From Stentor roeselii (lineage: Eukaryota; Ciliophora; Heterotrichea; Heterotrichida; Stentoridae), in contig RSEH01000149.1 in assembly GCA_006503475.1 (NCBI GenBank), positions 55,304-119,303 on the forward strand: a DNA stretch of 64,000 nt. The letters are read 5' to 3'. Shown in pieces: positions 1 to 64,000 of the stretch. A model generated the notes under the pieces. It made no database searches. It was not told where the DNA came from and worked only from the letters and a program-made list of their open reading frames with translations. Positions within the stretch are counted from its first letter, which is position 1. Each line of letters starts with the position of its first letter. The translations under genes and the position numbers were made by a program.

Positions 1-198
1 CTATTATTAAAGAAAATATTAGAGAAACTTTCAAATCTTCAAATTTTCAATTGAATGGAAAAATTATGAAATTATTATAAGCTATCAGAAATCGAATCAT
101 CTCTTCATGTAATTTAGTTGATTCTTGATTTCTATTATTAAAGAAAATACCAGAGAAACTCTTAAATCTTCAAATTTTCAATCGAATGGAAAAAAATT
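1..198. repeat. Imperfect direct repeat, two copies of about 66 bp
   Basis: Bases 1 to about 66 reappear with a few substitutions at about 132 to 198. Both copies begin CTATTATTAAAGAAAATA and run through a shared AAATCTTCAAATTTTCAA block. The second copy ends just upstream of the ATG of the receptor-kinase gene at 216. It may be a local duplication of that gene's upstream region. The left copy touches the window edge, so its true extent is unknown. Confidence 0.8.
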
Positions 199-215
199 AA
201 TAAAAAATCTTACAA

Positions 216-2198
216 ATGGAAATCAACTCAAATCTACTTATCCTTCTCTTCTGCATCGGAGTCTTATCAGAAACAATCACAATCCTAACCCTTTATTTTC
301 AACTAACTATCAGAAGCCTTCGTAAATTTCCAGGGATCCTAATAACCCTTCAATGCATTTCTCAAGTCTTTTTTGATCTTCACTGGTTTTCCTTACTTCC
401 AACGATAAAATCCGGGTTAAAATCCAATAGTTTTGATTTTTGCTACTACTGGGGATTTGTAACAATGTTTTTTTACTTTCAAGGGTATAACTATTCAACT
501 TGTCTTGCATTTGAAGTGATTTTGAAAGTAAAAAACGGTGCAAATCTTTCTTTTAAAAAGCGATTAATCATCTATCACCTAGTCTCAAATTTACTTTCTT
601 TAATATTTTGCATTCTTATCTTAGTTGACGGTGGTTTTGGAGAGTCAGCGATTGGAACCTGCTCAGTTGCAGACAAACTCATAACAAATTGTTTCGAATT
701 CACTCCTTTTGTGCTTAACATTCCAATAATATGGTTTTCTGTGATTTATGCACTGGTTCACATTGAAAATAAATACAAATCAATTACAATCAACTATGTC
801 TTAATCGTCGCTTCAGTTTCAGTCACCTGGTTTTTACCAACATTCATAAAATTAATTTCAAATTTCGGTCTAAATAACTACGATTTAACTGTTTTCGGAA
901 TAATCATTGGAACCACTTCAGGTTTCTTTGTAGGTCTATCCAGACTTCTAAATAAAAAAGTCATGAAAGAGATCAAAAGTGTGTTAATCAATAACGAGCT
1001 CAAAAATTTTAATCTAAGAAAAGAAAAAGTTGAAACAAATCCAAAAATGCGAAAATTAATAGAATCCATGGATAGTTTTTCAGAAGACTACGATTTTTTC
1101 ACTAATTTTTTCGAGTTGATCAGTCAAAACGTAAGAAAAATTTAGAAAATTTCATTAATTCTGTTAGCCTTGATCATAAAAACCAGAAAAAACTTAGAAT
1201 CCGAGACAATAGAAAAACATCAAAAGACGATAAAATTCACCCAAGATGACTTCGACATCGTGAGTGTCTTAGCAACTCAGGAAAACTTAAAAGAGTTGCA
1301 TTCAAAAGATTTCGCTTTAAAAATCTACAAATCTCAAACTTTCTCTGAAATCATGAAGATAAGTCAAGTGAGTAGCGGAGAAATCTACTCGTAATAAAAA
1401 TTCAGTTCAATCAGCAACTTAGAAAACTTCAGAAAAATCAAAACAATGAACTCGATGCAAGGTGGCAAAAGCGAATCTTTCATATTTTCAACAACAGACG
1501 GAAAATTTATCTTAAAAACAATAAACCGATCAGAAAAGATCACACTTTGCAAGACCCTGTTAAAAAAATACCTGCAAAGGTTGAAAACCTGTGAAAAATC
1601 AAGACTTGTAAGAATTTACGGACTGTTTAAACTGCTGCCAGAGCAGCAGTACTTCATGTTGATGGAAAATATTGCTCCCAATTCAGAAAACGCTTTAATT
1701 TTCGATTTAAAAGGAAGTTACGATAATCGTTATGTTGAAACTTTGTCAGAAGCTCCAACGGGTGTGACATTAAAAGACGAGAACTTTCGAAAGCTCAAAA
1801 AGAAAATAAAAATCAAGCAGGTTTTGTTGAAGGACACCCTGGAAACCTTGGAAGGAGACATGAAAATGCTGATGGAGCTTAACATTATGGACTATTCTTT
1901 GCTTACAGTCTTTTATAATGAGGATCAGCTTGAGTCTGACTGCAACGAGCGATACTTGCTTAATGGTCGCCAAAGGTTGTTCGCTATTGGAATTATCGAT
2001 ATTTTGCAGAAATATAATCAAAGCAAAAGGTCAGAACGAGCGATTAAACGAGTGATGTTTCGTCGAACATTGAGAATGAGTTCAATTCCATCAAATCAGT
2101 ATTATGAACGAATCGTTTCTTTCCTAAAAGAGATATTCACCTGCGAAAACCCATCAAAACTGGGTAAAAATTTTACAATAAACAATCAAAATTTTTAA
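216..2198 (+). CDS. GPCR fused to phosphatidylinositol phosphate kinase (GPCR-PIPK)
   Basis: Three exons (216-1130, 1146-1390, 1406-2198) joined across two 15-nt introns give a 650-residue protein. Residues about 7-245 hold seven hydrophobic helices with a Cys before helix 3 (C76) and one in the second outer loop (C149), as in many GPCRs. From about residue 400 a PIP-kinase domain follows: G-loop-like GGKSESF (406-412), DLKGS (487-491), MDYSLL (548-553), IGIIDILQKYN (581-591) and an activation-loop segment near 606-625. The predicted role is a plasma-membrane receptor that makes PIP2 directly. Known relatives are Dictyostelium RpkA and the oomycete GPCR-PIPKs. Without the introns the gene reads as a receptor and a separate kinase, each apparently truncated. 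The ATG at 216 is chosen because helix 1 follows at once. Confidence 0.9.
1131..1145 (+). other. 15-nt intron 1 of GPCR-PIPK
   Basis: GTAAGAAAAATTTAG, phase 0. Removing it eliminates an in-frame TAG and joins the seven-helix exon to the linker exon. Position 10 is A. Confidence 0.9.
1391..1405 (+). other. 15-nt intron 2 of GPCR-PIPK
   Basis: GTAATAAAAATTCAG, phase 2. Removing it eliminates an in-frame TAA and opens the frame into the kinase domain. Position 10 is A. Confidence 0.9.
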
Positions 2199-2201
2199 TA
2201 A

Positions 2202-3065
2202 ATGGAAGAAGTCGTCGAAACTCAATCCGAAGAACTAATCAAGAACCAAGTTGAAGGTATCACATCCATAAGTGAAGATTCAAACGGCTCTCTTTTCATT
2301 TCCACAGTAGACGGTTTTATCTACGAGATAATCGACCAAACAATTCATAAAGTCACTGAAACTGGCGGCCAGCCTTTCAACATGATCCACGACTCGACTG
2401 ACTCGATGTTCATCACTGACTTGGCGCATCAAGCGATTTACTCCTACACCGAAGAAGAGTCCTTGCAAGAACTGATAAAGTCAAATGAAGGTTTTCCCTT
2501 CCTAGGACCAAACAGTCTGGCTTTTCACGAGTCTTCAAATTCCTTATTTTTCACTGACAGTGGCCCGATGGGAGACACTTCTTTACTCAACCCGAAGGGA
2601 AGTGTCTACGTCGCTGATGTGGAGCAAGGAAAAATCAAGGCCATCCTCGCTGAGTGTCTTGCGCATCCTGCTGGAATCGCGATCACCGCTGATGGAAAAT
2701 CAGTTTACGTTGCAGAAACTTATAAAAACAGAATACTCAAAATCGTTGTTGGACCGAATGGAAATCATCATGCAAGTGTTTTTTTTCAGTTCTCTGGAAG
2801 AGTTGGACCTACCTCGGTTTGTGTCAATGAAAGTGGAATTTTGTATGTCGCGCATTTTGAATTCCCGGCTTTCGCTGTCAAGGGAAAGATTTCGGTTATT
2901 AGTCCTGGAGGAGTTCTTGTTAAAGTCTTTGCTTGTCCTGTTGTTTCACCGGATTGCATGGTTTTAAGCAGGGTGAAAAATAATGTTTTGTTTATGGCTG
3001 GAGGGGGTAGGTGCTTTAAGGTTACTCTTCCGGGAGTGGAGCCTAAGATGAACTCAGGGAAGTAA
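2202..3065 (+). CDS. SMP-30/gluconolactonase-like beta-propeller protein
   Basis: The 287-residue protein has propeller-type repeats. Examples are GPNSLAFHESSNSLFFTDSG, HPAGIAITADGKSVYVAET and GPTSVCVNESGILYVAH, which resemble the blade strands and metal-site loops of the SMP-30/strictosidine-synthase superfamily. Members hydrolyse lactones or related esters, or bind small ligands; the substrate here cannot be read from sequence. No signal peptide is visible, so it is probably cytosolic. Its ATG lies only 3 bp after the stop codon of the receptor-kinase gene on the same strand, so either its promoter lies inside the upstream gene or the two are co-transcribed. Confidence 0.75.
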   Translation: MEEVVETQSEELIKNQVEGITSISEDSNGSLFISTVDGFIYEIIDQTIHKVTETGGQPFNMIHDSTDSMFITDLAHQAIYSYTEEESLQELIKSNEGFPFLGPNSLAFHESSNSLFFTDSGPMGDTSLLNPKGSVYVADVEQGKIKAILAECLAHPAGIAITADGKSVYVAETYKNRILKIVVGPNGNHHASVFFQFSGRVGPTSVCVNESGILYVAHFEFPAFAVKGKISVISPGGVLVKVFACPVVSPDCMVLSRVKNNVLFMAGGGRCFKVTLPGVEPKMNSGK

Positions 3066-3145
3066 TGATTAATAGTAGATTATTGTGCTTATTAGAATGG
3101 TAAAGATTGAATATTGATAGAATTGGAATATTTTCATTATTTTAT

Positions 3146-4915
3146 ATGCAAGCTTTTAGCACTGTGCCAGGAGAAAACTCGATTTTGATCTCATTTCAAG
3201 AAACACTTACAGATGATATCGTGATTTCTCATAATTACTTCGTGGAAAAAGAAGACCCATGCAGATCAGATTATTACCATCGTCCTTTTGCTACTTCTTT
3301 ACTGGACATTCCCATTGAAAGCTTACTAGAAAACCATCAACTTCGTGAAGAATCTGCAGTAAAAAAGCCTCTTCCTCAAGTCGAGACCAAATCCACCTTT
3401 TCCCGCCCTCTTCTGGAGGACTTCGACAAAGTAGACAACAAACTATGGGGTGACAAATACCAAGTCTCTAAATATTTTGACCTTGTGACAGACGACAGTC
3501 TGAACCGAGAGTCTCTTCTTTGGCTGCAGACTTGGAACGAGGTAGTTTTCGGTTTTGAAAGCAAATCATCAGTATTCGGGATAAAGCCTGAAAAGCCTCC
3601 TTTAAAGCCTCTTCTTCTAATCTCCGGTCCTCCAGGTTCAGGAAAAACGACTTTAGCAAAGGTAATTTCCCATCATTTCAACTACGCTCCTCACGAGATC
3701 AACTGTGCATTACTCGGTTCAGGGAAAGACCTGCTGGACACCTTAAAAAACAGTCTAAGTATCAAGACAGTTTCAGGAAAGCCAGGAATTTTAATTCTTG
3801 ACCAAGTAGAAAGCATAGACCGGGCAACAACGAAAGCACTTTGCGAGATCCTAAGCAACAAGACGTTAAAACGTCCAACAATAGCGATAACAAACGACCT
3901 TTACACAAGTTCTCTTATTCCTCTGCGTCAAATTGCGCAAGTGATGCACAGCAAGTTCCTGAGCAATGAGAACTTGTATCAAAGACTGAAAGAAATTTGT
4001 TCAAATGAAAGAGTTTATGTCCCTGAAGACTTATTGCGGTCTTTAATTAAAGAAAATAAATCTGACATCCGCGCTTGTGTTAACACCCTGCAACTTCTAA
4101 GCAGTTCTCGAAGCGACAAACAATTGAACGTTGACAGCTCAGCTTTCCGAGTTGCAGGGACAAAAGAAGTGAATCTTTCAGTTTTTGAAATCTGGAGAAC
4201 GGTTTTCACTGAGCAGAATTCAAAAAATGTGAAAAAAGCAGTACTTAGCTATGGAGACCCTGAGTTAATCAATTCAGGGATTCATGAATGTTACTTGAAT
4301 TCTCGGTATTCTGACCTTTCTCTAAGCAAGTCTCTAACGATGGCTGAAAGTCTTTCATTCAACGACGTGGTCAGCAGAAAAATTCGAGAAAATCAGCAGT
4401 TCGAACTTTACACTTACCAGGCGGTATGATTTAAGCAGCTTCCAGGAATGACAGCGAATAAATACTGCTTCAGTCAACACGTAGATCTCAATTTTCCCAT
4501 CTCAGAGAGAAAAACCGCTAAAAGCATTCAAGAAACAGAAGAAGCTTTAAAGTCTCTGAAATGTCGAAAATTGTCGAACCCGACTCAACTAGTCCTCATG
4601 ACTGACGTTTTTCCATTCTTACCTCTTCTCATCAGTGAACGAAATCTCGCCCTCTCTAAAGAAATCTTAGAAAATCTCGGCTTTGACCTCAGCAACAACC
4701 TCGTCATTCCTGAAGTAAAAAGCGTTGTGCGACTTCCAAAAAACTTCGATTTTAACTTGAAAACTGAAGAAAACAACGAAAAACAAACAAGTCAAATCAG
4801 GACAATAGCAAGTCAGAAGCGAAAAAGAGACACTTTTAATGGCCCTGTTTTTGTATTTCATGAAGGACTCACAAATGCTGTTAGAAGAAAAGTGAGAGTT
4901 ATTGATTTGATGTGA
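3146..4915 (+). CDS. CTF18: Ctf18-like alternative clamp-loader large subunit (AAA+)
   Basis: Exons 3146-4423 and 4439-4915 give 584 residues. Ctf18 is the large subunit of the alternative RFC that loads or unloads PCNA and supports sister-chromatid cohesion. Residues about 90-135 carry the lead-in typical of Ctf18 (LWGDKY..., LLWLQTWNEVVFG). Walker A is GPPGSGKT (about 161-168) and Walker B is ILILDQVE (about 215-221). NDLYTSSLIPLRQIA and SDIRACVNTLQLL match the Ctf18 sensor and lid regions. The Walker B glutamate is replaced by Gln, which is unusual. The first in-frame ATG is at 3146; the reading frame also extends upstream without an ATG. The tail runs toward POC1, which is convergent with a 17-bp gap. 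Confidence 0.85.
4424..4438 (+). other. 15-nt intron of CTF18
   Basis: GTATGATTTAAGCAG, phase 0. Removing it eliminates an in-frame TGA and adds about 159 residues of C-terminal sequence in frame. Position 10 is A. Confidence 0.85.
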
Positions 4916-4932
4916 TTTTTGCGATTATTTAA

Positions 4933-6312
4933 TCACTTGGATTTCATGTTTTCTGTTGTCTTGTAAAGCATTTTCACGTGGTCCTCGAATTTACTGAATC
5001 GTTGCTCGAGGATCACGAGAGTTTTAGTCACTGTGTCCATCTGCCCGACGAGTTTTTCGATGTTTCCTGAGACTTCTTCTGGAACTTCTGACTTTCTCGT
5101 TGTTCTTACTGCTAATCTGCTGAAAGGCCGCAGGTCTACTGACTGTGTCCTTTTCTGAGTTTTTTGAGTATTCATCAAGCTTTTTCCTTGCTCAGCTTTT
5201 TTTCTTTCATCAACGACAAGGACTACTGTTTTTTCTAGAATATCTTGTCGAGAAGTAGGTCTTGTGACACTTGCAGTTCTTTTTTCGTTATTTTTAAAGT
5301 TTTCTGGATTTTTTATATTTTTTTCAGTGGTTTTTACGATTTCTCCAGGTCTTGTAGGACGATTTGCCCTGCTTCCACTGCATCCATCACAGTTCCAAAG
5401 CATTATTCTGGAATCAGCGCCTGCAGAGATAAACTGTCTTCCATTCGGAGTGTATTTGACAGCAAGTACAGGATTATCATGTCCAATTAAGGTATAAACA
5501 GCCTTTGCCATTTTCAAGTCCCATACTTTTAAAGTACAGTCATCAGATCCAGTGATCAAAAACTCTCCAGAAGGATGAAAATTTAAACTCGAAACCTCAG
5601 CCGAATGCCCTTCAAAGCGATTTAAAAACCTTTGACTTCTCACATCTTTAATCAAAACTTTTCCATCAGCAGTGCTAAAAGCAAGAGCAGTGCCATCAGG
5701 ATGAAACCTGACACATTTAACTGAACTTCTACTTTCGACCCAGTCAAAAATCGTTTCTTCTTGTCGAAGGTCCCAAAGTTTGACAGTCTGGTCATCACTT
5801 GCAGAAGCCGCTAATCGTCCATCAGGGCTGAATCGTGCAGAGTTGACTGTCGAGACATGTCCTGATAATACTGTTTCACAGGTCTGACCAGTGACTGTCC
5901 ACAGTCGAAGGGACTTGTCAGAAGACCCTGTCAGGAGGAAAAGGTCGTTATTAGAAAAGTTGACTGTTTTAACTGCTGCGATGTGACCCTTCAAAGACAC
6001 ACTTCGGCCTTCATATGAGTTTTCCCATATTCGCACTGTCATGTCTTCTGAGGCTGAAGCGATTAAAGATCCGGCTGATGAGTAACAGCTTTCGTTTATC
6101 CCTCCTTTGTGACCGATGAAGTTGAATGGACGGCTGTTGAAATGGTGGATTAAGATCGAACCGTCGTTGGAACTTGATAAAAATTCACTTCCATTCGCGT
6201 GGATGTCTATTGATGTGACTGGACTTAAATGGCCTTTGAATGTGTTTTGAAGCTGTGGGTCCGAGATTGTAAATTTTGAGTGTTTTTTCAAAAACTACCT
6301 GAAAAATACCAT
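4933..6312 (-). CDS. POC1: POC1 centriole protein (WD40 propeller with C-terminal coiled coil)
   Basis: The 454-residue protein has seven WD40 repeats (about 15-305) with regular GH...WD spacing, a Ser/Lys-rich linker, and a short C-terminal coiled coil (about 405-450) matching the conserved POC1 tail. POC1 stabilises centrioles and basal bodies, of which a heterotrich has thousands. The open frame starts at TTG and has no ATG before the first WD repeat. A 15-nt intron at 6295-6309 places an ATG (6310-6312) directly before the frame, so exon 1 encodes only the start codon and the protein begins MFLKKHSK. Its promoter faces the coiled-coil gene at 6377, leaving a 64-bp divergent spacer. Confidence 0.85.
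6295..6309 (-). other. 15-nt intron right after the POC1 start codon
   Basis: Read on the minus strand: GTATTTTTCAGGTAG, phase 0, with A at position 10. It separates ATG from TTT TTG AAA AAA. Without it the frame has an in-frame TAG and no ATG. Confidence 0.75.
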
Positions 6313-6376
6313 TTTTAATTAATATAGGAAAGTTCTGACTTCTCATTTGTTACTATCAGGTTTATTATAATTAGCT

Positions 6377-9300
6377 ATGGACTTGCCAGAACTTTACATG
6401 AGAAAGAACCAAGAAGAACTCTACGCCAACATGGGAAAAACAGAAGAGCAAATAAAACATTTACTGACCCGTGATAAGAAAATCCAGAAACTCAAGCTAC
6501 GTTCAGACGTAACACGAGACATTTCTCATTTACGAGACAAACTGAAAAACTCACGAAAAGTGCCTCCACTGCCTTTACCGACTGACCTTCAGAATTTAAA
6601 ATCAATGATGCAAAACTCGAATTCAAGAGGAATGCAAATAGTAGTCTCGCCCTCTGGTGTCAATCACATGGCTTGCACACATCGAGAATGCATTGAAAGG
6701 GTCTCGACTCACAACTCTTCTCGCAAGCCTTTATCAAAATCTTCTTCAAGAAAGTTGTCATCTTTGAACTCTTCACCTGTTTTGGAATTTGCCCCGTTGA
6801 GTGAAAGAGACCCTCTGGGAAGTCCGAGTGGAATGCAAGAAATAGAAAGTTTGTATGAATGGTTTAAACAAATGAAAAGTCAATGTGAAGATGAAGAGGC
6901 TACGAAAGTTGTTTACACGATGTGTGCAAGAGAAGTTCTTAGACAAGTCGCTGTTCATTCCAAGCTAAGAGGAAAACTTTTGGAAGAGATTCTTGATATG
7001 CAGCCCTATGTCTTCGGAAAGCAGTGGGACAAGTTGAACAATGAATTCATGAAATATCGAGAAGAACAAGAAAATTTCATACAAACACTTCAAAAAAAAT
7101 ATGAAGAAGAGATTAATAGAAAAGAACTTGACTTAATGTCAATTAAACAGAAAAATAAACAACTTTTAGTGGAAAAGGAAGAAATTTTAGAAAGTACTGA
7201 AAGGTATAAAAAGTCTTTAGGGATTTTACAGAAAAAGTACTTGGAAAGTGAAGATATCTGGAAAGGTAGACTTGTTAATTTCGTGGAAGATATTCATAAA
7301 AATCGAAGAGGAAGTCAAGAGACTTCAAGAGTTCCTGTTTTGGAATTACTAAAGCTTAAGCAACAAGCTTTAAACACAAAAGACGAAGAATTTCGAGTCA
7401 TGGTGGAAAACCTGTCATTAACCCAAGAATCAAAAATGGATGAAGATTTCAACAGGTTCAAACAAGAACTGATCACAAATGACCAAAAATTAATAAAAAT
7501 AGAAGAAAAAATCCAGGAAAAACAAGATAAACAAACTGAAAAGTTCGATGAAAGTGTGCAGGTCAGTGGACATTTTTCTGACAGTCAATCGAAGCAGGAC
7601 TCGATGATCGATTCGAAAACTCCAGGAAAAGTCGAAGACTCAGGCGCAGGTCTCAGTCCAGTAAAAAAAGATTCTGATATAAACGACTCAATCAACTTAA
7701 AAATCAATGAAAGCAAAGATGAACTGCCTCTAATCTTCGTCGAAAACAGCAACGGCAGTGTTTTATTCGAAGAAAATGAAAAAAACTCAGAGATTCTCAT
7801 AGAAAATGAAGAAGAAAACGAAAAAATCCATGAAGCACCTTCTTTCGCTGAAGAGTCCAGAGAAGACCTAATCGCTCCTGAGCCCGAAGGAACATTTTTC
7901 AACGCTTCAAAGCAAAAAAGCCTTGGTCTTGACCAGATGGTTCAAACAGAAGACCTTCTATTTCAAAGGTACTTAGAAAAACTTCAAAACATTGAAGAGC
8001 TTATTTCTTCAGCTAAGCCTGAAGAAGTCCAGCAAATTCAAAGTGCTCTTCAATTTTTACTTCAAAATGACCAAAGCAACTCTCAGACAGCTTCTCGAAG
8101 AGTTTCCTTCAAAAGTCCAAAGATCATCAAAAGGTCGAACTCGGATAAACTTTCAGTGATTCTTGAACCTATTCAAAGAATCTTGAATGCAACTCCTGAC
8201 CCGTCAAGGTCAGTCTCTCCTGCGAAAGACGTCAAGAATCAGGTGAGCGACCTGATGAACTCAATTAACTATCTAAACAGCGCTCTTTTTGAAAAGCAGC
8301 AAAATTTATTGAATATTGAAAAGAAAATCCAGCAAAAATCATCAATTCTTCATGTTTTAAGCAAGAAAAAAACTGGAAATTCTGCTTTAAAAGATAGAAA
8401 AGGGTCAGCAACTCTCATCTCTGATGCTTCAAGTGTTCAAAAATCGACGAGAATTAAAAAGAAGTTCACAGAAACCCTTGAAAATGAAAACACTCCCTGG
8501 GACGAAGGCTATGAAGTCGGATATGGAGACGGGAAAATTCAAGGATTTTTAAAGGCTCTTGAAAAAATCCAGGAAACTGACCTGACAGATGAAATTGACG
8601 CTGATGATATTGAAGGAAACGACTCTCGTCCTTTGTATAAAAGAAAAGCATCGAAAGGGAAAATCACGACAAAGTTCATGGAATTCAACTTTCACGTACC
8701 TTCGAAAGTAAAAGCAAAGAAAATACACCCAGGACCGATTATCCTTGAAAAGTTCCTCAACAGGCCTTTGGACCGAATTAAAATGCGAAGTACCTTGAGC
8801 AGGAAGAACTTGAATAAAATACTTCCGATTATTTATAACTCAGCGATTCCTAGAGTGAACTCAGATGCGAGTACTAGTTTAATCGAAGTGACTTATGACG
8901 AGTTTTATGGAAGATATGGGCTTAAGTCTGTTTGTGATAAGAAGTTTTTAGAGTTCGTCGCTTCTATTGTTAGCAACTCGGAATTCAAAAGATGTTTGAT
9001 GTTTATGAGGCTTATTCGCTTTGGTGAAGTGATTTCATCTTACAGTTATTCAAAGTATTCTCTTGCTCTTTACCTTAACTGTTATCAATTTATCAATAAC
9101 TCTAAGCTTGGAATTCACTTTGCTTCTGATGATGAGGATAAAATCATGGTTCCTTTGATTCGAGTTACTGAATGTGCCAAGGATAAGTTTGATAGCATTT
9201 CAGATAAAACACTTGTGGCAGGAATCATTACGAAAATAGAGCAAAAGGCTATCGTCGACCCTAAAAAAATCAATGTGAATGGACTAGTCGAACTAGAGCT

Positions 9301-9793
9301 TGCATTGGAGATAATTCTTGATATGTATGAAAAGTACATCAATAGTATATGGAAAGGCATCAGTATTTGTTTAAAGGCTCTTGGTCAGCAAGGTAAACAT
9401 ACCATTCTTTCCAATGATTTTTATATTATCGGAAGACTTTTAGGAAAAAATTTCAAAGATTTATCCAAAGAAGTCAACGTAGAAGACATGTACTTGATGT
9501 GCATTCGACTAAATATCGGAAACGAAGCTGAAGTCTTAAAAACTGCAACAAACTTCAGCAAAAACGAGTTATTTGACAGAATCATCAAATACAAAGAAAA
9601 AATTCTCAACTTTATCGATGGAATGAAAGGACTAGAAGAAAAACACGGCACTTACGAGTTCAACATCTGGAGACTCCGGATAGAAATAGTAGAAAACTAC
9701 CTAGATAGTGACGTATTCCTCGCTAATCTAGCTTGGAAGATGTATGAAGTCGAAATTTCCCGTCTAACCAGTGAAATTTCTTTCTCTGATTAA
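6377..9793 (+). CDS. Large coiled-coil protein, unknown family
   Basis: This is a single 1138-residue frame with no recognised family. Residues about 225-310 form a strong charged coiled coil, with another acidic, Ser-rich stretch at about 380-520 and a helical pair around 525-680. The C-terminal 400 residues (about 730-1138) look globular and are rich in Leu, Ile and Lys, with a GYEVGYGDGKIQGF segment at the boundary. There is no signal peptide or membrane helix. It is probably a cytoskeletal or cortical scaffold, but that is only inferred from architecture. It starts 64 bp from POC1 in divergent orientation and could share a promoter with it. Confidence 0.8.
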   Translation: MDLPELYMRKNQEELYANMGKTEEQIKHLLTRDKKIQKLKLRSDVTRDISHLRDKLKNSRKVPPLPLPTDLQNLKSMMQNSNSRGMQIVVSPSGVNHMACTHRECIERVSTHNSSRKPLSKSSSRKLSSLNSSPVLEFAPLSERDPLGSPSGMQEIESLYEWFKQMKSQCEDEEATKVVYTMCAREVLRQVAVHSKLRGKLLEEILDMQPYVFGKQWDKLNNEFMKYREEQENFIQTLQKKYEEEINRKELDLMSIKQKNKQLLVEKEEILESTERYKKSLGILQKKYLESEDIWKGRLVNFVEDIHKNRRGSQETSRVPVLELLKLKQQALNTKDEEFRVMVENLSLTQESKMDEDFNRFKQELITNDQKLIKIEEKIQEKQDKQTEKFDESVQVSGHFSDSQSKQDSMIDSKTPGKVEDSGAGLSPVKKDSDINDSINLKINESKDELPLIFVENSNGSVLFEENEKNSEILIENEEENEKIHEAPSFAEESREDLIAPEPEGTFFNASKQKSLGLDQMVQTEDLLFQRYLEKLQNIEELISSAKPEEVQQIQSALQFLLQNDQSNSQTASRRVSFKSPKIIKRSNSDKLSVILEPIQRILNATPDPSRSVSPAKDVKNQVSDLMNSINYLNSALFEKQQNLLNIEKKIQQKSSILHVLSKKKTGNSALKDRKGSATLISDASSVQKSTRIKKKFTETLENENTPWDEGYEVGYGDGKIQGFLKALEKIQETDLTDEIDADDIEGNDSRPLYKRKASKGKITTKFMEFNFHVPSKVKAKKIHPGPIILEKFLNRPLDRIKMRSTLSRKNLNKILPIIYNSAIPRVNSDASTSLIEVTYDEFYGRYGLKSVCDKKFLEFVASIVSNSEFKRCLMFMRLIRFGEVISSYSYSKYSLALYLNCYQFINNSKLGIHFASDDEDKIMVPLIRVTECAKDKFDSISDKTLVAGIITKIEQKAIVDPKKINVNGLVELELALEIILDMYEKYINSIWKGISICLKALGQQGKHTILSNDFYIIGRLLGKNFKDLSKEVNVEDMYLMCIRLNIGNEAEVLKTATNFSKNELFDRIIKYKEKILNFIDGMKGLEEKHGTYEFNIWRLRIEIVENYLDSDVFLANLAWKMYEVEISRLTSEISFSD

Positions 9794-9810
9794 TTGTTTA
9801 GTTGATAATA

Positions 9811-10353
9811 ATGGGAGATTCTTCAGGAACTCAAATTTTAGAACTGGCGGACCTAGACGATAGGATTTGCGTCCTCGAAGAAATGATCGAAGACCTCCTC
9901 GGGCAAAAGTACAGCAAAGGTGAACTAGAAGTAGTAAGTGACACTTAGAGGCTCAATCAATACGTCTTGCTTGAAGACAGTATTCAAGTCGGCGTCGAGT
10001 ATTTGTTGAGAAACGTCAAATCTGTTCAGGATAAAAAACTTCTTGACTCGTCTTCTGATAAGTTCAATCAAATGAACTCTGACTTTCAGGAAAACTGGAA
10101 TGATGAGTTTTGGAGGTGTTATCAAATGATCAAGGGAGGAAAAAAACAAAATAAAGGCATAAAACCGGATTTGAATACCAGAGTTGCTGACTTGCAGGAC
10201 CTCGCAAGTACTCTTAATAAAAGTATTAAGGATGAAAAAAAGGAAGAAACTGGGAAAACTGAAGAAAGTGTCACTGCTGTTACGAATGAACCTGAAAAAA
10301 GTAATGGGCCTGATCCTGTTGCGAGAAAATGCTGTAATTGTGAGGTGTTTTAG
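9811..10353 (+). CDS. Small coiled-coil protein with C-terminal CaaX-like motif
   Basis: Exons 9811-9933 and 9949-10353 give 175 residues. The N-terminal half is acidic and helical (LADLDDRICVLEEMIEDLLG), followed by a Lys/Glu-rich linker and the ending KCCNCEVF. The last four residues (C-E-V-F) fit a prenylation box, and two extra cysteines next to it could be palmitoylated, suggesting membrane attachment. The family is not recognised. It follows the long coiled-coil gene by 17 bp on the same strand. Two other proteins in this window end the same way (C-R-V-F at 40408 and C-L-I-F at 45527). Confidence 0.75.
9934..9948 (+). other. 15-nt intron in the small CaaX protein gene
   Basis: GTAAGTGACACTTAG, phase 0, with A at position 10. 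Removing it eliminates an in-frame TAA... TAG pair of stops around the junction and opens a continuous frame from the ATG at 9811. Confidence 0.85.
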
Positions 10354-10455
10354 TGAGTTTAGGTCATGTATTTCTACAATTTAGTTAAAAGGATAATGAG
10401 GATATTAAAAGATTGGATTAAGTTTAAGTGGTTATCGATGAATATTTAATTATTA

Positions 10456-13400
10456 TCAAAACTCGATGTCCTCGTTCAACAAAGGTCTGATGAAAAAACT
10501 GTCAAGAACTCGGTTTACAGGTTCATGAGCGATTTTTTTATTGAAGATATAATCAAATCGTCCAGGGTGTATCTGCTCTAAAAGTTCTCTAGTCACTTCA
10601 CTAACATCTATTTTCCCAGCAGCTCCTCCACTTTCCATTTTATTAGCAATATCAACATCAGGTCCATATATATCATATCTCACAATATTGGTTCCAGTGA
10701 TTCCAGCGATGACTTCTCCAGTATGCATTCCAATTCTCATATTAAGACTAGTGCCTTTATCCCTATTCGTCTTTTTTATCGACTTGACCATATCAAGAGC
10801 CATATTGATCATATTACTGCATTCTTTCAAATGGTCTCTTTGTTTATTGTCCTCATCCCCATCCCCAGAGTTGCTGAAGCTAAGAACGACATAACAATCT
10901 CCAATAGTATGAACTTTATAAACATTGTTAATCATGCAGAGATGATCGAAGTTGCTAAAAAGTTTTGAAAGCATGCTGACCACTTCAATCGGCTTTTTGT
11001 CAGAAGAGTACAAAGTAAACCCGCAGATATCAGCGAAAATAATCGTGACATCAGCATGTCTGTCAGTTGTTGTGATGTCGTTCTTCAGATTTCTTACAAC
11101 TTGAGGAGGCATCATTTGATTTAAAAGTTTTTCAGTGTTCTGTATTTCTCTTTGAGCTAGTTTATTCAAGTTGTAAGTCTTTCTGTCTTGAAACTCTCGG
11201 GTAAAGCTGACAATTGCGTTGATCAACATGAAGATTAATACAAAAAAAGTAGCTTCTACTGAAACTGAGAAGTGTTTGTAGTCTAGAATCACTGCTAACC
11301 AGTGGATAAAGTTGCAGATAGTTGAAATTAAGACATGTCCAAAAGGTAAGTTTGCGATGTAGTTGATTACGACATTGCTGTACATGACTTCTAATACGAC
11401 TACATAGAAATAAACGTTTTCCACGTAGTAAAAGGTGACTACTGAGATGAAAGTGTAGCAAATGTAAACTGACATCACCATCCAGGGGTACATGTAGTGA
11501 CTGTAGACCTTGTTTGTGCTGAAGGCAACTATTGTCATTGTGAACACGCAGATTATTCTTAGGATTACTGATGCCAGACTACCGTAGTTTGACTCTAACT
11601 TGAACCCGATAGAAAATATTATTGTCAGGATTATGTAAATCAATATCGTGATCCATAAACCGATCTTGTACTTTTTTAGGTCTTTTGTCATTGAATTCAC
11701 TCGGTATTCATGCTGCGCGTAGGCTTCTTTGAAGTTGCAGGTCAACCATTGTACTGGACCTGCTAGTCCTAGGTAGTCGTCGTCTTCTTTGTTCATGTTG
11801 TTTACGTCAATCTTGTCGATTTCAAAGGTTATTCCGGAATCAGCTACTTGGGCTTCGCTGTGAGGAGACAACCCATTAAACGGTATAAGTGCAACAGAAG
11901 ACGAATTCGGGTCAATAATATTATTTTGCAAAGGTTGCTGTTGATGAGAAACAGCAGGCATTTGATCAAAAGTAGTAAACTCCCTAGCCTTGCTCCTCCT
12001 TCTGACCTTCTTCGTAACTAAAAAAGTATCAAGCATGCCTTTGCCCTTAGCTTCTACCTTGCTAGGTTGAAACTCCCATTTCTGATCACAAACATATTTA
12101 TAAGTTTCTGCCGAGATCTGAATCAAGTCATGTCCCTTTAAAGTCGAGCACATTCGACTCGCCGTGTTGATAGTGTCTCCAACCAACGAGAACTGAGGCT
12201 TGTGTTCTCCGACGACTCCAGCAATGACAGGTCCTGTATTGATCCCGATTTTAACACTGAACTTGTCTTCAGTCTTTAAATAAACTGGTTCGATTTTTTT
12301 TATTATGTCTAAAGCCATGCTCACTGTTCTTATTGAGTGATTTTTTGATAACAGCTCTGTTGATAGGTTCTCTTCTGAGTCTTTCAGTCCTCCACATACG
12401 AGATATGTTTTGTTTACTGTCTCGATTTTTGTTACTCCGTGCTTTTCGCAGAGGTTGTCGAGAATTGCGAAGAATTTGTCGAGAAGATCGATTAACTCTT
12501 CGGGGGTGTGTGTTGCGCAGATTCGGTCGAAGTTATAAATGTCGCAGAACATTACTGTAACCATCCCTTGGTCCTCAGCAATATATCTCACACCTTGCTT
12601 GACCCGATCTTTTACAAACCGAGGTAGAAGATTTCCAAGTATATCCTGACCCTTCTGAAACTGATACTCAAGTTTTTTCAGCAGCACATATTCAATCCTC
12701 TTCGTCCTTTCCAACTCATATCCAACATACGCACTAATAACAGTGATTCCAATTAACAAAGCCGAATAATTAAGTCCAATGATTCCCATTTTAATCCCAT
12801 TATAATCTTTCCCATAATCAGTAAGTACCCTAACAAGATAAACAAAAATAAAAACCAAGTTGATGATCAAGACTTTATAAGTACTGACATTAAAAAGCAC
12901 AAAAGTGAGTATCGGAATAATAGCAGAGCTCATCGACCCATCATTCGAGTTGACGATTTCCAAGGCGATTTTAGCCCCAATTCCGAAAATGATGACCAAA
13001 ATGATTGTAGGCTCGTACCACCTGATAAACGTCTTCGTCCAGGTAAAAGCGACGAGAATTGCAAGTAATATAATCAGCAGAATCCGAATCGCCATCATCG
13101 TTGGAGACTTCGTCGATGTGCTTAGATCAGCGATGGTCCATAAAAGGTATCCGAGAGCGAGTAAAATAAACATTCTTCTTATAAACTTGATGATTTTATC
13201 TGTAGTGTATCTTTTAAAACGTCTTTCAAGGTACTGGTTGTTGAACTTTAAAGTAACAGGGTTCATCGAGTAGTCATTTTTCGGTTTAATCGGCGCAGTT
13301 GAGTTGATTTTCAGGTTTTTCGACAGAAAAACCTTTTCTAAGTTTTCTGAATAGTCAGCTACTCTCATATGACTAAGCTCGGCTGTCAGCGGCTGGTCTA

Positions 13401-16400
13401 CTTCGACTTGATAGACCTTCGCAGGGGAGACTTTTCGATTCGCCCTTCTTCGAAGATGGTCGAGTTTCGTCGGTCTCCAAAAGGACCGGAAGTACTCAAT
13501 AGACAAGTTTATGATGAGACAAATCAAGGGTGTCAGTGTCCATTGGAGAAAAATCGAAATGACTGAAAAAAATCGAGAAGCCACTCCAGTCATCGCTTGA
13601 GTCGGCATGCTGGTTCTGTCGTATATGAAAAGATAGGGAATGAAAATAACTGCTGATATCGAAATGATGATGATGAACAAATAGGTGAAGTCTCTCGTGA
13701 TTACCATCAAAATGTAAGTCGCTGTCAAGACCAAACTGAAAAAAGCTCCAGTCGAAGTCAACATGTAATCAATTGAATGTCCTTCAGAGTCAAATGCGAG
13801 TTGATTTGAAAAAACTGTCAGGTAAAAAATTATCAAAGAATGCACAATCGCTTCAATAGTGATCTTAAAAAAAATCTTCGCATTGAAAAGTCTTGAATAA
13901 ATCCCTTCTTGGTATAATATCGGATTCGCTAAAACCACTTCTTGGGCTAAGTCCTTGTCAAGTGTGCCGACGACGACAATAGGCAAGGCGGTCAGAATCA
14001 CATTATAAGTAATCAGAATCCAAGAGTCATATAAACTAGTTCCTGAGAACATGTTGTAAAAACTAAAGTAAAACATCGGCAGGACTATTATAAAGTTCTT
14101 GTAAAACGAGTATAAAATGACTTTAGTAATTCTCTGATAATTCGACCTGCCATGAACGAATAACAATGGAAGCAGAAACTTGAATCGTGCAATTGCATAG
14201 TCACTTGAATTCACTGCCTGAAGACCTTCTTTTCCACAAACTCCAATTCCAACGTGTGCTTCTTGAATCATGCTGACATCATTTGCCCCGTCTCCGATAG
14301 CAAGAGTGACAGGTCTGAACGAGAAGTGATTTTTCACAAGTTTAACAACTTCGGCCTTTTGCAGAGGAGAGACTCTGCAGCAGATGACTGCATGACAAAG
14401 ACAGGAAATCATTGCAAAGTACTTCAAAGCTTCAGGATCCGAGTAGATCAAAGAAAGTGTTGGTCCGTTCACCACAAGTCCCAAGTTGATCTTTTTAAGA
14501 TCAATGATTTTTATATTCGAGTCATCATCAGGCGCTTCCAACATGCGCATGATGCTGTTGGAGTTCGGTGTGGGTCCTTGTACACTATTTCTCGAAATAT
14601 CATAAAAGTGATTATCCATACTGTTAACTTCCACATATTTCAAAAGTGACTTTTTCAGTGAATTTTTCACACTTTCCAAGGTATTCGAGTTCAAAATAAC
14701 CAGGTCCATTTCTTTATTAAGTAACTTGCAAGAGTACCCGATGTTTATAGCGGTTTCTTGCTTGTCACCTGTTAAGACCCAGACCTTAAGACCTCCTTCA
14801 AGAAGATCAGCGATGGTTTCAGGGACTCCAGCTTGAATTTTATCTTCAATAGCAGTGACTCCTACAAGTTCCATATCAACTTCAAACTCCTTCGCGACTT
14901 CATCAAGTCTCTTCGTTCTGTCAGACATGGCATTTTTTGCAGTATTCCATTTTTTTTCAAAGTCTCTGACCTGTTCATCAGTGAGTTCACGTTTTGCAAG
15001 GACAAGGGTTCGAAGTCCTTCAACAGAAAAGTCATAAAGTGCTTTAGCCAGTTCATCTTTTTCCTTTTTACTACTGATAGAATTTTCAAATATCACATTA
15101 TCAGCCCCTTTGCAGTAAAGAACAGGAGGACGGGTCTTGTCAGTCATGCATTCAACAACTACTGACATTCGCTTGCGGTCGCTGTTGAACTCGTTCACTC
15201 CCACCACCCGGTACTCGAAAGGCTCGCCGTCGATGTTGACGATCGCGTAGCCGGCCTTCGAGTTGACGTAGGACCTGCCGAGACAATGACTGGCAATGAC
15301 GAGTGCTTCTTCATCAGGAGAGGCAGCTTGATAGATGATGCTTCCGTCTTCAGCCTTTTCAGGAATGACTGTATGACAAAGAGACAACAGTTCTAAAAAC
15401 TCAGAGATCTCTTTACTGAAGTCTCCTCGTAAATCTCTAATGAGACTTTCATCGAAAAACTTGAACTTCGGGTGTTTTGCTAAAGAAACATCTTCTGCCC
15501 CTGCAGGTGTCTCTAAAGAACCATAGACTCGACCTTTAATTGCGCAACGTTTGAACTCCATTTGATTTTCAGTTAAAGTTCCAGTTTTATCAGAAAAAAT
15601 GTACTCGATTTGCCCCAGGTCCTCGTTTAAATCACCTGTTTTCGCTATTGCTGGCCTGTCGATGGGCGCGTAGTACATCCGCAGGTCCCATTGAATGAAC
15701 TTCGCTTGCATCACACGGACCACGTCCATCGTGACGTAGAGACTGATGGGGACAAGACTGTTGTAAAGTATTAAAAAAGTGATGAAGTTCAAACCGGAGT
15801 CCGCGTTGTCAACTCCTGAGAAAAATTTCGCTGCTTGTGAATTTGCGTAGGTGTTCGCTACGGAAATAATCGTTGATATCAGAACCATTACAAAGAGCAA
15901 GGTAAAAACAATAATTAAGTACTTGTTTACCCTCCTCTCTACATTGCTTCGCTTATGAGGGGGCTGCTTGCTGTTCATCATCAATTTGGTATCAGCTCCA
16001 GTAAAAACAACGCATCCGAGCACCCAGAGAGTATTCCTGACAGTACTTCCACGAAGTAAAATATTTCCATTATCAATTGGTGAGCTTCTTGGATGTCCTT
16101 TGATTTTCAGCGAGCCGTCATAAACATAAAGGCGATTATTTGGATGTTCAGAATTAAGAACTGCTTCATCAAGTTTATGAATCATTTTCATAGCTTCTGC
16201 TAAATTTCTACTTTCAAATATTGACGCAGTGTCGGTTAAGGCGAGTTTAATTTTCAAATTAGTCTCTCCATCTAAATTAGAAGTTTCGATATAACACATG
16301 TTTTCTTCGTGTGACGTGCACAAAACTATCACATCAGCTGGAACTGGGTCGTTATCAGTCAAAGTCACTAAATTTCCCACTTGCAGGTTCATCCAAAGCT

Positions 16401-16776
16401 TGTCAGTGAATGAAAGAGAGTCCTCGTCCCATGACTTTACTGTTCGGTTGTTGATTTCTTTGTCAGACTGGTGCCGACGGTAGTCTTGATAAGCGTCTTT
16501 GCATAGAGTCACTGTCAGAACTAGAGAAAGAGGAGCGATCGTCGCCCAAGATGACGTCGGCGACAGGTTGAATGGAAGAACTTGGAAGATTGAGACTATC
16601 AGAAACCAAATGTTCGCTACTCGGTGAAACTGCTCGAAAAGGTTTTTAGGGATTAGTGAAAAGATTGAGTATTTCGCTGTTGAGATGTAGTTTGAAGGGA
16701 ATAAAGCGTTTTCTTCAATTCGCCCGCGCTTTAGGAAAATTTGACGGTATTCTTGATTGTCAAATTTTTTTGCCAT
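10456..16776 (-). CDS. P4-ATPase / guanylyl cyclase fusion
   Basis: One 2106-residue frame. The N-terminal half is a P4-type flippase: LDGETNLK actuator motif (about 168), TM4 VPISLY, phosphorylation site DKTGTLT (about 396), KGADNV nucleotide site and hinge GDGANDVSMIQEA (about 826). The C-terminal half has two sets of about six membrane helices, each followed by a class III cyclase domain (C1 about 1400-1590, C2 about 1905-2095). C2 carries both metal aspartates (FADICGF, IGDCYVV). C1 carries the purine glutamate (KIETVN) and the NTASR transition-state pair. This is the swapped arrangement described for ciliate and apicomplexan guanylyl cyclases. The product would be cGMP; the ATPase half probably flips lipid or regulates the cyclase. 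It is the only gene in its 6.3-kb block. Confidence 0.95.
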   Translation of the reverse strand: MAKKFDNQEYRQIFLKRGRIEENALFPSNYISTAKYSIFSLIPKNLFEQFHRVANIWFLIVSIFQVLPFNLSPTSSWATIAPLSLVLTVTLCKDAYQDYRRHQSDKEINNRTVKSWDEDSLSFTDKLWMNLQVGNLVTLTDNDPVPADVIVLCTSHEENMCYIETSNLDGETNLKIKLALTDTASIFESRNLAEAMKMIHKLDEAVLNSEHPNNRLYVYDGSLKIKGHPRSSPIDNGNILLRGSTVRNTLWVLGCVVFTGADTKLMMNSKQPPHKRSNVERRVNKYLIIVFTLLFVMVLISTIISVANTYANSQAAKFFSGVDNADSGLNFITFLILYNSLVPISLYVTMDVVRVMQAKFIQWDLRMYYAPIDRPAIAKTGDLNEDLGQIEYIFSDKTGTLTENQMEFKRCAIKGRVYGSLETPAGAEDVSLAKHPKFKFFDESLIRDLRGDFSKEISEFLELLSLCHTVIPEKAEDGSIIYQAASPDEEALVIASHCLGRSYVNSKAGYAIVNIDGEPFEYRVVGVNEFNSDRKRMSVVVECMTDKTRPPVLYCKGADNVIFENSISSKKEKDELAKALYDFSVEGLRTLVLAKRELTDEQVRDFEKKWNTAKNAMSDRTKRLDEVAKEFEVDMELVGVTAIEDKIQAGVPETIADLLEGGLKVWVLTGDKQETAINIGYSCKLLNKEMDLVILNSNTLESVKNSLKKSLLKYVEVNSMDNHFYDISRNSVQGPTPNSNSIMRMLEAPDDDSNIKIIDLKKINLGLVVNGPTLSLIYSDPEALKYFAMISCLCHAVICCRVSPLQKAEVVKLVKNHFSFRPVTLAIGDGANDVSMIQEAHVGIGVCGKEGLQAVNSSDYAIARFKFLLPLLFVHGRSNYQRITKVILYSFYKNFIIVLPMFYFSFYNMFSGTSLYDSWILITYNVILTALPIVVVGTLDKDLAQEVVLANPILYQEGIYSRLFNAKIFFKITIEAIVHSLIIFYLTVFSNQLAFDSEGHSIDYMLTSTGAFFSLVLTATYILMVITRDFTYLFIIIISISAVIFIPYLFIYDRTSMPTQAMTGVASRFFSVISIFLQWTLTPLICLIINLSIEYFRSFWRPTKLDHLRRRANRKVSPAKVYQVEVDQPLTAELSHMRVADYSENLEKVFLSKNLKINSTAPIKPKNDYSMNPVTLKFNNQYLERRFKRYTTDKIIKFIRRMFILLALGYLLWTIADLSTSTKSPTMMAIRILLIILLAILVAFTWTKTFIRWYEPTIILVIIFGIGAKIALEIVNSNDGSMSSAIIPILTFVLFNVSTYKVLIINLVFIFVYLVRVLTDYGKDYNGIKMGIIGLNYSALLIGITVISAYVGYELERTKRIEYVLLKKLEYQFQKGQDILGNLLPRFVKDRVKQGVRYIAEDQGMVTVMFCDIYNFDRICATHTPEELIDLLDKFFAILDNLCEKHGVTKIETVNKTYLVCGGLKDSEENLSTELLSKNHSIRTVSMALDIIKKIEPVYLKTEDKFSVKIGINTGPVIAGVVGEHKPQFSLVGDTINTASRMCSTLKGHDLIQISAETYKYVCDQKWEFQPSKVEAKGKGMLDTFLVTKKVRRRSKAREFTTFDQMPAVSHQQQPLQNNIIDPNSSSVALIPFNGLSPHSEAQVADSGITFEIDKIDVNNMNKEDDDYLGLAGPVQWLTCNFKEAYAQHEYRVNSMTKDLKKYKIGLWITILIYIILTIIFSIGFKLESNYGSLASVILRIICVFTMTIVAFSTNKVYSHYMYPWMVMSVYICYTFISVVTFYYVENVYFYVVVLEVMYSNVVINYIANLPFGHVLISTICNFIHWLAVILDYKHFSVSVEATFFVLIFMLINAIVSFTREFQDRKTYNLNKLAQREIQNTEKLLNQMMPPQVVRNLKNDITTTDRHADVTIIFADICGFTLYSSDKKPIEVVSMLSKLFSNFDHLCMINNVYKVHTIGDCYVVLSFSNSGDGDEDNKQRDHLKECSNMINMALDMVKSIKKTNRDKGTSLNMRIGMHTGEVIAGITGTNIVRYDIYGPDVDIANKMESGGAAGKIDVSEVTRELLEQIHPGRFDYIFNKKIAHEPVNRVLDSFFIRPLLNEDIEF

Positions 16777-17000
16777 TGTTTATTAGTGTGGATTTCGGAT
16801 GGAAAAAATGAATGATTAGGGCAGGGTTTTGAATGTTTTTAGGAAATTTTAAGGAAGGGCTTGGGGAAAGATTTTTGAATAACGGAAGGATTTTTAAATA
16901 GATTATATTAAAATAATGATTTTATAAGAAAATTGAATTTTTCCTATCAAACCCCACAGTCCTCATATTTTTCCTTTATTATTCCAGCTAATCCTGTATT

Positions 17001-18206
17001 ATGCTCTTTATTGTCTTCTTAGTCACTCTTGTCACTTCAAAGCAGGTCCCGTCTACCATCCCAATTAAGGAAAAGCTGGAGTTTTACTCAAACCTCGAAA
17101 AGTTCAACTACACTGTGAAGTACTACAAAGGGAAAGGACTAGGTCTGGAAACGAAGTTCTCGAAAGCCCAGGATGAAAACATTATATGTGTGCCACAAGA
17201 ACTTCACATTCGCCATTCAGACTCCTACCCTTTTACTCCTTACACCCAGAACTTGAATGCTTTGGATCAGCTTGCGAGTCGAGTTTTGTATGAAAAGTTT
17301 CAGTCAAAAAAAGATACTTTTGCTAAGCATTACATTGGAAGTATTCCTGAAGATTTACCGACTACGGTCAATTGGGCTCCTTCTACTTGGGACTTGTTGG
17401 AGAAGTTCAGCATTTTTAGTAATATTACTCTTGGATTTGATCATTCTGAGAGTTATCAGGGGATTAGAAATGCTTTGAAGGGACTTATGGGAATTAATCA
17501 GGAATTGCTTAAGACTGAGGCTATTGAATGGGCTATTCGAGTTGTTAAAACAAGGTCTTTAAGGTTTATTGCTGAGGATAAAAAAGAAATACTTGTGCTT
17601 ACACCATACATCGACATGGTAAACTACTGGTACCGACCCTCTAATTTCAACTCAAACTGTCTCTACGGTAAAGAAGACTTAATCTGCATAAAATCTCCAT
17701 TCGCACTATCACCAGGTGATGAGGTGCTAATCGACTACGGTCCATACGAGTCATCCTTTTTCTTCACTCGTTACCTGTTTACCATCAGGAACAACCCTTA
17801 TGATGTGATCCGTTTCCACCTTCAAGACCACATATCTAAGTCAATCACCCCTTTCAATCTGGAGTCAAGCAAGGTGAACAAAGATCTTCTTGTAAAACTC
17901 CTTTCACGACAAGATTCCTCGTTTTCACCTGAATCAGACATCGCGACTTTCATATCATCAGGAAAGACTCAAGAGTCTAAAATGTTCAACTCTCTCATCG
18001 AATACCGAAAACTTTTGATTCAAAACTCAGAACTCCCAGGTAAGCCAGGTCTACGAGAGTCACTAAGAATATCCCCAAAAAACGAAGAAGAAAAAACCGT
18101 GATGGACTTCGCGATTTCCTCTCGTCAAACGATATACAACCACTTAAAAACAGTAGACTTGGAAATATCGAAGCTTCTCTTTAGCAGTTTATTAAAAAAT
18201 AACTAG
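17001..18206 (+). CDS. SET-domain protein (SETD3/LSMT-like) with a signal peptide
   Basis: The 401-residue protein begins MLFIVFLVTLVTSKQ, a typical cleavable signal peptide. The rest resembles the split SET domain of the SETD3/Rubisco-LSMT family: GKGLGLETKF near residue 46, WAIRVVKTRSLRF followed by LTPYIDMVNYW (the N-H-like substrate/SAM segment), then GDEVLIDYGPYESSFFFTRYLF (the catalytic YG segment). The canonical asparagine-histidine pair reads N-Y here. Family members methylate lysine or histidine in nuclear or plastid proteins, so a secretory-pathway copy is odd. The next gene starts 2 bp after its stop. Confidence 0.75.
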   Translation: MLFIVFLVTLVTSKQVPSTIPIKEKLEFYSNLEKFNYTVKYYKGKGLGLETKFSKAQDENIICVPQELHIRHSDSYPFTPYTQNLNALDQLASRVLYEKFQSKKDTFAKHYIGSIPEDLPTTVNWAPSTWDLLEKFSIFSNITLGFDHSESYQGIRNALKGLMGINQELLKTEAIEWAIRVVKTRSLRFIAEDKKEILVLTPYIDMVNYWYRPSNFNSNCLYGKEDLICIKSPFALSPGDEVLIDYGPYESSFFFTRYLFTIRNNPYDVIRFHLQDHISKSITPFNLESSKVNKDLLVKLLSRQDSSFSPESDIATFISSGKTQESKMFNSLIEYRKLLIQNSELPGKPGLRESLRISPKNEEEKTVMDFAISSRQTIYNHLKTVDLEISKLLFSSLLKNN

Positions 18207-18208
18207 CG

Positions 18209-18841
18209 ATGGACCCTTCCTACAAGCATCTAGTGTCTGACATGAAAATAGCGAGAATTCACAAACTGAGAGCAAGACCCACTTCAGCGAATTATCAAGG
18301 AAACGCGCGAGACCCTCAATGGGTGCGGCTTTTTCAGTCCAGGAAGAAAATTAACTTGAAGCTGAAGATTTCCAAATTAAAGCCTTACTCAATTCAGCCC
18401 AAGAGTCGCGTTGTTTCTATCAAGCCAAAATTTGAAGTTAACACGAAAGGACTCACTCGCGTTCTCAGTCATCAGAATCTTGTCAAAGAAGAGAAAAATA
18501 TTGACTTGGCCCTTAAGACTGTCAAGGACTTTGGGTCGGTTCTGGATAAAAGCTTGTCATTAAGCAAGATTTTAGCTGAAAGTTCTAGATTTGATATCAG
18601 CCGGCCGAATACTGCTCGTGTTGATTTTGTCGGGTTTAATAGACCTGGGAGTGTCAGGCCTGAGGTTACTAATTTTACCAGACCGAACACTGCTAGGCAG
18701 CCTTGGAATCCTAGTAGTAGGCCGAATACTGCTCGGGTTGCTGTTAGTCGATCGGAGAAAGAGTTGACCAGCAGACTAGAACTAGACTCCGACAATCAAC
18801 CATTTAGAGAAGTGATTAGAGAGATATTTAAAAAGAAATAA
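18209..18841 (+). CDS. Basic protein with RPNTAR repeats
   Basis: The 210-residue protein has no recognised family. It is basic and low in predicted structure, and its second half repeats the hexapeptide RPNTAR three times (about residues 134-180), with degenerate versions (RPGSVR; RPTSAN near the N-terminus). Such Arg/Pro/Ser repeats occur in microtubule-binding and ciliary proteins, but that role is only a guess here. The ATG lies 2 bp after the stop of the SET-domain gene, with no room for a separate promoter between them. Confidence 0.75.
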   Translation: MDPSYKHLVSDMKIARIHKLRARPTSANYQGNARDPQWVRLFQSRKKINLKLKISKLKPYSIQPKSRVVSIKPKFEVNTKGLTRVLSHQNLVKEEKNIDLALKTVKDFGSVLDKSLSLSKILAESSRFDISRPNTARVDFVGFNRPGSVRPEVTNFTRPNTARQPWNPSSRPNTARVAVSRSEKELTSRLELDSDNQPFREVIREIFKKK

Positions 18842-18892
18842 ACATATTCCTTGAAAAAAATGAAAAAAAATTAAGATATTCTATAATTAACT

Positions 18893-20512
18893 ATGTCTGA
18901 CAGGTACACAATCGAAAGATGCATAATGGTGATCGAAACTGGCTCTCTGCACATAGCCTACGATACAGTGAAAGACATGAAAGTAGTAATAAAAACAATC
19001 ACCATAGAAACCACAGGTTTCGCTTCAAAGTTGCTAGAAGAGGTAATCTCTCTTTACTCCCTACGACCCTACCCTTATTTCTGTGAAATCACAGACCACT
19101 TCATAAAAGGTTCAGGAAACATGATCGACAGCATCAATATCGTAACAAAATTTTACCCAAAAGGAAATTTATGTGAGAATCTTATCGAGCGAGGGAAATC
19201 AAAACATTACTTCTCAGAAGACGAGCTTTTAAAGCACGTCTCGTCTCTATTAACAGGTTGTAGCATCATGCAAAAATTAGGAATTTCCCACCGTGATCTA
19301 AAGCCAGATAATATTCTAATCAACGACGACAACAGTTTACTCATAAGCGACTTGGGAGCGAGTTGTTTAATTGAAAACAGCTCAACGATCAGAGGAAGTC
19401 CTTCTTATCTAAGTCCTGAAATGAGGACTCGCCTTCACAATTATCTGAACAACTCGCTTTTAGAGGACTTCAACGATTTTGACTTGAACAAGTCAGATGT
19501 TTGGTCTTTAGGAGTCACTTTTTTGTTCATGGTCACACTTGAACCCCAGACTGACTTTCAGAATAATGATGGACTTGAATCTAGAATCAGGGAAAAGTTA
19601 ATTAAAGTCAATATCAACATTATAAGAGAACTCATCTCACAAATGCTTGTTTTCGACCCCAAATCAAGGAAAGACTTTATTTTTTTAAATGATTGGTTTC
19701 AAAGTCGCACTCAAAACCGCTTCCGGTCAGAAACCAGTTTAATTGAAAGATTAGGAAGACATAAAATCTCTGACGAAAGTTCAGATTTATCTGAACTCGA
19801 TGAAAATCAAAATAACCTTCAAATATCAAATCAAATTCCGATTTCTATTGAACCAGTTCGACCATTTTCAGTGAAACCCCTGCGTAGGTCGATAAGTAAA
19901 TTACCTTCACCAAGTTGTAAAAACTGTGGAATCGGTCAAGACTTCCACGTTTGTTCAAATTGTTCACTGATAATCCACACGCCTTGTTTAGACTCAGCAA
20001 TAAACTTATGTCCAAAGTGTCAAGTTCCAATAAATTACAAAGACTTTAACATAACATGTGAGATCTGTTTCAACACTTTTAAAGGAAATCAAGTCCGATC
20101 CTGCTGCCACCGACGATGTCCTGAATGCCAGATAATCAATAAAGACTGCAGGTATTGTTTAGGTTTCAATATTTTTTCAGTCCAACCCTTTGATACTAGT
20201 CTTTTCGAGTCCTTCCCATGTGGAAGCTGTGAGAAACAGATGAGCATTGTGGGAAAAGTAATGATTTGTGAAAAGGACCAGGTGGAAAACTGCATCGGGT
20301 GCAAAAGAAGACCTCATCAAGACTCATGCATCAGATACAACAACCGGCCAAGGATTCCTTGCATCAGATGTGAAGAAGCAATACATTTAGCAGAACCTTC
20401 AATGATCGTGCATTGTAAAAGTTGCGCCTTGGTCTACTGTTACGTGTGTTCTAAAGGAGTGAACGAGAAAAGTCATTTGAACTGTGCGAGAATTTACTCT
20501 AGCTTTAATTAA
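18893..20512 (+). CDS. Protein kinase with C-terminal Cys-rich zinc-binding region
   Basis: The 539-residue protein has a kinase domain at about 5-280: VVIK lysine (about 33), HRDLKPDN catalytic loop (about 141), DLG metal motif, SPE in place of APE, and DVWSLGVTF. No glycine-rich loop is visible at the N-terminus, so nucleotide binding may differ. A Ser/Glu linker leads to about 190 residues with more than twenty cysteines in CxxC pairs and several His, ending CVYCYVCSKGVNEKSH-like, which suggests several zinc sites of RING/B-box-like type. A role in ubiquitin signalling is possible but not shown. It converges on the MYST gene with an 8-bp gap. Confidence 0.8.
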   Translation: MSDRYTIERCIMVIETGSLHIAYDTVKDMKVVIKTITIETTGFASKLLEEVISLYSLRPYPYFCEITDHFIKGSGNMIDSINIVTKFYPKGNLCENLIERGKSKHYFSEDELLKHVSSLLTGCSIMQKLGISHRDLKPDNILINDDNSLLISDLGASCLIENSSTIRGSPSYLSPEMRTRLHNYLNNSLLEDFNDFDLNKSDVWSLGVTFLFMVTLEPQTDFQNNDGLESRIREKLIKVNINIIRELISQMLVFDPKSRKDFIFLNDWFQSRTQNRFRSETSLIERLGRHKISDESSDLSELDENQNNLQISNQIPISIEPVRPFSVKPLRRSISKLPSPSCKNCGIGQDFHVCSNCSLIIHTPCLDSAINLCPKCQVPINYKDFNITCEICFNTFKGNQVRSCCHRRCPECQIINKDCRYCLGFNIFSVQPFDTSLFESFPCGSCEKQMSIVGKVMICEKDQVENCIGCKRRPHQDSCIRYNNRPRIPCIRCEEAIHLAEPSMIVHCKSCALVYCYVCSKGVNEKSHLNCARIYSSFN

Positions 20513-20520
20513 AGTTTTAT

Positions 20521-21729
20521 CTATCCTGTTACAAACTTCAAAGGTGTCCAGTGCATTTTTTCTGGAAAGACTGGCCTTCCCGGTCGTCCAACGACGACTT
20601 TTTTTATTTCAGCTAAATATTCAGGGTTAGCGTAAAAGACACGACTTCCTTGCCGGTACCTTAAAATATTGAGTTTTTCAAGTACTTCAATCACATCAGT
20701 GTCCATGATGTAAGTCTTCTGAATAATGTCGCTAATTGACAGGCTCTGCCCTTGGCTATTCTCTAACACCCTGATGATCTCCCCGGCCCACCAGCTGAAG
20801 TAAGAAGCAAAGCCCAGGTCAGACAAAGGTCTTTCAGGTGTTCCTATTCTCTGCTCTATTTTACTCAACTCATACGAAAAAGTGATTAAAAACTTGCCAT
20901 ATCCTCTCCTTTGCATGAAGGGAAAGACTAAAATACATGAAAGGTTATTCTCTGAATTTATTTCCTTTTCCTTTGAAAAGTACCCAGCGATGTGACATCC
21001 TGACTCGTCAACTTCAGTCAAAACATAAAATAAAAAAGGTTCCACGTCATAGCTGAGAAGTTTATGGTCAAGGAAGAGCTTAGAGATATAACACAAGTTC
21101 TCACAATAAGCGATATTCCTTGCACCATCCACTTCAAACACTGAGACATTCCCATCTCGATAAATTTCATTTCCAACAGGATGCAGAATTTTGCATCTTT
21201 TTTCATGCCGAAGTAATTCTGCCTTATATTTAAAGAACACCAGGCAGAACTCACAGATGTAAAGAGTTTCAATATTTTGATAATTGTCTGGAAATGGCGA
21301 AAAGTACCAAGTCTCACAGCGATGTTTCCCGATTTCAATGAAATCAATTGTTTTGAACTTGGTGGCTTCTTCATGTAAGGCTATTGCCCGCTCGTTGAAG
21401 CCTTGATGGTCGTCGTGTTGAAGAGTCGGCTGGTTTTCTGACCTTTTGTCTTGTTTTTCCCAAAAACGCGCGCGGTCGGCTGGGATCCACTCGTCCCATC
21501 TGCGGTCCATTCCAATGTAATGGATGTAAAGCCTCTGAGGATGCTCTAAGTGGATCGTACTGTGCTGTGGAGCCTTTATCTCGATTATTTTTGCTTCTTT
21601 CCAATCTCCTGCTGAGTTTTTATTACCTTTGTTCTGAGCGAGAATCATTTGCTCTACTTGATATGGACAGTCTTGAAGTTGCTTTGGCTGCTTTTTGTCT
21701 TTTGCATCACGTTTTGAGGGTCTGCTCAT
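20521..21729 (-). CDS. MYST-family histone acetyltransferase (Esa1/Tip60-like)
   Basis: The 402-residue protein has a chromo-barrel/tudor-knot segment (about 20-90, containing IHYIGMDRRWDEWIPADR), a C2HC zinc finger (CEFCLVFF...H...C, about 155-185) and a MYST catalytic domain. The domain carries the active-site Cys (SCILVFP), the acetyl-CoA loop QRRGYGKFLI and the glutamate region ERPLSDLG. This order is that of Esa1/Tip60/MOF, which acetylate histone H4 in the nucleus. The length is close to yeast Esa1. The upstream region of the gene contains a 70/71-bp minisatellite, which could affect its promoter. Confidence 0.92.
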   Translation of the reverse strand: MSRPSKRDAKDKKQPKQLQDCPYQVEQMILAQNKGNKNSAGDWKEAKIIEIKAPQHSTIHLEHPQRLYIHYIGMDRRWDEWIPADRARFWEKQDKRSENQPTLQHDDHQGFNERAIALHEEATKFKTIDFIEIGKHRCETWYFSPFPDNYQNIETLYICEFCLVFFKYKAELLRHEKRCKILHPVGNEIYRDGNVSVFEVDGARNIAYCENLCYISKLFLDHKLLSYDVEPFLFYVLTEVDESGCHIAGYFSKEKEINSENNLSCILVFPFMQRRGYGKFLITFSYELSKIEQRIGTPERPLSDLGFASYFSWWAGEIIRVLENSQGQSLSISDIIQKTYIMDTDVIEVLEKLNILRYRQGSRVFYANPEYLAEIKKVVVGRPGRPVFPEKMHWTPLKFVTG

Positions 21730-21789
21730 TTATTTTATAATGAAAATGGAGACTTTTGGAATTTTTCTTGGGTTTTATAGTTATTTTAA

Positions 21790-22210
21790 GATTTGTTGAG
21801 GAATGATGTGATTTTAGATTAATGATTAAGTTTCTTGAGATTTTTACTTAATTATTTAAAGATTTGTTGAGGGATGATGTGATTTTAGATGAATGATTAA
21901 GTTTCTTGAGATTTTACTTAATTCTTTAAGGATTTGTTTAGAAATGATGTGATTTTTGATAAATTATTAAGTTTCTTGAGATTTTTACTTAATTCTTTAA
22001 AGATTTGTTGAGGAATGATGTGATTTTAGATGAATGATTAAGTTTCTTGAGATTTTACTTAATTCTTTAAGGATTTGTTTAGAAATGATGTGATTTTTGA
22101 TAAATTAATAAGGTTCTTGAGATTTTTACTTAATTCTTTAAAGATTTGTTGAGGAATGATATGATTTTAGATAAATTATTAAGTTTCTTAAAATTTTACT
22201 TAAATTTAAC
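21790..22210. repeat. 70/71-bp minisatellite, six copies, with a paired higher-order pattern
   Basis: Copies begin GATTTGTT at about 21790, 21861, 21931, 22002, 22072 and 22143, spaced 71, 70, 71, 70 and 71 bp. Copies 2+3 and 4+5 are nearly identical as 141-bp pairs, so the array grew partly by dimer duplication. Each copy has ATTAAGT and ACTTAAT arms about 14-15 nt apart, able to form a small hairpin; the last copy is more degenerate. It lies between the start of the MYST gene and the 3' end of the coiled-coil gene at 22210. Confidence 0.92.
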
Positions 22211-22893
22211 TAATAGTTTGGGTTTGAGTTGTTTCGGCCTAAAGGAAATTCTTGGAATAACTTCAAAGCTGATGACAGGGAACTCTTCTGAGGAGCATCT
22301 GAAACAGTTTTTTCCCTCACAATTTTTCTAGGTGATATTTCAATAATCCCTGAATTTTTCTCGTTTTCCAGTTGTTTTATTCTCTTTTCAAGCATCTCAT
22401 TTCGACTAACCAGATAATTTTTCTCAAATTCAGCCATCATGGCCTGGTCCTTATAATTAACAAGACTTTCTTCCAAGTAAATTTTATCTTTTTCCAGTTC
22501 TTCAACTTTAAACTTCAGTTCTTTCATTTCTCGTTTTTCGCTTTTCTCTAAGTTGTATATTTTTATCTGGCTTTCTTGGAACTTCTGTTCTAAGGCTTTG
22601 TTTAAAAATTGAAGATGTTGAAGTTCCAGGTTGACTTTCTCGATGTCTGAGTTTTTTAACAAGTTTTGCATGTCTGAGTTCAACTTTTCTAGTCGGTTTA
22701 TTTCAGAGTCTCTTGATTTTAACGCTGCGGAAAGTTTAGATATTTTTACCTCGGCTTTGGAAAGCTTTATTATTACTTCACGTGACTCGTTTGGGTCGAT
22801 TTTTGATAGGTCTTCTAGAACTTTGGTTCCGAAAAAGGTTGGCTGAGGTGAGGAGTCGATCAAACTTGTGTTGTCTAGGTCGAGGGTGTCCAT
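22210..22893 (-). CDS. Coiled-coil protein, unknown
   Basis: The 227-residue protein is almost entirely a charged coiled coil from about residue 40 to 180 (heptads of Leu, Glu and Lys). It has an acidic N-terminus (MDTLDLDNTSLIDSS) and a basic, Ser-rich tail. It has no membrane helix or recognised domain. The stop codon sits at the edge of the minisatellite, so the last copy of that repeat abuts the coding end. Function is unknown. Confidence 0.75.
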   Translation of the reverse strand: MDTLDLDNTSLIDSSPQPTFFGTKVLEDLSKIDPNESREVIIKLSKAEVKISKLSAALKSRDSEINRLEKLNSDMQNLLKNSDIEKVNLELQHLQFLNKALEQKFQESQIKIYNLEKSEKREMKELKFKVEELEKDKIYLEESLVNYKDQAMMAEFEKNYLVSRNEMLEKRIKQLENEKNSGIIEISPRKIVREKTVSDAPQKSSLSSALKLFQEFPLGRNNSNPNY

Positions 22894-23300
22894 ATTTGCT
22901 TGGAAGAGGATTTTTTTGGATAGGAAAAAATTTTAATCTTTTCATTTTTCGTAAAAGTTTGTTGGGATTATAGTTATTGATTTGGATTTTAAATTAGTTA
23001 TCATTTTGGTTAAATAAGCATTTATACTTTTTCAGCAATTAGTTCAACCTATTTAGAATAAATGGTTAATGATACTTATAAAGTGCTTAACTTTAAAAAG
23101 ACTTTAGTAGTTTACCTATCTTCTCTTAAAATGCTAAAGAATTAATAAAAATAAATCTTACCCTAAATCTATTTCCTATTCCTTATACCAAAACTCAAAA
23201 AAAAAAAAAAAAATGAAACAATCCTCAAAGCTGAAACTTCCAAACCCAAATCCTCTCACTAATATCAATCTCATCTCCTAGATTCATTAATTAAATAAAT
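22894..23300. other. Non-coding interval with poly(A) run
   Basis: An AT-rich spacer between two minus-strand genes. It has a run of about 17 A just before 23212. No reading frame or structured RNA was found. Confidence 0.7.
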
Positions 23301-25922
23301 CTATTTAACGATAGAGCGGAGATAACTCTTCATAAAAGTCTTCAAAAGTGAGTTCATCATGGCAACAGCAAGGAACAAAATCTGTTCTTCCCACTGCAAG
23401 AACTTCTTAGGAGGACTTTCCTGAAAACTCGTGACACTTCTCGGAGAAATCTCAGTATTACTGCTATAAAAGCTAGTATCAGGACTATCAAGTCCAGCAA
23501 AAGTATTTAATTTAATCAATTGCGGAGATTTCGGCGTTATTTTAATAAGCGTAAAAGCTCTAGGTTTGCTAGGACTGGTATTTTTTGACAAACTAATCGG
23601 AAAAGTTTTCTTTTTACTTCCATTCCTATGAAGAAAGTCGTTATTCGTCGAAGTTTTCGGCTTTTTATGCAATCTTTTGCTAAGAAACTTTCCAGTGTTG
23701 ATCGAAAGGCAAGGTGTTGAAATCCTTCCTCTAAAGCTTTTCTTCGGCGATTCAGGCATCAAGTTCAAAGGACGAGGAAGATAAAAACTGCTGAATCTGA
23801 TAAAAGCTTTAAACTTCTGCCGATGTTGGAAGTTCTCGAATTTCGTCAACTTTTTCGTCAGTAATTTAATCAAAAGAATGATTTTTCGACTTGAGACTAT
23901 TGAACGCATGCTGTTTGTTAAAGATTGGAAACGATTTCGGATTAAAATGTTCAGAAGACGTTGAAAGTGCTTTGAGGTCTTGTTGAATACTCGCAGGTCT
24001 TGGAAGACTGGCTTTAAAGTTGGAGTTAGGATTTGTTTTATGCTGTTTGTTAGAAAAATCAACTTGAAACGGTGGCTGTTTGGCTTTTGGTAGTTTTTTA
24101 TTCCGGTGAAACCGAATTTTAAGGATTTTCGTGAAAGTTGCATGAATTTTTCAACCATTTTCTTTAGTTTTACGTTTGTTAGGTACTTTTGACTGATTCT
24201 TGCGATTTTTAGGTTTACTAAACTTCGTTTCCATTGGTGGAAGAATTTTAGGATTAATACTCGGGAACTTTGGGCTGCGGAATAGGCCATGATTTGGGTG
24301 ATCACGTTGTAGATTTTTAACTTGATTATGTGGTTTTGGACTAGACTTTGAATCAGCTTCAATTTCACAGATTTTTCTATCAAACTAAACAGCCTGCTGA
24401 TTTTTCTTTTAACAACCTTTAAACTTTTCAAATACTTTCGTATCATAAAAAATCCAAGTTTTTTGCTATCAGCAAGTTTCTTACTACAAAAGCTGAATAT
24501 TCTTTCAGCAATATGATTTTTCTGATTTTTATAAAACTCATGCATTTCAAACTCATCAATAACCAATCTAAAAATCTTCCGATAAGCCCTAAGTCCAGCT
24601 TTCTCAAGTGTCTGAATTCTTTTCAGCTCTTGAAGTTTATAATACTTTTTACTCCTTTCAACAAAAGCAGAAAGTATCTTCCACGAACTCCTTTTCAAAA
24701 TCAATGCATTTTTCAGTAACTTATTAAAAACCGTCATTAAAATCATATCCAAAGGCTTTTCTAAAACCATTTTCCTGAACTTAGCAAACAACTTAACATG
24801 AATCAAAGCCATTTTCAACAGTCCCCCAACTTGTCTATTAAAAACCGCGACAAGTTTCCCAACAAATTTCTTGACTCCAGGTTCAGGACTATCCAAAGTA
24901 ATCTTAGATCGATCAATGATAACTTTTTCCAGACTCACAAATTGAAGGTTGACTTCATTGATCGGTTTATCTTGAGAGATAAGAGCACATCCTACATAAA
25001 ACCCTGAAAAAAACTGAAACTTATGAGAAAAGAGCTGATCAATAAAATAAGCAGTTTCAATTAACCCATGAGCTCTGCAATAAGCCTTCGGATTGACTTT
25101 AAACTCATGAATCAAAGAATCATTTTTAGCGACTCCAACAATCCCATCATCTGAGCATGCGACTTTAGAAAGACGAAGAGCGAGTTGATTAACATTCATG
25201 CAAGCATCAGTGACAAAAACGAGTTTCTGATCACTGACCATAACAACAAATTCCTTGCAAAGTTCAACTTTTACAATGAAATGTTCAGACATGCCTTTGA
25301 TAGTGAAAGGTTGTCTGCAGGTTTCGAAGTCTCTTGAACATTTCGGAAGACTTCCGTAGATATAAACGAATCCTCCTGCTGTGACGAAGACTGTAAGACC
25401 AGCTCCACAAACCACCTGCTTGATCAAAAAAATTTTCGCTGTCTGGACCACTGAGGGCAGGTGTCGTTCTCCTTGTTCACAAGTCCCTAACTCGCCGTTT
25501 AACCCTGAACCCCAGGTATAAAGCTCGCCTCTTCCACTTAAAACAGCCCCGTGACTTAAACCAAGAGAAACACTTGTGATCCGAGTGTTGATCGCTACTT
25601 TTATTGGAGATCTTGCAGAAAAAACGTGCTTTATACCTAAAAGACCTGATTTTGAAGAGTCTTCTCCCATCGTGTATAAAAAACCTGTGGTTGTCACAAA
25701 TGCTGTACACTCGAAATTACATGAAACTTGTGTCACTGTTGTTGAAATTAGGAAAGGCTCTGGGGTAAGATTGTTGAATTTATGGAGTTCTGAAGATTCG
25801 GAGACTAAAAAGGTGGAAGTTGAGGTCGAACTCGCTGAATTTATCGATCTTGAGGATAACTTCTGGAATTTTGACAAGGAAAAGAGGAAAAGTCCAAAAC
25901 TTGAGGAGTTAAGACTGGCCAT
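23301..25922 (-). CDS. RCC1-like repeat protein with a long basic helical tail
   Basis: The 873-residue protein has RCC1-type repeats at about 60-280: SLGLSHGAVLSGRGELYTWGSGLNGELG is the clearest blade, flanked by FVTTTGFLYTMGEDSSKSGLLG and CGAGLTVFVTAGGFVYIYG. After residue 330 it is very rich in Lys, Phe, Leu and Arg in helical segments (about 360-720), reminiscent of repeated IQ-like or calmodulin-binding helices, and ends in a Ser/Lys tail. No catalytic domain is visible. RCC1-like propellers act as GTPase exchange factors or scaffolds; neither is established here. Confidence 0.75.
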   Translation of the reverse strand: MASLNSSSFGLFLFSLSKFQKLSSRSINSASSTSTSTFLVSESSELHKFNNLTPEPFLISTTVTQVSCNFECTAFVTTTGFLYTMGEDSSKSGLLGIKHVFSARSPIKVAINTRITSVSLGLSHGAVLSGRGELYTWGSGLNGELGTCEQGERHLPSVVQTAKIFLIKQVVCGAGLTVFVTAGGFVYIYGSLPKCSRDFETCRQPFTIKGMSEHFIVKVELCKEFVVMVSDQKLVFVTDACMNVNQLALRLSKVACSDDGIVGVAKNDSLIHEFKVNPKAYCRAHGLIETAYFIDQLFSHKFQFFSGFYVGCALISQDKPINEVNLQFVSLEKVIIDRSKITLDSPEPGVKKFVGKLVAVFNRQVGGLLKMALIHVKLFAKFRKMVLEKPLDMILMTVFNKLLKNALILKRSSWKILSAFVERSKKYYKLQELKRIQTLEKAGLRAYRKIFRLVIDEFEMHEFYKNQKNHIAERIFSFCSKKLADSKKLGFFMIRKYLKSLKVVKRKISRLFSLIEKSVKLKLIQSLVQNHIIKLKIYNVITQIMAYSAAQSSRVLILKFFHQWKRSLVNLKIARISQKYLTNVKLKKMVEKFMQLSRKSLKFGFTGIKNYQKPNSHRFKLIFLTNSIKQILTPTLKPVFQDLRVFNKTSKHFQRLLNILIRNRFQSLTNSMRSIVSSRKIILLIKLLTKKLTKFENFQHRQKFKAFIRFSSFYLPRPLNLMPESPKKSFRGRISTPCLSINTGKFLSKRLHKKPKTSTNNDFLHRNGSKKKTFPISLSKNTSPSKPRAFTLIKITPKSPQLIKLNTFAGLDSPDTSFYSSNTEISPRSVTSFQESPPKKFLQWEEQILFLAVAMMNSLLKTFMKSYLRSIVK

Positions 25923-26093
25923 TTAAATTATATAAAGAATTAGGTTTTACTGTTTATGCGGAATTTTTAATCTTTAAAACGAGAGATTATGTAAATCTAA
26001 AAAATTTTGAAGGTTTTTTTTTTAGTTTTTGTGAGGTGCTTGGGGTTTATTTGGGGAAATAGTTTTAATTATTCATTTTTCAGTTCTTTATAA

Positions 26094-27965
26094 ATGAACA
26101 GTCGAAGTATCAAAAGGGAAATTCATTCAGACCCGCTAACATCAGTCAGTGTTTCCTTGAACACCTCGAAAAGTCATATTTTTTCAACCTTATCGTCAAG
26201 TGGTTCCGAAGACATAAAAAACAGAATAAAAAATTTAAGAAATCAAACGATTCATTCAATTAACTCAATCCAAGAGCAGTTCAAGTCAAACTTTTGGCAA
26301 CTTCATAAAAATCATTCAAAGTTCGCTTCTTGCTGCAGTGCCTTGCCGAGCTCCCCTCTAATACCAGGTAAAACGATAATAAACGAAAACCGCAAACAAG
26401 ACCTGATAAACTACTACGACCAGACTACATCTCTCAAAGTTAGAGAAACCGAAGCAAGACTCTCCCAGATGTGGAAACCGAGAATCAATGAGTTGTTATT
26501 GATTTTAAGAGAAAGGCAAGAAACCAGTCTTTCTTTCGGCAAGAGACCTGATCACGACTACCTCAGGGTTGAAATCCTTGCTGATTACGAGATAAACCAG
26601 CTTCAACTACTGGAAAAGCGCTACCAGGAAGAGTTTTCAATAAAAAAAGAACTATTTCAAGAGAAATGCAGGGAAAATCTCTCAAAACTCATCTCGCAGA
26701 TCCAAGAAGACCATTTTTCTAGACTTGAGTCTATGAAACAGGACTTTATCTTTCAACAACTGGAAAAAAATCAGGAAGATTTCGAGTTTTCCCAGGCTTT
26801 CGAAGTAAAAAAACATGAGAAAAACATCAGGGCTCAGGCAGTAGAAGAAGTAGCAGAAACTTTAGAGTCTTTAAAAAAAGAACTTGAAATAGCTTTAGAA
26901 GCAAGGTTTAAAGAAGTAGATGAAAAAGGACATACCTTTGACTTGCATCAGTTTGATAAGGACCTTCCGACTTGGAGACAAGAAGTACAAACCGAGGAGC
27001 TTTTTCAGAAAAAGCAAGAAAATATCCTCCAGCTCAGAAGTTCATTCATGGAAAAAATAAAAAAAGAACTAGTTGAAAAAGTGGCAACAGAAACTCTTTT
27101 AAGGCGAAGCCAGATCTACGAAAATCTTAACTCAACTTTTTTGTCTGACTTTCAAAACTTCTCAAAAGCTCTTTCTTTAGAAACTCAGGAAAAAATCGCT
27201 CAAAGTGAGAAAGTTTTTCAAGAAAACTTTTTTAAGATCATCAGTCAAAATGTGGAAAAAGAACTGAGACCAATTGAGATAAAAATAAAGATTAACTATC
27301 ATAAAAAACTTGATTTTCTGAGAGATTCAATCAGAAGTGACATGGAATCCAGGTTTCAAGTCCAGTTTAAGGTAAGAATTAAGCAGAACTTTAAACGAAC
27401 TGTTGAACTTGAGAAGATTTCTCTTGGGCAGTACAAAGCAAACTGCAATGTCTTCAGCAGGACTCTAGAACAGGAGTTAAAATCACAGAACAAGTTGAAA
27501 AGTAAGGAAAAATCTCTTCTGTTAAAAAAAAGTGAACCTAGTCTTCAAAGAACAGGAAAAATTTGTAAAAATTTAGGAATTTCTAAAACTACTGAAAATG
27601 GTCTGGTCCGACCTGCAAGTCAGTCATCTTTTTTTAAGTCCAGAAGTGACTTGAGGAGTTCAGCAAGAACAGAAAAAGACGATGAGCAAATCATTTATAT
27701 AACAGAAAGACCTCCCGCCTCTTCTCTTTCTTTCAGTAGAACAATTCCCACGAATCCAGACCATTCCAGTCCATGTTCCAAGAAGTTACGAATAATTTCT
27801 CCATCAATGACCGAAGAAATGCTTAACACCCTGCTCACTTCAAAGCTTTCCTCTTCCCGAAGTTCCTCTCATTCCCGATGCCAGTCAGTAAGTCAACTCG
27901 AGACCCAAAAAAAATACTCCGACCTTTTAGAAAAGCATCATGGTCCAATAATTGGGCGTAAATAA
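26094..27965 (+). CDS. Long coiled-coil protein with Ser-rich tail
   Basis: The 623-residue protein is mostly alpha-helical and highly charged between about 40 and 470, with many Glu/Lys/Gln heptads. The C-terminal 130 residues are basic and Ser-rich (SSSRSSSHSRCQS). No known domain is recognised. It is probably a structural or cytoskeletal protein by architecture alone. It converges on the coiled-coil gene at 27967 with one base between the two stop codons. Confidence 0.78.
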   Translation: MNSRSIKREIHSDPLTSVSVSLNTSKSHIFSTLSSSGSEDIKNRIKNLRNQTIHSINSIQEQFKSNFWQLHKNHSKFASCCSALPSSPLIPGKTIINENRKQDLINYYDQTTSLKVRETEARLSQMWKPRINELLLILRERQETSLSFGKRPDHDYLRVEILADYEINQLQLLEKRYQEEFSIKKELFQEKCRENLSKLISQIQEDHFSRLESMKQDFIFQQLEKNQEDFEFSQAFEVKKHEKNIRAQAVEEVAETLESLKKELEIALEARFKEVDEKGHTFDLHQFDKDLPTWRQEVQTEELFQKKQENILQLRSSFMEKIKKELVEKVATETLLRRSQIYENLNSTFLSDFQNFSKALSLETQEKIAQSEKVFQENFFKIISQNVEKELRPIEIKIKINYHKKLDFLRDSIRSDMESRFQVQFKVRIKQNFKRTVELEKISLGQYKANCNVFSRTLEQELKSQNKLKSKEKSLLLKKSEPSLQRTGKICKNLGISKTTENGLVRPASQSSFFKSRSDLRSSARTEKDDEQIIYITERPPASSLSFSRTIPTNPDHSSPCSKKLRIISPSMTEEMLNTLLTSKLSSSRSSSHSRCQSVSQLETQKKYSDLLEKHHGPIIGRK

Positions 27966-27966
27966 G

Positions 27967-28686
27967 CTACCCTTTTTTAATATACTTAACAAGCAACTTT
28001 ATCCTTTCCATCAATGCAGGAAGGTCGATTTTCTCCTCTTTTCCTGCAGTTTCAGCCCTGTTGTCTAGTTTCGGAGTCGATTTGTTTGTTTGGCATTTAA
28101 GAAACTTCAGCTTCTTCACTCTTGGAGAGCTTAAAACAGACACTCCACTGAAATAAGGACTTTTTACTTTGAAGTCACGCGCCGTGTGCACTGAATGGAC
28201 CGGGTTCTGGCTGAAGACCAGGTCGTCGATTATTAAAGAATTTCGCTTTTGCTTTAAACGTACGATGTGCTTGCAGACTATCGGGTAAAGCTCGAAGAGT
28301 CGCTCGTCTTCTCCGGATTTTACTTGTTTTAAGATCTCGCTTATTAGTTTTTGTGATCGTTCTTGCTTTATTCGAGTGTCGAGTAGGTCTTCGTTTGATT
28401 TTAAAAGAGTGTCTTGCAGGGACTTTAGGTCTTCTTCTTTCTTTTTTAGGTCTTTTGATACGGTTTTTAACTTTTTCATTTCATGCATCACGTTTATGAT
28501 TTTTTGGGAGAGGTCTTGGTTTGACTTTTGTATTTGGGAGACGTCGGGAAGATTGGATAAGGATTTGGGAGTCTCGATTTGAGGCTTTGAGGACATTTGC
28601 GCTTTTAAGGAAATTGAGCTTAATGAGGAGTGAGAACGGGTCACTGTTAGAGAAGGGTGCTTTCCGTAGATGGATCGAATGTCCAT
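27967..28686 (-). CDS. Coiled-coil protein, unknown
   Basis: The 239-residue protein has a Ser-rich N-terminal third (about 1-50), a coiled coil (about 55-120) and a basic C-terminal half with SPYFSGVSVL and SPRVKKLK motifs that look like phosphorylation sites. The family is not recognised. Its stop codon is one base from that of the convergent gene at 26094-27965, so the two transcripts must overlap at their 3' ends. Confidence 0.72.
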   Translation of the reverse strand: MDIRSIYGKHPSLTVTRSHSSLSSISLKAQMSSKPQIETPKSLSNLPDVSQIQKSNQDLSQKIINVMHEMKKLKTVSKDLKKKEEDLKSLQDTLLKSNEDLLDTRIKQERSQKLISEILKQVKSGEDERLFELYPIVCKHIVRLKQKRNSLIIDDLVFSQNPVHSVHTARDFKVKSPYFSGVSVLSSPRVKKLKFLKCQTNKSTPKLDNRAETAGKEEKIDLPALMERIKLLVKYIKKG

Positions 28687-28833
28687 TAGGTTGTTATTTT
28701 AATAGTTTGATGAAGATTTAAGGTTTTTATTGTGTTGGTTTGGAGAGTGGGAAGGTGAATTGTATACAATTTGCTTCATCTAAAACCTAAAATTTAAATT
28801 CCGATCAAATTTATTCCCAAATCATGAAACTAC

Positions 28834-29757
28834 TTAACCAATATGCTTACACCCAACAGCAAGATTATCGTTAATTCCACAGCAAGTCCATTTATTGGTC
28901 CTCAAGTTCCACTTTCCAGGATGATAAGCATTTTGCCAGCTGACAATATCCTTTTCAATCCTATCCTTCTGTTTTCTATAAAGTTCAGCTTCACGTCGAT
29001 GTTCTTCAATTTTTTTATACATACTTTCCATTTCAACTTTAACTTCATACTCAATAAGTTTCTTGCACCTTTCACTAAGTGCACAAAAGTTCTGCAATGT
29101 TTCAAACAAGTTGTTTTCATCAATTAAAATCGAGAACTTGATTAAATTTTCACAAATTTCCGAACAAAGTAAAGGTCCTGAGTTTTCTTTCGTTTTTTCT
29201 TTCTTTAAAATGATTCGATCACATAAAGAATTCTCGCATTGAGCAACAATAAACTGACAGTTCTCTTCATGATTTTCCATTACTCTGATAGTTCCATTAA
29301 AAGTGCATCCAAAAGGCTTGTTTTTGCAGTCAAGGGTTAGACTTTGGTACATGTTCATAGCGAACTTCGCTATTCTTTTGAACTGGTAGGTTTCACATCC
29401 GAATGGACAGGTGTCTACTGAGTCAATGCAGGACTTGCATAGAAGGTTCTCACATGTCACACATTCTCGAGGGTCTTTTACCACGTTTGAGCAGATCTGG
29501 CAGAAGAAGTGTTCGGGGATTTTACATGAAAAACGGTTTTTAGTGAATATCGGAGGAAAATTCGTCTGGTTTTCGAGTCGGTTAGTACGGAGTGCTCTGA
29601 TTGTCTCCACGTCCAAGCCTGGACTCATACATTGAACCTCATCATTATCAGCGTTTTGTTTCCTCTGGCGAATCGCTTCGATTTCATCAATATACTTCAA
29701 ATGGTCTTGTGCAAAGTGCTCTGAGTAGTCTTCATTATCAAGTTCTTTTTCAGTCAT
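28834..29757 (-). CDS. RING/TRAF-type zinc finger protein
   Basis: The 307-residue protein has a RING-like finger (about 85-125: FCQICSNVVKDPRECVTCENLLCKSC...CPFGC) and a TRAF-type zinc finger (about 143-190: LDCKNKPFGCTFNG...H..NC). A coiled coil follows (about 240-285), then a C-terminal HPGKWNLRTNKWTCCG...GC motif that looks like one more metal site. This order suggests a ubiquitin ligase or adaptor that oligomerises through its helix. Substrates are unknown. The N-terminus is acidic and has no signal peptide. Confidence 0.8.
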   Translation of the reverse strand: MTEKELDNEDYSEHFAQDHLKYIDEIEAIRQRKQNADNDEVQCMSPGLDVETIRALRTNRLENQTNFPPIFTKNRFSCKIPEHFFCQICSNVVKDPRECVTCENLLCKSCIDSVDTCPFGCETYQFKRIAKFAMNMYQSLTLDCKNKPFGCTFNGTIRVMENHEENCQFIVAQCENSLCDRIILKKEKTKENSGPLLCSEICENLIKFSILIDENNLFETLQNFCALSERCKKLIEYEVKVEMESMYKKIEEHRREAELYRKQKDRIEKDIVSWQNAYHPGKWNLRTNKWTCCGINDNLAVGCKHIG

Positions 29758-29936
29758 CTATAAATAGAGTACATGATTTAAGAAAGTAAGGATATCAAAG
29801 AGTATATGAAAATCAAGTAAGACTAAATAATGCTTTTGACATAAAAGATGAATTTTTCATAATTTTTTACTCATTCAATTCATCAAAATTGATTCATATT
29901 CACCTTATTTAATGATTGATTATTAATCATCTAATA

Positions 29937-30692
29937 ATGGGTTGCTGCAATTCAAGAGATGCTGAATTCATCCTCATCGAAGAAAAGTTAGAACTACTAA
30001 GAAAATCATTAAAAATCATCGAAGTCAGCAGCGAAAGCTTTGAAAAAGAAACAAAAAAATACATCAGCAATAACTACATCAACTCCAATCAAATCGACAA
30101 AATCTGCTCCAATCTAAAGATAGGCAAAGAAACCTCTGATTATTCCTTCATTAACCTATTAAGAGAAGAGGGCTCTCGAAACATTTGCATTCAAATTTTT
30201 GTTCTTTTCGGAATCCTATTCGGGGAAGACTCGCGCGAAGTGAAAGTGGTTTCATTATTCAAAACCTACGACAGAAACAACGAAGACAAGTTGCACCCAG
30301 ACGATTTAAAACTAATGATCAGCGATATTTTTTTTATATCAATTGAAAAATACCTAAAATTTGCAATCATTTCTTCAGATCACATTCAGTCTGAAATGAT
30401 CTGCTCTTATCAACTTCGTCTTTTAAGAACAAAAAAACTTTTAACCTTCTACTTTTTTCATTTTATCGCAGATGGAGCTGAAGTACTCGACTCGAACCAG
30501 TTTTACAAGGTCTTTAAGCGAAGAGAACTAAATGTTTTAATAGATCCGAGATTATTTCGCATATTCGCTTGTGGGATTTTCAATTCCGTGATAAAAAATC
30601 AAGAAACTAAGGAAAATTCCCAGCTTAACGAGGATATCGACTTGAAGTACATGAGGAAGTTTTCTAAACGATTAACTAAATTATCTAATTAG
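29937..30692 (+). CDS. Probable acylated EF-hand-like protein (MGCC N-terminus)
   Basis: Starting at the ATG at 29937 gives 251 residues beginning MGCCNSRD. This fits N-myristoylation at Gly2 with palmitoylation at Cys3/Cys4; an upstream ATG at 29916 would bury that motif, so it was not used. One degenerate EF-hand loop is visible (DRNNEDKLHPDD, about 108-119). Overall the fold looks like a calcineurin-B or CDPK regulatory half, with two hydrophobic helices near residues 125-170. It would sit on membranes as a calcium-responsive adaptor, but this is inferred. It is followed by the CDPK-like gene at 30776. Confidence 0.65.
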   Translation: MGCCNSRDAEFILIEEKLELLRKSLKIIEVSSESFEKETKKYISNNYINSNQIDKICSNLKIGKETSDYSFINLLREEGSRNICIQIFVLFGILFGEDSREVKVVSLFKTYDRNNEDKLHPDDLKLMISDIFFISIEKYLKFAIISSDHIQSEMICSYQLRLLRTKKLLTFYFFHFIADGAEVLDSNQFYKVFKRRELNVLIDPRLFRIFACGIFNSVIKNQETKENSQLNEDIDLKYMRKFSKRLTKLSN

Positions 30693-30775
30693 CCGTTTCT
30701 TATCAAATTAGAACTGTAGTTAAAGATTGTTGAAGGACTTCGAACTGGTTATGAAAAGTCTGAATTTTTATTATT

Positions 30776-32290
30776 ATGGGTTGCTCTTATTGCAAATTCC
30801 AACAAAATCAAACAATCATTCAAAAACCGGGTAAAATTCCTGTTAAAATCACTCAGAACTCTCAAGAAATCGATAAGTCCCCTTTATTGAAAATCGAAGC
30901 TAGTCAGTTTGTAATGAAAAACAAACGAAAACTTACCGACAACTATTCCCTTGGTGTGAAACTCGGCGAAAACCATTCAGGAACAGTTCGAGTAGCGACT
31001 CATAAGTTGACATCACAAAAACGTGCAATAAAGACAATAGAAAAATCTTCGATATTGATAAAATCTCAGATAGACCATTACCTGACTGAACTCGAGATCT
31101 TAAAGCAAGTCGACCATCCGAATATCGTTCAACTTTTTGAGTACTTCGAAGATGAGACCAGTCTTCACCTGGTAACAGAATACGTTCCTGGAGGCAAGCT
31201 GCTAGACTACATCTATTCGAACAAGTATTATTCTGAGTACATAATTTCTGGATTCATGAGGCAGATACTCTCAGCAGTTCGATATCTTCATTCCAAGCAC
31301 ATCGTCCATCGTGACCTCAAAGCGAAAAACCTCATGCTTGACAAGAGCAACCCGGAAGGAGTTGTCAAGCTTATCAATTTCGGACAGTCGAAAATTCTTA
31401 CGTCTGATGAAAAAATCGAACAAAACATCGGAGATGTTTTGTATGTCGCACCTGAAATACTTAAAAAGGAAAATTATGATCAAAGATGTGACTTGTGGAG
31501 TTGTGGAGTCATTTTTTACTACCTGCTTAGTGGAAAGTTACCTTTTGATGGAAAAAGTGAAAAGGAAATCAGGAAAAAAGTAACTTGTGGAAAATACTCA
31601 CTTGAAGGTGTTGAGTGGGCGAATATTTCTATACAAGCTGTGAAGTTATTAGAAAAAATGCTTCAGGTTAACCCTTCTAAGAGAATAAATGCTGAACAGG
31701 CTTTAAATGACGAGTGGTTCCAGAAATTCAGTTCATATGCAAGGGTCAGTACTTACACTCAGGAGGTTTCAGTGGAAAACCTTCGAGAATTCCACCCGAA
31801 AAAGAAATTTCAACACATTGTCGCTACTTTTATCGCGAATAACTTGATTAACAAAGAAGAAAAGCTGAACCTTTATATGAGGTTCAAGGAATTGGATAAG
31901 GATAACGACGGACGCATCAGTTCTGATGAACTTTTGCAGGTTTATCATAAAATACTTGATAAACCTCTTGTTGAAGAGGAAATTCGCAAGATTATGAAAA
32001 GTGTTGACTCGAATAATTCGGGGTTTATTGATTATAGTGAGTTTTGTACTGCTTGCTCTAGGAAAGAACTGATTATTAATCAGGATAATTTGATGGCTGC
32101 TTTTCGCACTTTTGATCTGGATAATGATGGAGTCATTTCTGTTGAGGAGATTAGGGAAATTTTAGGGTGGTTCACTAGCACTGATGAGTATATTAGTGAA
32201 CTTGTTAGGCAGGTTGATGTCAATGGAGATGGAAAGATTGATGTCAAGGAGTTTACTGAGATGATGAATAATTGTTTTTGTAGGTTTTAA
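30776..32290 (+). CDS. CDPK-like kinase with altered DFG motif (probable pseudokinase)
   Basis: The 504-residue protein begins MGCSYC (predicted myristoyl/palmitoyl). The kinase domain spans about 60-315: lysine in RAIKTI, HRDLKAKN catalytic loop, NFGQS where DFG is expected, then APE-like APEIL and CDLWSCGVIF. Loss of the DFG aspartate, which binds magnesium, suggests weak or no catalysis. Four canonical EF-hands follow (DKDNDGRISSDE, DSNNSGFIDYSE, DLDNDGVISVEE, DVNGDGKIDVKE; about 375-500), so calcium binding looks intact. It could act as a calcium-gated scaffold. A canonical paralogue is at 57555. Confidence 0.88.
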   Translation: MGCSYCKFQQNQTIIQKPGKIPVKITQNSQEIDKSPLLKIEASQFVMKNKRKLTDNYSLGVKLGENHSGTVRVATHKLTSQKRAIKTIEKSSILIKSQIDHYLTELEILKQVDHPNIVQLFEYFEDETSLHLVTEYVPGGKLLDYIYSNKYYSEYIISGFMRQILSAVRYLHSKHIVHRDLKAKNLMLDKSNPEGVVKLINFGQSKILTSDEKIEQNIGDVLYVAPEILKKENYDQRCDLWSCGVIFYYLLSGKLPFDGKSEKEIRKKVTCGKYSLEGVEWANISIQAVKLLEKMLQVNPSKRINAEQALNDEWFQKFSSYARVSTYTQEVSVENLREFHPKKKFQHIVATFIANNLINKEEKLNLYMRFKELDKDNDGRISSDELLQVYHKILDKPLVEEEIRKIMKSVDSNNSGFIDYSEFCTACSRKELIINQDNLMAAFRTFDLDNDGVISVEEIREILGWFTSTDEYISELVRQVDVNGDGKIDVKEFTEMMNNCFCRF

Positions 32291-33471
32291 TGGAATTTGA
32301 ATTCTTTTGAGGAGCCTGGTTGTATTTATCTTTTTATAGTTTTAAGTCATCACTTGAAGAGATTTTCTTAGCTTGAGCTTAAAACTTTTCCGTAACTAGT
32401 ATGAATTATATAAGTTTAATTAATTGAAATTATTAATAAATTTATGAAATTTCTGGTTTTGATGAGATTTAACTAATTTAACGAGGATCTTGTATTTAAA
32501 AATTTACTTATATGAAATAAGCAGAAGCATTTGAATAGAGTAAAGAATAATATATATTTTAAGTTAGTTACAATAATGATAAATTCAATCACTTGAATCA
32601 AATCACCTTAATTCTCAGAACTTTTTATAAGAAACTGTTAAAAGAAGGCTCATGATAAAAATAAGATTTTGAAAGATTAGTTCTTGAGTAAGAGAAGAGA
32701 TTAATCTACCTTATTAAAGGGAATCGATCTTAATTAGTTAAAAATATTATTTTTACCAATAATCTGAATACATTTCAGTGATCAAAGACACATTACTCCT
32801 CAAACATCAAAAAAATCTAAGATAGAAGTTCCAGATTTATGATCAAGGTGAAGAGCTGTAGAAAGATAAAAATTGTCTTTAAAATTTTGGAGATTTATAA
32901 GGCAGCTGATAAGTCTTCTTGGATCTATGAAAGTATTACTTTTTATATAGCCACAATTTTTATAAAAAATCTCTACTAAATGATTATAATAAACGATAGA
33001 ATACAATTAAACTATGGAAGGTTACACCTTAATTTCAATAATTCACACGTATAGCCTAATGAAAAATTTAAAGAATTTGGAATAGGTAGTGTAGAGTATC
33101 CGGAAATTTCTGAAAATACAAAAAAAAAATTTATTCTTATTTTATCAATAAATTTACTTCACAAATACTTTCATCATCAACAACCATAAAATAAAAACTT
33201 ATTTCCTCTTCAATAAACATCGATTTTCTTCATCATATATAAATCCAACCAAATGATTATATTAAACCCTAGAAACTTTTTCCTAATCTCCAAGTTACCC
33301 CAACAAGAACCCAATAAATCCCCATGCTAAAAAAATCCGTTAAACCACTAAAGTGACGCACATTACCTCAAACCTCTCCATTCCCATCCTTCCAAAAAAT
33401 TCTCTATTCCAATCAGTCTCTCCTATACCTGCCAACCCTCCTCGAAATCTAGAAAAAGATATAATAAAAAA
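32291..33471. other. Long non-coding interval
   Basis: An AT-rich 1.2-kb interval between two plus-strand genes. It holds a 67-codon minus-strand open stretch (32800-33006) with protein-like composition but no ATG and a stop immediately upstream. No tRNA, repeat array or further exons were identified. It could contain an undetected small gene. Confidence 0.6.
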
Positions 33472-34620
33472 ATGAAATCTTTGCTCAACACAAAAAATCT
33501 TCTTCAAGAAGCCAACCACGAGTATCTTCCTTGCACACCATCTTGTTCCCCAACAAGCCAAGACCCAAACACATCACCAAGCCGTCTTCCTCGCGAGCCT
33601 CAAAAGTTTTCATCATCAAAACTAATTAACTTTGCATCAATCGACACATGCCACAGTTCCCTCTTCTCCTCATTTTCATATCCAAGCTCATCATCAATCA
33701 ACCCCTCAATGATCCAACACGATTCCTTCATCCAACTCGGCAAAATCAAATACATTTGCGCTCGAAGTAACATTTTAAAAGACCATTCCTTAAACAAAGT
33801 GAAAATTCTTTCTAAAATTCCAAAACCTGAGTCATTTAAAGGTACTCATTGGCCAAGCTGTTCTTTTATCGGTCTTTACTCAGGTCATTTCGGGAATTCT
33901 TGTGTTTCTTTTCTCAAGAAAAACCTTCACAAATTTATTTTGAATGACGTTTTTTTTCCTTCTGAGCCGAAAAAAGCGATTTTTAATGGTTTTCTTAAGA
34001 CTGACTCGGAATTTCTAGCGAAAGCTGAAGAAACTTGTAATTTGTCAGGCGCTTTTGCAGTAGTCGTCTTGATCATCGGAAAAAAATGTTTCGTGGCGAA
34101 TACTGGGAAAAGTCGAATTTTTATCAGTATGAAAAACGGGACTTCCCTGGTCCAGCTATCTCAGAACCACTCTGCTGAAAATCATGAGGAATCCAAAAGA
34201 ATCATTCAAAATGGAGGACAAGTTTATAAAGAATTTGTTTTAAATCATTTAGGACAAAAGGAAGAAATCGGAAACTTAAAAGTCATTCCTGGAAAAAAAG
34301 ACTTTACTAGAAGTTTTGGAGATTTTGACTGTAAAGTAGAAAATTATGGAGGAATTTCAGGAACTATCATCGCTGACCCTCATGTAAAAAGTTTTAAAAT
34401 TTCAGAGGTTTGTGATTTTTTATGTTTGACAAGTGAAGGAATTTCAGAGGAGTTTGAAGATTCAAGGATTGTGGACTGTTTATTTAAACAGCTGCCTTTT
34501 GCCCATCATTCCAATCCTTATTCAACTAGACTTGACCTTCTGTCATCCGAGCTTTTAGAGAAGTGCAGAGGAAACACGTCGATAGTAGTGATAGGACTGA
34601 GCCACATCAACTACGAATAA
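33472..34620 (+). CDS. PP2C-like protein with degenerate metal site (pseudophosphatase)
   Basis: The 382-residue protein has a PP2C fold from about residue 95: FIGLYSGHFG (normally xGVYDGHGG), SGAFAVVVLI, KCFVANTGKSRIF (normally NxGDSR), FTRSFGDF and FLCLTSEGISEE (normally SDGLWD). At three of the metal-ligand positions Asp is replaced (Ser, Lys, Glu), so catalysis is unlikely although the fold seems kept. The N-terminal 90 residues are Ser/Pro-rich and disordered-looking. Plant and apicomplexan pseudophosphatases of this kind regulate other proteins. It converges with the WDR31 gene across an 11-bp gap. Confidence 0.8.
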   Translation: MKSLLNTKNLLQEANHEYLPCTPSCSPTSQDPNTSPSRLPREPQKFSSSKLINFASIDTCHSSLFSSFSYPSSSSINPSMIQHDSFIQLGKIKYICARSNILKDHSLNKVKILSKIPKPESFKGTHWPSCSFIGLYSGHFGNSCVSFLKKNLHKFILNDVFFPSEPKKAIFNGFLKTDSEFLAKAEETCNLSGAFAVVVLIIGKKCFVANTGKSRIFISMKNGTSLVQLSQNHSAENHEESKRIIQNGGQVYKEFVLNHLGQKEEIGNLKVIPGKKDFTRSFGDFDCKVENYGGISGTIIADPHVKSFKISEVCDFLCLTSEGISEEFEDSRIVDCLFKQLPFAHHSNPYSTRLDLLSSELLEKCRGNTSIVVIGLSHINYE

Positions 34621-34631
34621 ATTAATTTACA

Positions 34632-35561
34632 TTAAATCTCGTTCTTAAGGGGGTTTACATTAAAAAACAAAACTTTCGGCTCCAAGTTGCCAGCAAGAAT
34701 CCCTTCTTTAAACTTATCCATCACAACAAACGGAGTTTCTTTGACATGATTCCAGACATCAGTGACAGTCCCATCGCATTTCATCAAAAAAATTTTCCCA
34801 TCTTTTCCCGCACTGACGATTTTTTCACTGCAGAACTTGACAGCTTCAACACTTTGCCCATGATTTTTCGAGTTAACAACCATTTCTTTTTTCCTCAAAT
34901 CCCAAACCTTGACCTCTCCGCCGTCACCGCTGCACCCTCGATGGCCGGTGACGACCAAATCGTCATTAACATCGCAACAAGTGGCGAAATTATCCCCAAC
35001 ATGTAAAACAGCTGATTTCCAGATTTGTTTTTCACGAATGTCCCAAATTCTAAGCCTTAAGTCTTCACTTGTTTGAACTGCAGTGTTGTCGTCTTTCCAT
35101 TGCAAAGAAGTGACAACGTTCCAGTTGATAAGGTTTCGGTTCAGTTCAGCTTCGCCGAAAACATCCCAAAGTCGAACGGTCCAATCGGCACTGCCTGAAA
35201 GGAGAAAGTTGTTGTTGAGGCTTACTGAATTCACTACTTTTTCATGACCTGTCAGCCTTGACTGTGACTTGAAGTTGTAGGAAAAAATCTCGATTTCTTT
35301 GTTGCAGGCTACGAGGTAGTTTGTGTCAAGGCTCAGGCTTCGGATACGAAATGGCAAATCAATTGAAGAAGAAAGTGAAAAGTCAAGGTATAGAGAAAGG
35401 GAGGACTCTTGGCTTAGAAGCCAGTTATCGTTCTTTGACTTCAGGCCTGATATGAAATCACCTGACTTTAAAGATATTGAATCTACTCGGTGAGTAGGGA
35501 TGTCTTCTGACTCTTCGTATTTACGCCGCTCGGGTTTGAACAATGGAAAACAAATTCCCAT
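34632..35561 (-). CDS. WDR31: WDR31-like WD40 protein with myristoylation signal
   Basis: The 309-residue protein begins MGICFP, which fits myristoylation and palmitoylation. WD40 repeats span about 95-300. The blade NVVTSLQWKDDNTAVQTSED followed by LRLRIWDIR, and the loop GCSGDGGEVKVWDLR, closely resemble vertebrate WDR31, which also has a Met-Gly start and works with the BBSome/IFT at cilia. Assignment is by motif, not by search. It is shorter than human WDR31 mainly at the N-terminus. Confidence 0.72.
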   Translation of the reverse strand: MGICFPLFKPERRKYEESEDIPTHRVDSISLKSGDFISGLKSKNDNWLLSQESSLSLYLDFSLSSSIDLPFRIRSLSLDTNYLVACNKEIEIFSYNFKSQSRLTGHEKVVNSVSLNNNFLLSGSADWTVRLWDVFGEAELNRNLINWNVVTSLQWKDDNTAVQTSEDLRLRIWDIREKQIWKSAVLHVGDNFATCCDVNDDLVVTGHRGCSGDGGEVKVWDLRKKEMVVNSKNHGQSVEAVKFCSEKIVSAGKDGKIFLMKCDGTVTDVWNHVKETPFVVMDKFKEGILAGNLEPKVLFFNVNPLKNEI

Positions 35562-35962
35562 TAATTTTATGTGAAGGGAAAATTAGAGCTGATGGTCAAT
35601 TGACTTGGGATTGAAATAGCCTCTGAATGGAAATATTTAACAAAAATAGAAAATGTTTTAATTGTCAAGTTCGGTCTTAAGAGTTTGGATTTTTTTTAGG
35701 TGGTTTTACTCAGGGTGTTAAGTATCGATGAAAGTGAGGTGAAAGAATGAGATTTTTTGTGAAAATAGAAGAATTTCTAGTTTTTCTGAGGATCATATTG
35801 AATAGTTCTAGTTTGGTGTAGAAATCAAGGGTTTTTAGTTAGCTATGAACTTTCTGCTTGATTTACATTAGATCGCCCAAATATTTGAAATCTGAAATTT
35901 TACTGATTAAATAGTCAGTAGATATTGTAATATATACACCATACAATTTTATAATATTAATA
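35562..35962. other. Non-coding interval
   Basis: A divergent 400-bp spacer between WDR31 and the zinc-finger gene. It contains AT-rich stretches with an ATATATTGTAATATATAC-like run near 35920. No gene was seen. Confidence 0.6.
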
Positions 35963-36373
35963 ATGAAACACTTCTACTCTGAAGACCCTTGCCTTGCTGG
36001 TGTTGATACAGGAGACCAGTTCAATTTTAAGTGCAGGTATTGTAAAAGGAACTTGTCTTCAAGGCAAAATCTGAGAGAACATGTTTTTATTCATACAGGC
36101 GAAAGACCTTACGTCTGTAACGAACCTGGCTGCGGCCTTAGTTTCAGACAAGGAAGTCTCTTTTCCATCCATCGAAAAGTGCATAGTAAAGAAAAACCTG
36201 AGGTAAAAGTAGGAAAAAAACATTTTGAAGTACAGTACAGATACCCTAAACTATCGAGTCTCATAAATGCAACGTATAATAATATTCACTTTCAATTACA
36301 AGACTTCGAAAAGGAGGACTGGATTGAAAAGATTGGATCTGATTCATTTAGTTTCATTCGGGATTTTCTATAG
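35963..36373 (+). CDS. Two-finger C2H2 zinc-finger protein
   Basis: The 136-residue protein carries two C2H2 fingers at about 24-80: CRYCKRN...H...H, the linker HTGERPY, then CNEPGCG...H...H. The linker is the classic TFIIIA-type joint, so sequence-specific DNA binding is likely. The rest has no recognised domain. It is a candidate transcription factor; its target is unknown. Upstream 'ATTAATAATG' matches the start context seen at many genes here. Confidence 0.82.
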   Translation: MKHFYSEDPCLAGVDTGDQFNFKCRYCKRNLSSRQNLREHVFIHTGERPYVCNEPGCGLSFRQGSLFSIHRKVHSKEKPEVKVGKKHFEVQYRYPKLSSLINATYNNIHFQLQDFEKEDWIEKIGSDSFSFIRDFL

Positions 36374-36541
36374 AGTATAGTAAATTAAGTAGATATAAGG
36401 TGGATGTTTGGAAATTTCAGAAATAAATAATTTCGTAAACTGAATGGTTATTATAGATTTTTAAGAAAATGATGAAGTGCGTAATGGGTACTTGAATTGA
36501 AAGTAATGAGATATTTATTATAAAGTGGTGGAGATGTTATA

Positions 36542-37189
36542 ATGGATTCTCCTGGAAAATATGTCTTTATTGTGAGACATGGACAGAGAGGGGATGTTGT
36601 CCATCCTGATATGAGAAACCCTTACCCAGTCCCTTTAGATGCATCTTTGACTGAACTTGGAAAGGTTCAATCTGCAAGGACTTGTAAATTGATTGAGTGC
36701 ATTACAAAATCTTCGAATTGCACAATTGTTACTTCTCCTTTCTTAGGATGTGTTGAGACTTCTCTTGCGATAAAAACTGGATTAACTCCTATAATTGACT
36801 GGCATTTTTGTGATTTTCTTCATATTCTGGCCTACCCGATGAATATTTCAGAAGAGATTACTTGTAAATCTTCATGGTTTCAATCAAAATTTGGAGATTT
36901 CGAGATTCTAGGAGAAGCTCCAGACTACCCAGAAGACTATTCTTCAATGAAAACCCGAGTGCTTGAAGGTTTTCAACACTGGATCAATCACTTCGAGACC
37001 GACACTCTCGTGATAGTGACTCATTTGATGCCATTGGAGATTCTGAGTCAATTTATGAAAGAAGATGAAAATATAAGACTAACAGATGACGGTTTCTGCT
37101 GTGTTACCATCGCGAAGCTAGAGAATGGCAGTTTTCAATGTTTTGTCGTTGCTGACCATACACATGCCCCTCAGTATATAAAGAATTAA
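36542..37189 (+). CDS. Histidine phosphatase (phosphoglycerate mutase-like) superfamily protein
   Basis: The 215-residue protein begins with VFIVRHGQRGD, the RHG active-site motif (about 8-18). The second histidine is seen in VIVTHLMPLE (about 158-167). In the segment TSPFLGCVETS (about 61-71) a Gly replaces the arginine usually found in the family (SPxxR), so activity is uncertain. The overall arrangement is closest to UBASH3/Sts-like phosphatases. No membrane helix. The PIG-U gene starts 5 bp after its stop codon on the same strand. Confidence 0.75.
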   Translation: MDSPGKYVFIVRHGQRGDVVHPDMRNPYPVPLDASLTELGKVQSARTCKLIECITKSSNCTIVTSPFLGCVETSLAIKTGLTPIIDWHFCDFLHILAYPMNISEEITCKSSWFQSKFGDFEILGEAPDYPEDYSSMKTRVLEGFQHWINHFETDTLVIVTHLMPLEILSQFMKEDENIRLTDDGFCCVTIAKLENGSFQCFVVADHTHAPQYIKN

Positions 37190-37194
37190 TATAA

Positions 37195-38397
37195 ATGGAA
37201 AGAACTGCAGCAATTCTTGGCTTTACTTTAAAAGTCGCTGGGTTCTTTTTAGGATTAAGACCTGAGGCCAGGTACTTAGACTCGCCTTTTACATCTTTGA
37301 AGAGTTTAAACGAGGGAAAAGCTTATGTTTCAAATGGCTTTTCACCTTATTTCGAAGGGTCTCCAGTGCACTCTCCACCTTTGGTTCTTTACTTTTACAT
37401 ATACGTGCCAAGAGAAGTGTTTTTTTTTGCTTTAGCTTTTATAGAACTGCACTCAGGGTACTTGATTATGCGAGTAACACGTTCAAATCTTGCCTTTTTG
37501 CTTTTATATCTCAACCCTTTCGCCTTTTACATGATTTTTAACCTTTCAACGTCAATTCTCAATGTTTGGGCGATGTTGCTTTTTGTTTATTTTACAATTG
37601 AACAAAAGGTAAAAAGTGCAGGTTTTTCTCTTTCATTATTATTTTACCTAGACCCAAGTGCAGGTATTTTATCAAGTCTCTGGTTTTTCAAGCACAAGAC
37701 ATTGAACCCTTATTGGTTTACTTTTTTTTTCCTGATTCTTCTAAAGATCTTCAGTGATTTTCTAACAACTACAATTTCAGGTGCTTCAATTCAAAACTGG
37801 GTAATTTCGAAATAGATTTCAAGTTGCCAGTCATCCTCATTTTTCCTAACCGACGTGCATCCGAGCACAGGTCTTCGTTGGTACCTGATGTTAGAAATGT
37901 TTAAAAAGTATCACAAAATGTACTCCGTGATGATCGCCGTGCACACCTGGGTCTACATCTACCCCTTAACGTCAATCCTGTCAAAATTCAGCCGTCATTC
38001 AAGATACTCTTTAACACCCGAGCTGTATCTTTCAATCCTCTTCAGCATCATCTTCATAAACCACCCACATCCAACATTTTATGAATACTTCTTGACAGTC
38101 GCCTTGTTTCTTCCACACAAATCGCTGATACTTCAGGTAAAAGCTGGATTTTTCACTATCTGCTCATGGATCATTGGAAATGTCTTGTCTGCTTTCATGT
38201 GGACTGTCTGGACTGAGAGGATGGGCGGAAATGCGAACTTTTTTTACTTTCAAACTATTTTCACGAATTTGGTGGCGATTGGGTTTGTTGTTGCTTTGTT
38301 GTATCAAATTGTGGAAATGACGAACAAGTTTAAAATTAAATGTCTTTGTAGTGAAATTATTCAAGGAGTTTTGGAAGGACTAGATAAGAATTATTAA
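37195..38397 (+). CDS. PIGU: PIG-U, GPI-transamidase subunit
   Basis: Exons 37195-37800 and 37816-38397 give 395 residues. PIG-U is a multi-pass ER membrane subunit of the GPI transamidase. Matches to the family include SPFTSLKSLNEG near the N-terminus, SPYFEGSPVHSPPLVLYFY and, across the intron, HPSTGLRWYLMLEMFKK, which corresponds to the conserved PNIGLFWYFFAEMF region. About eight to ten hydrophobic helices are visible. Human PIG-U is 435 residues. The stop codon overlaps that of the convergent gene on the other strand. Confidence 0.88.
37801..37815 (+). other. 15-nt intron of PIGU
   Basis: GTAATTTCGAAATAG, phase 0, with A at position 10. Removing it eliminates an in-frame TAG and rejoins the two conserved halves of the protein. 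Confidence 0.88.
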
Positions 38398-38912
38398 ATA
38401 TGAGTTGAGGTTTTGGGTATTTTGAAAAAAGATTGAATCACTTTTCCCATGTTTTTTTCTAATTGAAGTAAATCGTCGAAGTGCTCGTTGTTTTTTAAGA
38501 ACCATTGAAGGAAGTCTTGAAGGGTTGGGACTTTTTCTTCAGATTTTGACTCTTTTGAGAATAAGCTGATGTACTCGATTCCACTAATCTCTAAATCATC
38601 TTCATCTGATTCAATAAAAGTACTAATCTCGACACGAAACTTCCCATTAGACTTATACTTGACATGAACAACCAAACTTTTCCCCTTTCTATGAAAAATG
38701 AGTCTCACATTGGAATGTTTGCTTCTGCGCCTAATAACCTGAAGACTACTAACTTTAAACCCACAGAAATCTTCAGCGAGTTCCTCAATGGTAACACCCT
38801 GAGCAATCCCAGAGTAGTCATAAATAGTAACATCATCTTGAACAATTTTCTTTCTTTCTTCAACATTTCTGTATTCTTCAGTTTCTTTTCTGCAGCAGCA
38901 AATGCTTCCCAT
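38394..38912 (-). CDS. Small probable acylated protein (MGSICCC N-terminus)
   Basis: The 172-residue protein starts MGSICCCRKE, suited for N-myristoylation with three adjacent cysteines for palmitoylation. The family is not recognised. The middle section is beta-rich (FRVEISTFIESDEDDLEISG), reminiscent of a small sandwich or PH-like fold, but no diagnostic motif is present. The tail is helical. Its TAA stop overlaps the TAA of PIG-U on the other strand within the palindrome TTAA. Confidence 0.65.
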   Translation of the reverse strand: MGSICCCRKETEEYRNVEERKKIVQDDVTIYDYSGIAQGVTIEELAEDFCGFKVSSLQVIRRRSKHSNVRLIFHRKGKSLVVHVKYKSNGKFRVEISTFIESDEDDLEISGIEYISLFSKESKSEEKVPTLQDFLQWFLKNNEHFDDLLQLEKNMGKVIQSFFKIPKTSTHI

Positions 38913-38926
38913 TTATTATCAGGATA

Positions 38927-39637
38927 TTAAATACTCATTTTGCACATTGGACACAAACAACTAGATTCAAGCCACTGGTCGATGCACCTTTTATGAAACT
39001 GATGAAGACAAGGAAGTGTTTTAACTCTTTTTTTTTCTTTGATGTTAGACAAACAGATAACACATGTCAACTGAATTTTTCCATCAAATCTAGAAACCGG
39101 AAGGTTTTTAGCGACTTCTGGCTTTGGATGCTGCAGAGGTGGACGAGACGGGAAACTAACTCTTCTTAATTCCATGCCTCGATTAGGCAGGATATTTTCA
39201 GGGTTGCGATCATGGAAAATCTCGATAATTCTCAGTCGATTTCGGTATTGAGCCCTAATTCTTAATGCAGAGCTCGAATGGTTACTACTTTCTCGTTGTT
39301 GTCTCCGGCCAATATCATCTCGACTACCCCTTCTTGGTCTAGACTCATGAAGATCAACTGGGTTTGATGCGATTTCATGGGCGAGGATATGGTCAGAGAG
39401 CTGATTTGAAGGAAATGCACTTTGACAATGAGGACAAATTGATGTGTCTGGCTCTTGTGATAAGATGTTTTGAAGAATTTCGCATTTTTCTTGGTGACGG
39501 ACTGATTTGTATAGTTTTATCTTCTTTTTGCAGAATTCACATCGGACTTTCTTTTTGCATTTGTGATTTGCTATACCGTGCTTTGTCTCGTGGTTGCTAT
39601 TTTAAGATTACCAGTCGGGACACACTTCTCTTTGCAT
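38927..39637 (-). CDS. RING-H2 protein with N-terminal zinc fingers
   Basis: Two exons (39612-39637 and 38927-39596) give 231 residues. The N-terminal third has three Cys-rich fingers in order: CPDC...H...H...C, CEFC...H...C and CPHCQSAF...H...H (about 6-85). A Ser/Arg-rich spacer follows. The C-terminal RING-H2 finger (about 190-229) is CVIC...CLHQFHKRC...CPMC. It probably acts as an E3 ubiquitin ligase. A frame-only search finds the last 82 codons and loses the fingers. Its ATG follows TTATAA, and a Rab-like gene starts 77 bp away on the other strand. Confidence 0.85.
39597..39611 (-). other. 15-nt intron in the RING-H2 gene
   Basis: Read on the minus strand: GTAATCTTAAAATAG, phase 2, with A at position 10. 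It leaves a 26-nt first exon (M Q R E V C P D and two bases) and restores the first CxxC pair as C-P-D-C. Confidence 0.82.
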
Positions 39638-39714
39638 TTATAAATGGAGAGATTTGGGCATCGGTTAAAAGATTAATACGGATGACTTGTTTGATTACTT
39701 GGGTTCCAATAATA

Positions 39715-40323
39715 ATGGCTGAGAGGAACTCGGTTTTAAGTCTTGAACTGCTTACTTTGAAGATTCTTATTCTTGGGGATCAGGCTGTTGGGAAAACAGC
39801 TCTTTTGATGAGATACACTAAAGATCAGTTTTATGATAAGGTAACCTCAACTCTTGGAGTAGACTTCAAACAAAAAGAAATCACCAGAGGCCACCTAAAC
39901 TTCATAGTGCAGATCTGGGACAGTGCAGGTCAAGAGCGCTTCAGAAGTGTAACAAAAACATATTACAAAAGAGCCTCAGGCATAATCATCGCATACGATT
40001 CATGCAACCTTCAATCTTTTCTCAACATAAAAACTTGGATCTCCGATATAGTCTCAGAGTTAGGCAACAACGTTCCAATCGTCTTGGCTTCAACAAAATG
40101 CGATTCTTCAAACGGTGTCGTTGGAGAACATCAAGAAAAAGAACTGGAGAAAGAATCAGGTCTTAAAATTTTCAAGACAAGTTCAAAGTCATCTGAAGGG
40201 GTTTGTGAGTTGTTTGACTTTATTATTGATAAATGCATTCATGGCAAAGGATTAAGCTGTAGGACTGGCTCGATGGTCAGTTATAATCTTGTTAAGAAGA
40301 AAAAATGCTGTCGAGGAGGGTAA
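39715..40323 (+). CDS. Rab-like small GTPase
   Basis: The 202-residue protein starts MAERNSV. An open frame extends upstream of it but overlaps the RING-H2 gene and has no Rab features, so 39715 is chosen. GTPase motifs: GDQAVGKT (about 20-27), STLGVDFKQKE, WDSAGQERFRS, and a G4 that reads TKCD rather than NKxD. The C-terminus KKKKCCRGG carries a Rab-type double cysteine for geranylgeranylation. It probably controls vesicle traffic. The WDTAGQE threonine is Ser here and the G4 Asn is replaced, so nucleotide preference may be affected. Confidence 0.85.
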   Translation: MAERNSVLSLELLTLKILILGDQAVGKTALLMRYTKDQFYDKVTSTLGVDFKQKEITRGHLNFIVQIWDSAGQERFRSVTKTYYKRASGIIIAYDSCNLQSFLNIKTWISDIVSELGNNVPIVLASTKCDSSNGVVGEHQEKELEKESGLKIFKTSSKSSEGVCELFDFIIDKCIHGKGLSCRTGSMVSYNLVKKKKCCRGG

Positions 40324-40407
40324 TTTTTGCAGATGCAGAAGAAAATAACGTTAAAATTTTAGATATTTTTTAACTATTACGAAAAACTAGATTCTCACTT
40401 TTGATTA

Positions 40408-40980
40408 TTAAAAAACTCTGCAAATGCATTCGTTGCTGTTTGATTTGTTTTTAATTACGGACTTCAAGTTGCTTCCAACTCTTTTTAAGTCCTGCTCAAG
40501 TTCACTGAATTCTTTTTCCTTGAGAAAGATTTCTTTTTTGTTTTCATCTACTTTTTTTCGGGTGTTTTGAAGTTCCAGGTAAAGTTTCGCTGTTTTTTCA
40601 AGAATTGTCTTCATGTCGAACTTTTCTTGTTCCTCAAATTTTACCGAATTTTTAACTTCTTCTTCATTTCCACATATTGAATCCCGTTTTTCCTTATTTT
40701 CTATAAGTTCAGGGTCATCTAGACTGATGTCAGAGTCAAGAAGACTCCTGCTTAAACTTTTATAGCTCATAAAACTATTCGTCAGTTCTTTTTTCAGCTG
40801 GGTGTTTTTTTTCAACATCTCTTGGGCTTCTGGTGATAAATGGTTACCTGAAGTATCTTCTTCAGTAAGGAGACTGTTTACTTCTGAAGCCTCTGAATGT
40901 GATTTGGATTCTTCTTCAATGTCACTGTTGTTTGAGTGGTTCTGGCTCTCTGGGTCGTCCAAGACTCTGTATTTAAACAT
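40408..40980 (-). CDS. Acidic coiled-coil protein ending in C-R-V-F
   Basis: The 190-residue protein is very acidic (many Glu, Ser, Asp) up to about residue 115. A charged coiled coil follows (about 120-175) and the C-terminus is NECICRVF, a CaaX-like box with an extra Cys nearby. It resembles the protein at 45084 in both the helix (ILEKTAKLYLELQ against LIKHIAKLSVEVD) and the Cys ending, so the two may be diverged paralogues. Probably membrane-tethered by a lipid; function is unknown. Confidence 0.7.
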   Translation of the reverse strand: MFKYRVLDDPESQNHSNNSDIEEESKSHSEASEVNSLLTEEDTSGNHLSPEAQEMLKKNTQLKKELTNSFMSYKSLSRSLLDSDISLDDPELIENKEKRDSICGNEEEVKNSVKFEEQEKFDMKTILEKTAKLYLELQNTRKKVDENKKEIFLKEKEFSELEQDLKRVGSNLKSVIKNKSNSNECICRVF

Positions 40981-41322
40981 TTTCTTTTAGAATTATTGAG
41001 TATTGGAATTGGTCACTAGGACTATTTAATGGTATTTATTTAGAGTGCCAGGTTTAATAGAAAAGTTATTTGATTAAAAATAGCTGATCTGAATAAGTTA
41101 ATTAATTAATTGAATGTTATTTTTTGACACATTCCAAAGACCAGATAAATAAAAACTGGTATTTTAAGTTTAAGGGTTAAAGTCTAAGTAAAAACTGTGA
41201 ATTCTACAAATGAAATATTTTTGTTATAGAAACAGTCTTTTTGCTATACACAGTAAGTTACTCCTAGATTGAAACAAGTTTTATTGAATAAAAAATCCAT
41301 TATTTACATTTCTTCTAGATAA
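40981..41322. other. Non-coding interval
   Basis: A divergent AT-rich spacer between the acidic coiled-coil gene and the Myb gene. It contains a 'TAATTAATTAATTGAA' run near 41100. No gene was seen. Confidence 0.6.
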
Positions 41323-41958
41323 ATGTCAAAAAGAACAAGGAGTTTCTGGTCGTCAGAAGTAACTTTAAAGTAGGAAGACCAGTTACTGAAAACTCTTAAA
41401 GCTTCTTCCATTCCTTTGAAATGGGCAAGCATTGCAAAAACAATGTCAGAAAAGTTCCGACCAAGAACATCAAAACAATGCAAAGAAAGATGGATTAACT
41501 ACCTCCGTCCTGATATTTCATTCAAAAAGTTGTCAAACAAGGAAGAAATTCTTGTATTTAAATACTTAAGAGTATATGGGAATCACTGGTCAGAAATAGC
41601 TGAAAAACTTAAAGGGAGGACTGAAAATTCTGTCAAAAACTACTTCTACAGTACTATAAGGAAGAACATCAGGAAAGTTAAAAAGACCCTCGCTCTTTCA
41701 GCTGATTTTGGAAAAAGAATAAAAGACCTGATGAATGATTCTTTTTGGGCTGGATTAATTTTTTGTAGGTCGAAAGAATGTGTGAAAAAGTTGACGAAAG
41801 TAACTTTAGAGCTACCGAATAAGGGAGAAAAAGAAGTTCTGATCGAAAGTGAAGTTTTATCGAATGATTATTTGAATTTGTTTCTGAATTATGAGCTCTG
41901 CTCTTATTATTGGGATTTTATGAATGAGATGGGGATTTTTAATAGTAGCTTGTCTTGA
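41323..41958 (+). CDS. R2R3-Myb-type DNA-binding protein
   Basis: Two exons joined over the 15-nt intron at 41359-41373 give about 206 residues. The ATG is at about 41323; its exact base could be off by one or two, but the splice is clear. The first repeat reads RSFWSSEEDQLLKTL...WASIAKTM...RTSKQCKERWINYL, with the tryptophan spacing of Myb repeat R2. A second repeat follows (LVFKYLRVYGNHWSEIAEKLKGRTENSVKNYFYS). After about residue 125 no domain is recognised. A nuclear transcription factor is likely; targets are unknown. Confidence 0.82.
41359..41373 (+). other. 15-nt intron of the Myb gene
   Basis: GTAACTTTAAAGTAG, phase 0, with A at position 10. It separates W-S-S-E from E-D-Q-L-L. Without it the Myb signature tryptophan and acidic residues are lost. 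Confidence 0.82.
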
Positions 41959-42502
41959 ATAAGCTCTAATCATAACTTTTAAGGTTTTTATCTGTCTTGG
42001 TCACCATTCATGTAAGGAACTGAATCTAGAAAAAATTTTGAAAAATCGATAAAAAAATTATCAATGATTTTGATCAAGTAGTCAGTTTGAATTAAATGAA
42101 CCAAGTTTCTTAAAAAAAATCGAGGATCGAAAATCCTGGGAGTTTTATATATGTATAATGGTTTCATTTTTCAGTGAAATGGTGAGATTGACTTTCCATA
42201 TTTCCGTATAATAAATTTATTATATTTCTTTGAAATAATATTTAAGTTTTTAGATACTAATTGAATATACATATATACAATAGCTGAATAATCTGCAAGC
42301 ATCCTGCATAAAAATTAATGATGACAATTACTAAAGTCATCATCACAATATAAAACCTGATTCTCATCATTTTCGATGAAAACCAATTTAAATCATTCCT
42401 GAATTCTCTCTCAATAATAGCAAGTACCTTACAACCAAATAAAAATAATAAAAATTCCTCAAAAGCAGCTAAAAATCCGATTTTCTCAAAAACCCTTGAT
42501 AA
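41959..42502. other. Non-coding interval
   Basis: AT-rich 540-bp spacer. It has scattered TATATA/ATATAT runs near 42150 and 42270. No open frame or RNA was seen. Confidence 0.6.
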
Positions 42503-44965
42503 ATGGATTTCTTTAATTCATCCTCAAACGCAACTCTCCTAAGTTCCCTGAAATCAAAGCAAAGCGAGATCCAAAAAGAAGTCGAAAATCTCGAAACAAA
42601 AGTAAAATACATCAAAGAAAAGCCAAATCTCTCTGAAAAAATATGCATTTCCTTAAAAAACGCTTCAGATTCCTTAAACACCTGCATCATATCCTCAAGT
42701 CCCTCATCAAGTTACTTCAAGTTATCCGAGATATCAAAATCAATCCTCGAACAAGAGCGACTGATATCAAAGTACTTGAACCTAACACTAGAGAGTCAAG
42801 CAATACCAAAGTTAATCCAACTCTTTAAACTACAAGTCTCAATCAACAAGTTCACAGAAGACTTTTACACAGAAAAAATCGCTGAAGTACTCGAGTCTTG
42901 CAAAAACAAGTGCAAAGCAGCTGCTTCAAGTAAAGCAGCGGAAATGGCGGAAAACATTGAATTGATTCATGTTCAAAACTCGCAGTTTATTGGAGCTGTG
43001 AAGAAAAATATTGACCAGCTCTGTCTTCTTATTGAACCTGCGATTGAAAAGGCTTTGAATATGTTTGTTGTTGTTCAGCATAGCCCTACACATAAAGAAA
43101 CAGAAGACTTTTCACAGGAAAAATGTGATTTAGAGGAAAAGTTCAGAGAAATTAATAATTATCTTCATATTTTCTCGAGACTTTTTAAAGAATTTACTCA
43201 ATATTCCCAGGATTTTGATACTTTCAGTGAGATTGAGAATAATGATAGTGTTCATCGATTGGAAATTGAAGAATTTGAAAATAAACATCAGTTTTCACTT
43301 GATAAGTCAAAGATGTCTAGAGAAATTGGGAATGATTTTCGTGTTATTGATGAAATTGTGAAAATTGTTGATGTTGATGCTGAAAATCAGAAAATTCATC
43401 TGAAGAAACTTATGAAAATTATGGAATGTCTGGAAGAAGAACATCGAAAATGGGAAAAATATGGAAAAAATACACAGAGGTTCGGGTTTGACCAGGTTAA
43501 ATTTATTCATTCGGCGATTAATGACTTTTTTGGATTGCTGAAAGATAGCATCTCGACTAAGGACCTTTCGATATCGAAACTAGAGAAAATCAGGGAAAAA
43601 GCTCTTGGAGCTAAAAAACACTTCAGGTTTGACAGTTCGATATTTGAGGACCGGAAACATTCTTACATCTTCATCGACCCACCAGAGATACCGAATAGTT
43701 TGTCGAATAGAAGATACCAAGAAGTCACCACGAGTTCCAAATTCATTGAAACCAGCCCCTTCAGCTACGCCGACAACCTTCACTGTGAAAACGAAGCGCA
43801 AAACTATTACAAAGTCGAAAAAGACAGTCTTGAAAATGCAGAAAAATCAGATGAAGACTTAAAAGCGATCCAGCTGGTCTATGAGTCAACAATTAACGAC
43901 CTCCAACAAAAAGATCTAAAAACCCAAGAAATCCTAAAAAAACTCGAAAAAAAGTCAAAAGAATTCAATTCTCGACATTTCTCAATTCTTAAAACCTTCC
44001 ATCAAGACTTAACCCTTCTAAAAACCCGAGTTTCTGAAGAACTTTTAAGTTTTTCTTCATTCCTCGGTCAAAAATTCATTTTTTTAGAAAGAAAAGTCAA
44101 CCTGAATAGAATGTCTTCTCTTTCATCCATGAGTAAAGAGCTGGAAGATCTAAAAGACCTGACCGAAACTCTCGAAATGGAAAAAGAAGCACTTAAAGAT
44201 TCCTTTCAAAGCGAAATTCGAAGATGCATGTCTGAAAATCAAGAACTTAAAAAACTTAATAAAGACTTAAAAGAATCTCTTTTGAAGCTCAGTACGAAAT
44301 ACGAGAGTCAAAACAAGTTAACAAGTGAAATTTTGTCAGTCGTTAATCAACCTGGAGACTCTCTCAGCACTTTTAAGTCAATTTGGCTTATCCAACAGAA
44401 ATTCATCTCAAGAATTCAACAGTTTTTCAATGAAAAAGACTTGGAAGTACTCAGCATGAAGATCATGAATCGTGATGTTGCAAGTCTTTCAGGTAATCGA
44501 AAATTTTATTCACTTATAAACGAAATTTTCCAGGCTTTTGATAAAAATTTAATGAAAATTTCAACAGTTTTCAGAAATTTCACAGAAAAATATACTTTTA
44601 AACTGGAAAAATGCACACATTTGTTAGAAATTTTCAAAAAAATTTATGAAAATGGAGTTCATGGCTGTCTTTTTGACATTGACCAGCAAGGAAACCTTTC
44701 AAATGACCATTCAGAGAGAATTGAAGAACTAGAAAGGTCTCTGATAAAATATAAAAATATGGAACGAGAACTTCAATGCATCATCTCAACAAAAACCTTA
44801 GAACTACAGGAAAGTAATGAAAACTTCAACATTTTGCAAGAATTCACTGAAAACTGCATCCAAGTGATTGAAGAGGTGCGAAATCTCTGCACAGGAAGTG
44901 AAAAATTTAAAGATCTTCTTCCAGCGATTCATGAAATTTTAGAACTTCATGAGAAACTACTATAA
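42503..44965 (+). CDS. Very long coiled-coil protein, unknown
   Basis: The 820-residue protein is Lys/Glu/Leu-rich throughout and predicted to be almost entirely helical and coiled-coil, with breaks near residues 170-200 and 390-430. No motor, kinase or membrane segment is recognisable. It begins MDFFNSSSNATLLSSLKSKQ. Such proteins in ciliates often belong to the cortex or basal-body fibres, but nothing in the sequence proves it. Function is unknown. Confidence 0.8.
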   Translation: MDFFNSSSNATLLSSLKSKQSEIQKEVENLETKVKYIKEKPNLSEKICISLKNASDSLNTCIISSSPSSSYFKLSEISKSILEQERLISKYLNLTLESQAIPKLIQLFKLQVSINKFTEDFYTEKIAEVLESCKNKCKAAASSKAAEMAENIELIHVQNSQFIGAVKKNIDQLCLLIEPAIEKALNMFVVVQHSPTHKETEDFSQEKCDLEEKFREINNYLHIFSRLFKEFTQYSQDFDTFSEIENNDSVHRLEIEEFENKHQFSLDKSKMSREIGNDFRVIDEIVKIVDVDAENQKIHLKKLMKIMECLEEEHRKWEKYGKNTQRFGFDQVKFIHSAINDFFGLLKDSISTKDLSISKLEKIREKALGAKKHFRFDSSIFEDRKHSYIFIDPPEIPNSLSNRRYQEVTTSSKFIETSPFSYADNLHCENEAQNYYKVEKDSLENAEKSDEDLKAIQLVYESTINDLQQKDLKTQEILKKLEKKSKEFNSRHFSILKTFHQDLTLLKTRVSEELLSFSSFLGQKFIFLERKVNLNRMSSLSSMSKELEDLKDLTETLEMEKEALKDSFQSEIRRCMSENQELKKLNKDLKESLLKLSTKYESQNKLTSEILSVVNQPGDSLSTFKSIWLIQQKFISRIQQFFNEKDLEVLSMKIMNRDVASLSGNRKFYSLINEIFQAFDKNLMKISTVFRNFTEKYTFKLEKCTHLLEIFKKIYENGVHGCLFDIDQQGNLSNDHSERIEELERSLIKYKNMERELQCIISTKTLELQESNENFNILQEFTENCIQVIEEVRNLCTGSEKFKDLLPAIHEILELHEKLL

Positions 44966-45083
44966 TAGTTCTCAAATTTTGCATTAATTAAAAGCTCATA
45001 ATTATAATGTCACATAATTATTTTCTCATTTTGGTTCATTCTTCTATAAACTTTGATGGGTTCAGGAATAATAAAAAATAAAA

Positions 45084-45527
45084 ATGTACTCGCTCGGAAT
45101 TGAAATGAGGTTCGATGATAACTACGACCCACTCGATACTATTGAAGAAAGGTCTCAAGAATGCACTCCTCAGGTCGAACTTGCAAGGCAGATCTCAAGA
45201 GATTGGAACAAACTTCAAACGATTTCTTTTAATAACAAATCTGACCTGCTGAGTATCTCTGAAGCTGATGATGAGCTTTTTCAAAATTTTTGTGAGACTG
45301 ATGAAAAACATGAAGAATTCGATGAAAGCACCAGGGTGTTAATTAAACATATTGCTAAGCTCAGCGTAGAAGTTGATCATCTTAAAAAAGTACTGCATGA
45401 TAAGAATCAGGAAATCTTGGAAACTGATTCTGAAAATTCTGACCTTAAAGAAAAAATGAATGAATTAAGTACTGCGAATAAATTTTGGGGAAAAGTAATT
45501 TGCAAAAATAACTGCTTAATTTTTTAG
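45084..45527 (+). CDS. Small acidic helical protein ending in C-L-I-F
   Basis: The 147-residue protein is acidic in its first half and forms a short coiled coil (about 90-130). It ends with CKNNCLIF, a CaaX-like box. Similar in arrangement to the protein at 40408, with a comparable IAKLSVEVDHLKK segment. Probably membrane-anchored by prenylation; function is unknown. Confidence 0.7.
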   Translation: MYSLGIEMRFDDNYDPLDTIEERSQECTPQVELARQISRDWNKLQTISFNNKSDLLSISEADDELFQNFCETDEKHEEFDESTRVLIKHIAKLSVEVDHLKKVLHDKNQEILETDSENSDLKEKMNELSTANKFWGKVICKNNCLIF

Positions 45528-45817
45528 ATGTTTATGGAAACTGGGGTAGAAGTTTTGGGGATTTTTTTGAATTTTGGTTGAAGATGTTATTGAAATTTAA
45601 ATTTTAAGGGTGAGAAATTTAAGTTTTTGGAATATGGGAAATTATTATTATAGTTAATTTTTTTACTAGACTTGTTTAGTTACTTTTCTAACAATTTAAT
45701 ATTAAAATGATGGAGTTTTCAAGTTCTTTCATGTAAAAGTAATATATAAATTCAATATCAAACATTTTATTTATAGTCAAATTTTTTGCATAGATGTAAG
45801 CTGAATTTCTAAAAATA

Positions 45818-46225
45818 ATGGACCCCAGAGTAAAACTTTACTCAGACATTGTATTCTGTACACAGCTCCAAAGACATCACTTCTTAAGCTGGACTCCAAT
45901 AGACGATCACATCCAATGTTTCAAATTAAAACTTGACAAAATGATGAGTAGTACCCCCAACATATATCTAATCCCTTCAATAAAAAAATCCAGATACCGA
46001 TGCTATCGTTGTGCCCAATCAGAGCAAGACCATGAATGCCCAGAGGTCCTTTGCGAGTCATGCGGATTATTCCACGATTCCAATCGAGCCATTTGCGAGA
46101 TTTTGATAAAAAGTGACGAAAAACTCACTTCCACAGAAAACATTTACTCAAGACCCTGCACAACTGAAGAACTTCAACAAATCCGATGTTTTAAATGTCG
46201 AAAAATAGGCCATATATGTCCCTAG
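45818..46225 (+). CDS. Small CCHC zinc-knuckle protein
   Basis: The 135-residue protein has an N-terminal non-Cys region (about 1-60) and three zinc-knuckle-like groups: CYRCAQSEQDHECPEVLC, CESCGLFHDSNRAIC and CFKCRKIGHICP at the very end. The last group stops before its final cysteine, so it is incomplete or was cut by a late stop. Such knuckles usually bind single-stranded RNA or DNA. The family is not identified. Confidence 0.7.
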   Translation: MDPRVKLYSDIVFCTQLQRHHFLSWTPIDDHIQCFKLKLDKMMSSTPNIYLIPSIKKSRYRCYRCAQSEQDHECPEVLCESCGLFHDSNRAICEILIKSDEKLTSTENIYSRPCTTEELQQIRCFKCRKIGHICP

Positions 46226-46252
46226 GGGACTGTTAAATAATCTGGTTAATGT

Positions 46253-47026
46253 TTAATTACACCTGAAGTCTTCAGAGACATCGAAAAATGAGGACTTGGA
46301 GAGGTCTTTGACTAGTTTGAAATGATCTTCTTCTACTTTTTTCAGTCGACTTATCTCTTTTCTCTGTGATCTGATCACTTCACACTGCTCGATCATCTGA
46401 CTGACGATATTTTCATAGCTTATCAAAAAGTCAGGGTTGTCTTTGAAGATCCTGGAGTACTCTAAGTTACTTTCTTCGAGTTTCACTTTTTCTTCTTGAA
46501 GTCTTGAGTTGATATCTGAAAGGTTGTTAAGTTTATTGATCAAGTTACTATTTTCCTTCCGAATTTTCTCAAGTTTTTGCAAAAGGTCATCTTTCGCCAT
46601 TTTGTAAATCATTTCTTTCATCTTTTCTTTTAAGCTCATCAATAACTTGTCGAAAGGCTTTAATGTTGAAATTATTTCGTCGAGTAAGGTTTCGAATAAT
46701 TCCAGTTCATTCATGTATTCCGAGTCGCCTTCTTTGAACTTTTCAAGTCGGTCTTTTAGAAGAAGTTCGAAGTCTTCAGGCTTTGAAAGTTTTGAAGGAA
46801 CTTCGAAACTTTGGTCGATTAGAGACCTTTTGAAGTCTTTGAACTTTATGGTTTCTGATATGTTTTCAGTGAAGCCGAGCTTGTAAGCTGGTGAAGCTTG
46901 CTTCACTGAGATTAATGATTTCACTGATCCTGACTTTGAGTGAATTCTTGCGTAAGGGGATTCGGTTAAGTCGATGCTTATCTTTGACTTGGATCGTCTT
47001 TTTCTTATGTTTACTGATGGAAGCAT
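46253..47026 (-). CDS. Coiled-coil protein, paralogue A
   Basis: The 257-residue protein has a basic Ser-rich head, a coiled coil (about 95-235) and the motif SYENIVSQMIEQCEVIRSQ near 205. It is paralogous to the next gene upstream on the same strand, which shares the motif as NYNNIIDQMIGQCKVIDGL and the same domain order. Function is unknown. Confidence 0.78.
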   Translation of the reverse strand: MLPSVNIRKRRSKSKISIDLTESPYARIHSKSGSVKSLISVKQASPAYKLGFTENISETIKFKDFKRSLIDQSFEVPSKLSKPEDFELLLKDRLEKFKEGDSEYMNELELFETLLDEIISTLKPFDKLLMSLKEKMKEMIYKMAKDDLLQKLEKIRKENSNLINKLNNLSDINSRLQEEKVKLEESNLEYSRIFKDNPDFLISYENIVSQMIEQCEVIRSQRKEISRLKKVEEDHFKLVKDLSKSSFFDVSEDFRCN

Positions 47027-47049
47027 TTTTATTGGTACATTAGTTTGGA

Positions 47050-47826
47050 TTATTCTGGGATTTCTAAAAAAGATAAACTTCCTTGGTGCTTTAGTTGTAG
47101 TTTTAGCTCGTTTATTATTTTTGCGTTGGCCACTTCACCTTTCCTCAAGCTTTTATTTTCCTTCTTCAACCCGTCTATAACCTTGCACTGTCCAATCATC
47201 TGATCAATGATATTATTATAGTTTATCAAAACCTCAGGTTTGTTTTGAAACAATCTTTCATACTCATCTTGACTTTTCCTCAGTCTTTCATTCTCATTAA
47301 GTAAATCCTGATGAATTTTCGACAAAGAGTTAATTTTTCCCACCAGTTCCAAGTTCTTTTTCTTAACTTTTTCAAGTTTTTGATGCAAAAACATCGAAGA
47401 ATACTTCAAAAAACTCTCTTCATAATGTTTCCGAAGACTCATCAAGACCGAGCTAAATTTATTGAAGTAAGAAGAAAGTTCAAAAAAGACGCTGTCTAAA
47501 ATTTCTATCTCAGAATTCCAAGAACTCGACCCAGATTCGAACTTGTTCAGCCTTTCTTTCAACTTTTGCTCTAATTCTTTTGCTTTTGACTCTTCAAGTT
47601 TCCTGGAATCGAAGTTGATTGTTGAGACTCTTACAAGAGGCTTTGGGTTTTGCGTGAAAGGGGTCAGAGTGTTTAACAATGAATGACGTTTTTTTGGGTC
47701 AGAGTGGACTTGAGTCTTTAGTGACTTCGATTCGGATTTTTCTGAGTAAAGAGAAAAGCAAGAAGTGTGTTTTTCGTGGTTTAGTTTTGAATTTGATCTA
47801 TTGAATTTGGTGGATTCTAGTTTCAT
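47050..47826 (-). CDS. Coiled-coil protein, paralogue B
   Basis: The 258-residue protein has the same layout as the neighbour at 46253: basic Ser-rich head, coiled coil and conserved QMI-QC-VI segment. The two are head-to-tail, 23 bp apart, and presumably arose by tandem duplication. Overall identity is low, so the duplication is old. Function is unknown. Confidence 0.78.
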   Translation of the reverse strand: MKLESTKFNRSNSKLNHEKHTSCFSLYSEKSESKSLKTQVHSDPKKRHSLLNTLTPFTQNPKPLVRVSTINFDSRKLEESKAKELEQKLKERLNKFESGSSSWNSEIEILDSVFFELSSYFNKFSSVLMSLRKHYEESFLKYSSMFLHQKLEKVKKKNLELVGKINSLSKIHQDLLNENERLRKSQDEYERLFQNKPEVLINYNNIIDQMIGQCKVIDGLKKENKSLRKGEVANAKIINELKLQLKHQGSLSFLEIPE

Positions 47827-48594
47827 TTATATTATTTCAGGAATATGCCTTGGATTGGAGCTTGGGAGATTTTGGGATTGAAAAGGAATTAGTTAAGTTT
47901 CAGTTATTTTATTGATATTTTGAGGAAATGAGTAGAATTTGAGATTTTTTATTTGAGAATGGGTTTTTTGATTTAAGATTTTTATGGTTATTGATTATTT
48001 TAATAAATTTTGAAGCGTAAGGATTTTAGGTGCATCATTAGGAGGGTTCTGAGGAAGAGAATAAAGAAGCTAATGTTGTGTTTTAAGTTAGGGATATTAA
48101 TAAACTAGAGGAGATTGAGAATTAATTTTCATTTTGATGATTTTTAATAATTATAGATATCTATAAGATATTTTGCAAAGAACAGACAATATTAAACAAT
48201 TTATTCATAACCTTAAGTAATATCTCTATTTATGGATCATGATTAAGAAAAAAAATTCAGAGATTTACAATCTACCCATATTTAACCTCTCCAAATTTAC
48301 AGAAGTTTTTTAAAAAAACTTAAATTTCAAAATTGAAATCCAATAAAATGCTAGATTCAACCTTTACCTTCAAATATAATAAAATGCAAAATTCTTTGCA
48401 AAAATACATTTTTTCCATAAAATATCTAAGATTAATTATTCAATGCTACCTCATTCAATAAAACTAAATAAAAAATCTTCTAAACCAATCAACTCTCCTC
48501 CCTCATCAAACTTTAAAAAAAAATCTAATCCTAAAAAAATCCATCTAAAATCAACTCATAAACCCAAAAACATATTCAAATCTCCATAATTCTA
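47827..48594. other. Non-coding interval
   Basis: AT-rich 770-bp divergent spacer between the coiled-coil paralogue and the ODAD-like gene. Contains poly(A)/T runs and TATCTATAAGATATT-like palindromic text near 48160. No gene was found. Confidence 0.6.
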
Positions 48595-50079
48595 ATGTTT
48601 ACCCCAGACCCCTTCTTATCCACTCCAGCCACCACCCGTTGGAAGAAAAGCCTTCTAAAGTCCCCAGATTCACGTTTTTCAATCTCCGACAACAAAAACT
48701 TACGCCGACTGATCAATTCTCGCGATGCTTCAAAATTTTTAAGCATTTCAGCAACTCCCGGTTTAAACGGTCCAAAAGTATCTCGAAACGAAGACGCAAG
48801 AGAAGTATCGCTTCAACTTGTCACTTTAAAGAAAAAACACGACGTAAACAAAAGTCTCAATCTTCGAAACCAGGTCCACCTGAACCAAGAATCCAAATTC
48901 ATTGAAAAATTCCGAAAAATCGAAGAACGAGTTCAAGAACTTAACGGAAAAACCCTTCAAAACATGCAAAAACTAGAAAAAAAGTGCGAAGAAGTCAAAA
49001 AGCTCCAAGAAGAAGCTTTAGAAATGAGAAAGGTCTACAAACATATGCTGAACCGAATGAGGACGTCTAAACTTTTCATTGATGAACAGTGCTTGAAGCT
49101 GGGTCTTCAGTTGAAAGAAGGCGATCTTCTCTTGGGAAGTGAGGAAAATTTAACCAGAAAGTTAAAAGAAACTAAAATTCAAACAAAAGCTGCTCATTTT
49201 TCTCTTGAAGCTTATGTTGAAGCCCAGACTCTTGAAAGATCTGAACAACTTCAAGTCATCAAAAAAGACGCGGCACTTCAGCAGAAAACTACTGAAAATC
49301 GAGGGAATCGGGTAAGAAGACAAGCTGAAATCGCTGAAGCAGCAGCTGATGAAGAAAGAAATAACAGAGCAGTGCAAATTCGAGAGTCTCTTATTTTAAA
49401 TCGAGTTTTTTACTTTATGCTGGATGTAAAGCTACAGAGTTCTAAAAAACGCTTTGCTTTGATCGATCAGGCCTTTCAAAAAGTAAAAAATCATTACGGC
49501 TACCTGGAACCTGTTGAAATGATTGAAAAAATCCTGACAAAAGAACAAACTTACACTGAACTACTCACAAGTATCAACTCAAACAGTGAAAAAATCACGA
49601 AAATGAATGGAAAAATTCTGGAAATTCAAGAAAAAATCGATTTTGCAAGTTCTCATAAGCCACTTAGTGAAGTTAATAAACAGTGTAAGGCGAAATACGC
49701 TTTTATTCTCAGGGAATCCGCGAATGACAAGCAAAAACTACGTAAAATTAAAATCATTCATGATAAAATCAAGGCCTGGGCCGCTCGTGTCTTGCAGGAT
49801 TTAGGATATCCTGCCTTGCAACGAAAAAAAACACTTAAAGAACATCTTGCTGCTGTTAAAGACTCAATTCTTGCTATTTTGAAGAAGGATTTTAATCTTA
49901 TTCGTAAAAGTAAAGCTCTTGTTGATGGACTCAAAGTTGAACAGGTTTTAATGTTTGTGGCTCGAGGAGAAAAAAGAAGAAGGACTTTTTCTAATCTTCC
50001 TTTTGAGGAAATGGAAATGATTAGAGATGAACTTGTTTTTAATGAGGAAGACGCTTCGAGTCAGAAGAAGTTGGTGTAA
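48595..50079 (+). CDS. Outer-dynein-arm docking complex-like coiled-coil protein
   Basis: The 494-residue protein is mainly coiled coil (about 85-165 and 225-400). The block FALIDQAFQKVKNHYGYLEPVEMIEKILTKEQTYTELL (about 282-319) resembles the conserved segment of ODA1/CCDC63/CCDC151 docking proteins (LDxAFxxIK...VxEVxxxFLxQxxTxxxL). If so, it helps attach outer dynein arms to ciliary doublets. This rests on one segment, so confidence is moderate; a search against ODAD1 and ODAD3 would settle it. The next gene converges with a 4-bp gap. Confidence 0.6.
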   Translation: MFTPDPFLSTPATTRWKKSLLKSPDSRFSISDNKNLRRLINSRDASKFLSISATPGLNGPKVSRNEDAREVSLQLVTLKKKHDVNKSLNLRNQVHLNQESKFIEKFRKIEERVQELNGKTLQNMQKLEKKCEEVKKLQEEALEMRKVYKHMLNRMRTSKLFIDEQCLKLGLQLKEGDLLLGSEENLTRKLKETKIQTKAAHFSLEAYVEAQTLERSEQLQVIKKDAALQQKTTENRGNRVRRQAEIAEAAADEERNNRAVQIRESLILNRVFYFMLDVKLQSSKKRFALIDQAFQKVKNHYGYLEPVEMIEKILTKEQTYTELLTSINSNSEKITKMNGKILEIQEKIDFASSHKPLSEVNKQCKAKYAFILRESANDKQKLRKIKIIHDKIKAWAARVLQDLGYPALQRKKTLKEHLAAVKDSILAILKKDFNLIRKSKALVDGLKVEQVLMFVARGEKRRRTFSNLPFEEMEMIRDELVFNEEDASSQKKLV

Positions 50080-50083
50080 GTAG

Positions 50084-51364
50084 CTAATTTATTTTACCAA
50101 TTATTGAATGTAGGTTTGCAAGGTCTTTTCTTGCGATTTCAGAAACTGGGAGGAATTGGTTTAGCTGAGATTTTAGGTAGGTTAGGTCGTTTCGACTTGA
50201 GGCTGTTTCGAGGTCGTTGAAAAATTTGAGTCTTTTACGGGGAGATTTCCAGATCGCTGTTTGGCTTTTAACTTTGGTCAGCAACATTAAAGCCTTTTGT
50301 TTCCTGATCCCAATATGAACATTACACGCCTCTTCCCCAGATAATGCAGCCCTACAGCATGTTTCAAAGCAACAAATTTCCCTTCTTCCAGTCCAAAACT
50401 CTTTAAAATCCTTCAGCCTGACAACAAGCCCTCCTGACAACCCAATCAAAACCTTCTGCACAGTCTTCTCATCAAAAGGAAATCCAAACTTCTGCAAAAC
50501 TTTTTGCATTTGAAAGAATCCAATTTCAAGTTTCGCATTTGCAAAAATTTTAAAAGCCTCAAAAAAATCATCAAAACTTGTTTTAAGCCTTTCCCTTAAG
50601 TTCTCAACAAGACTTTCCTTCATTGAAAACTTTGGACTTTTCTTAGTTTCCAAGACTTCCGATCTCAAAGGAAAAAAATTTGTTTCTGCTCTTTCCAAGT
50701 CAGACTCAAGAAAAGGAAGAGAAAATTTTTTACTATCAGGAAAAAGACTTAAAAACCTCGAAATTGGAACTTGTGAGTCGTGAAAGACTTTAGAAAAAAA
50801 GAGAAAAGCTTGAGTTTCTCGAATCATGAAGACTCGAGTGAAGTCTGATGCTGATATCAGACCGTCTTTGTCGTGGTCTAAGGAAATGATCACTGAATCT
50901 ATTGAACTTTGACTGATTTGCTTTGAAATCACTTCGATTATGATACGGATCTCGACATCTATTATTTCTTCGCAGGTCTTGGATTTCATTGTTTTTTTCA
51001 TGTCTTGGATTTTTATGATTGTCATGTTTTTACTGTTGTGGTTCCTCCCTAGGACTTCGAATACGTTTTGAACGTCTTCTTGGAGGAATGGGATCATCAC
51101 GAAATTTAAAAAATTGCAAAAATCTCTTGTTGTGCAGAAATCTCCTGAGTGTTTCTGAAGAATAGCGAATCCAGCACTTAAAGTCCTAAACAATTTCTTC
51201 ATCGAGTACTTGAGTTTAACTAAAAAGATATAAGCCTCATGTATCTTACAAAAGCTCGAAAGTCCACAAGAACTAAGCCGTCTTAGGCGAGTACAAGTAA
51301 GAATTTTACATTTTTCACTGATCATCTTGCGACTCTGTACTGAATCTGAGCGAGACGTTATCAT
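50084..51364 (-). CDS. EF-hand-containing protein, unknown family
   Basis: Starting at the ATG at 51362-51364 gives 426 residues; the open frame continues upstream only to a TTG. One canonical EF-hand loop is seen (DHDKDGLISASDF, about 163-175), within helical regions that suggest a CDPK-regulatory or calcineurin-B-like arrangement. A second EF-hand-like helix pair lies at about 290-330. There is a CCFETCCR segment near 345. No kinase domain or signal peptide. Function is unknown. Confidence 0.7.
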   Translation of the reverse strand: MITSRSDSVQSRKMISEKCKILTCTRLRRLSSCGLSSFCKIHEAYIFLVKLKYSMKKLFRTLSAGFAILQKHSGDFCTTRDFCNFLNFVMIPFLQEDVQNVFEVLGRNHNSKNMTIIKIQDMKKTMKSKTCEEIIDVEIRIIIEVISKQISQSSIDSVIISLDHDKDGLISASDFTRVFMIRETQAFLFFSKVFHDSQVPISRFLSLFPDSKKFSLPFLESDLERAETNFFPLRSEVLETKKSPKFSMKESLVENLRERLKTSFDDFFEAFKIFANAKLEIGFFQMQKVLQKFGFPFDEKTVQKVLIGLSGGLVVRLKDFKEFWTGRREICCFETCCRAALSGEEACNVHIGIRKQKALMLLTKVKSQTAIWKSPRKRLKFFNDLETASSRNDLTYLKSQLNQFLPVSEIARKDLANLHSIIGKIN

Positions 51365-51614
51365 ATTTATAAAAACTAACAAAATCTAATATATTAAAAC
51401 CCTTAAAACCTAAAAATTTTTTAAAGTTTTTTATGAATGGCCTTCAAGAAGATCAACTTTGGACTTTGGACTTTCTGTTGTAATGGTTTAATATTAATGA
51501 AGAGTCAGAAGGTCGATACCTTGAATTTTTCTCTTTTCTATCTGAGACCTGTTTGTTTTTTTAATCCTCTTCAATTTTTTTTCGCATTTTTTCGCTGTGA
51601 GCCGCGATGATATA

Positions 51615-52808
51615 ATGTATCTTATTGACAACACTGTTCGTAGGAACTGGAAAAGTCTTAAAATTCAACAGGCTCCTCCGAAAATCAGCTTTTGCTCTGT
51701 TTACATGACAAGCTCAGCGCTACTTGCTGGAAGTATGACAGGCGAGCTCCACATCTTTCAGGTGGAAACACTTTCAAAGCTGCCTGGTCTTAAAATCCAT
51801 GAACAAGCGATATTTGGTATCTTGGCCTCGTCCTCGCTTGATTATATCATCACTGCTGGCAAGGACAACAAAATAATGGTGACCAGAAGCCTTTCAATCG
51901 GCGGCTGCGAACTCTTGGCTAAAGTCGATTCAGGCCTTTACGGTTTTTCATATTGTCCCTTTTCAAGCGACCTTCTCTATAGCACAAAGTCGAGGACCTT
52001 GACAATCCAAAACATCTTAAAAGGTTCTAAGTTCGAGTTGGTCACCAGCCACAATTTATCCCTTTTGTCCCCATCAAAGACGTTCAAATACGTCGCGGCA
52101 GCAGGGACCCATCCTTCACTTTTTTTAATGAGAACTGAAGTGAAAAAAATCGAAACTTTACATCTAAAAAATGAGATTTTAGCTCATTTTCAATTCACTT
52201 CAGACGAAACTCGTTTAGTGGCCTCGACAACCTGCGGGCGACTGATGATAATTGACAGCTTTTCTCAGCAGATCCTTAAAAAAGCACTTATTTCCAACTC
52301 TAGTATCAGGCACTTTGAATTCACAAAAGAAAGAATTTTTACAGTTTGCAGTGAATCATTGAAAACCTTTGATTTTGACCTTGTTTGTCAAAAGACTTCA
52401 GAATTTTTAAACCCAGGTTTTGTTTCAGTCACTTTTGATGAAAAATTCTTGATTTTGGTTGAAAATTGGAAAGTTGTTAAAAAAGTTGAAATTTTCAGTG
52501 ATTTGCAGGTAAAGGCATGGGTGCAGGACTCGCATGAAACCTGCAAATGGAATGGGTCGGATTTCTTTGTGAGTGTAGGGGATGATTACTTGGTCAGGGT
52601 ATGGGATTCTGGCAAATCGAATCTGTTGATGGTCTTCGGGTATCATCGAGAAATGGTGACAAGTATTTCTGTTAAGGTTCGGATTTTAGTCACTTGCACA
52701 AAAGCCTCGTTTTATGTTTTAAATTTGGAAAATAACAGAAGGTATTCACGAAGGTCGAAATTAAGTATTTTCTTGATGATGAGGAACAGAACTTTAAGAC
52801 TAGCTTAA
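51615..52808 (+). CDS. WD40-repeat protein, possible C-terminal frame change
   Basis: The first in-frame ATG is at 51615, giving about 397 residues with degenerate WD repeats (blades around SSLDYIITAGKDNKIMV, VGDDYLVRVWDSG). The last 25 codons are Arg-rich and unlike a blade (NNRRYSRRSKL). From about 52735 another frame reads KVFTKVEIKYFLDDEEQNF and ends with TAG at 52816-52818, which looks like a proper blade end. A one-base indel, a programmed shift or an unusual intron could explain it. Function unknown beyond WD40 scaffolding. Confidence 0.65.
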   Translation: MYLIDNTVRRNWKSLKIQQAPPKISFCSVYMTSSALLAGSMTGELHIFQVETLSKLPGLKIHEQAIFGILASSSLDYIITAGKDNKIMVTRSLSIGGCELLAKVDSGLYGFSYCPFSSDLLYSTKSRTLTIQNILKGSKFELVTSHNLSLLSPSKTFKYVAAAGTHPSLFLMRTEVKKIETLHLKNEILAHFQFTSDETRLVASTTCGRLMIIDSFSQQILKKALISNSSIRHFEFTKERIFTVCSESLKTFDFDLVCQKTSEFLNPGFVSVTFDEKFLILVENWKVVKKVEIFSDLQVKAWVQDSHETCKWNGSDFFVSVGDDYLVRVWDSGKSNLLMVFGYHREMVTSISVKVRILVTCTKASFYVLNLENNRRYSRRSKLSIFLMMRNRTLRLA

Positions 52809-52969
52809 AAATTCTTTAGATAATCTTTCAATATTTCAACTTTAACGATTTTCATAATTTTAAATCTTTTAAAACTCTTATTCCAAGATTTTCAAATGTC
52901 TTAAAAATTCTTCAACCATTCAAACAAATCAATTCTTATATCTCAAACAAAATTTTTAATCATCAATAA

Positions 52970-53941
52970 ATGACCTGCAGCTCAGCCCGAAACGTGGTGG
53001 TCGAAGAGATGGAAGCCCTTTTAAAGTTCATCGAGGAAGAGAACTCAAACTACGAAAGAGAAAGAAACGAGCTGAAATCTCAGTTCCACAGTCGTCCACA
53101 AGAAGAGCGAAACATCGTGAAAGACATTTTCGTGATGCACTCAGAGTTCGACTCAGGCGTCTCGAAGATAAAAGAAATCGTTGAAGAACTTTCCCAGATC
53201 CCAACAGACAAATCAACAAAAACAACGAAAGCAGAAGACCTTGCATCTCAAATCGTGATAATGCAAGCTTCTCTCATTAGAAAACATGACATTCTCCAGA
53301 AGTTCCTAGTCCAAAAGATCAAATATCAACGACTTTCTGAAGAAGCTAATACGAAAGCCTCACAAATCAACGCGGAAAATGATGAACTTCGGTTTAAATG
53401 TAGTGAAATTGAGAATTTCGAACATTCTAACATTTTTAACAAGAAGATCAAGTTTTTAAACAGTGAAATTGTGAGACTTAGTAGTCTTGTGTCTTTTGAA
53501 GGGGATTTTGAGACTTTAGAGGTAAAACCTTCTGATATTTGGGAAGAAAATGTTTCGGGATTGACTGAAAAAGAAGCTGGATACAAGATGAGCAAGTTAA
53601 ATGCAGAGAATAAAAGACTTGAAGAAGAAATTTCGAATTTTCATTCAAAGTATCTGAACAGGGAGCAGTACTTGAAACTAAAAAAAGAAGTCGATGGAAA
53701 AGAAAGAAAAGTCGAAGATTTAAGAAGAAAGTTGAAAAGAATGACTGATGAATCCAGGGGAAAGACTCCTGCTAACTTGAAGGTACTTGACTCAATTGTC
53801 GCAAGGGTACCGGCTTATGTGAAGCCTGAAAATAAGTCGCCTCGAACTGGTACTTCAAGGAACAGCACCTTGCTTAGAGATATCGAAGCTAGTCTTAGTC
53901 GGGTCAGAGCGATTGCCTCTCCAGGCCCTAAAAACCTTTAA
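52970..53941 (+). CDS. Coiled-coil protein, unknown
   Basis: The 323-residue protein is charged and helical from about 10 to 265, with coiled-coil heptads, and ends in a basic Ser/Pro tail (NKSPRTGTSRNST, IASPGPKNL). No family is recognised. It converges with the seven-helix gene across an 11-bp gap. Function is unknown. Confidence 0.75.
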   Translation: MTCSSARNVVVEEMEALLKFIEEENSNYERERNELKSQFHSRPQEERNIVKDIFVMHSEFDSGVSKIKEIVEELSQIPTDKSTKTTKAEDLASQIVIMQASLIRKHDILQKFLVQKIKYQRLSEEANTKASQINAENDELRFKCSEIENFEHSNIFNKKIKFLNSEIVRLSSLVSFEGDFETLEVKPSDIWEENVSGLTEKEAGYKMSKLNAENKRLEEEISNFHSKYLNREQYLKLKKEVDGKERKVEDLRRKLKRMTDESRGKTPANLKVLDSIVARVPAYVKPENKSPRTGTSRNSTLLRDIEASLSRVRAIASPGPKNL

Positions 53942-53952
53942 GTTATTTTAAG

Positions 53953-54854
53953 TCATTCGTTGATACCTTCTTGGTTTAAACTCTCCTCATTCATGTATTG
54001 AGTGAAATCAAGGGACTCTCTTAAAAATACTACAAAATCAGACTGGTCATGTTTTCGCGAATACCAGAAAACAAAACTGATCAAGACGAAAGGAACGACG
54101 TATGTGAAAAACCTGTCAATTAAAAACACTGCGAAACTTGCATCTATTTCTTCCATGTCAAGATAACTGCAGGTATCCAGGTCTAGACTAAACTGGACTA
54201 AAACAGCAGCTATATTAAAAACGCCTTCGATAACAATTAACAATACAAGAAGCCTGTTTAAATCTTACCACATGTCTCTGATATTTTCTCGATATTTTCT
54301 ATTATCCAAAGCATTTTTCATTGATTTTAAAGTATAAGAAACTCTTAAAGCTATGTAGAAATAAATAGCGATAAGAATAAGACCTAACACCCTGGAGGTT
54401 ATTAAAATTGGATCATGGCAGTTCCGATATGTTTTTTCATTGTTTATCAGAGAAACTGTGAAATAAATCGTCATTCCTGCAAGAATCGTGAAGACTAAGA
54501 AGATTCCAGCTTTGAGGACTCGAGATGATAAGTTTTGAAGACCTTCTCCTTTTAGTTCACTTACGAAAAAGTAAGCGATTAGACAGTATTGAAGGTAGTA
54601 AAAAAAATCAACGAAGATAAACAAGTCGTCGATTTCTTGGGTTATTAGAAAATAATGAGACCCGCATGATACAAAATAAAAAAATTGGTTTGCTTGTATA
54701 AAAAGGATTAAACGATAGGATTGCTTTTTAGTTGTTATGTAAAGCATCAGCTGGTAGGCCTGATTAGATTTACTGAGACTGCTGATAGTGTTATAAAAAT
54801 TATGCTGAAGGAAAGGCTCGAGTAGCAGATGTGACTTGAAGCTTTGCAGAACAT
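53953..54854 (-). CDS. Seven-helix membrane protein, unknown family
   Basis: Exon 3 (53953-54253) and exon 2 (54269-54759) are joined by a clear 15-nt intron. Using an ATG at 54854 and a candidate 14-nt intron (54760-54773) adds residues 1-27 and completes a first helix (SLSFSIIFITLSAVS...YQLMLYI), giving seven hydrophobic helices and 290 residues. Without that step the protein would start at 54747 with six helices. It could be a GPCR or a TOM1/THH1-like protein; no diagnostic motif was seen. The tail is acidic. Confidence 0.6.
54254..54268 (-). other. 15-nt intron in the seven-helix gene
   Basis: Read on the minus strand: GTAAGATTTAAACAG, phase 2, with A at position 10. It joins ...RENIRDMW to LLVLLIVIEG, continuing the helix pattern. 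Confidence 0.85.
54760..54773 (-). other. Candidate 14-nt intron in the seven-helix gene
   Basis: Read on the minus strand: GTAAATCTAATCAG, phase 0. It is the only way found to reach an ATG and complete the first helix. It is one base shorter than all other introns here, so it may be a sequencing indel. Confidence 0.45.
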
Positions 54855-55030
54855 TGCTTTAATTAATTATTATTGGAAAGATGATCATTTGAAAATCTTT
54901 AAAGAAAAGAATCTTACAAATATTACATTTTTCAAGTATTCTTTAAATCAATCCTGGAAATCTTGTCAATTTCTTAATACTTCATTATTCTAGAACCATG
55001 TCTTCTTAACTCCCAAAATTATCTATTTAA

Positions 55031-55723
55031 TCAATTCGGAAATCCAGAAGTCCCAGCAAGTGCATTTTCCAAGTCCTCATAAGCCGATTTCTGTAACAAC
55101 TGAGTATTTTGCAGCCTTTGAATAAGTTCCAATTCTTCCTGCTCCATCCTTGCAACTTCTTCTTCCCGATCCCTTCTAACTTTATTTTCTTCTTCAATCT
55201 TCTTTTCATTTTCAATCCTCGCTTTTTCTCTCTTTTCTTCAATCATCCTTCTTCTTCTTTCTTCCGCATCTTTTAGTTGATTTTTGATGGAATTTTTCAA
55301 TGAAATCTTTTCAGCGAGTTCTTCAGTTCTTTGAACTTCGATGGCTTTTTGGTAGTCTTCCTTCGCTTTTTTAAGCTGTTGTACATCTTTATAAGCTTTA
55401 GAAAAGCGATACTGGTTTGCCTGGTCTTTAATGTTCTTCGCTCGTTCTCTGTTTTTCCGGTTTTCTTCCATTTTCTGGCTTTCGATGTCCTGCTGCATTC
55501 TTCTCGCTTCTTCTCTTTGCCTTTGCTTTTCCTCGTTTCTTTTACGAGCTTCCATGATTTCTTGAGCCTTTCGACGGGTTTCTTCGATTTTCTTCATCGC
55601 TTTCATTTCTTCCTGCTTCAGTAAAGCGATACGGTTCGCAAGAAGTCGAGCGTCCTCGTCAGCTTGCTTTCTCATTTGCTTAGCTTCAGCGAGTTTCGCT
55701 TTATCAGTGTACTCCTGACTCAT
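55031..55723 (-). CDS. Highly charged helical protein
   Basis: The 230-residue protein is nearly all Glu/Lys/Arg/Gln/Ala and predicted as one long helix or coiled coil (about 5-215). It has an unstructured tail (NALAGTSGFPN). It is similar in composition to ciliary or striated-rootlet proteins, but sequence of this kind matches by composition too easily for a family call. Function is unknown. Confidence 0.75.
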   Translation of the reverse strand: MSQEYTDKAKLAEAKQMRKQADEDARLLANRIALLKQEEMKAMKKIEETRRKAQEIMEARKRNEEKQRQREEARRMQQDIESQKMEENRKNRERAKNIKDQANQYRFSKAYKDVQQLKKAKEDYQKAIEVQRTEELAEKISLKNSIKNQLKDAEERRRRMIEEKREKARIENEKKIEEENKVRRDREEEVARMEQEELELIQRLQNTQLLQKSAYEDLENALAGTSGFPN

Positions 55724-56114
55724 AATTTAAATATGATCACTTTCATATAAATGGTTCTGACGGTTTGAATCAACCTTTAGGATTTTTTTTAATGAAGGAA
55801 GAGGTGAAGGGTGAAAAGTGAAATGTGAAAAAAAAGGTTCATAGAAGATAAGTTTTATGTTAAAAGTTTTACGAAAGGTTTGATTTTTGATGGGTTGGAA
55901 AATAAGAGTTTTCTGCAGATTATGGAAAAGTACTAGTTTTAATATGGTTTAATAATCAATCTAAAAAAGCTACACCCTAACACATCTTCAAACAATCCAC
56001 TTTCATCATCCCCAAAACCTCAAAAAATCTCCACCCCCGAAATTCCAAATCCAAAAAACCTTTCTAGAACCCCTAATCCTCTCCATGAATTTCATGGAAA
56101 TGGCGGCTTAATAA
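55724..56114. other. Non-coding interval
   Basis: AT-rich divergent spacer between the helical-protein gene and 14-3-3. No open frame or RNA was seen. Confidence 0.6.
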
Positions 56115-56861
56115 ATGGGACTACTCGAAAACCTAGGAAACCTTTCAAAGCAAGAACTTCTGCTGCTTAGTCGAATGGCAGAGCAATCTGAAAGATACGA
56201 CGAGATGATCGACTACGTGCGTCATTTCATTCCAAAGTGCACAAGCGAGTTTACAGACGACGAGAGAAACATTATTTCCGTCGCTTTCAAGAATGTGGTA
56301 GGAAATCGCAGAACTGCCTGGCGCGTGCTGCACTCGATCGAGTCTAAAGAAGGAAAACGCGGCAATGAGGAGAACAAGGCCCGAGCAGTGGCTTACAAGG
56401 AGAAGGTCGAAGGGGAACTTCGAAGTTTCTGTAGAGAGATCTTGAGGATCATTGACAGTGACTTGTTGCCTAAAGTTACTTCGGATGAAGGGAAAGTCTT
56501 TTTCATTAAGATGAAGGGAGACTATTATCGATATATTTGTGAATTCGCTCAGGGACAGTATAAAGATGACAGCTCGAAAAACGCACAGGAGAATTATCAG
56601 CAGGCTTTGAATATTGCGGAACAGGCACTGGACTCTACTCACCCGAGCAGGATTGGACTTGCTTTGAACTTCTCGGTGTTTAATTATGAGATACTTGGAC
56701 AACATGCTTCTGCTATTTCTATTGCTCAGAAAGCCTTTGATGATGGAATTGCTAACTTGGAAAATGTTACTGATGAACAGGCTTATAAGGAGTCTACTAT
56801 GATCTTGCAGCTTATTCGAGATAATATTTCGCTTTGGACTACTGATGCAGATGATAATTAG
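56115..56861 (+). CDS. 14-3-3 protein
   Basis: The 248-residue protein is a full-length 14-3-3: RTAWRVLHSIESKEGKRGN (helix 3), DYYRYICEFAQG, NIAEQALDSTHPSRIGLALNFSVFNYEILG (helix 7-8 region) and NISLWTTDADDN at the end. Arg and Tyr residues of the phosphopeptide groove are at their usual places (R-x...RY). These dimeric adaptors bind phosphoserine motifs on kinases and other proteins; here it could serve the CDPK-type kinases. The length matches the family. Confidence 0.97.
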   Translation: MGLLENLGNLSKQELLLLSRMAEQSERYDEMIDYVRHFIPKCTSEFTDDERNIISVAFKNVVGNRRTAWRVLHSIESKEGKRGNEENKARAVAYKEKVEGELRSFCREILRIIDSDLLPKVTSDEGKVFFIKMKGDYYRYICEFAQGQYKDDSSKNAQENYQQALNIAEQALDSTHPSRIGLALNFSVFNYEILGQHASAISIAQKAFDDGIANLENVTDEQAYKESTMILQLIRDNISLWTTDADDN

Positions 56862-57154
56862 TTAGGTAAGGTTAATTCTACTTGGTTCAGGTTGGGGATG
56901 GTTTGAGTTTATGGATTATGTTTAGGAATTTTATTTGTTTTAATAGATGTTTGAGATTGAGTTATTTTTGGATGTTTGAATTTTTTAAAGTTCTTGATTT
57001 TTTTAGGTGGTGCTTTTGAATCGCTTTAAATAGTTTTTTGTTTATCAGAAATGATTAAAGGTATCATTTGACCTTCATTACTCAATATGACCTCTAAAAA
57101 CTATTGAATGGCAGTCGTCAGTTCATGAGTCTTATCAACTATTAATTAGAATTA

Positions 57155-57511
57155 TTACTTAAGATGCTTTAAAAACACTCCGAACTCATCGAATTCTTCT
57201 TGAGTAATCGAATAAAACCCACTTCTCCCATTTCCAGAAATCGGTGAAGGGTCATCTCCATGAAACATCTGCACCTTCTCCTCATTAATTTTTAAAGTAA
57301 CAGCAAATTTTTCAATTCCTTTATTTTTTTTCCCATTGAATCTCGGAACCAAGGTGCGTTGAGATTTAATAGCTCTTAAAACTTTACTAGGTGACAAAAT
57401 CAAAGGACTTTTTGCATTATTCTTGAATTTTAGTGGCTGGTTAGGTTTTAAAGACTTAGAAACAGGTTTCTGATGATTCTTGACTTCTCTAGCTTTAGGA
57501 TTTGATGACAT
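57155..57511 (-). CDS. Small basic protein, unknown
   Basis: The 118-residue protein is Lys-rich in its first two thirds (KPVSKSLKPNQPLKFKN) and has a short acidic C-terminal part (ITQEEFDEFGVFLKHLK). No family is recognised. It lies downstream of the CDPK gene on the same strand, 43 bp from it. Codon use and position next to real genes favour a real product, but homology evidence is absent. Confidence 0.55.
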   Translation of the reverse strand: MSSNPKAREVKNHQKPVSKSLKPNQPLKFKNNAKSPLILSPSKVLRAIKSQRTLVPRFNGKKNKGIEKFAVTLKINEEKVQMFHGDDPSPISGNGRSGFYSITQEEFDEFGVFLKHLK

Positions 57512-57554
57512 TTCTATGATTATAAGTTTTAAGTTGTTTTAAAAGACTACAGGT

Positions 57555-59009
57555 TCAAATCTTACTAAGGATGATCCTTTCGAACTCGTTGAAGTCGATT
57601 TGGCCATCGCCGTTCATGTCAACGATTTTAATGATTTCATTCCAAATCTTATCTTCGCAAATGTTTCCTCCAGCTAGGATTTTTTTTAGTTCAGAAGCGG
57701 AAATCGAACCGTTTGCATTATTGTCAAACATGTCAAATGCTCTTCTGAGAAATTGGGTGTTAGCGATTTTTCTGTAATCGAGAGTCGCTTTTATGAACTC
57801 GGAGTAGTCAACGAATCCTGAGTTGTCGCTGTCGACTTCTTGCATTATTTTCTTTACTTCGGCGTCAGCGGCTTCTTTTTCGTAGTATTTTTGGTAGTAG
57901 TCGAGCAGTTCTTCTTTGCTGAGCTTACCGTCACCGTTTTTGTCCATCTCTTTGAAGACTTTTCTTAGTTCTTTAGTGTCAGAAACAGAGACACATTGTG
58001 TGATAATAAAAGTACTAACTGCATCACGTAATTTCGACCCTTTATGAAAGTTTTTCAAACTATTCAACGTCAAGTCCAAAAATCCCTGATTCAAAGTTTG
58101 TCTCTCAGAAAACCTTCTAATCCAAGGATGTTCAAGAGCCTCTTGCGCTGAAAGTCTGGTCGAAGAAGGAGCCAACAAGGAACTAACCAGATCTTTAGCA
58201 TCATCAGAAATAGAATTCCATGCCTTATGCCTAAAATGATAATTGCTTTTCTTCACCTTCTCCAAAATCTCATTATCAGTCTGTCCATCAAAAGGAGGAT
58301 GTCCAGCAAGCAGTATAAACAAAAGAACTCCACAGCTCCAAAGGTCACATTTAGAATTATAAGTCCCTGAGAGTACTTCAGGTGCAATATAATAAGCAGT
58401 TCCCACAGCTCCCTTAGCAGTTTTAGAATTTTTCACCTGAACCGCAGTCCCAAAGTCAATAAGTTTAATATTCATGATATCATTCAACTCTTCCAACAGT
58501 ACATTTTCCGGTTTGATATCTCGATGAATAATTCCTCGATCATGAAGATAAGCAAGTGCCGAAAGCAGCTGTTGTAAAATAGTTGCCGCATGAGACTCTC
58601 CAAAGTTCTGTCTTTTTATAATCTCTCCAAAAAGCTCTCCCCCACTGCACTGTTCCATAACAATATAAAACTTCTTCGCCTCTTCGAAATACTCATAAAC
58701 CCGAACAATATTCGGGTGGTCTAAAGACCTTAAAATATCGATTTCTTCTTTTAACTTCTGTAAACTGGACTCAGACTGAGCAAGGTCTTTCCTGAAAATC
58801 TTTACTGCACGAATTTCATTTGTTTCTCTGTGAATCGCTTTACGTACCTCGCCAAAAGCTCCACTTCCTAAAGGCTTGCCAAGACGGTACTGGTCTAAAA
58901 AGTTGTTTTCATTTCTAACGATGAATAAACTTCCGTCAATTTTAAGTTTTTCAGGGTTCATGATTTTCGTAGTTTCGATTTTGTTGGTTTTGCAAAACCC
59001 GCAACCCAT
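57555..59009 (-). CDS. Calcium-dependent protein kinase (CDPK), canonical
   Basis: The 484-residue protein begins MGCGFC (predicted myristoyl/palmitoyl). Kinase domain at about 40-300: GSGAFGEV loop, AVKIF lysine, HRDIKPEN and DFGTA all intact, with the EVLSGTYNSKCDLWSCG segment. Then a linker and four EF-hands (DKNGDGKLSKEE, DSDNSGFVDYSE, DNNANGSISASE, DMNGDGQIDFNE). Calcium binding should open the autoinhibitory region. It contrasts with the pseudokinase paralogue at 30776. Its start lies 58 bp from the divergent coiled-coil gene. Confidence 0.95.
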   Translation of the reverse strand: MGCGFCKTNKIETTKIMNPEKLKIDGSLFIVRNENNFLDQYRLGKPLGSGAFGEVRKAIHRETNEIRAVKIFRKDLAQSESSLQKLKEEIDILRSLDHPNIVRVYEYFEEAKKFYIVMEQCSGGELFGEIIKRQNFGESHAATILQQLLSALAYLHDRGIIHRDIKPENVLLEELNDIMNIKLIDFGTAVQVKNSKTAKGAVGTAYYIAPEVLSGTYNSKCDLWSCGVLLFILLAGHPPFDGQTDNEILEKVKKSNYHFRHKAWNSISDDAKDLVSSLLAPSSTRLSAQEALEHPWIRRFSERQTLNQGFLDLTLNSLKNFHKGSKLRDAVSTFIITQCVSVSDTKELRKVFKEMDKNGDGKLSKEELLDYYQKYYEKEAADAEVKKIMQEVDSDNSGFVDYSEFIKATLDYRKIANTQFLRRAFDMFDNNANGSISASELKKILAGGNICEDKIWNEIIKIVDMNGDGQIDFNEFERIILSKI

Positions 59010-59067
59010 TTTTATAGTTTTTTGACTAAATAGCTTTTTTCACAGAGTTTTAAGAGTATTATAAATA

Positions 59068-60066
59068 ATGAGCCGGTCAAGTAAAAATACGGAAGTCTCA
59101 GCGGAAAAAACATTGTCACACAAACGATTTCTTAGCAGGGTTAATCGATCTGCTGTTCTTGAAGTCCCTTCGAACAACGGAAAAAAAACGAAAACTCATT
59201 CAAACAGCTCTTCAAGAATAAAAAAAATTCAAATTTCGCTTAACTCGCGCAATTTCTTACCTGAAGCTGAAAGTGTCGGGGAAGAAGGAACTGCTCAACA
59301 TATTCGCAGTCCTATTGTTAAAAGAGGAAAGTCTTCTAGTCAAAGCATGGATATTCTGCATCCCATTCCTGTTGAAATTTCGACGAAAAAGTCGTATCAA
59401 GAAAAAATCACGGCTTTGACTGTTGAAAACTCTGGCTTGAAACAGCAGGTTGGGTTTTATAAGGAACAGTTAAAAGTCTATCAGAAAACTATTTCTGACA
59501 TGTCTACGAAATATGAAAATGCTAAAGGGGAAAACTTGGAGATGGAGGAAAAAATCACTCAAATTTTGATTGAGAATCGCAAAATATTAGAGGAAAATGA
59601 GAAGTTAATTAATATGCTCAGGTTCCTTGAATCTGGACAGGGTTCTTTCGCCAACAAAGAATTCATCCAAGAAGCTCTCGAAGCGAAAATTTTAAGCATT
59701 GATCAAGACCGAGACGAAAAAGCTGAAAAGTACAAAAAAATACTGAATAAGTTGATTTCAACTCTTCAAGAATTCATCAACATGCAAGAGTGGGTTTTAT
59801 CCTTAGTCACTTCTCCTTATCCAAAACAGGAGCTGAATGAATCTGAGGAAAATTTAAAAAATCTTGTGGAAAGACTGCAGGTTGAAATAATTTACTACCA
59901 GTCTCAGCTAAGCAGTGAAAAAGTAGTAGAAAAGTCTTACTGCACTTCTTTGTCTAGCTCAGTTTTGTATAGTCCGCAAGTTTCACCGACTAAGACGATG
60001 AGATTCACAAACTTGCAGGAGTTTCTTTCTCCGCCTCACAATTCTTTGGTAAATATTGGTTTTTAA
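59068..60066 (+). CDS. Coiled-coil protein, unknown
   Basis: The 332-residue protein has a basic Ser-rich head (about 1-90), a coiled coil (about 110-210), another helical region (about 220-280) and a Ser/Pro tail. No family is recognised. It is divergent from the CDPK gene with a 58-bp spacer that must hold both promoters. Function is unknown. Confidence 0.75.
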   Translation: MSRSSKNTEVSAEKTLSHKRFLSRVNRSAVLEVPSNNGKKTKTHSNSSSRIKKIQISLNSRNFLPEAESVGEEGTAQHIRSPIVKRGKSSSQSMDILHPIPVEISTKKSYQEKITALTVENSGLKQQVGFYKEQLKVYQKTISDMSTKYENAKGENLEMEEKITQILIENRKILEENEKLINMLRFLESGQGSFANKEFIQEALEAKILSIDQDRDEKAEKYKKILNKLISTLQEFINMQEWVLSLVTSPYPKQELNESEENLKNLVERLQVEIIYYQSQLSSEKVVEKSYCTSLSSSVLYSPQVSPTKTMRFTNLQEFLSPPHNSLVNIGF

Positions 60067-61009
60067 TAATGTATCTTGGTAGTTTGAATTGATAGAATAT
60101 CTTTTTATTGATGAGTATTTGGTTTGTGTCATTCATTTATATAAGTCTTACTGAGAATTTAATTTTTATTTATTTTTTAGTAATGAATAAGAATTTTATA
60201 TCAAAGGATTAATTAAATTAAGCTAAAGTCAGGAACAGGGAAATTATCTCACCGATTTTATTGGAATTCAAAAAATAATTGTAAATACCTGAATTTTTTT
60301 TTTGACAGTATTATTATGCCTAATAATTCAGACCCCTTATAATAACCTTCGAATTCTAAATTATTTTTTACTGTCGATTGCATTTCGAGGTTTGTTTTAA
60401 CTTTTGGCTTTTTACCGAACAAGGAATCCACGAAGACTGGGAGTGGAAAAACAGATTTGAACCTTTTTTTTGATCAGCTGTAATCAAGGCTAAGTTCTAG
60501 CTGGTCGAAATCTTTTCGCTCTGAGGTGAATTCTTGATAATGGTGAGATTCATAAGATGATGGCAAGATCCTGCTGATTATAATAATTAGAGCCTTACGC
60601 AAAGAAATCTGGAAAAATTTACCTTTTCGAGAAAATAGTGATGACTATGAAGTAACTTCTTCACTTCCTAGAACCTTATTGTTTTTCATCAAAAATGAAT
60701 TACACCGACTTCAGTATTGCTAAGGAATGACTTAAAGTCACTAATAATCAGAAATTTTTTTATTTGAAAATTCGGGGTAGAATTAGAGATTTTACCTTTT
60801 GAATAAATGTAATCGAATGGAAGGTTTGTTATTGAGTAATTTGAAAGCTTTATCTGATGCATTCTTATTTAATTTTCTAATCCGATAAGTCTTAAATTAT
60901 ATATCTATGTAATTTAGTTATTGATTAAACTTAAATAATTCACTGAACTGGAAGAGAGCAAAGAGAATATTATTACTCTAAATTAACCAAGTCAAATTTA
61001 ATAATTTCA
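60067..61009. other. Long interval with a possible gene remnant
   Basis: AT-rich spacer between two plus-strand genes. Inside, 60474-60689 on the minus strand looks coding except for one in-frame TAG (listed separately). No RNA gene was identified. Confidence 0.6.
60474..60689 (-). pseudogene. Possible small broken gene with one in-frame TAG
   Basis: From an ATG at 60687-60689 the minus strand is open for 71 codons before TGA at 60474-60476, interrupted once by TAG at 60645-60647 (codon 15). The rest reads like protein (SRKGKFFQISLRK ... LELSLDYS) with normal codon use. No 15-nt intron removes the TAG. It could be a decayed gene or a readthrough case; the evidence is composition only. Confidence 0.3.
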
Positions 61010-62023
61010 ATGGGTTGCAATAGTTGTAGTCAAAACAAATACAATAGAGAATCACTAATTTCCAGGATCACAGACTATATAAAGCGAGACGACATCTCCT
61101 CCATAGAGTCTCTCTTAAAATTACAAGCCCTTGAACAAAAACAAAATTTTTCTACATTGCTAGATTCTCCTTTTATCCCCGTGAACAATTTAAAGCTAAG
61201 TCCCTTATCCCTAAGTATTTATTTCGGAAGTTCTGAAGTTTTCAATCACCTGCACTCAAAACTAAAGGCATCAGTAAAGAAAATGCATAAAAACCTAAAA
61301 GAAAACAACTTATCAGCACTAACCTTAATATTCGAAAAAGGTTTTTTAAGTCTTCTAAAGTTTTACCTTCCGATATACCTTGAATCATTCGAATATTCAA
61401 GTCAAGACTCTTCCTTTTCAAACAACTTTCCACAAGAAAAAATTATTCCAATTTCTCTTCCTTTACTATTAGCCTGCAAAGGGAACTACCTGAACATCCT
61501 TCAATACATTCATCATTACTTCAACACAATCACCCCTCCCCTTGCCCTCGACATCCACGCGATTGACGGTCTTACTGGAGAAAATTGCGCTTTGATATCA
61601 GTGAGGACTGGAAATTTCGTGATGATGAAAATGCTTTTTGAGGTCATGCACTGTGACTTTCACGTGATTAACAAAAAAGAAGAAGGCGCTTTACAGATTT
61701 TAGCTGATTCTGCGAAAACTGGATGTTGCATTGGGTATTATGAGTGCACTATGTACCTTGTTGAGGTTGTTAGGATTGATGTGGCTTTTCGATATTGGGA
61801 AACTTTTAGATTACTTGAAAATAATATTATTCGGTTGTTTTTGAAGGATAAGTTGAAAATGCAGGGGATTTTAATTGATGATAAGGAATTTCAGAATTTT
61901 GGAAATAATTCAGGGAAGGTACAGAGTGTGGATGCTCAGAGTTTTCAGAGGATTTTTAAAGATTTGAGCTCTATACTTATGGATTCGAGTGATTCAGGAT
62001 TTTCTCAGTCAATATATAACTAG
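61010..62023 (+). CDS. Ankyrin-like protein with MGC acylation signal
   Basis: The 337-residue protein begins MGCNSCSQ, a predicted myristoyl/palmitoyl anchor. From about residue 60 to 235 it contains three to four helix-pair repeats similar to ankyrin repeats (LSLSIYFGSSEVFNHL; NNLSALTLIFEKGFLSLLKFY; SLPLLLACKGNYLNILQYI; NCALISVRTGNFVMMKMLF). The rest is helical. It probably forms a membrane-tethered scaffold for signalling proteins; partners are unknown. Confidence 0.72.
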   Translation: MGCNSCSQNKYNRESLISRITDYIKRDDISSIESLLKLQALEQKQNFSTLLDSPFIPVNNLKLSPLSLSIYFGSSEVFNHLHSKLKASVKKMHKNLKENNLSALTLIFEKGFLSLLKFYLPIYLESFEYSSQDSSFSNNFPQEKIIPISLPLLLACKGNYLNILQYIHHYFNTITPPLALDIHAIDGLTGENCALISVRTGNFVMMKMLFEVMHCDFHVINKKEEGALQILADSAKTGCCIGYYECTMYLVEVVRIDVAFRYWETFRLLENNIIRLFLKDKLKMQGILIDDKEFQNFGNNSGKVQSVDAQSFQRIFKDLSSILMDSSDSGFSQSIYN

Positions 62024-62762
62024 TTTAAGATTATTAAATGAGAATTATTTATTCAATTAGAGATTAGAGGGTATAGGATAATGAAGTAATTGATGAAGTG
62101 AGTTTTTTATAATTTGATGGGTAATAGATTTTTATATTATTTAAAGCTTTGAATAGTTTGAGGATTTAACTTTACCTGTTCCAGAGAGAAATAATGATTT
62201 CTTGGATTAATTCTATGATTTTGTCTCAGCACCTACTGAAAATTAATATTAGTAAGAAAGAGAGACTAGACGAAAAATATTTTGATTTGTTAGATATTGA
62301 ATATGCATGATTCATCTTATAGAGTAAATGAATTTTCTATCATGATGATTGAGTTCATTTTTCTTTTAACTTAAAAACTAGAATCCTTTGATAATTTTAT
62401 ATACCTTAAATCATCAAATTTTCATTACTTATTATATTTATAGAATATTAAAGTGTCCTGATATAATATTTTGAAGTAATATGCTATCTAAGATTTTTTT
62501 TTATCTTAAAGTTATTTCGATGTCAATTATACCTAAAATATATACATAGCTTATTTAGATAATAAAATTTTATTTTCTAAATTTCATTTAATTCGTTTAC
62601 AAATTCATTCTAAACAAATTTTCACAGCTCCCCAAAGACATTAAAAAAATTTAAGTATAATTAAAGGCTCTAAAGAAAATTGCGACTTTAGTTAAAAAGC
62701 TAATAACAAATTAAATGATATCATTGAAAAAATAAATACTCATCATTTCTTTCGAATATAAT
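62024..62762. other. Non-coding interval
   Basis: AT-rich 740-bp spacer with many poly(A)/poly(T) runs. No exon, repeat array or RNA was recognised. Confidence 0.6.
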
Positions 62763-64000
62763 ATGTTGAATTTCATTTTAACTATCCAAAGTCTCTATAT
62801 TCTCTGCATGAGTCTAGAAATGACTCTTCTTCCATCAACTGGAACTCCTCCTACTCGATCAATCCTCAGCACTACCTCCTACAATCCTCTAAAAGATGAA
62901 ATAATTCTCTTCGGAGGAGCCACAGAAAACTACGCCGAGCTTCTTTCCTCTCTACATATTTTCAATCTCAAATTATCCAGGTGGTCCACCGTAATTCCTC
63001 AATCTTCATTAGTCCCTCCAGGAATTTACTCATCTTTCAGTTTTTGTTCATCTGATGGAAAATTTTTCTTACTTTTTGGAAAAACTGAAAAAGGAATTTC
63101 TTCAGATGTTTACAGCTTCGACTTCAACCACTTGTCTTGGGAAATTGTTAAACTTTCTGGAGATTCTTTTAAGGCTGCTGTTGATGGAGCTTCGTGTCAC
63201 TTTGAATATAATGGAAAGACATGGTTTGCTATTTATGGAGGTGTGAATGCTTTTGGAGAATCTCAAGATTTGATATTGTAAGATTTATTTAGAATTGATG
63301 TTGAAGAGTTGAAGAGTTTTAATATGCCTTATGATGGAGAGACTCCTGGGAAGAGAGTGAAAAATTCTTTGAGCTTTTATGATGGAGCACTTTATTTGTT
63401 TGGAGATGAAAATTCGCATAGTTTGAGTAAAGGGGTGTTTTTTAAGTACTCTTTGGAGGAAAAAAGGTGGAATAGGATTAAGGTTCCGGATATTGTGGAG
63501 GGAAGAAAGCTTCATTATTCAACGGTTTTTGAGGATTCTTTGTATATTTTTTATGGATTCAGCCAGGAGGATGATTGCTATAGCATTTTGATTTACAATT
63601 TTTTAAGCTTGGAATGGACTTCTCAAAATGAAGAGAACTTTAGTTATGGAGGATCATCAATTTTAATCAGTTCAAACTTTTATATTTTCTTAGGAAGCAG
63701 TGATAAATCTTTTCAAAATTCTCTAGTTTTATATGATCTATCAAAAAAACCCCTCACTTCAACTTCACTTATTTCATCCTATAAACTGCCTCTTGATCGA
63801 AAAAACCATGTAAGTTTCGCGATGGAGACTTCCATTTATATTTTTGGCGGTTTTTCTCCAGAATCAAAGTATCTGAATGATCTCTGGTCTTATGATACAA
63901 TCACAAACACTTGGACAGAAGTAGAAGCTGAAGGGTCAGTTCCTCATCCCAGAGAATTAATGGGTGCAACTGTGATGGAAGGAATAGGATTACTTGTTGC
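62763..64000 (+). CDS. Kelch-repeat protein, partial
   Basis: Exon 1 (62763-63277) and exon 2 (63293 onward) stay open to the window end. Exon 1 begins with a hydrophobic stretch (MLNFILTIQSLYILCMSLEM) that could be a signal peptide or membrane anchor. Kelch blades repeat with GG pairs and tyrosine/tryptophan spacing: ILFGGATENY, FLLFGKTEKG, FAIYGGVNAFG, LYLFGDENS, IFGGFSPES with DLWSYDTITNTW. The gene continues past 64000, so the C-terminus is missing. It probably mediates protein interactions at a membrane. Confidence 0.85.
63278..63292 (+). other. 15-nt intron of the Kelch gene
   Basis: GTAAGATTTATTTAG, phase 2, with A at position 10. Removing it eliminates an in-frame TAA and continues the Kelch frame for more than 230 codons. 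Confidence 0.9.

Follow-up and report, generated by a model that had tools for sequence, protein, structure and literature searches.

A seven-transmembrane receptor fused to a PIP kinase in the ciliate Stentor roeselii, one of about forty such genes in its genome

Proteins in which a PIP kinase (PIPK) follows a seven-transmembrane (7TM) domain in the same polypeptide are by definition bona fide GPCR-PIPKs, and they are described across eukaryotes, being "numerous" in Stylonychia (PMC5784254). Among oomycetes, Phytophthora sojae and P. ramorum have 12 each (PMC3206951). Most GPCR-PIPKs carry between the 7TM domain and the kinase the motif LR(x)9GI, which is regarded as diagnostic and not as required: nine of 60 non-oomycete members, mostly from ciliates, lack it and are still classed as GPCR-PIPKs (PMC5784254). 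Ciliate members were described in 2013 as transmembrane type IV PIPKs with likely 5-kinase specificity, both in Tetrahymena (PIPK2a-c) and in Paramecium (15 genes); according to the same account neither the catalysis nor the substrate of type IV PIPKs was then documented in vitro or in vivo (PMC3823935), as had been the case in 2011 (PMC3206951). The original prediction for the gene studied here assigned the fusion to Dictyostelium and oomycetes, which do hold it, and omitted the ciliates (PMC3823935, PMC5784254). Heterotrichs, including Stentor coeruleus and Spirostomum minus, figure in a survey of 27 ciliates whose text gives the PIP5K domain IPR023610 as a GPCR accessory domain with the carrier species unspecified, and in which S. 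coeruleus has the most GPCRs, 123 (PMC9960496). In the main text of the literature searched we found no count of 7TM-PIPKs in a heterotrich.

The window, i.e. the whole stretch of 64,000 nucleotides of S. roeselii DNA that we analysed, holds at 216..2198 (+ strand) a single GPCR-PIPK gene composed of a 7TM receptor, a linker and a PIP kinase. This gene belongs to a kind of fusion already described in ciliates; what is unusual is the presence of about forty such genes in one genome. Compared by text only, it resembles TtPIPK2a-c and the Paramecium type IV PIPKs in its 7TM domain with C-terminal PIPK, its conserved catalytic motifs and its type I-like activation loop, but it has 15-nt introns of the heterotrich type and KR instead of the QK of PIPK2a in the activation loop, and its family occupies at least 41 loci, against 3 genes in Tetrahymena and 15 in Paramecium (PMC3823935). 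Dictyostelium RpkA, as described, also unites in one polypeptide a 7TM domain with GPCR signature and a predicted PI4P 5-kinase, yet it is single-copy in D. discoideum (PMC3206951), unlike the at least 41 loci found here. The oomycete GPCR-PIPKs, again compared by description, share the architecture and the organisation in a multigene family; LR(x)9GI is present in all 223 oomycete members studied (PMC5784254), whereas none of our 35 full-length family models has it in strict form. Finally, the 7TMs of the choanoflagellate GPRch1 cluster by published description with those of alveolate and other PIPK-carrying GPCRs, but GPRch1, unlike the window protein, has no kinase (PMC12716839). The features of the gene are the following.

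216..2198, + strand: whole gene, 7TM domain, linker and PIP kinase, 650 aa when spliced (joined translation, Pfam PIP5K, paralogue alignment)
216..1130, + strand: exon 1, 305 aa, with the 7TM domain, helix 8 and the start of the linker
441..443, + strand: Cys76, start of TM3, proposed disulfide partner (in 33/35 family models; the two without it also lack Cys149)
660..662, + strand: Cys149, strand of ECL2, proposed disulfide partner (in 33/35, absent from the same two models; strand 149-151 in the structure model)
1119..1172, + strand: linker helix equivalent to LR(x)9GI, residues 302-314, split by intron 1 (IS..AL at the aligned columns; helix 295-324 in the full-length model)
1131..1145, + strand: intron 1, 15 nt, phase 0, with an in-frame TAG at 1143-1145 (same column and phase in 9/35 family models, window gene counted)
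1146..1390, + strand: exon 2, linker plus the beginning of the kinase N-lobe (36 identities over 80 residues aligned with the paralogue C419; divergence smallest at codon position 2)
1391..1405, + strand: intron 2, 15 nt, phase 2, with in-frame TAA TAA (same column and phase in 8/35 family models, window gene counted)
1406..2198, + strand: exon 3, PIP kinase domain and stop (phmmer and Foldseek matches to PIP4K/PIP5K)
2034..2036, + strand: Glu597, type I (PI4P 5-kinase) specificity residue in the activation loop (aligned with KKLEH of PIP5K1A and KKAAH of PIP4K2B; Glu in 33/35 family models)

When the segments 216-1130, 1146-1390 and 1406-2198 are joined, the length of the coding sequence is a multiple of three, its only stop is terminal, and it encodes 650 residues. 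The proposal of one gene interrupted by two tiny introns was thus correct, down to the exact coordinates. The introns read GTAAGAAAAATTTAG (intron 1) and GTAATAAAAATTCAG (intron 2). The pattern GTARN8YAG, which is post hoc since it was picked once the introns had been seen, occurs twice in 1086-1445, exactly at the two intron sites. In 500 dinucleotide shuffles of this segment it occurs 0.034 times on average and never reaches two (0/500); in the joined exons it does not occur at all. In the window as a whole, the plain GTA...AG pattern shows no enrichment at 15 nt relative to other lengths from 10 to 25.

The family provides evidence for the one-gene model. Both introns are found at the same positions, with diverged sequence, in the closest paralogue (C419, locus L037), other family models share them in column and phase, and 10 of the 35 full-length models have an uninterrupted frame free of introns. 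Furthermore, position 10 is an A in 36 of the 37 introns of our gene models, in line with the branch-point A present there in 90.9% of annotated Stentor introns (PMC9505925); our placement of introns scored positions 3, 4 and 13, the A+T content from position 3 to position 13 and the length of frame gained, and did not reward an A at position 10 as such. Together, these observations argue that the model is real. We introduced introns solely where an in-frame stop had to be bypassed, and solely at a length of 15 nt, so that their length is no independent result and stop-free introns would remain in the models. All three standard stops are used, the 48 models of the assembly ending in TAA (26), TAG (17) or TGA (5); this stop usage and the 15-nt introns point to a heterotrich of the Stentor kind.

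Chance open reading frames are excluded by the comparison with C419, to which 374 of 645 aligned residues are identical (58%) and from which the gene diverges mostly at third codon positions (0.33, 0.20 and 0.55 for positions 1 to 3). The dN is 0.31, and dS, which is saturated and undefined for the whole gene, is 1.67 over the 7TM part. Exon 2 alone follows the same pattern (0.41, 0.23 and 0.58). One might still take the in-frame stops at 1143-1145 and within intron 2, which separate the open reading frames, as the sign of two genes, one for a 7TM receptor that terminates with the TAG of 1143-1145 and one, downstream, for a PIP kinase. We give this reading almost no credence. The ten models with a single unbroken frame speak against it, as do the introns, which paralogues share in column and phase. 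Moreover, the first ATG of the downstream frame, at 1446, omits N-lobe sequence, although the N-lobe sequence of exons 2-3 is in register with the paralogues.

As for the surroundings of the gene, only three bases lie between the kinase stop (2196-2198) and the ATG at 2202 of the next same-strand open reading frame, which encodes an SMP-30/gluconolactonase-like protein (PF08450, E 5.9e-15). Given so short a gap, either the two transcripts have to overlap or the true start of the second is further inside the frame. By eye, an AT-rich stretch upstream of the gene is nearly duplicated (window 1-80 and 130-190). ARAGORN found 0 genes in the window.

The N-terminal part of the gene is, in the structure prediction, a 7TM domain with a GPCR fold. 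For exon 1, seven helices are predicted by AlphaFold, and all 50 matches listed in the structure comparison of the 7TM model are GPCRs or LYCHOS, which supports the seven membrane helices originally proposed. In the LYCHOS chain the matched range is presumably its GPCR-like part. We therefore rejected a seven-helix fold other than that of GPCRs on the strength of these 50 matches listed, in which the lack of other folds proves nothing in itself. A simple hydropathy count with one threshold also gave seven segments; it missed TM3 and counted the linker helix at 298 instead, and hence is no proof of a 7TM domain by itself. The Pfam search of the window protein matched no 7TM family. Lysines and arginines number 3, 5 and 2 in the successive intracellular loops and 9 in helix 8, and 2, 1 and 1 in the extracellular loops.

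The spliced frame predicts that this receptor is followed in the same polypeptide by a PIPK domain. Pfam finds PIP5K in the window protein (E 1e-45), and phmmer searches of the PDB give PIP4K2B (2.7e-19) and PIP5K1A (3.1e-13). The full-length structure model, which includes ten intron-derived residues, was matched by Foldseek to PI5P4K and PIP5K structures, the best being PI5P4K alpha (E 5.2e-14, rmsd 6.3). The joined protein contains DLKGS, MDYSLL and IIDILQ, the three motifs on which the claim of a full PIP kinase had been based. Its catalytic residues are Lys424, kept in 35/35 family models, Asp549 of MDYSLL (34/35) and Asp585 of IID (33/35). By the published rule, specificity follows from the second residue after the activation-loop KK, Glu in type I and Ala in type II kinases (PMC3823935). 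Glu597 occupies this position, and on this ground we rejected type II specificity; the pair that precedes it is KR and not KK, the latter being found at both columns in 12/35 models. The production of PIP2 envisaged by the original prediction can be kept as probable, and the most likely function of the protein is that of a ligand-gated PI4P 5-kinase directly making PIP2. Two paralogues, C511 (L047, C511:132715) and C161 (L048, C161:55376), have lost DLKGS, the aspartate of IID and the specificity Glu, with a receptor part that remains open, and are probably pseudokinases as judged from sequence. With two probable pseudokinases among 35 family models, kinase output would not be essential to every member.

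The linker between the two domains differs from that of most described GPCR-PIPKs. LR(x)9GI, present in most of them (PMC5784254), is degenerate in this family: residues 302-314 of the window protein read ISQNKISLILLAL, and the strict motif occurs in 0/35 full-length family models. Its absence does not by itself exclude membership, since motif-less ciliate proteins are retained among the GPCR-PIPKs (PMC5784254). A looser form, [LM][RK]..G[LIV], occupies the motif columns in four of the six models of a clade that we call A (two of C125, and C324, C433, C299 and C46), e.g. MRSNTTLCILWGI in C433; there is no intron in any of these six models. From one alignment we infer that the clade-A helix may be an LR(x)9GI that decayed from a shared ancestor.

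In the assembly of 44.4 Mb and 522 contigs, PIP5K matches are found at 55 loci at least, and at least 41 of these have an upstream 7TM domain, 35 as full-length models (window gene included) and six by tblastn with splicing unsolved (C374, C273:157261, C115, C87, C170:138992 and C170:142810). Some loci are clustered, five on C273 (157-171 kb) and three on C170. Five further loci have no upstream TM region, and Pfam detects EF-hands in four of them. Two are of the FYVE-Cpn60-PIPK type, the FYVE of C338 scoring under its Pfam cut-off. The 48 models leave out seven of the 55 loci (C197, C318, C109, C81, C128, C77 and C152), of which five, with open frames of about 1033-1453 aa, are expected to be Fab1-like, and the other two are short.

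In kinase-domain trees, built from sequences of this genome and two PDB kinases only, the window gene pairs with C419 (support 100/100) and clade A stands apart (97/84 and 99/96). In the best trees the EF-hand and PDB kinases come between groups of 7TM kinases; a single 7TM clade was not rejected (p-AU 0.377) in the tree from which C161 and C338 had been excluded as long branches. There C371, the sole remaining FYVE-type sequence (branch 3.63), falls within the 7TM kinases, which we take as long-branch attraction. The fusion to a 7TM domain may have arisen in this genome once, or independently more than once. A scan of a viral contig collection with the kinase frame returned 110 pattern matches and no relative among them.

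Some members of the wider kinase set deserve mention in their own right. The N-terminal EF-hands of L009, L010, L011 and L012 recall Plasmodium PfPIP5K/NCS and the ciliate PIPK1 group. The EF-hand PIPK has been called unique to Apicomplexa (PMC10543664), but ciliate cases had already been described (PMC3823935), and we therefore dropped the idea that those of this genome are novel. L050 (C338:178530), a Cpn60-PIPK with a weak FYVE match, has no DLKGS that we could find, and its MDYSL reads MNYSL by eye. From its sequence it is a probable Fab1-type pseudokinase, whereas the copy L049 keeps DLKGS. At L046 (C115:9405) and L032 (C170:142810) the sole short solutions at the frame changes are GT..AG stretches of 14 nt, the alternatives having 20 or 26 nt. 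These are possibly 14-nt introns, or 15-nt introns with a one-base deletion in the assembly.

None of the 19 matches to G-alpha (PF00503) in the assembly, which may be incomplete, exceeds the cut-off of 48.8 bits, and 18 of them overlap matches to Arf (PF00025) that score higher. With no match over the cut-off, the kinase itself is more likely the effector of the receptor than a supplement to G-protein coupling. Further receptor signalling is probable, given 35 matches to Dicty_CAR-like 7TM receptors (PF05462), in open frames of 225-337 aa that are too short for a kinase. Downstream, we found two PI-PLC-X matches against 15 of Ins145_P3_rec (PF08709, the N-terminal part of IP3 receptors), 11 of the latter in open frames of more than 2300 aa. 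The 7TM domain might also couple to a diverged G protein and thus have two outputs, which would be compatible with a receptor-gated kinase. The PF05462-like receptors would fit this, as does the assumption of G-protein coupling in ciliates in PMC9960496, and there is one candidate, the P-loop GTPase C74, which obtains its best Pfam E-value with G-alpha, although under the cut-off (3.7e-6, 26.7 bits). Yet this match spans only positions 5-102 of 333, AIG1 scores nearly the same (26.2 bits), and C74 passes the cut-offs of MMR_HSR1 and RNA_helicase instead; the remaining 18 matches are those overlapped by Arf. We find such a dual output quite improbable.

Read from the sequence or from prediction, the gene structure, the GPCR fold, the catalytic and specificity residues and the large paralogous family point to an explanation that we consider fairly probable, and the best at hand: a GPCR-PIPK (type IV PIPK), i.e. 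a PI4P 5-kinase that is gated by a ligand and kept at the membrane by the receptor to which it is fused. The 7TM receptor, with its N-terminus outside, would bind a stimulus, and the resulting conformational change would run through helix 8 and the hydrophobic linker helix to the C-terminal, cytosolic kinase. Already at the membrane, the latter would phosphorylate PI4P to PI(4,5)P2, which may feed Ca2+ signalling of the PLC/IP3-receptor type or membrane traffic. The gating by a ligand, the membrane location, PI4P as the substrate and the downstream use of PIP2 are the steps that we infer.

The main competitor of this explanation is a constitutive PI4P 5-kinase anchored in the membrane, in which the 7TM domain would serve mainly as anchor and sorting signal and there would be no ligand-gated switch. 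Dictyostelium RpkA indeed localises to endosomes and phagosomes (PMC3206951), a 2025 account lists the ligand of GPCR PIPKs as unknown (PMC12716839), and conservation is slightly lower in the N-terminal alignment than over the entire protein (mean column identity 24% versus 28%). However, the GPCR fold with its cysteine pair kept between TM3 and ECL2 fits sensing better, and so do some 41 diversified receptors joined to one kind of kinase. Hence, we regard a constitutive kinase as unlikely and prefer the ligand-gated one. A more daring proposition, which we put forward tentatively and with more doubt than belief, is twofold. The heterotrich would have swapped most of its G-protein signalling for about 41 diversified, PIP2-making 7TM-PIPKs in a genome without G-alpha, with some pseudokinases, maybe regulators in heterodimers; and the clade-A helix would show that this is the same fusion as in RpkA and the oomycete members, as against the convergence proposed in 2013.

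Of these results, the large family in an assembly with no G-alpha detected most deserves to be followed up. Fusions of 7TM domains and PIP kinases rank among the large receptor families of this heterotrich-like ciliate, for which no heterotrimeric G protein was detected, and they offer a testable case of receptors with a built-in effector. Their natural variants, i.e. intron states, pseudokinases and remnants of the LRxGI helix, may be useful for studying how a 7TM domain controls a kinase.
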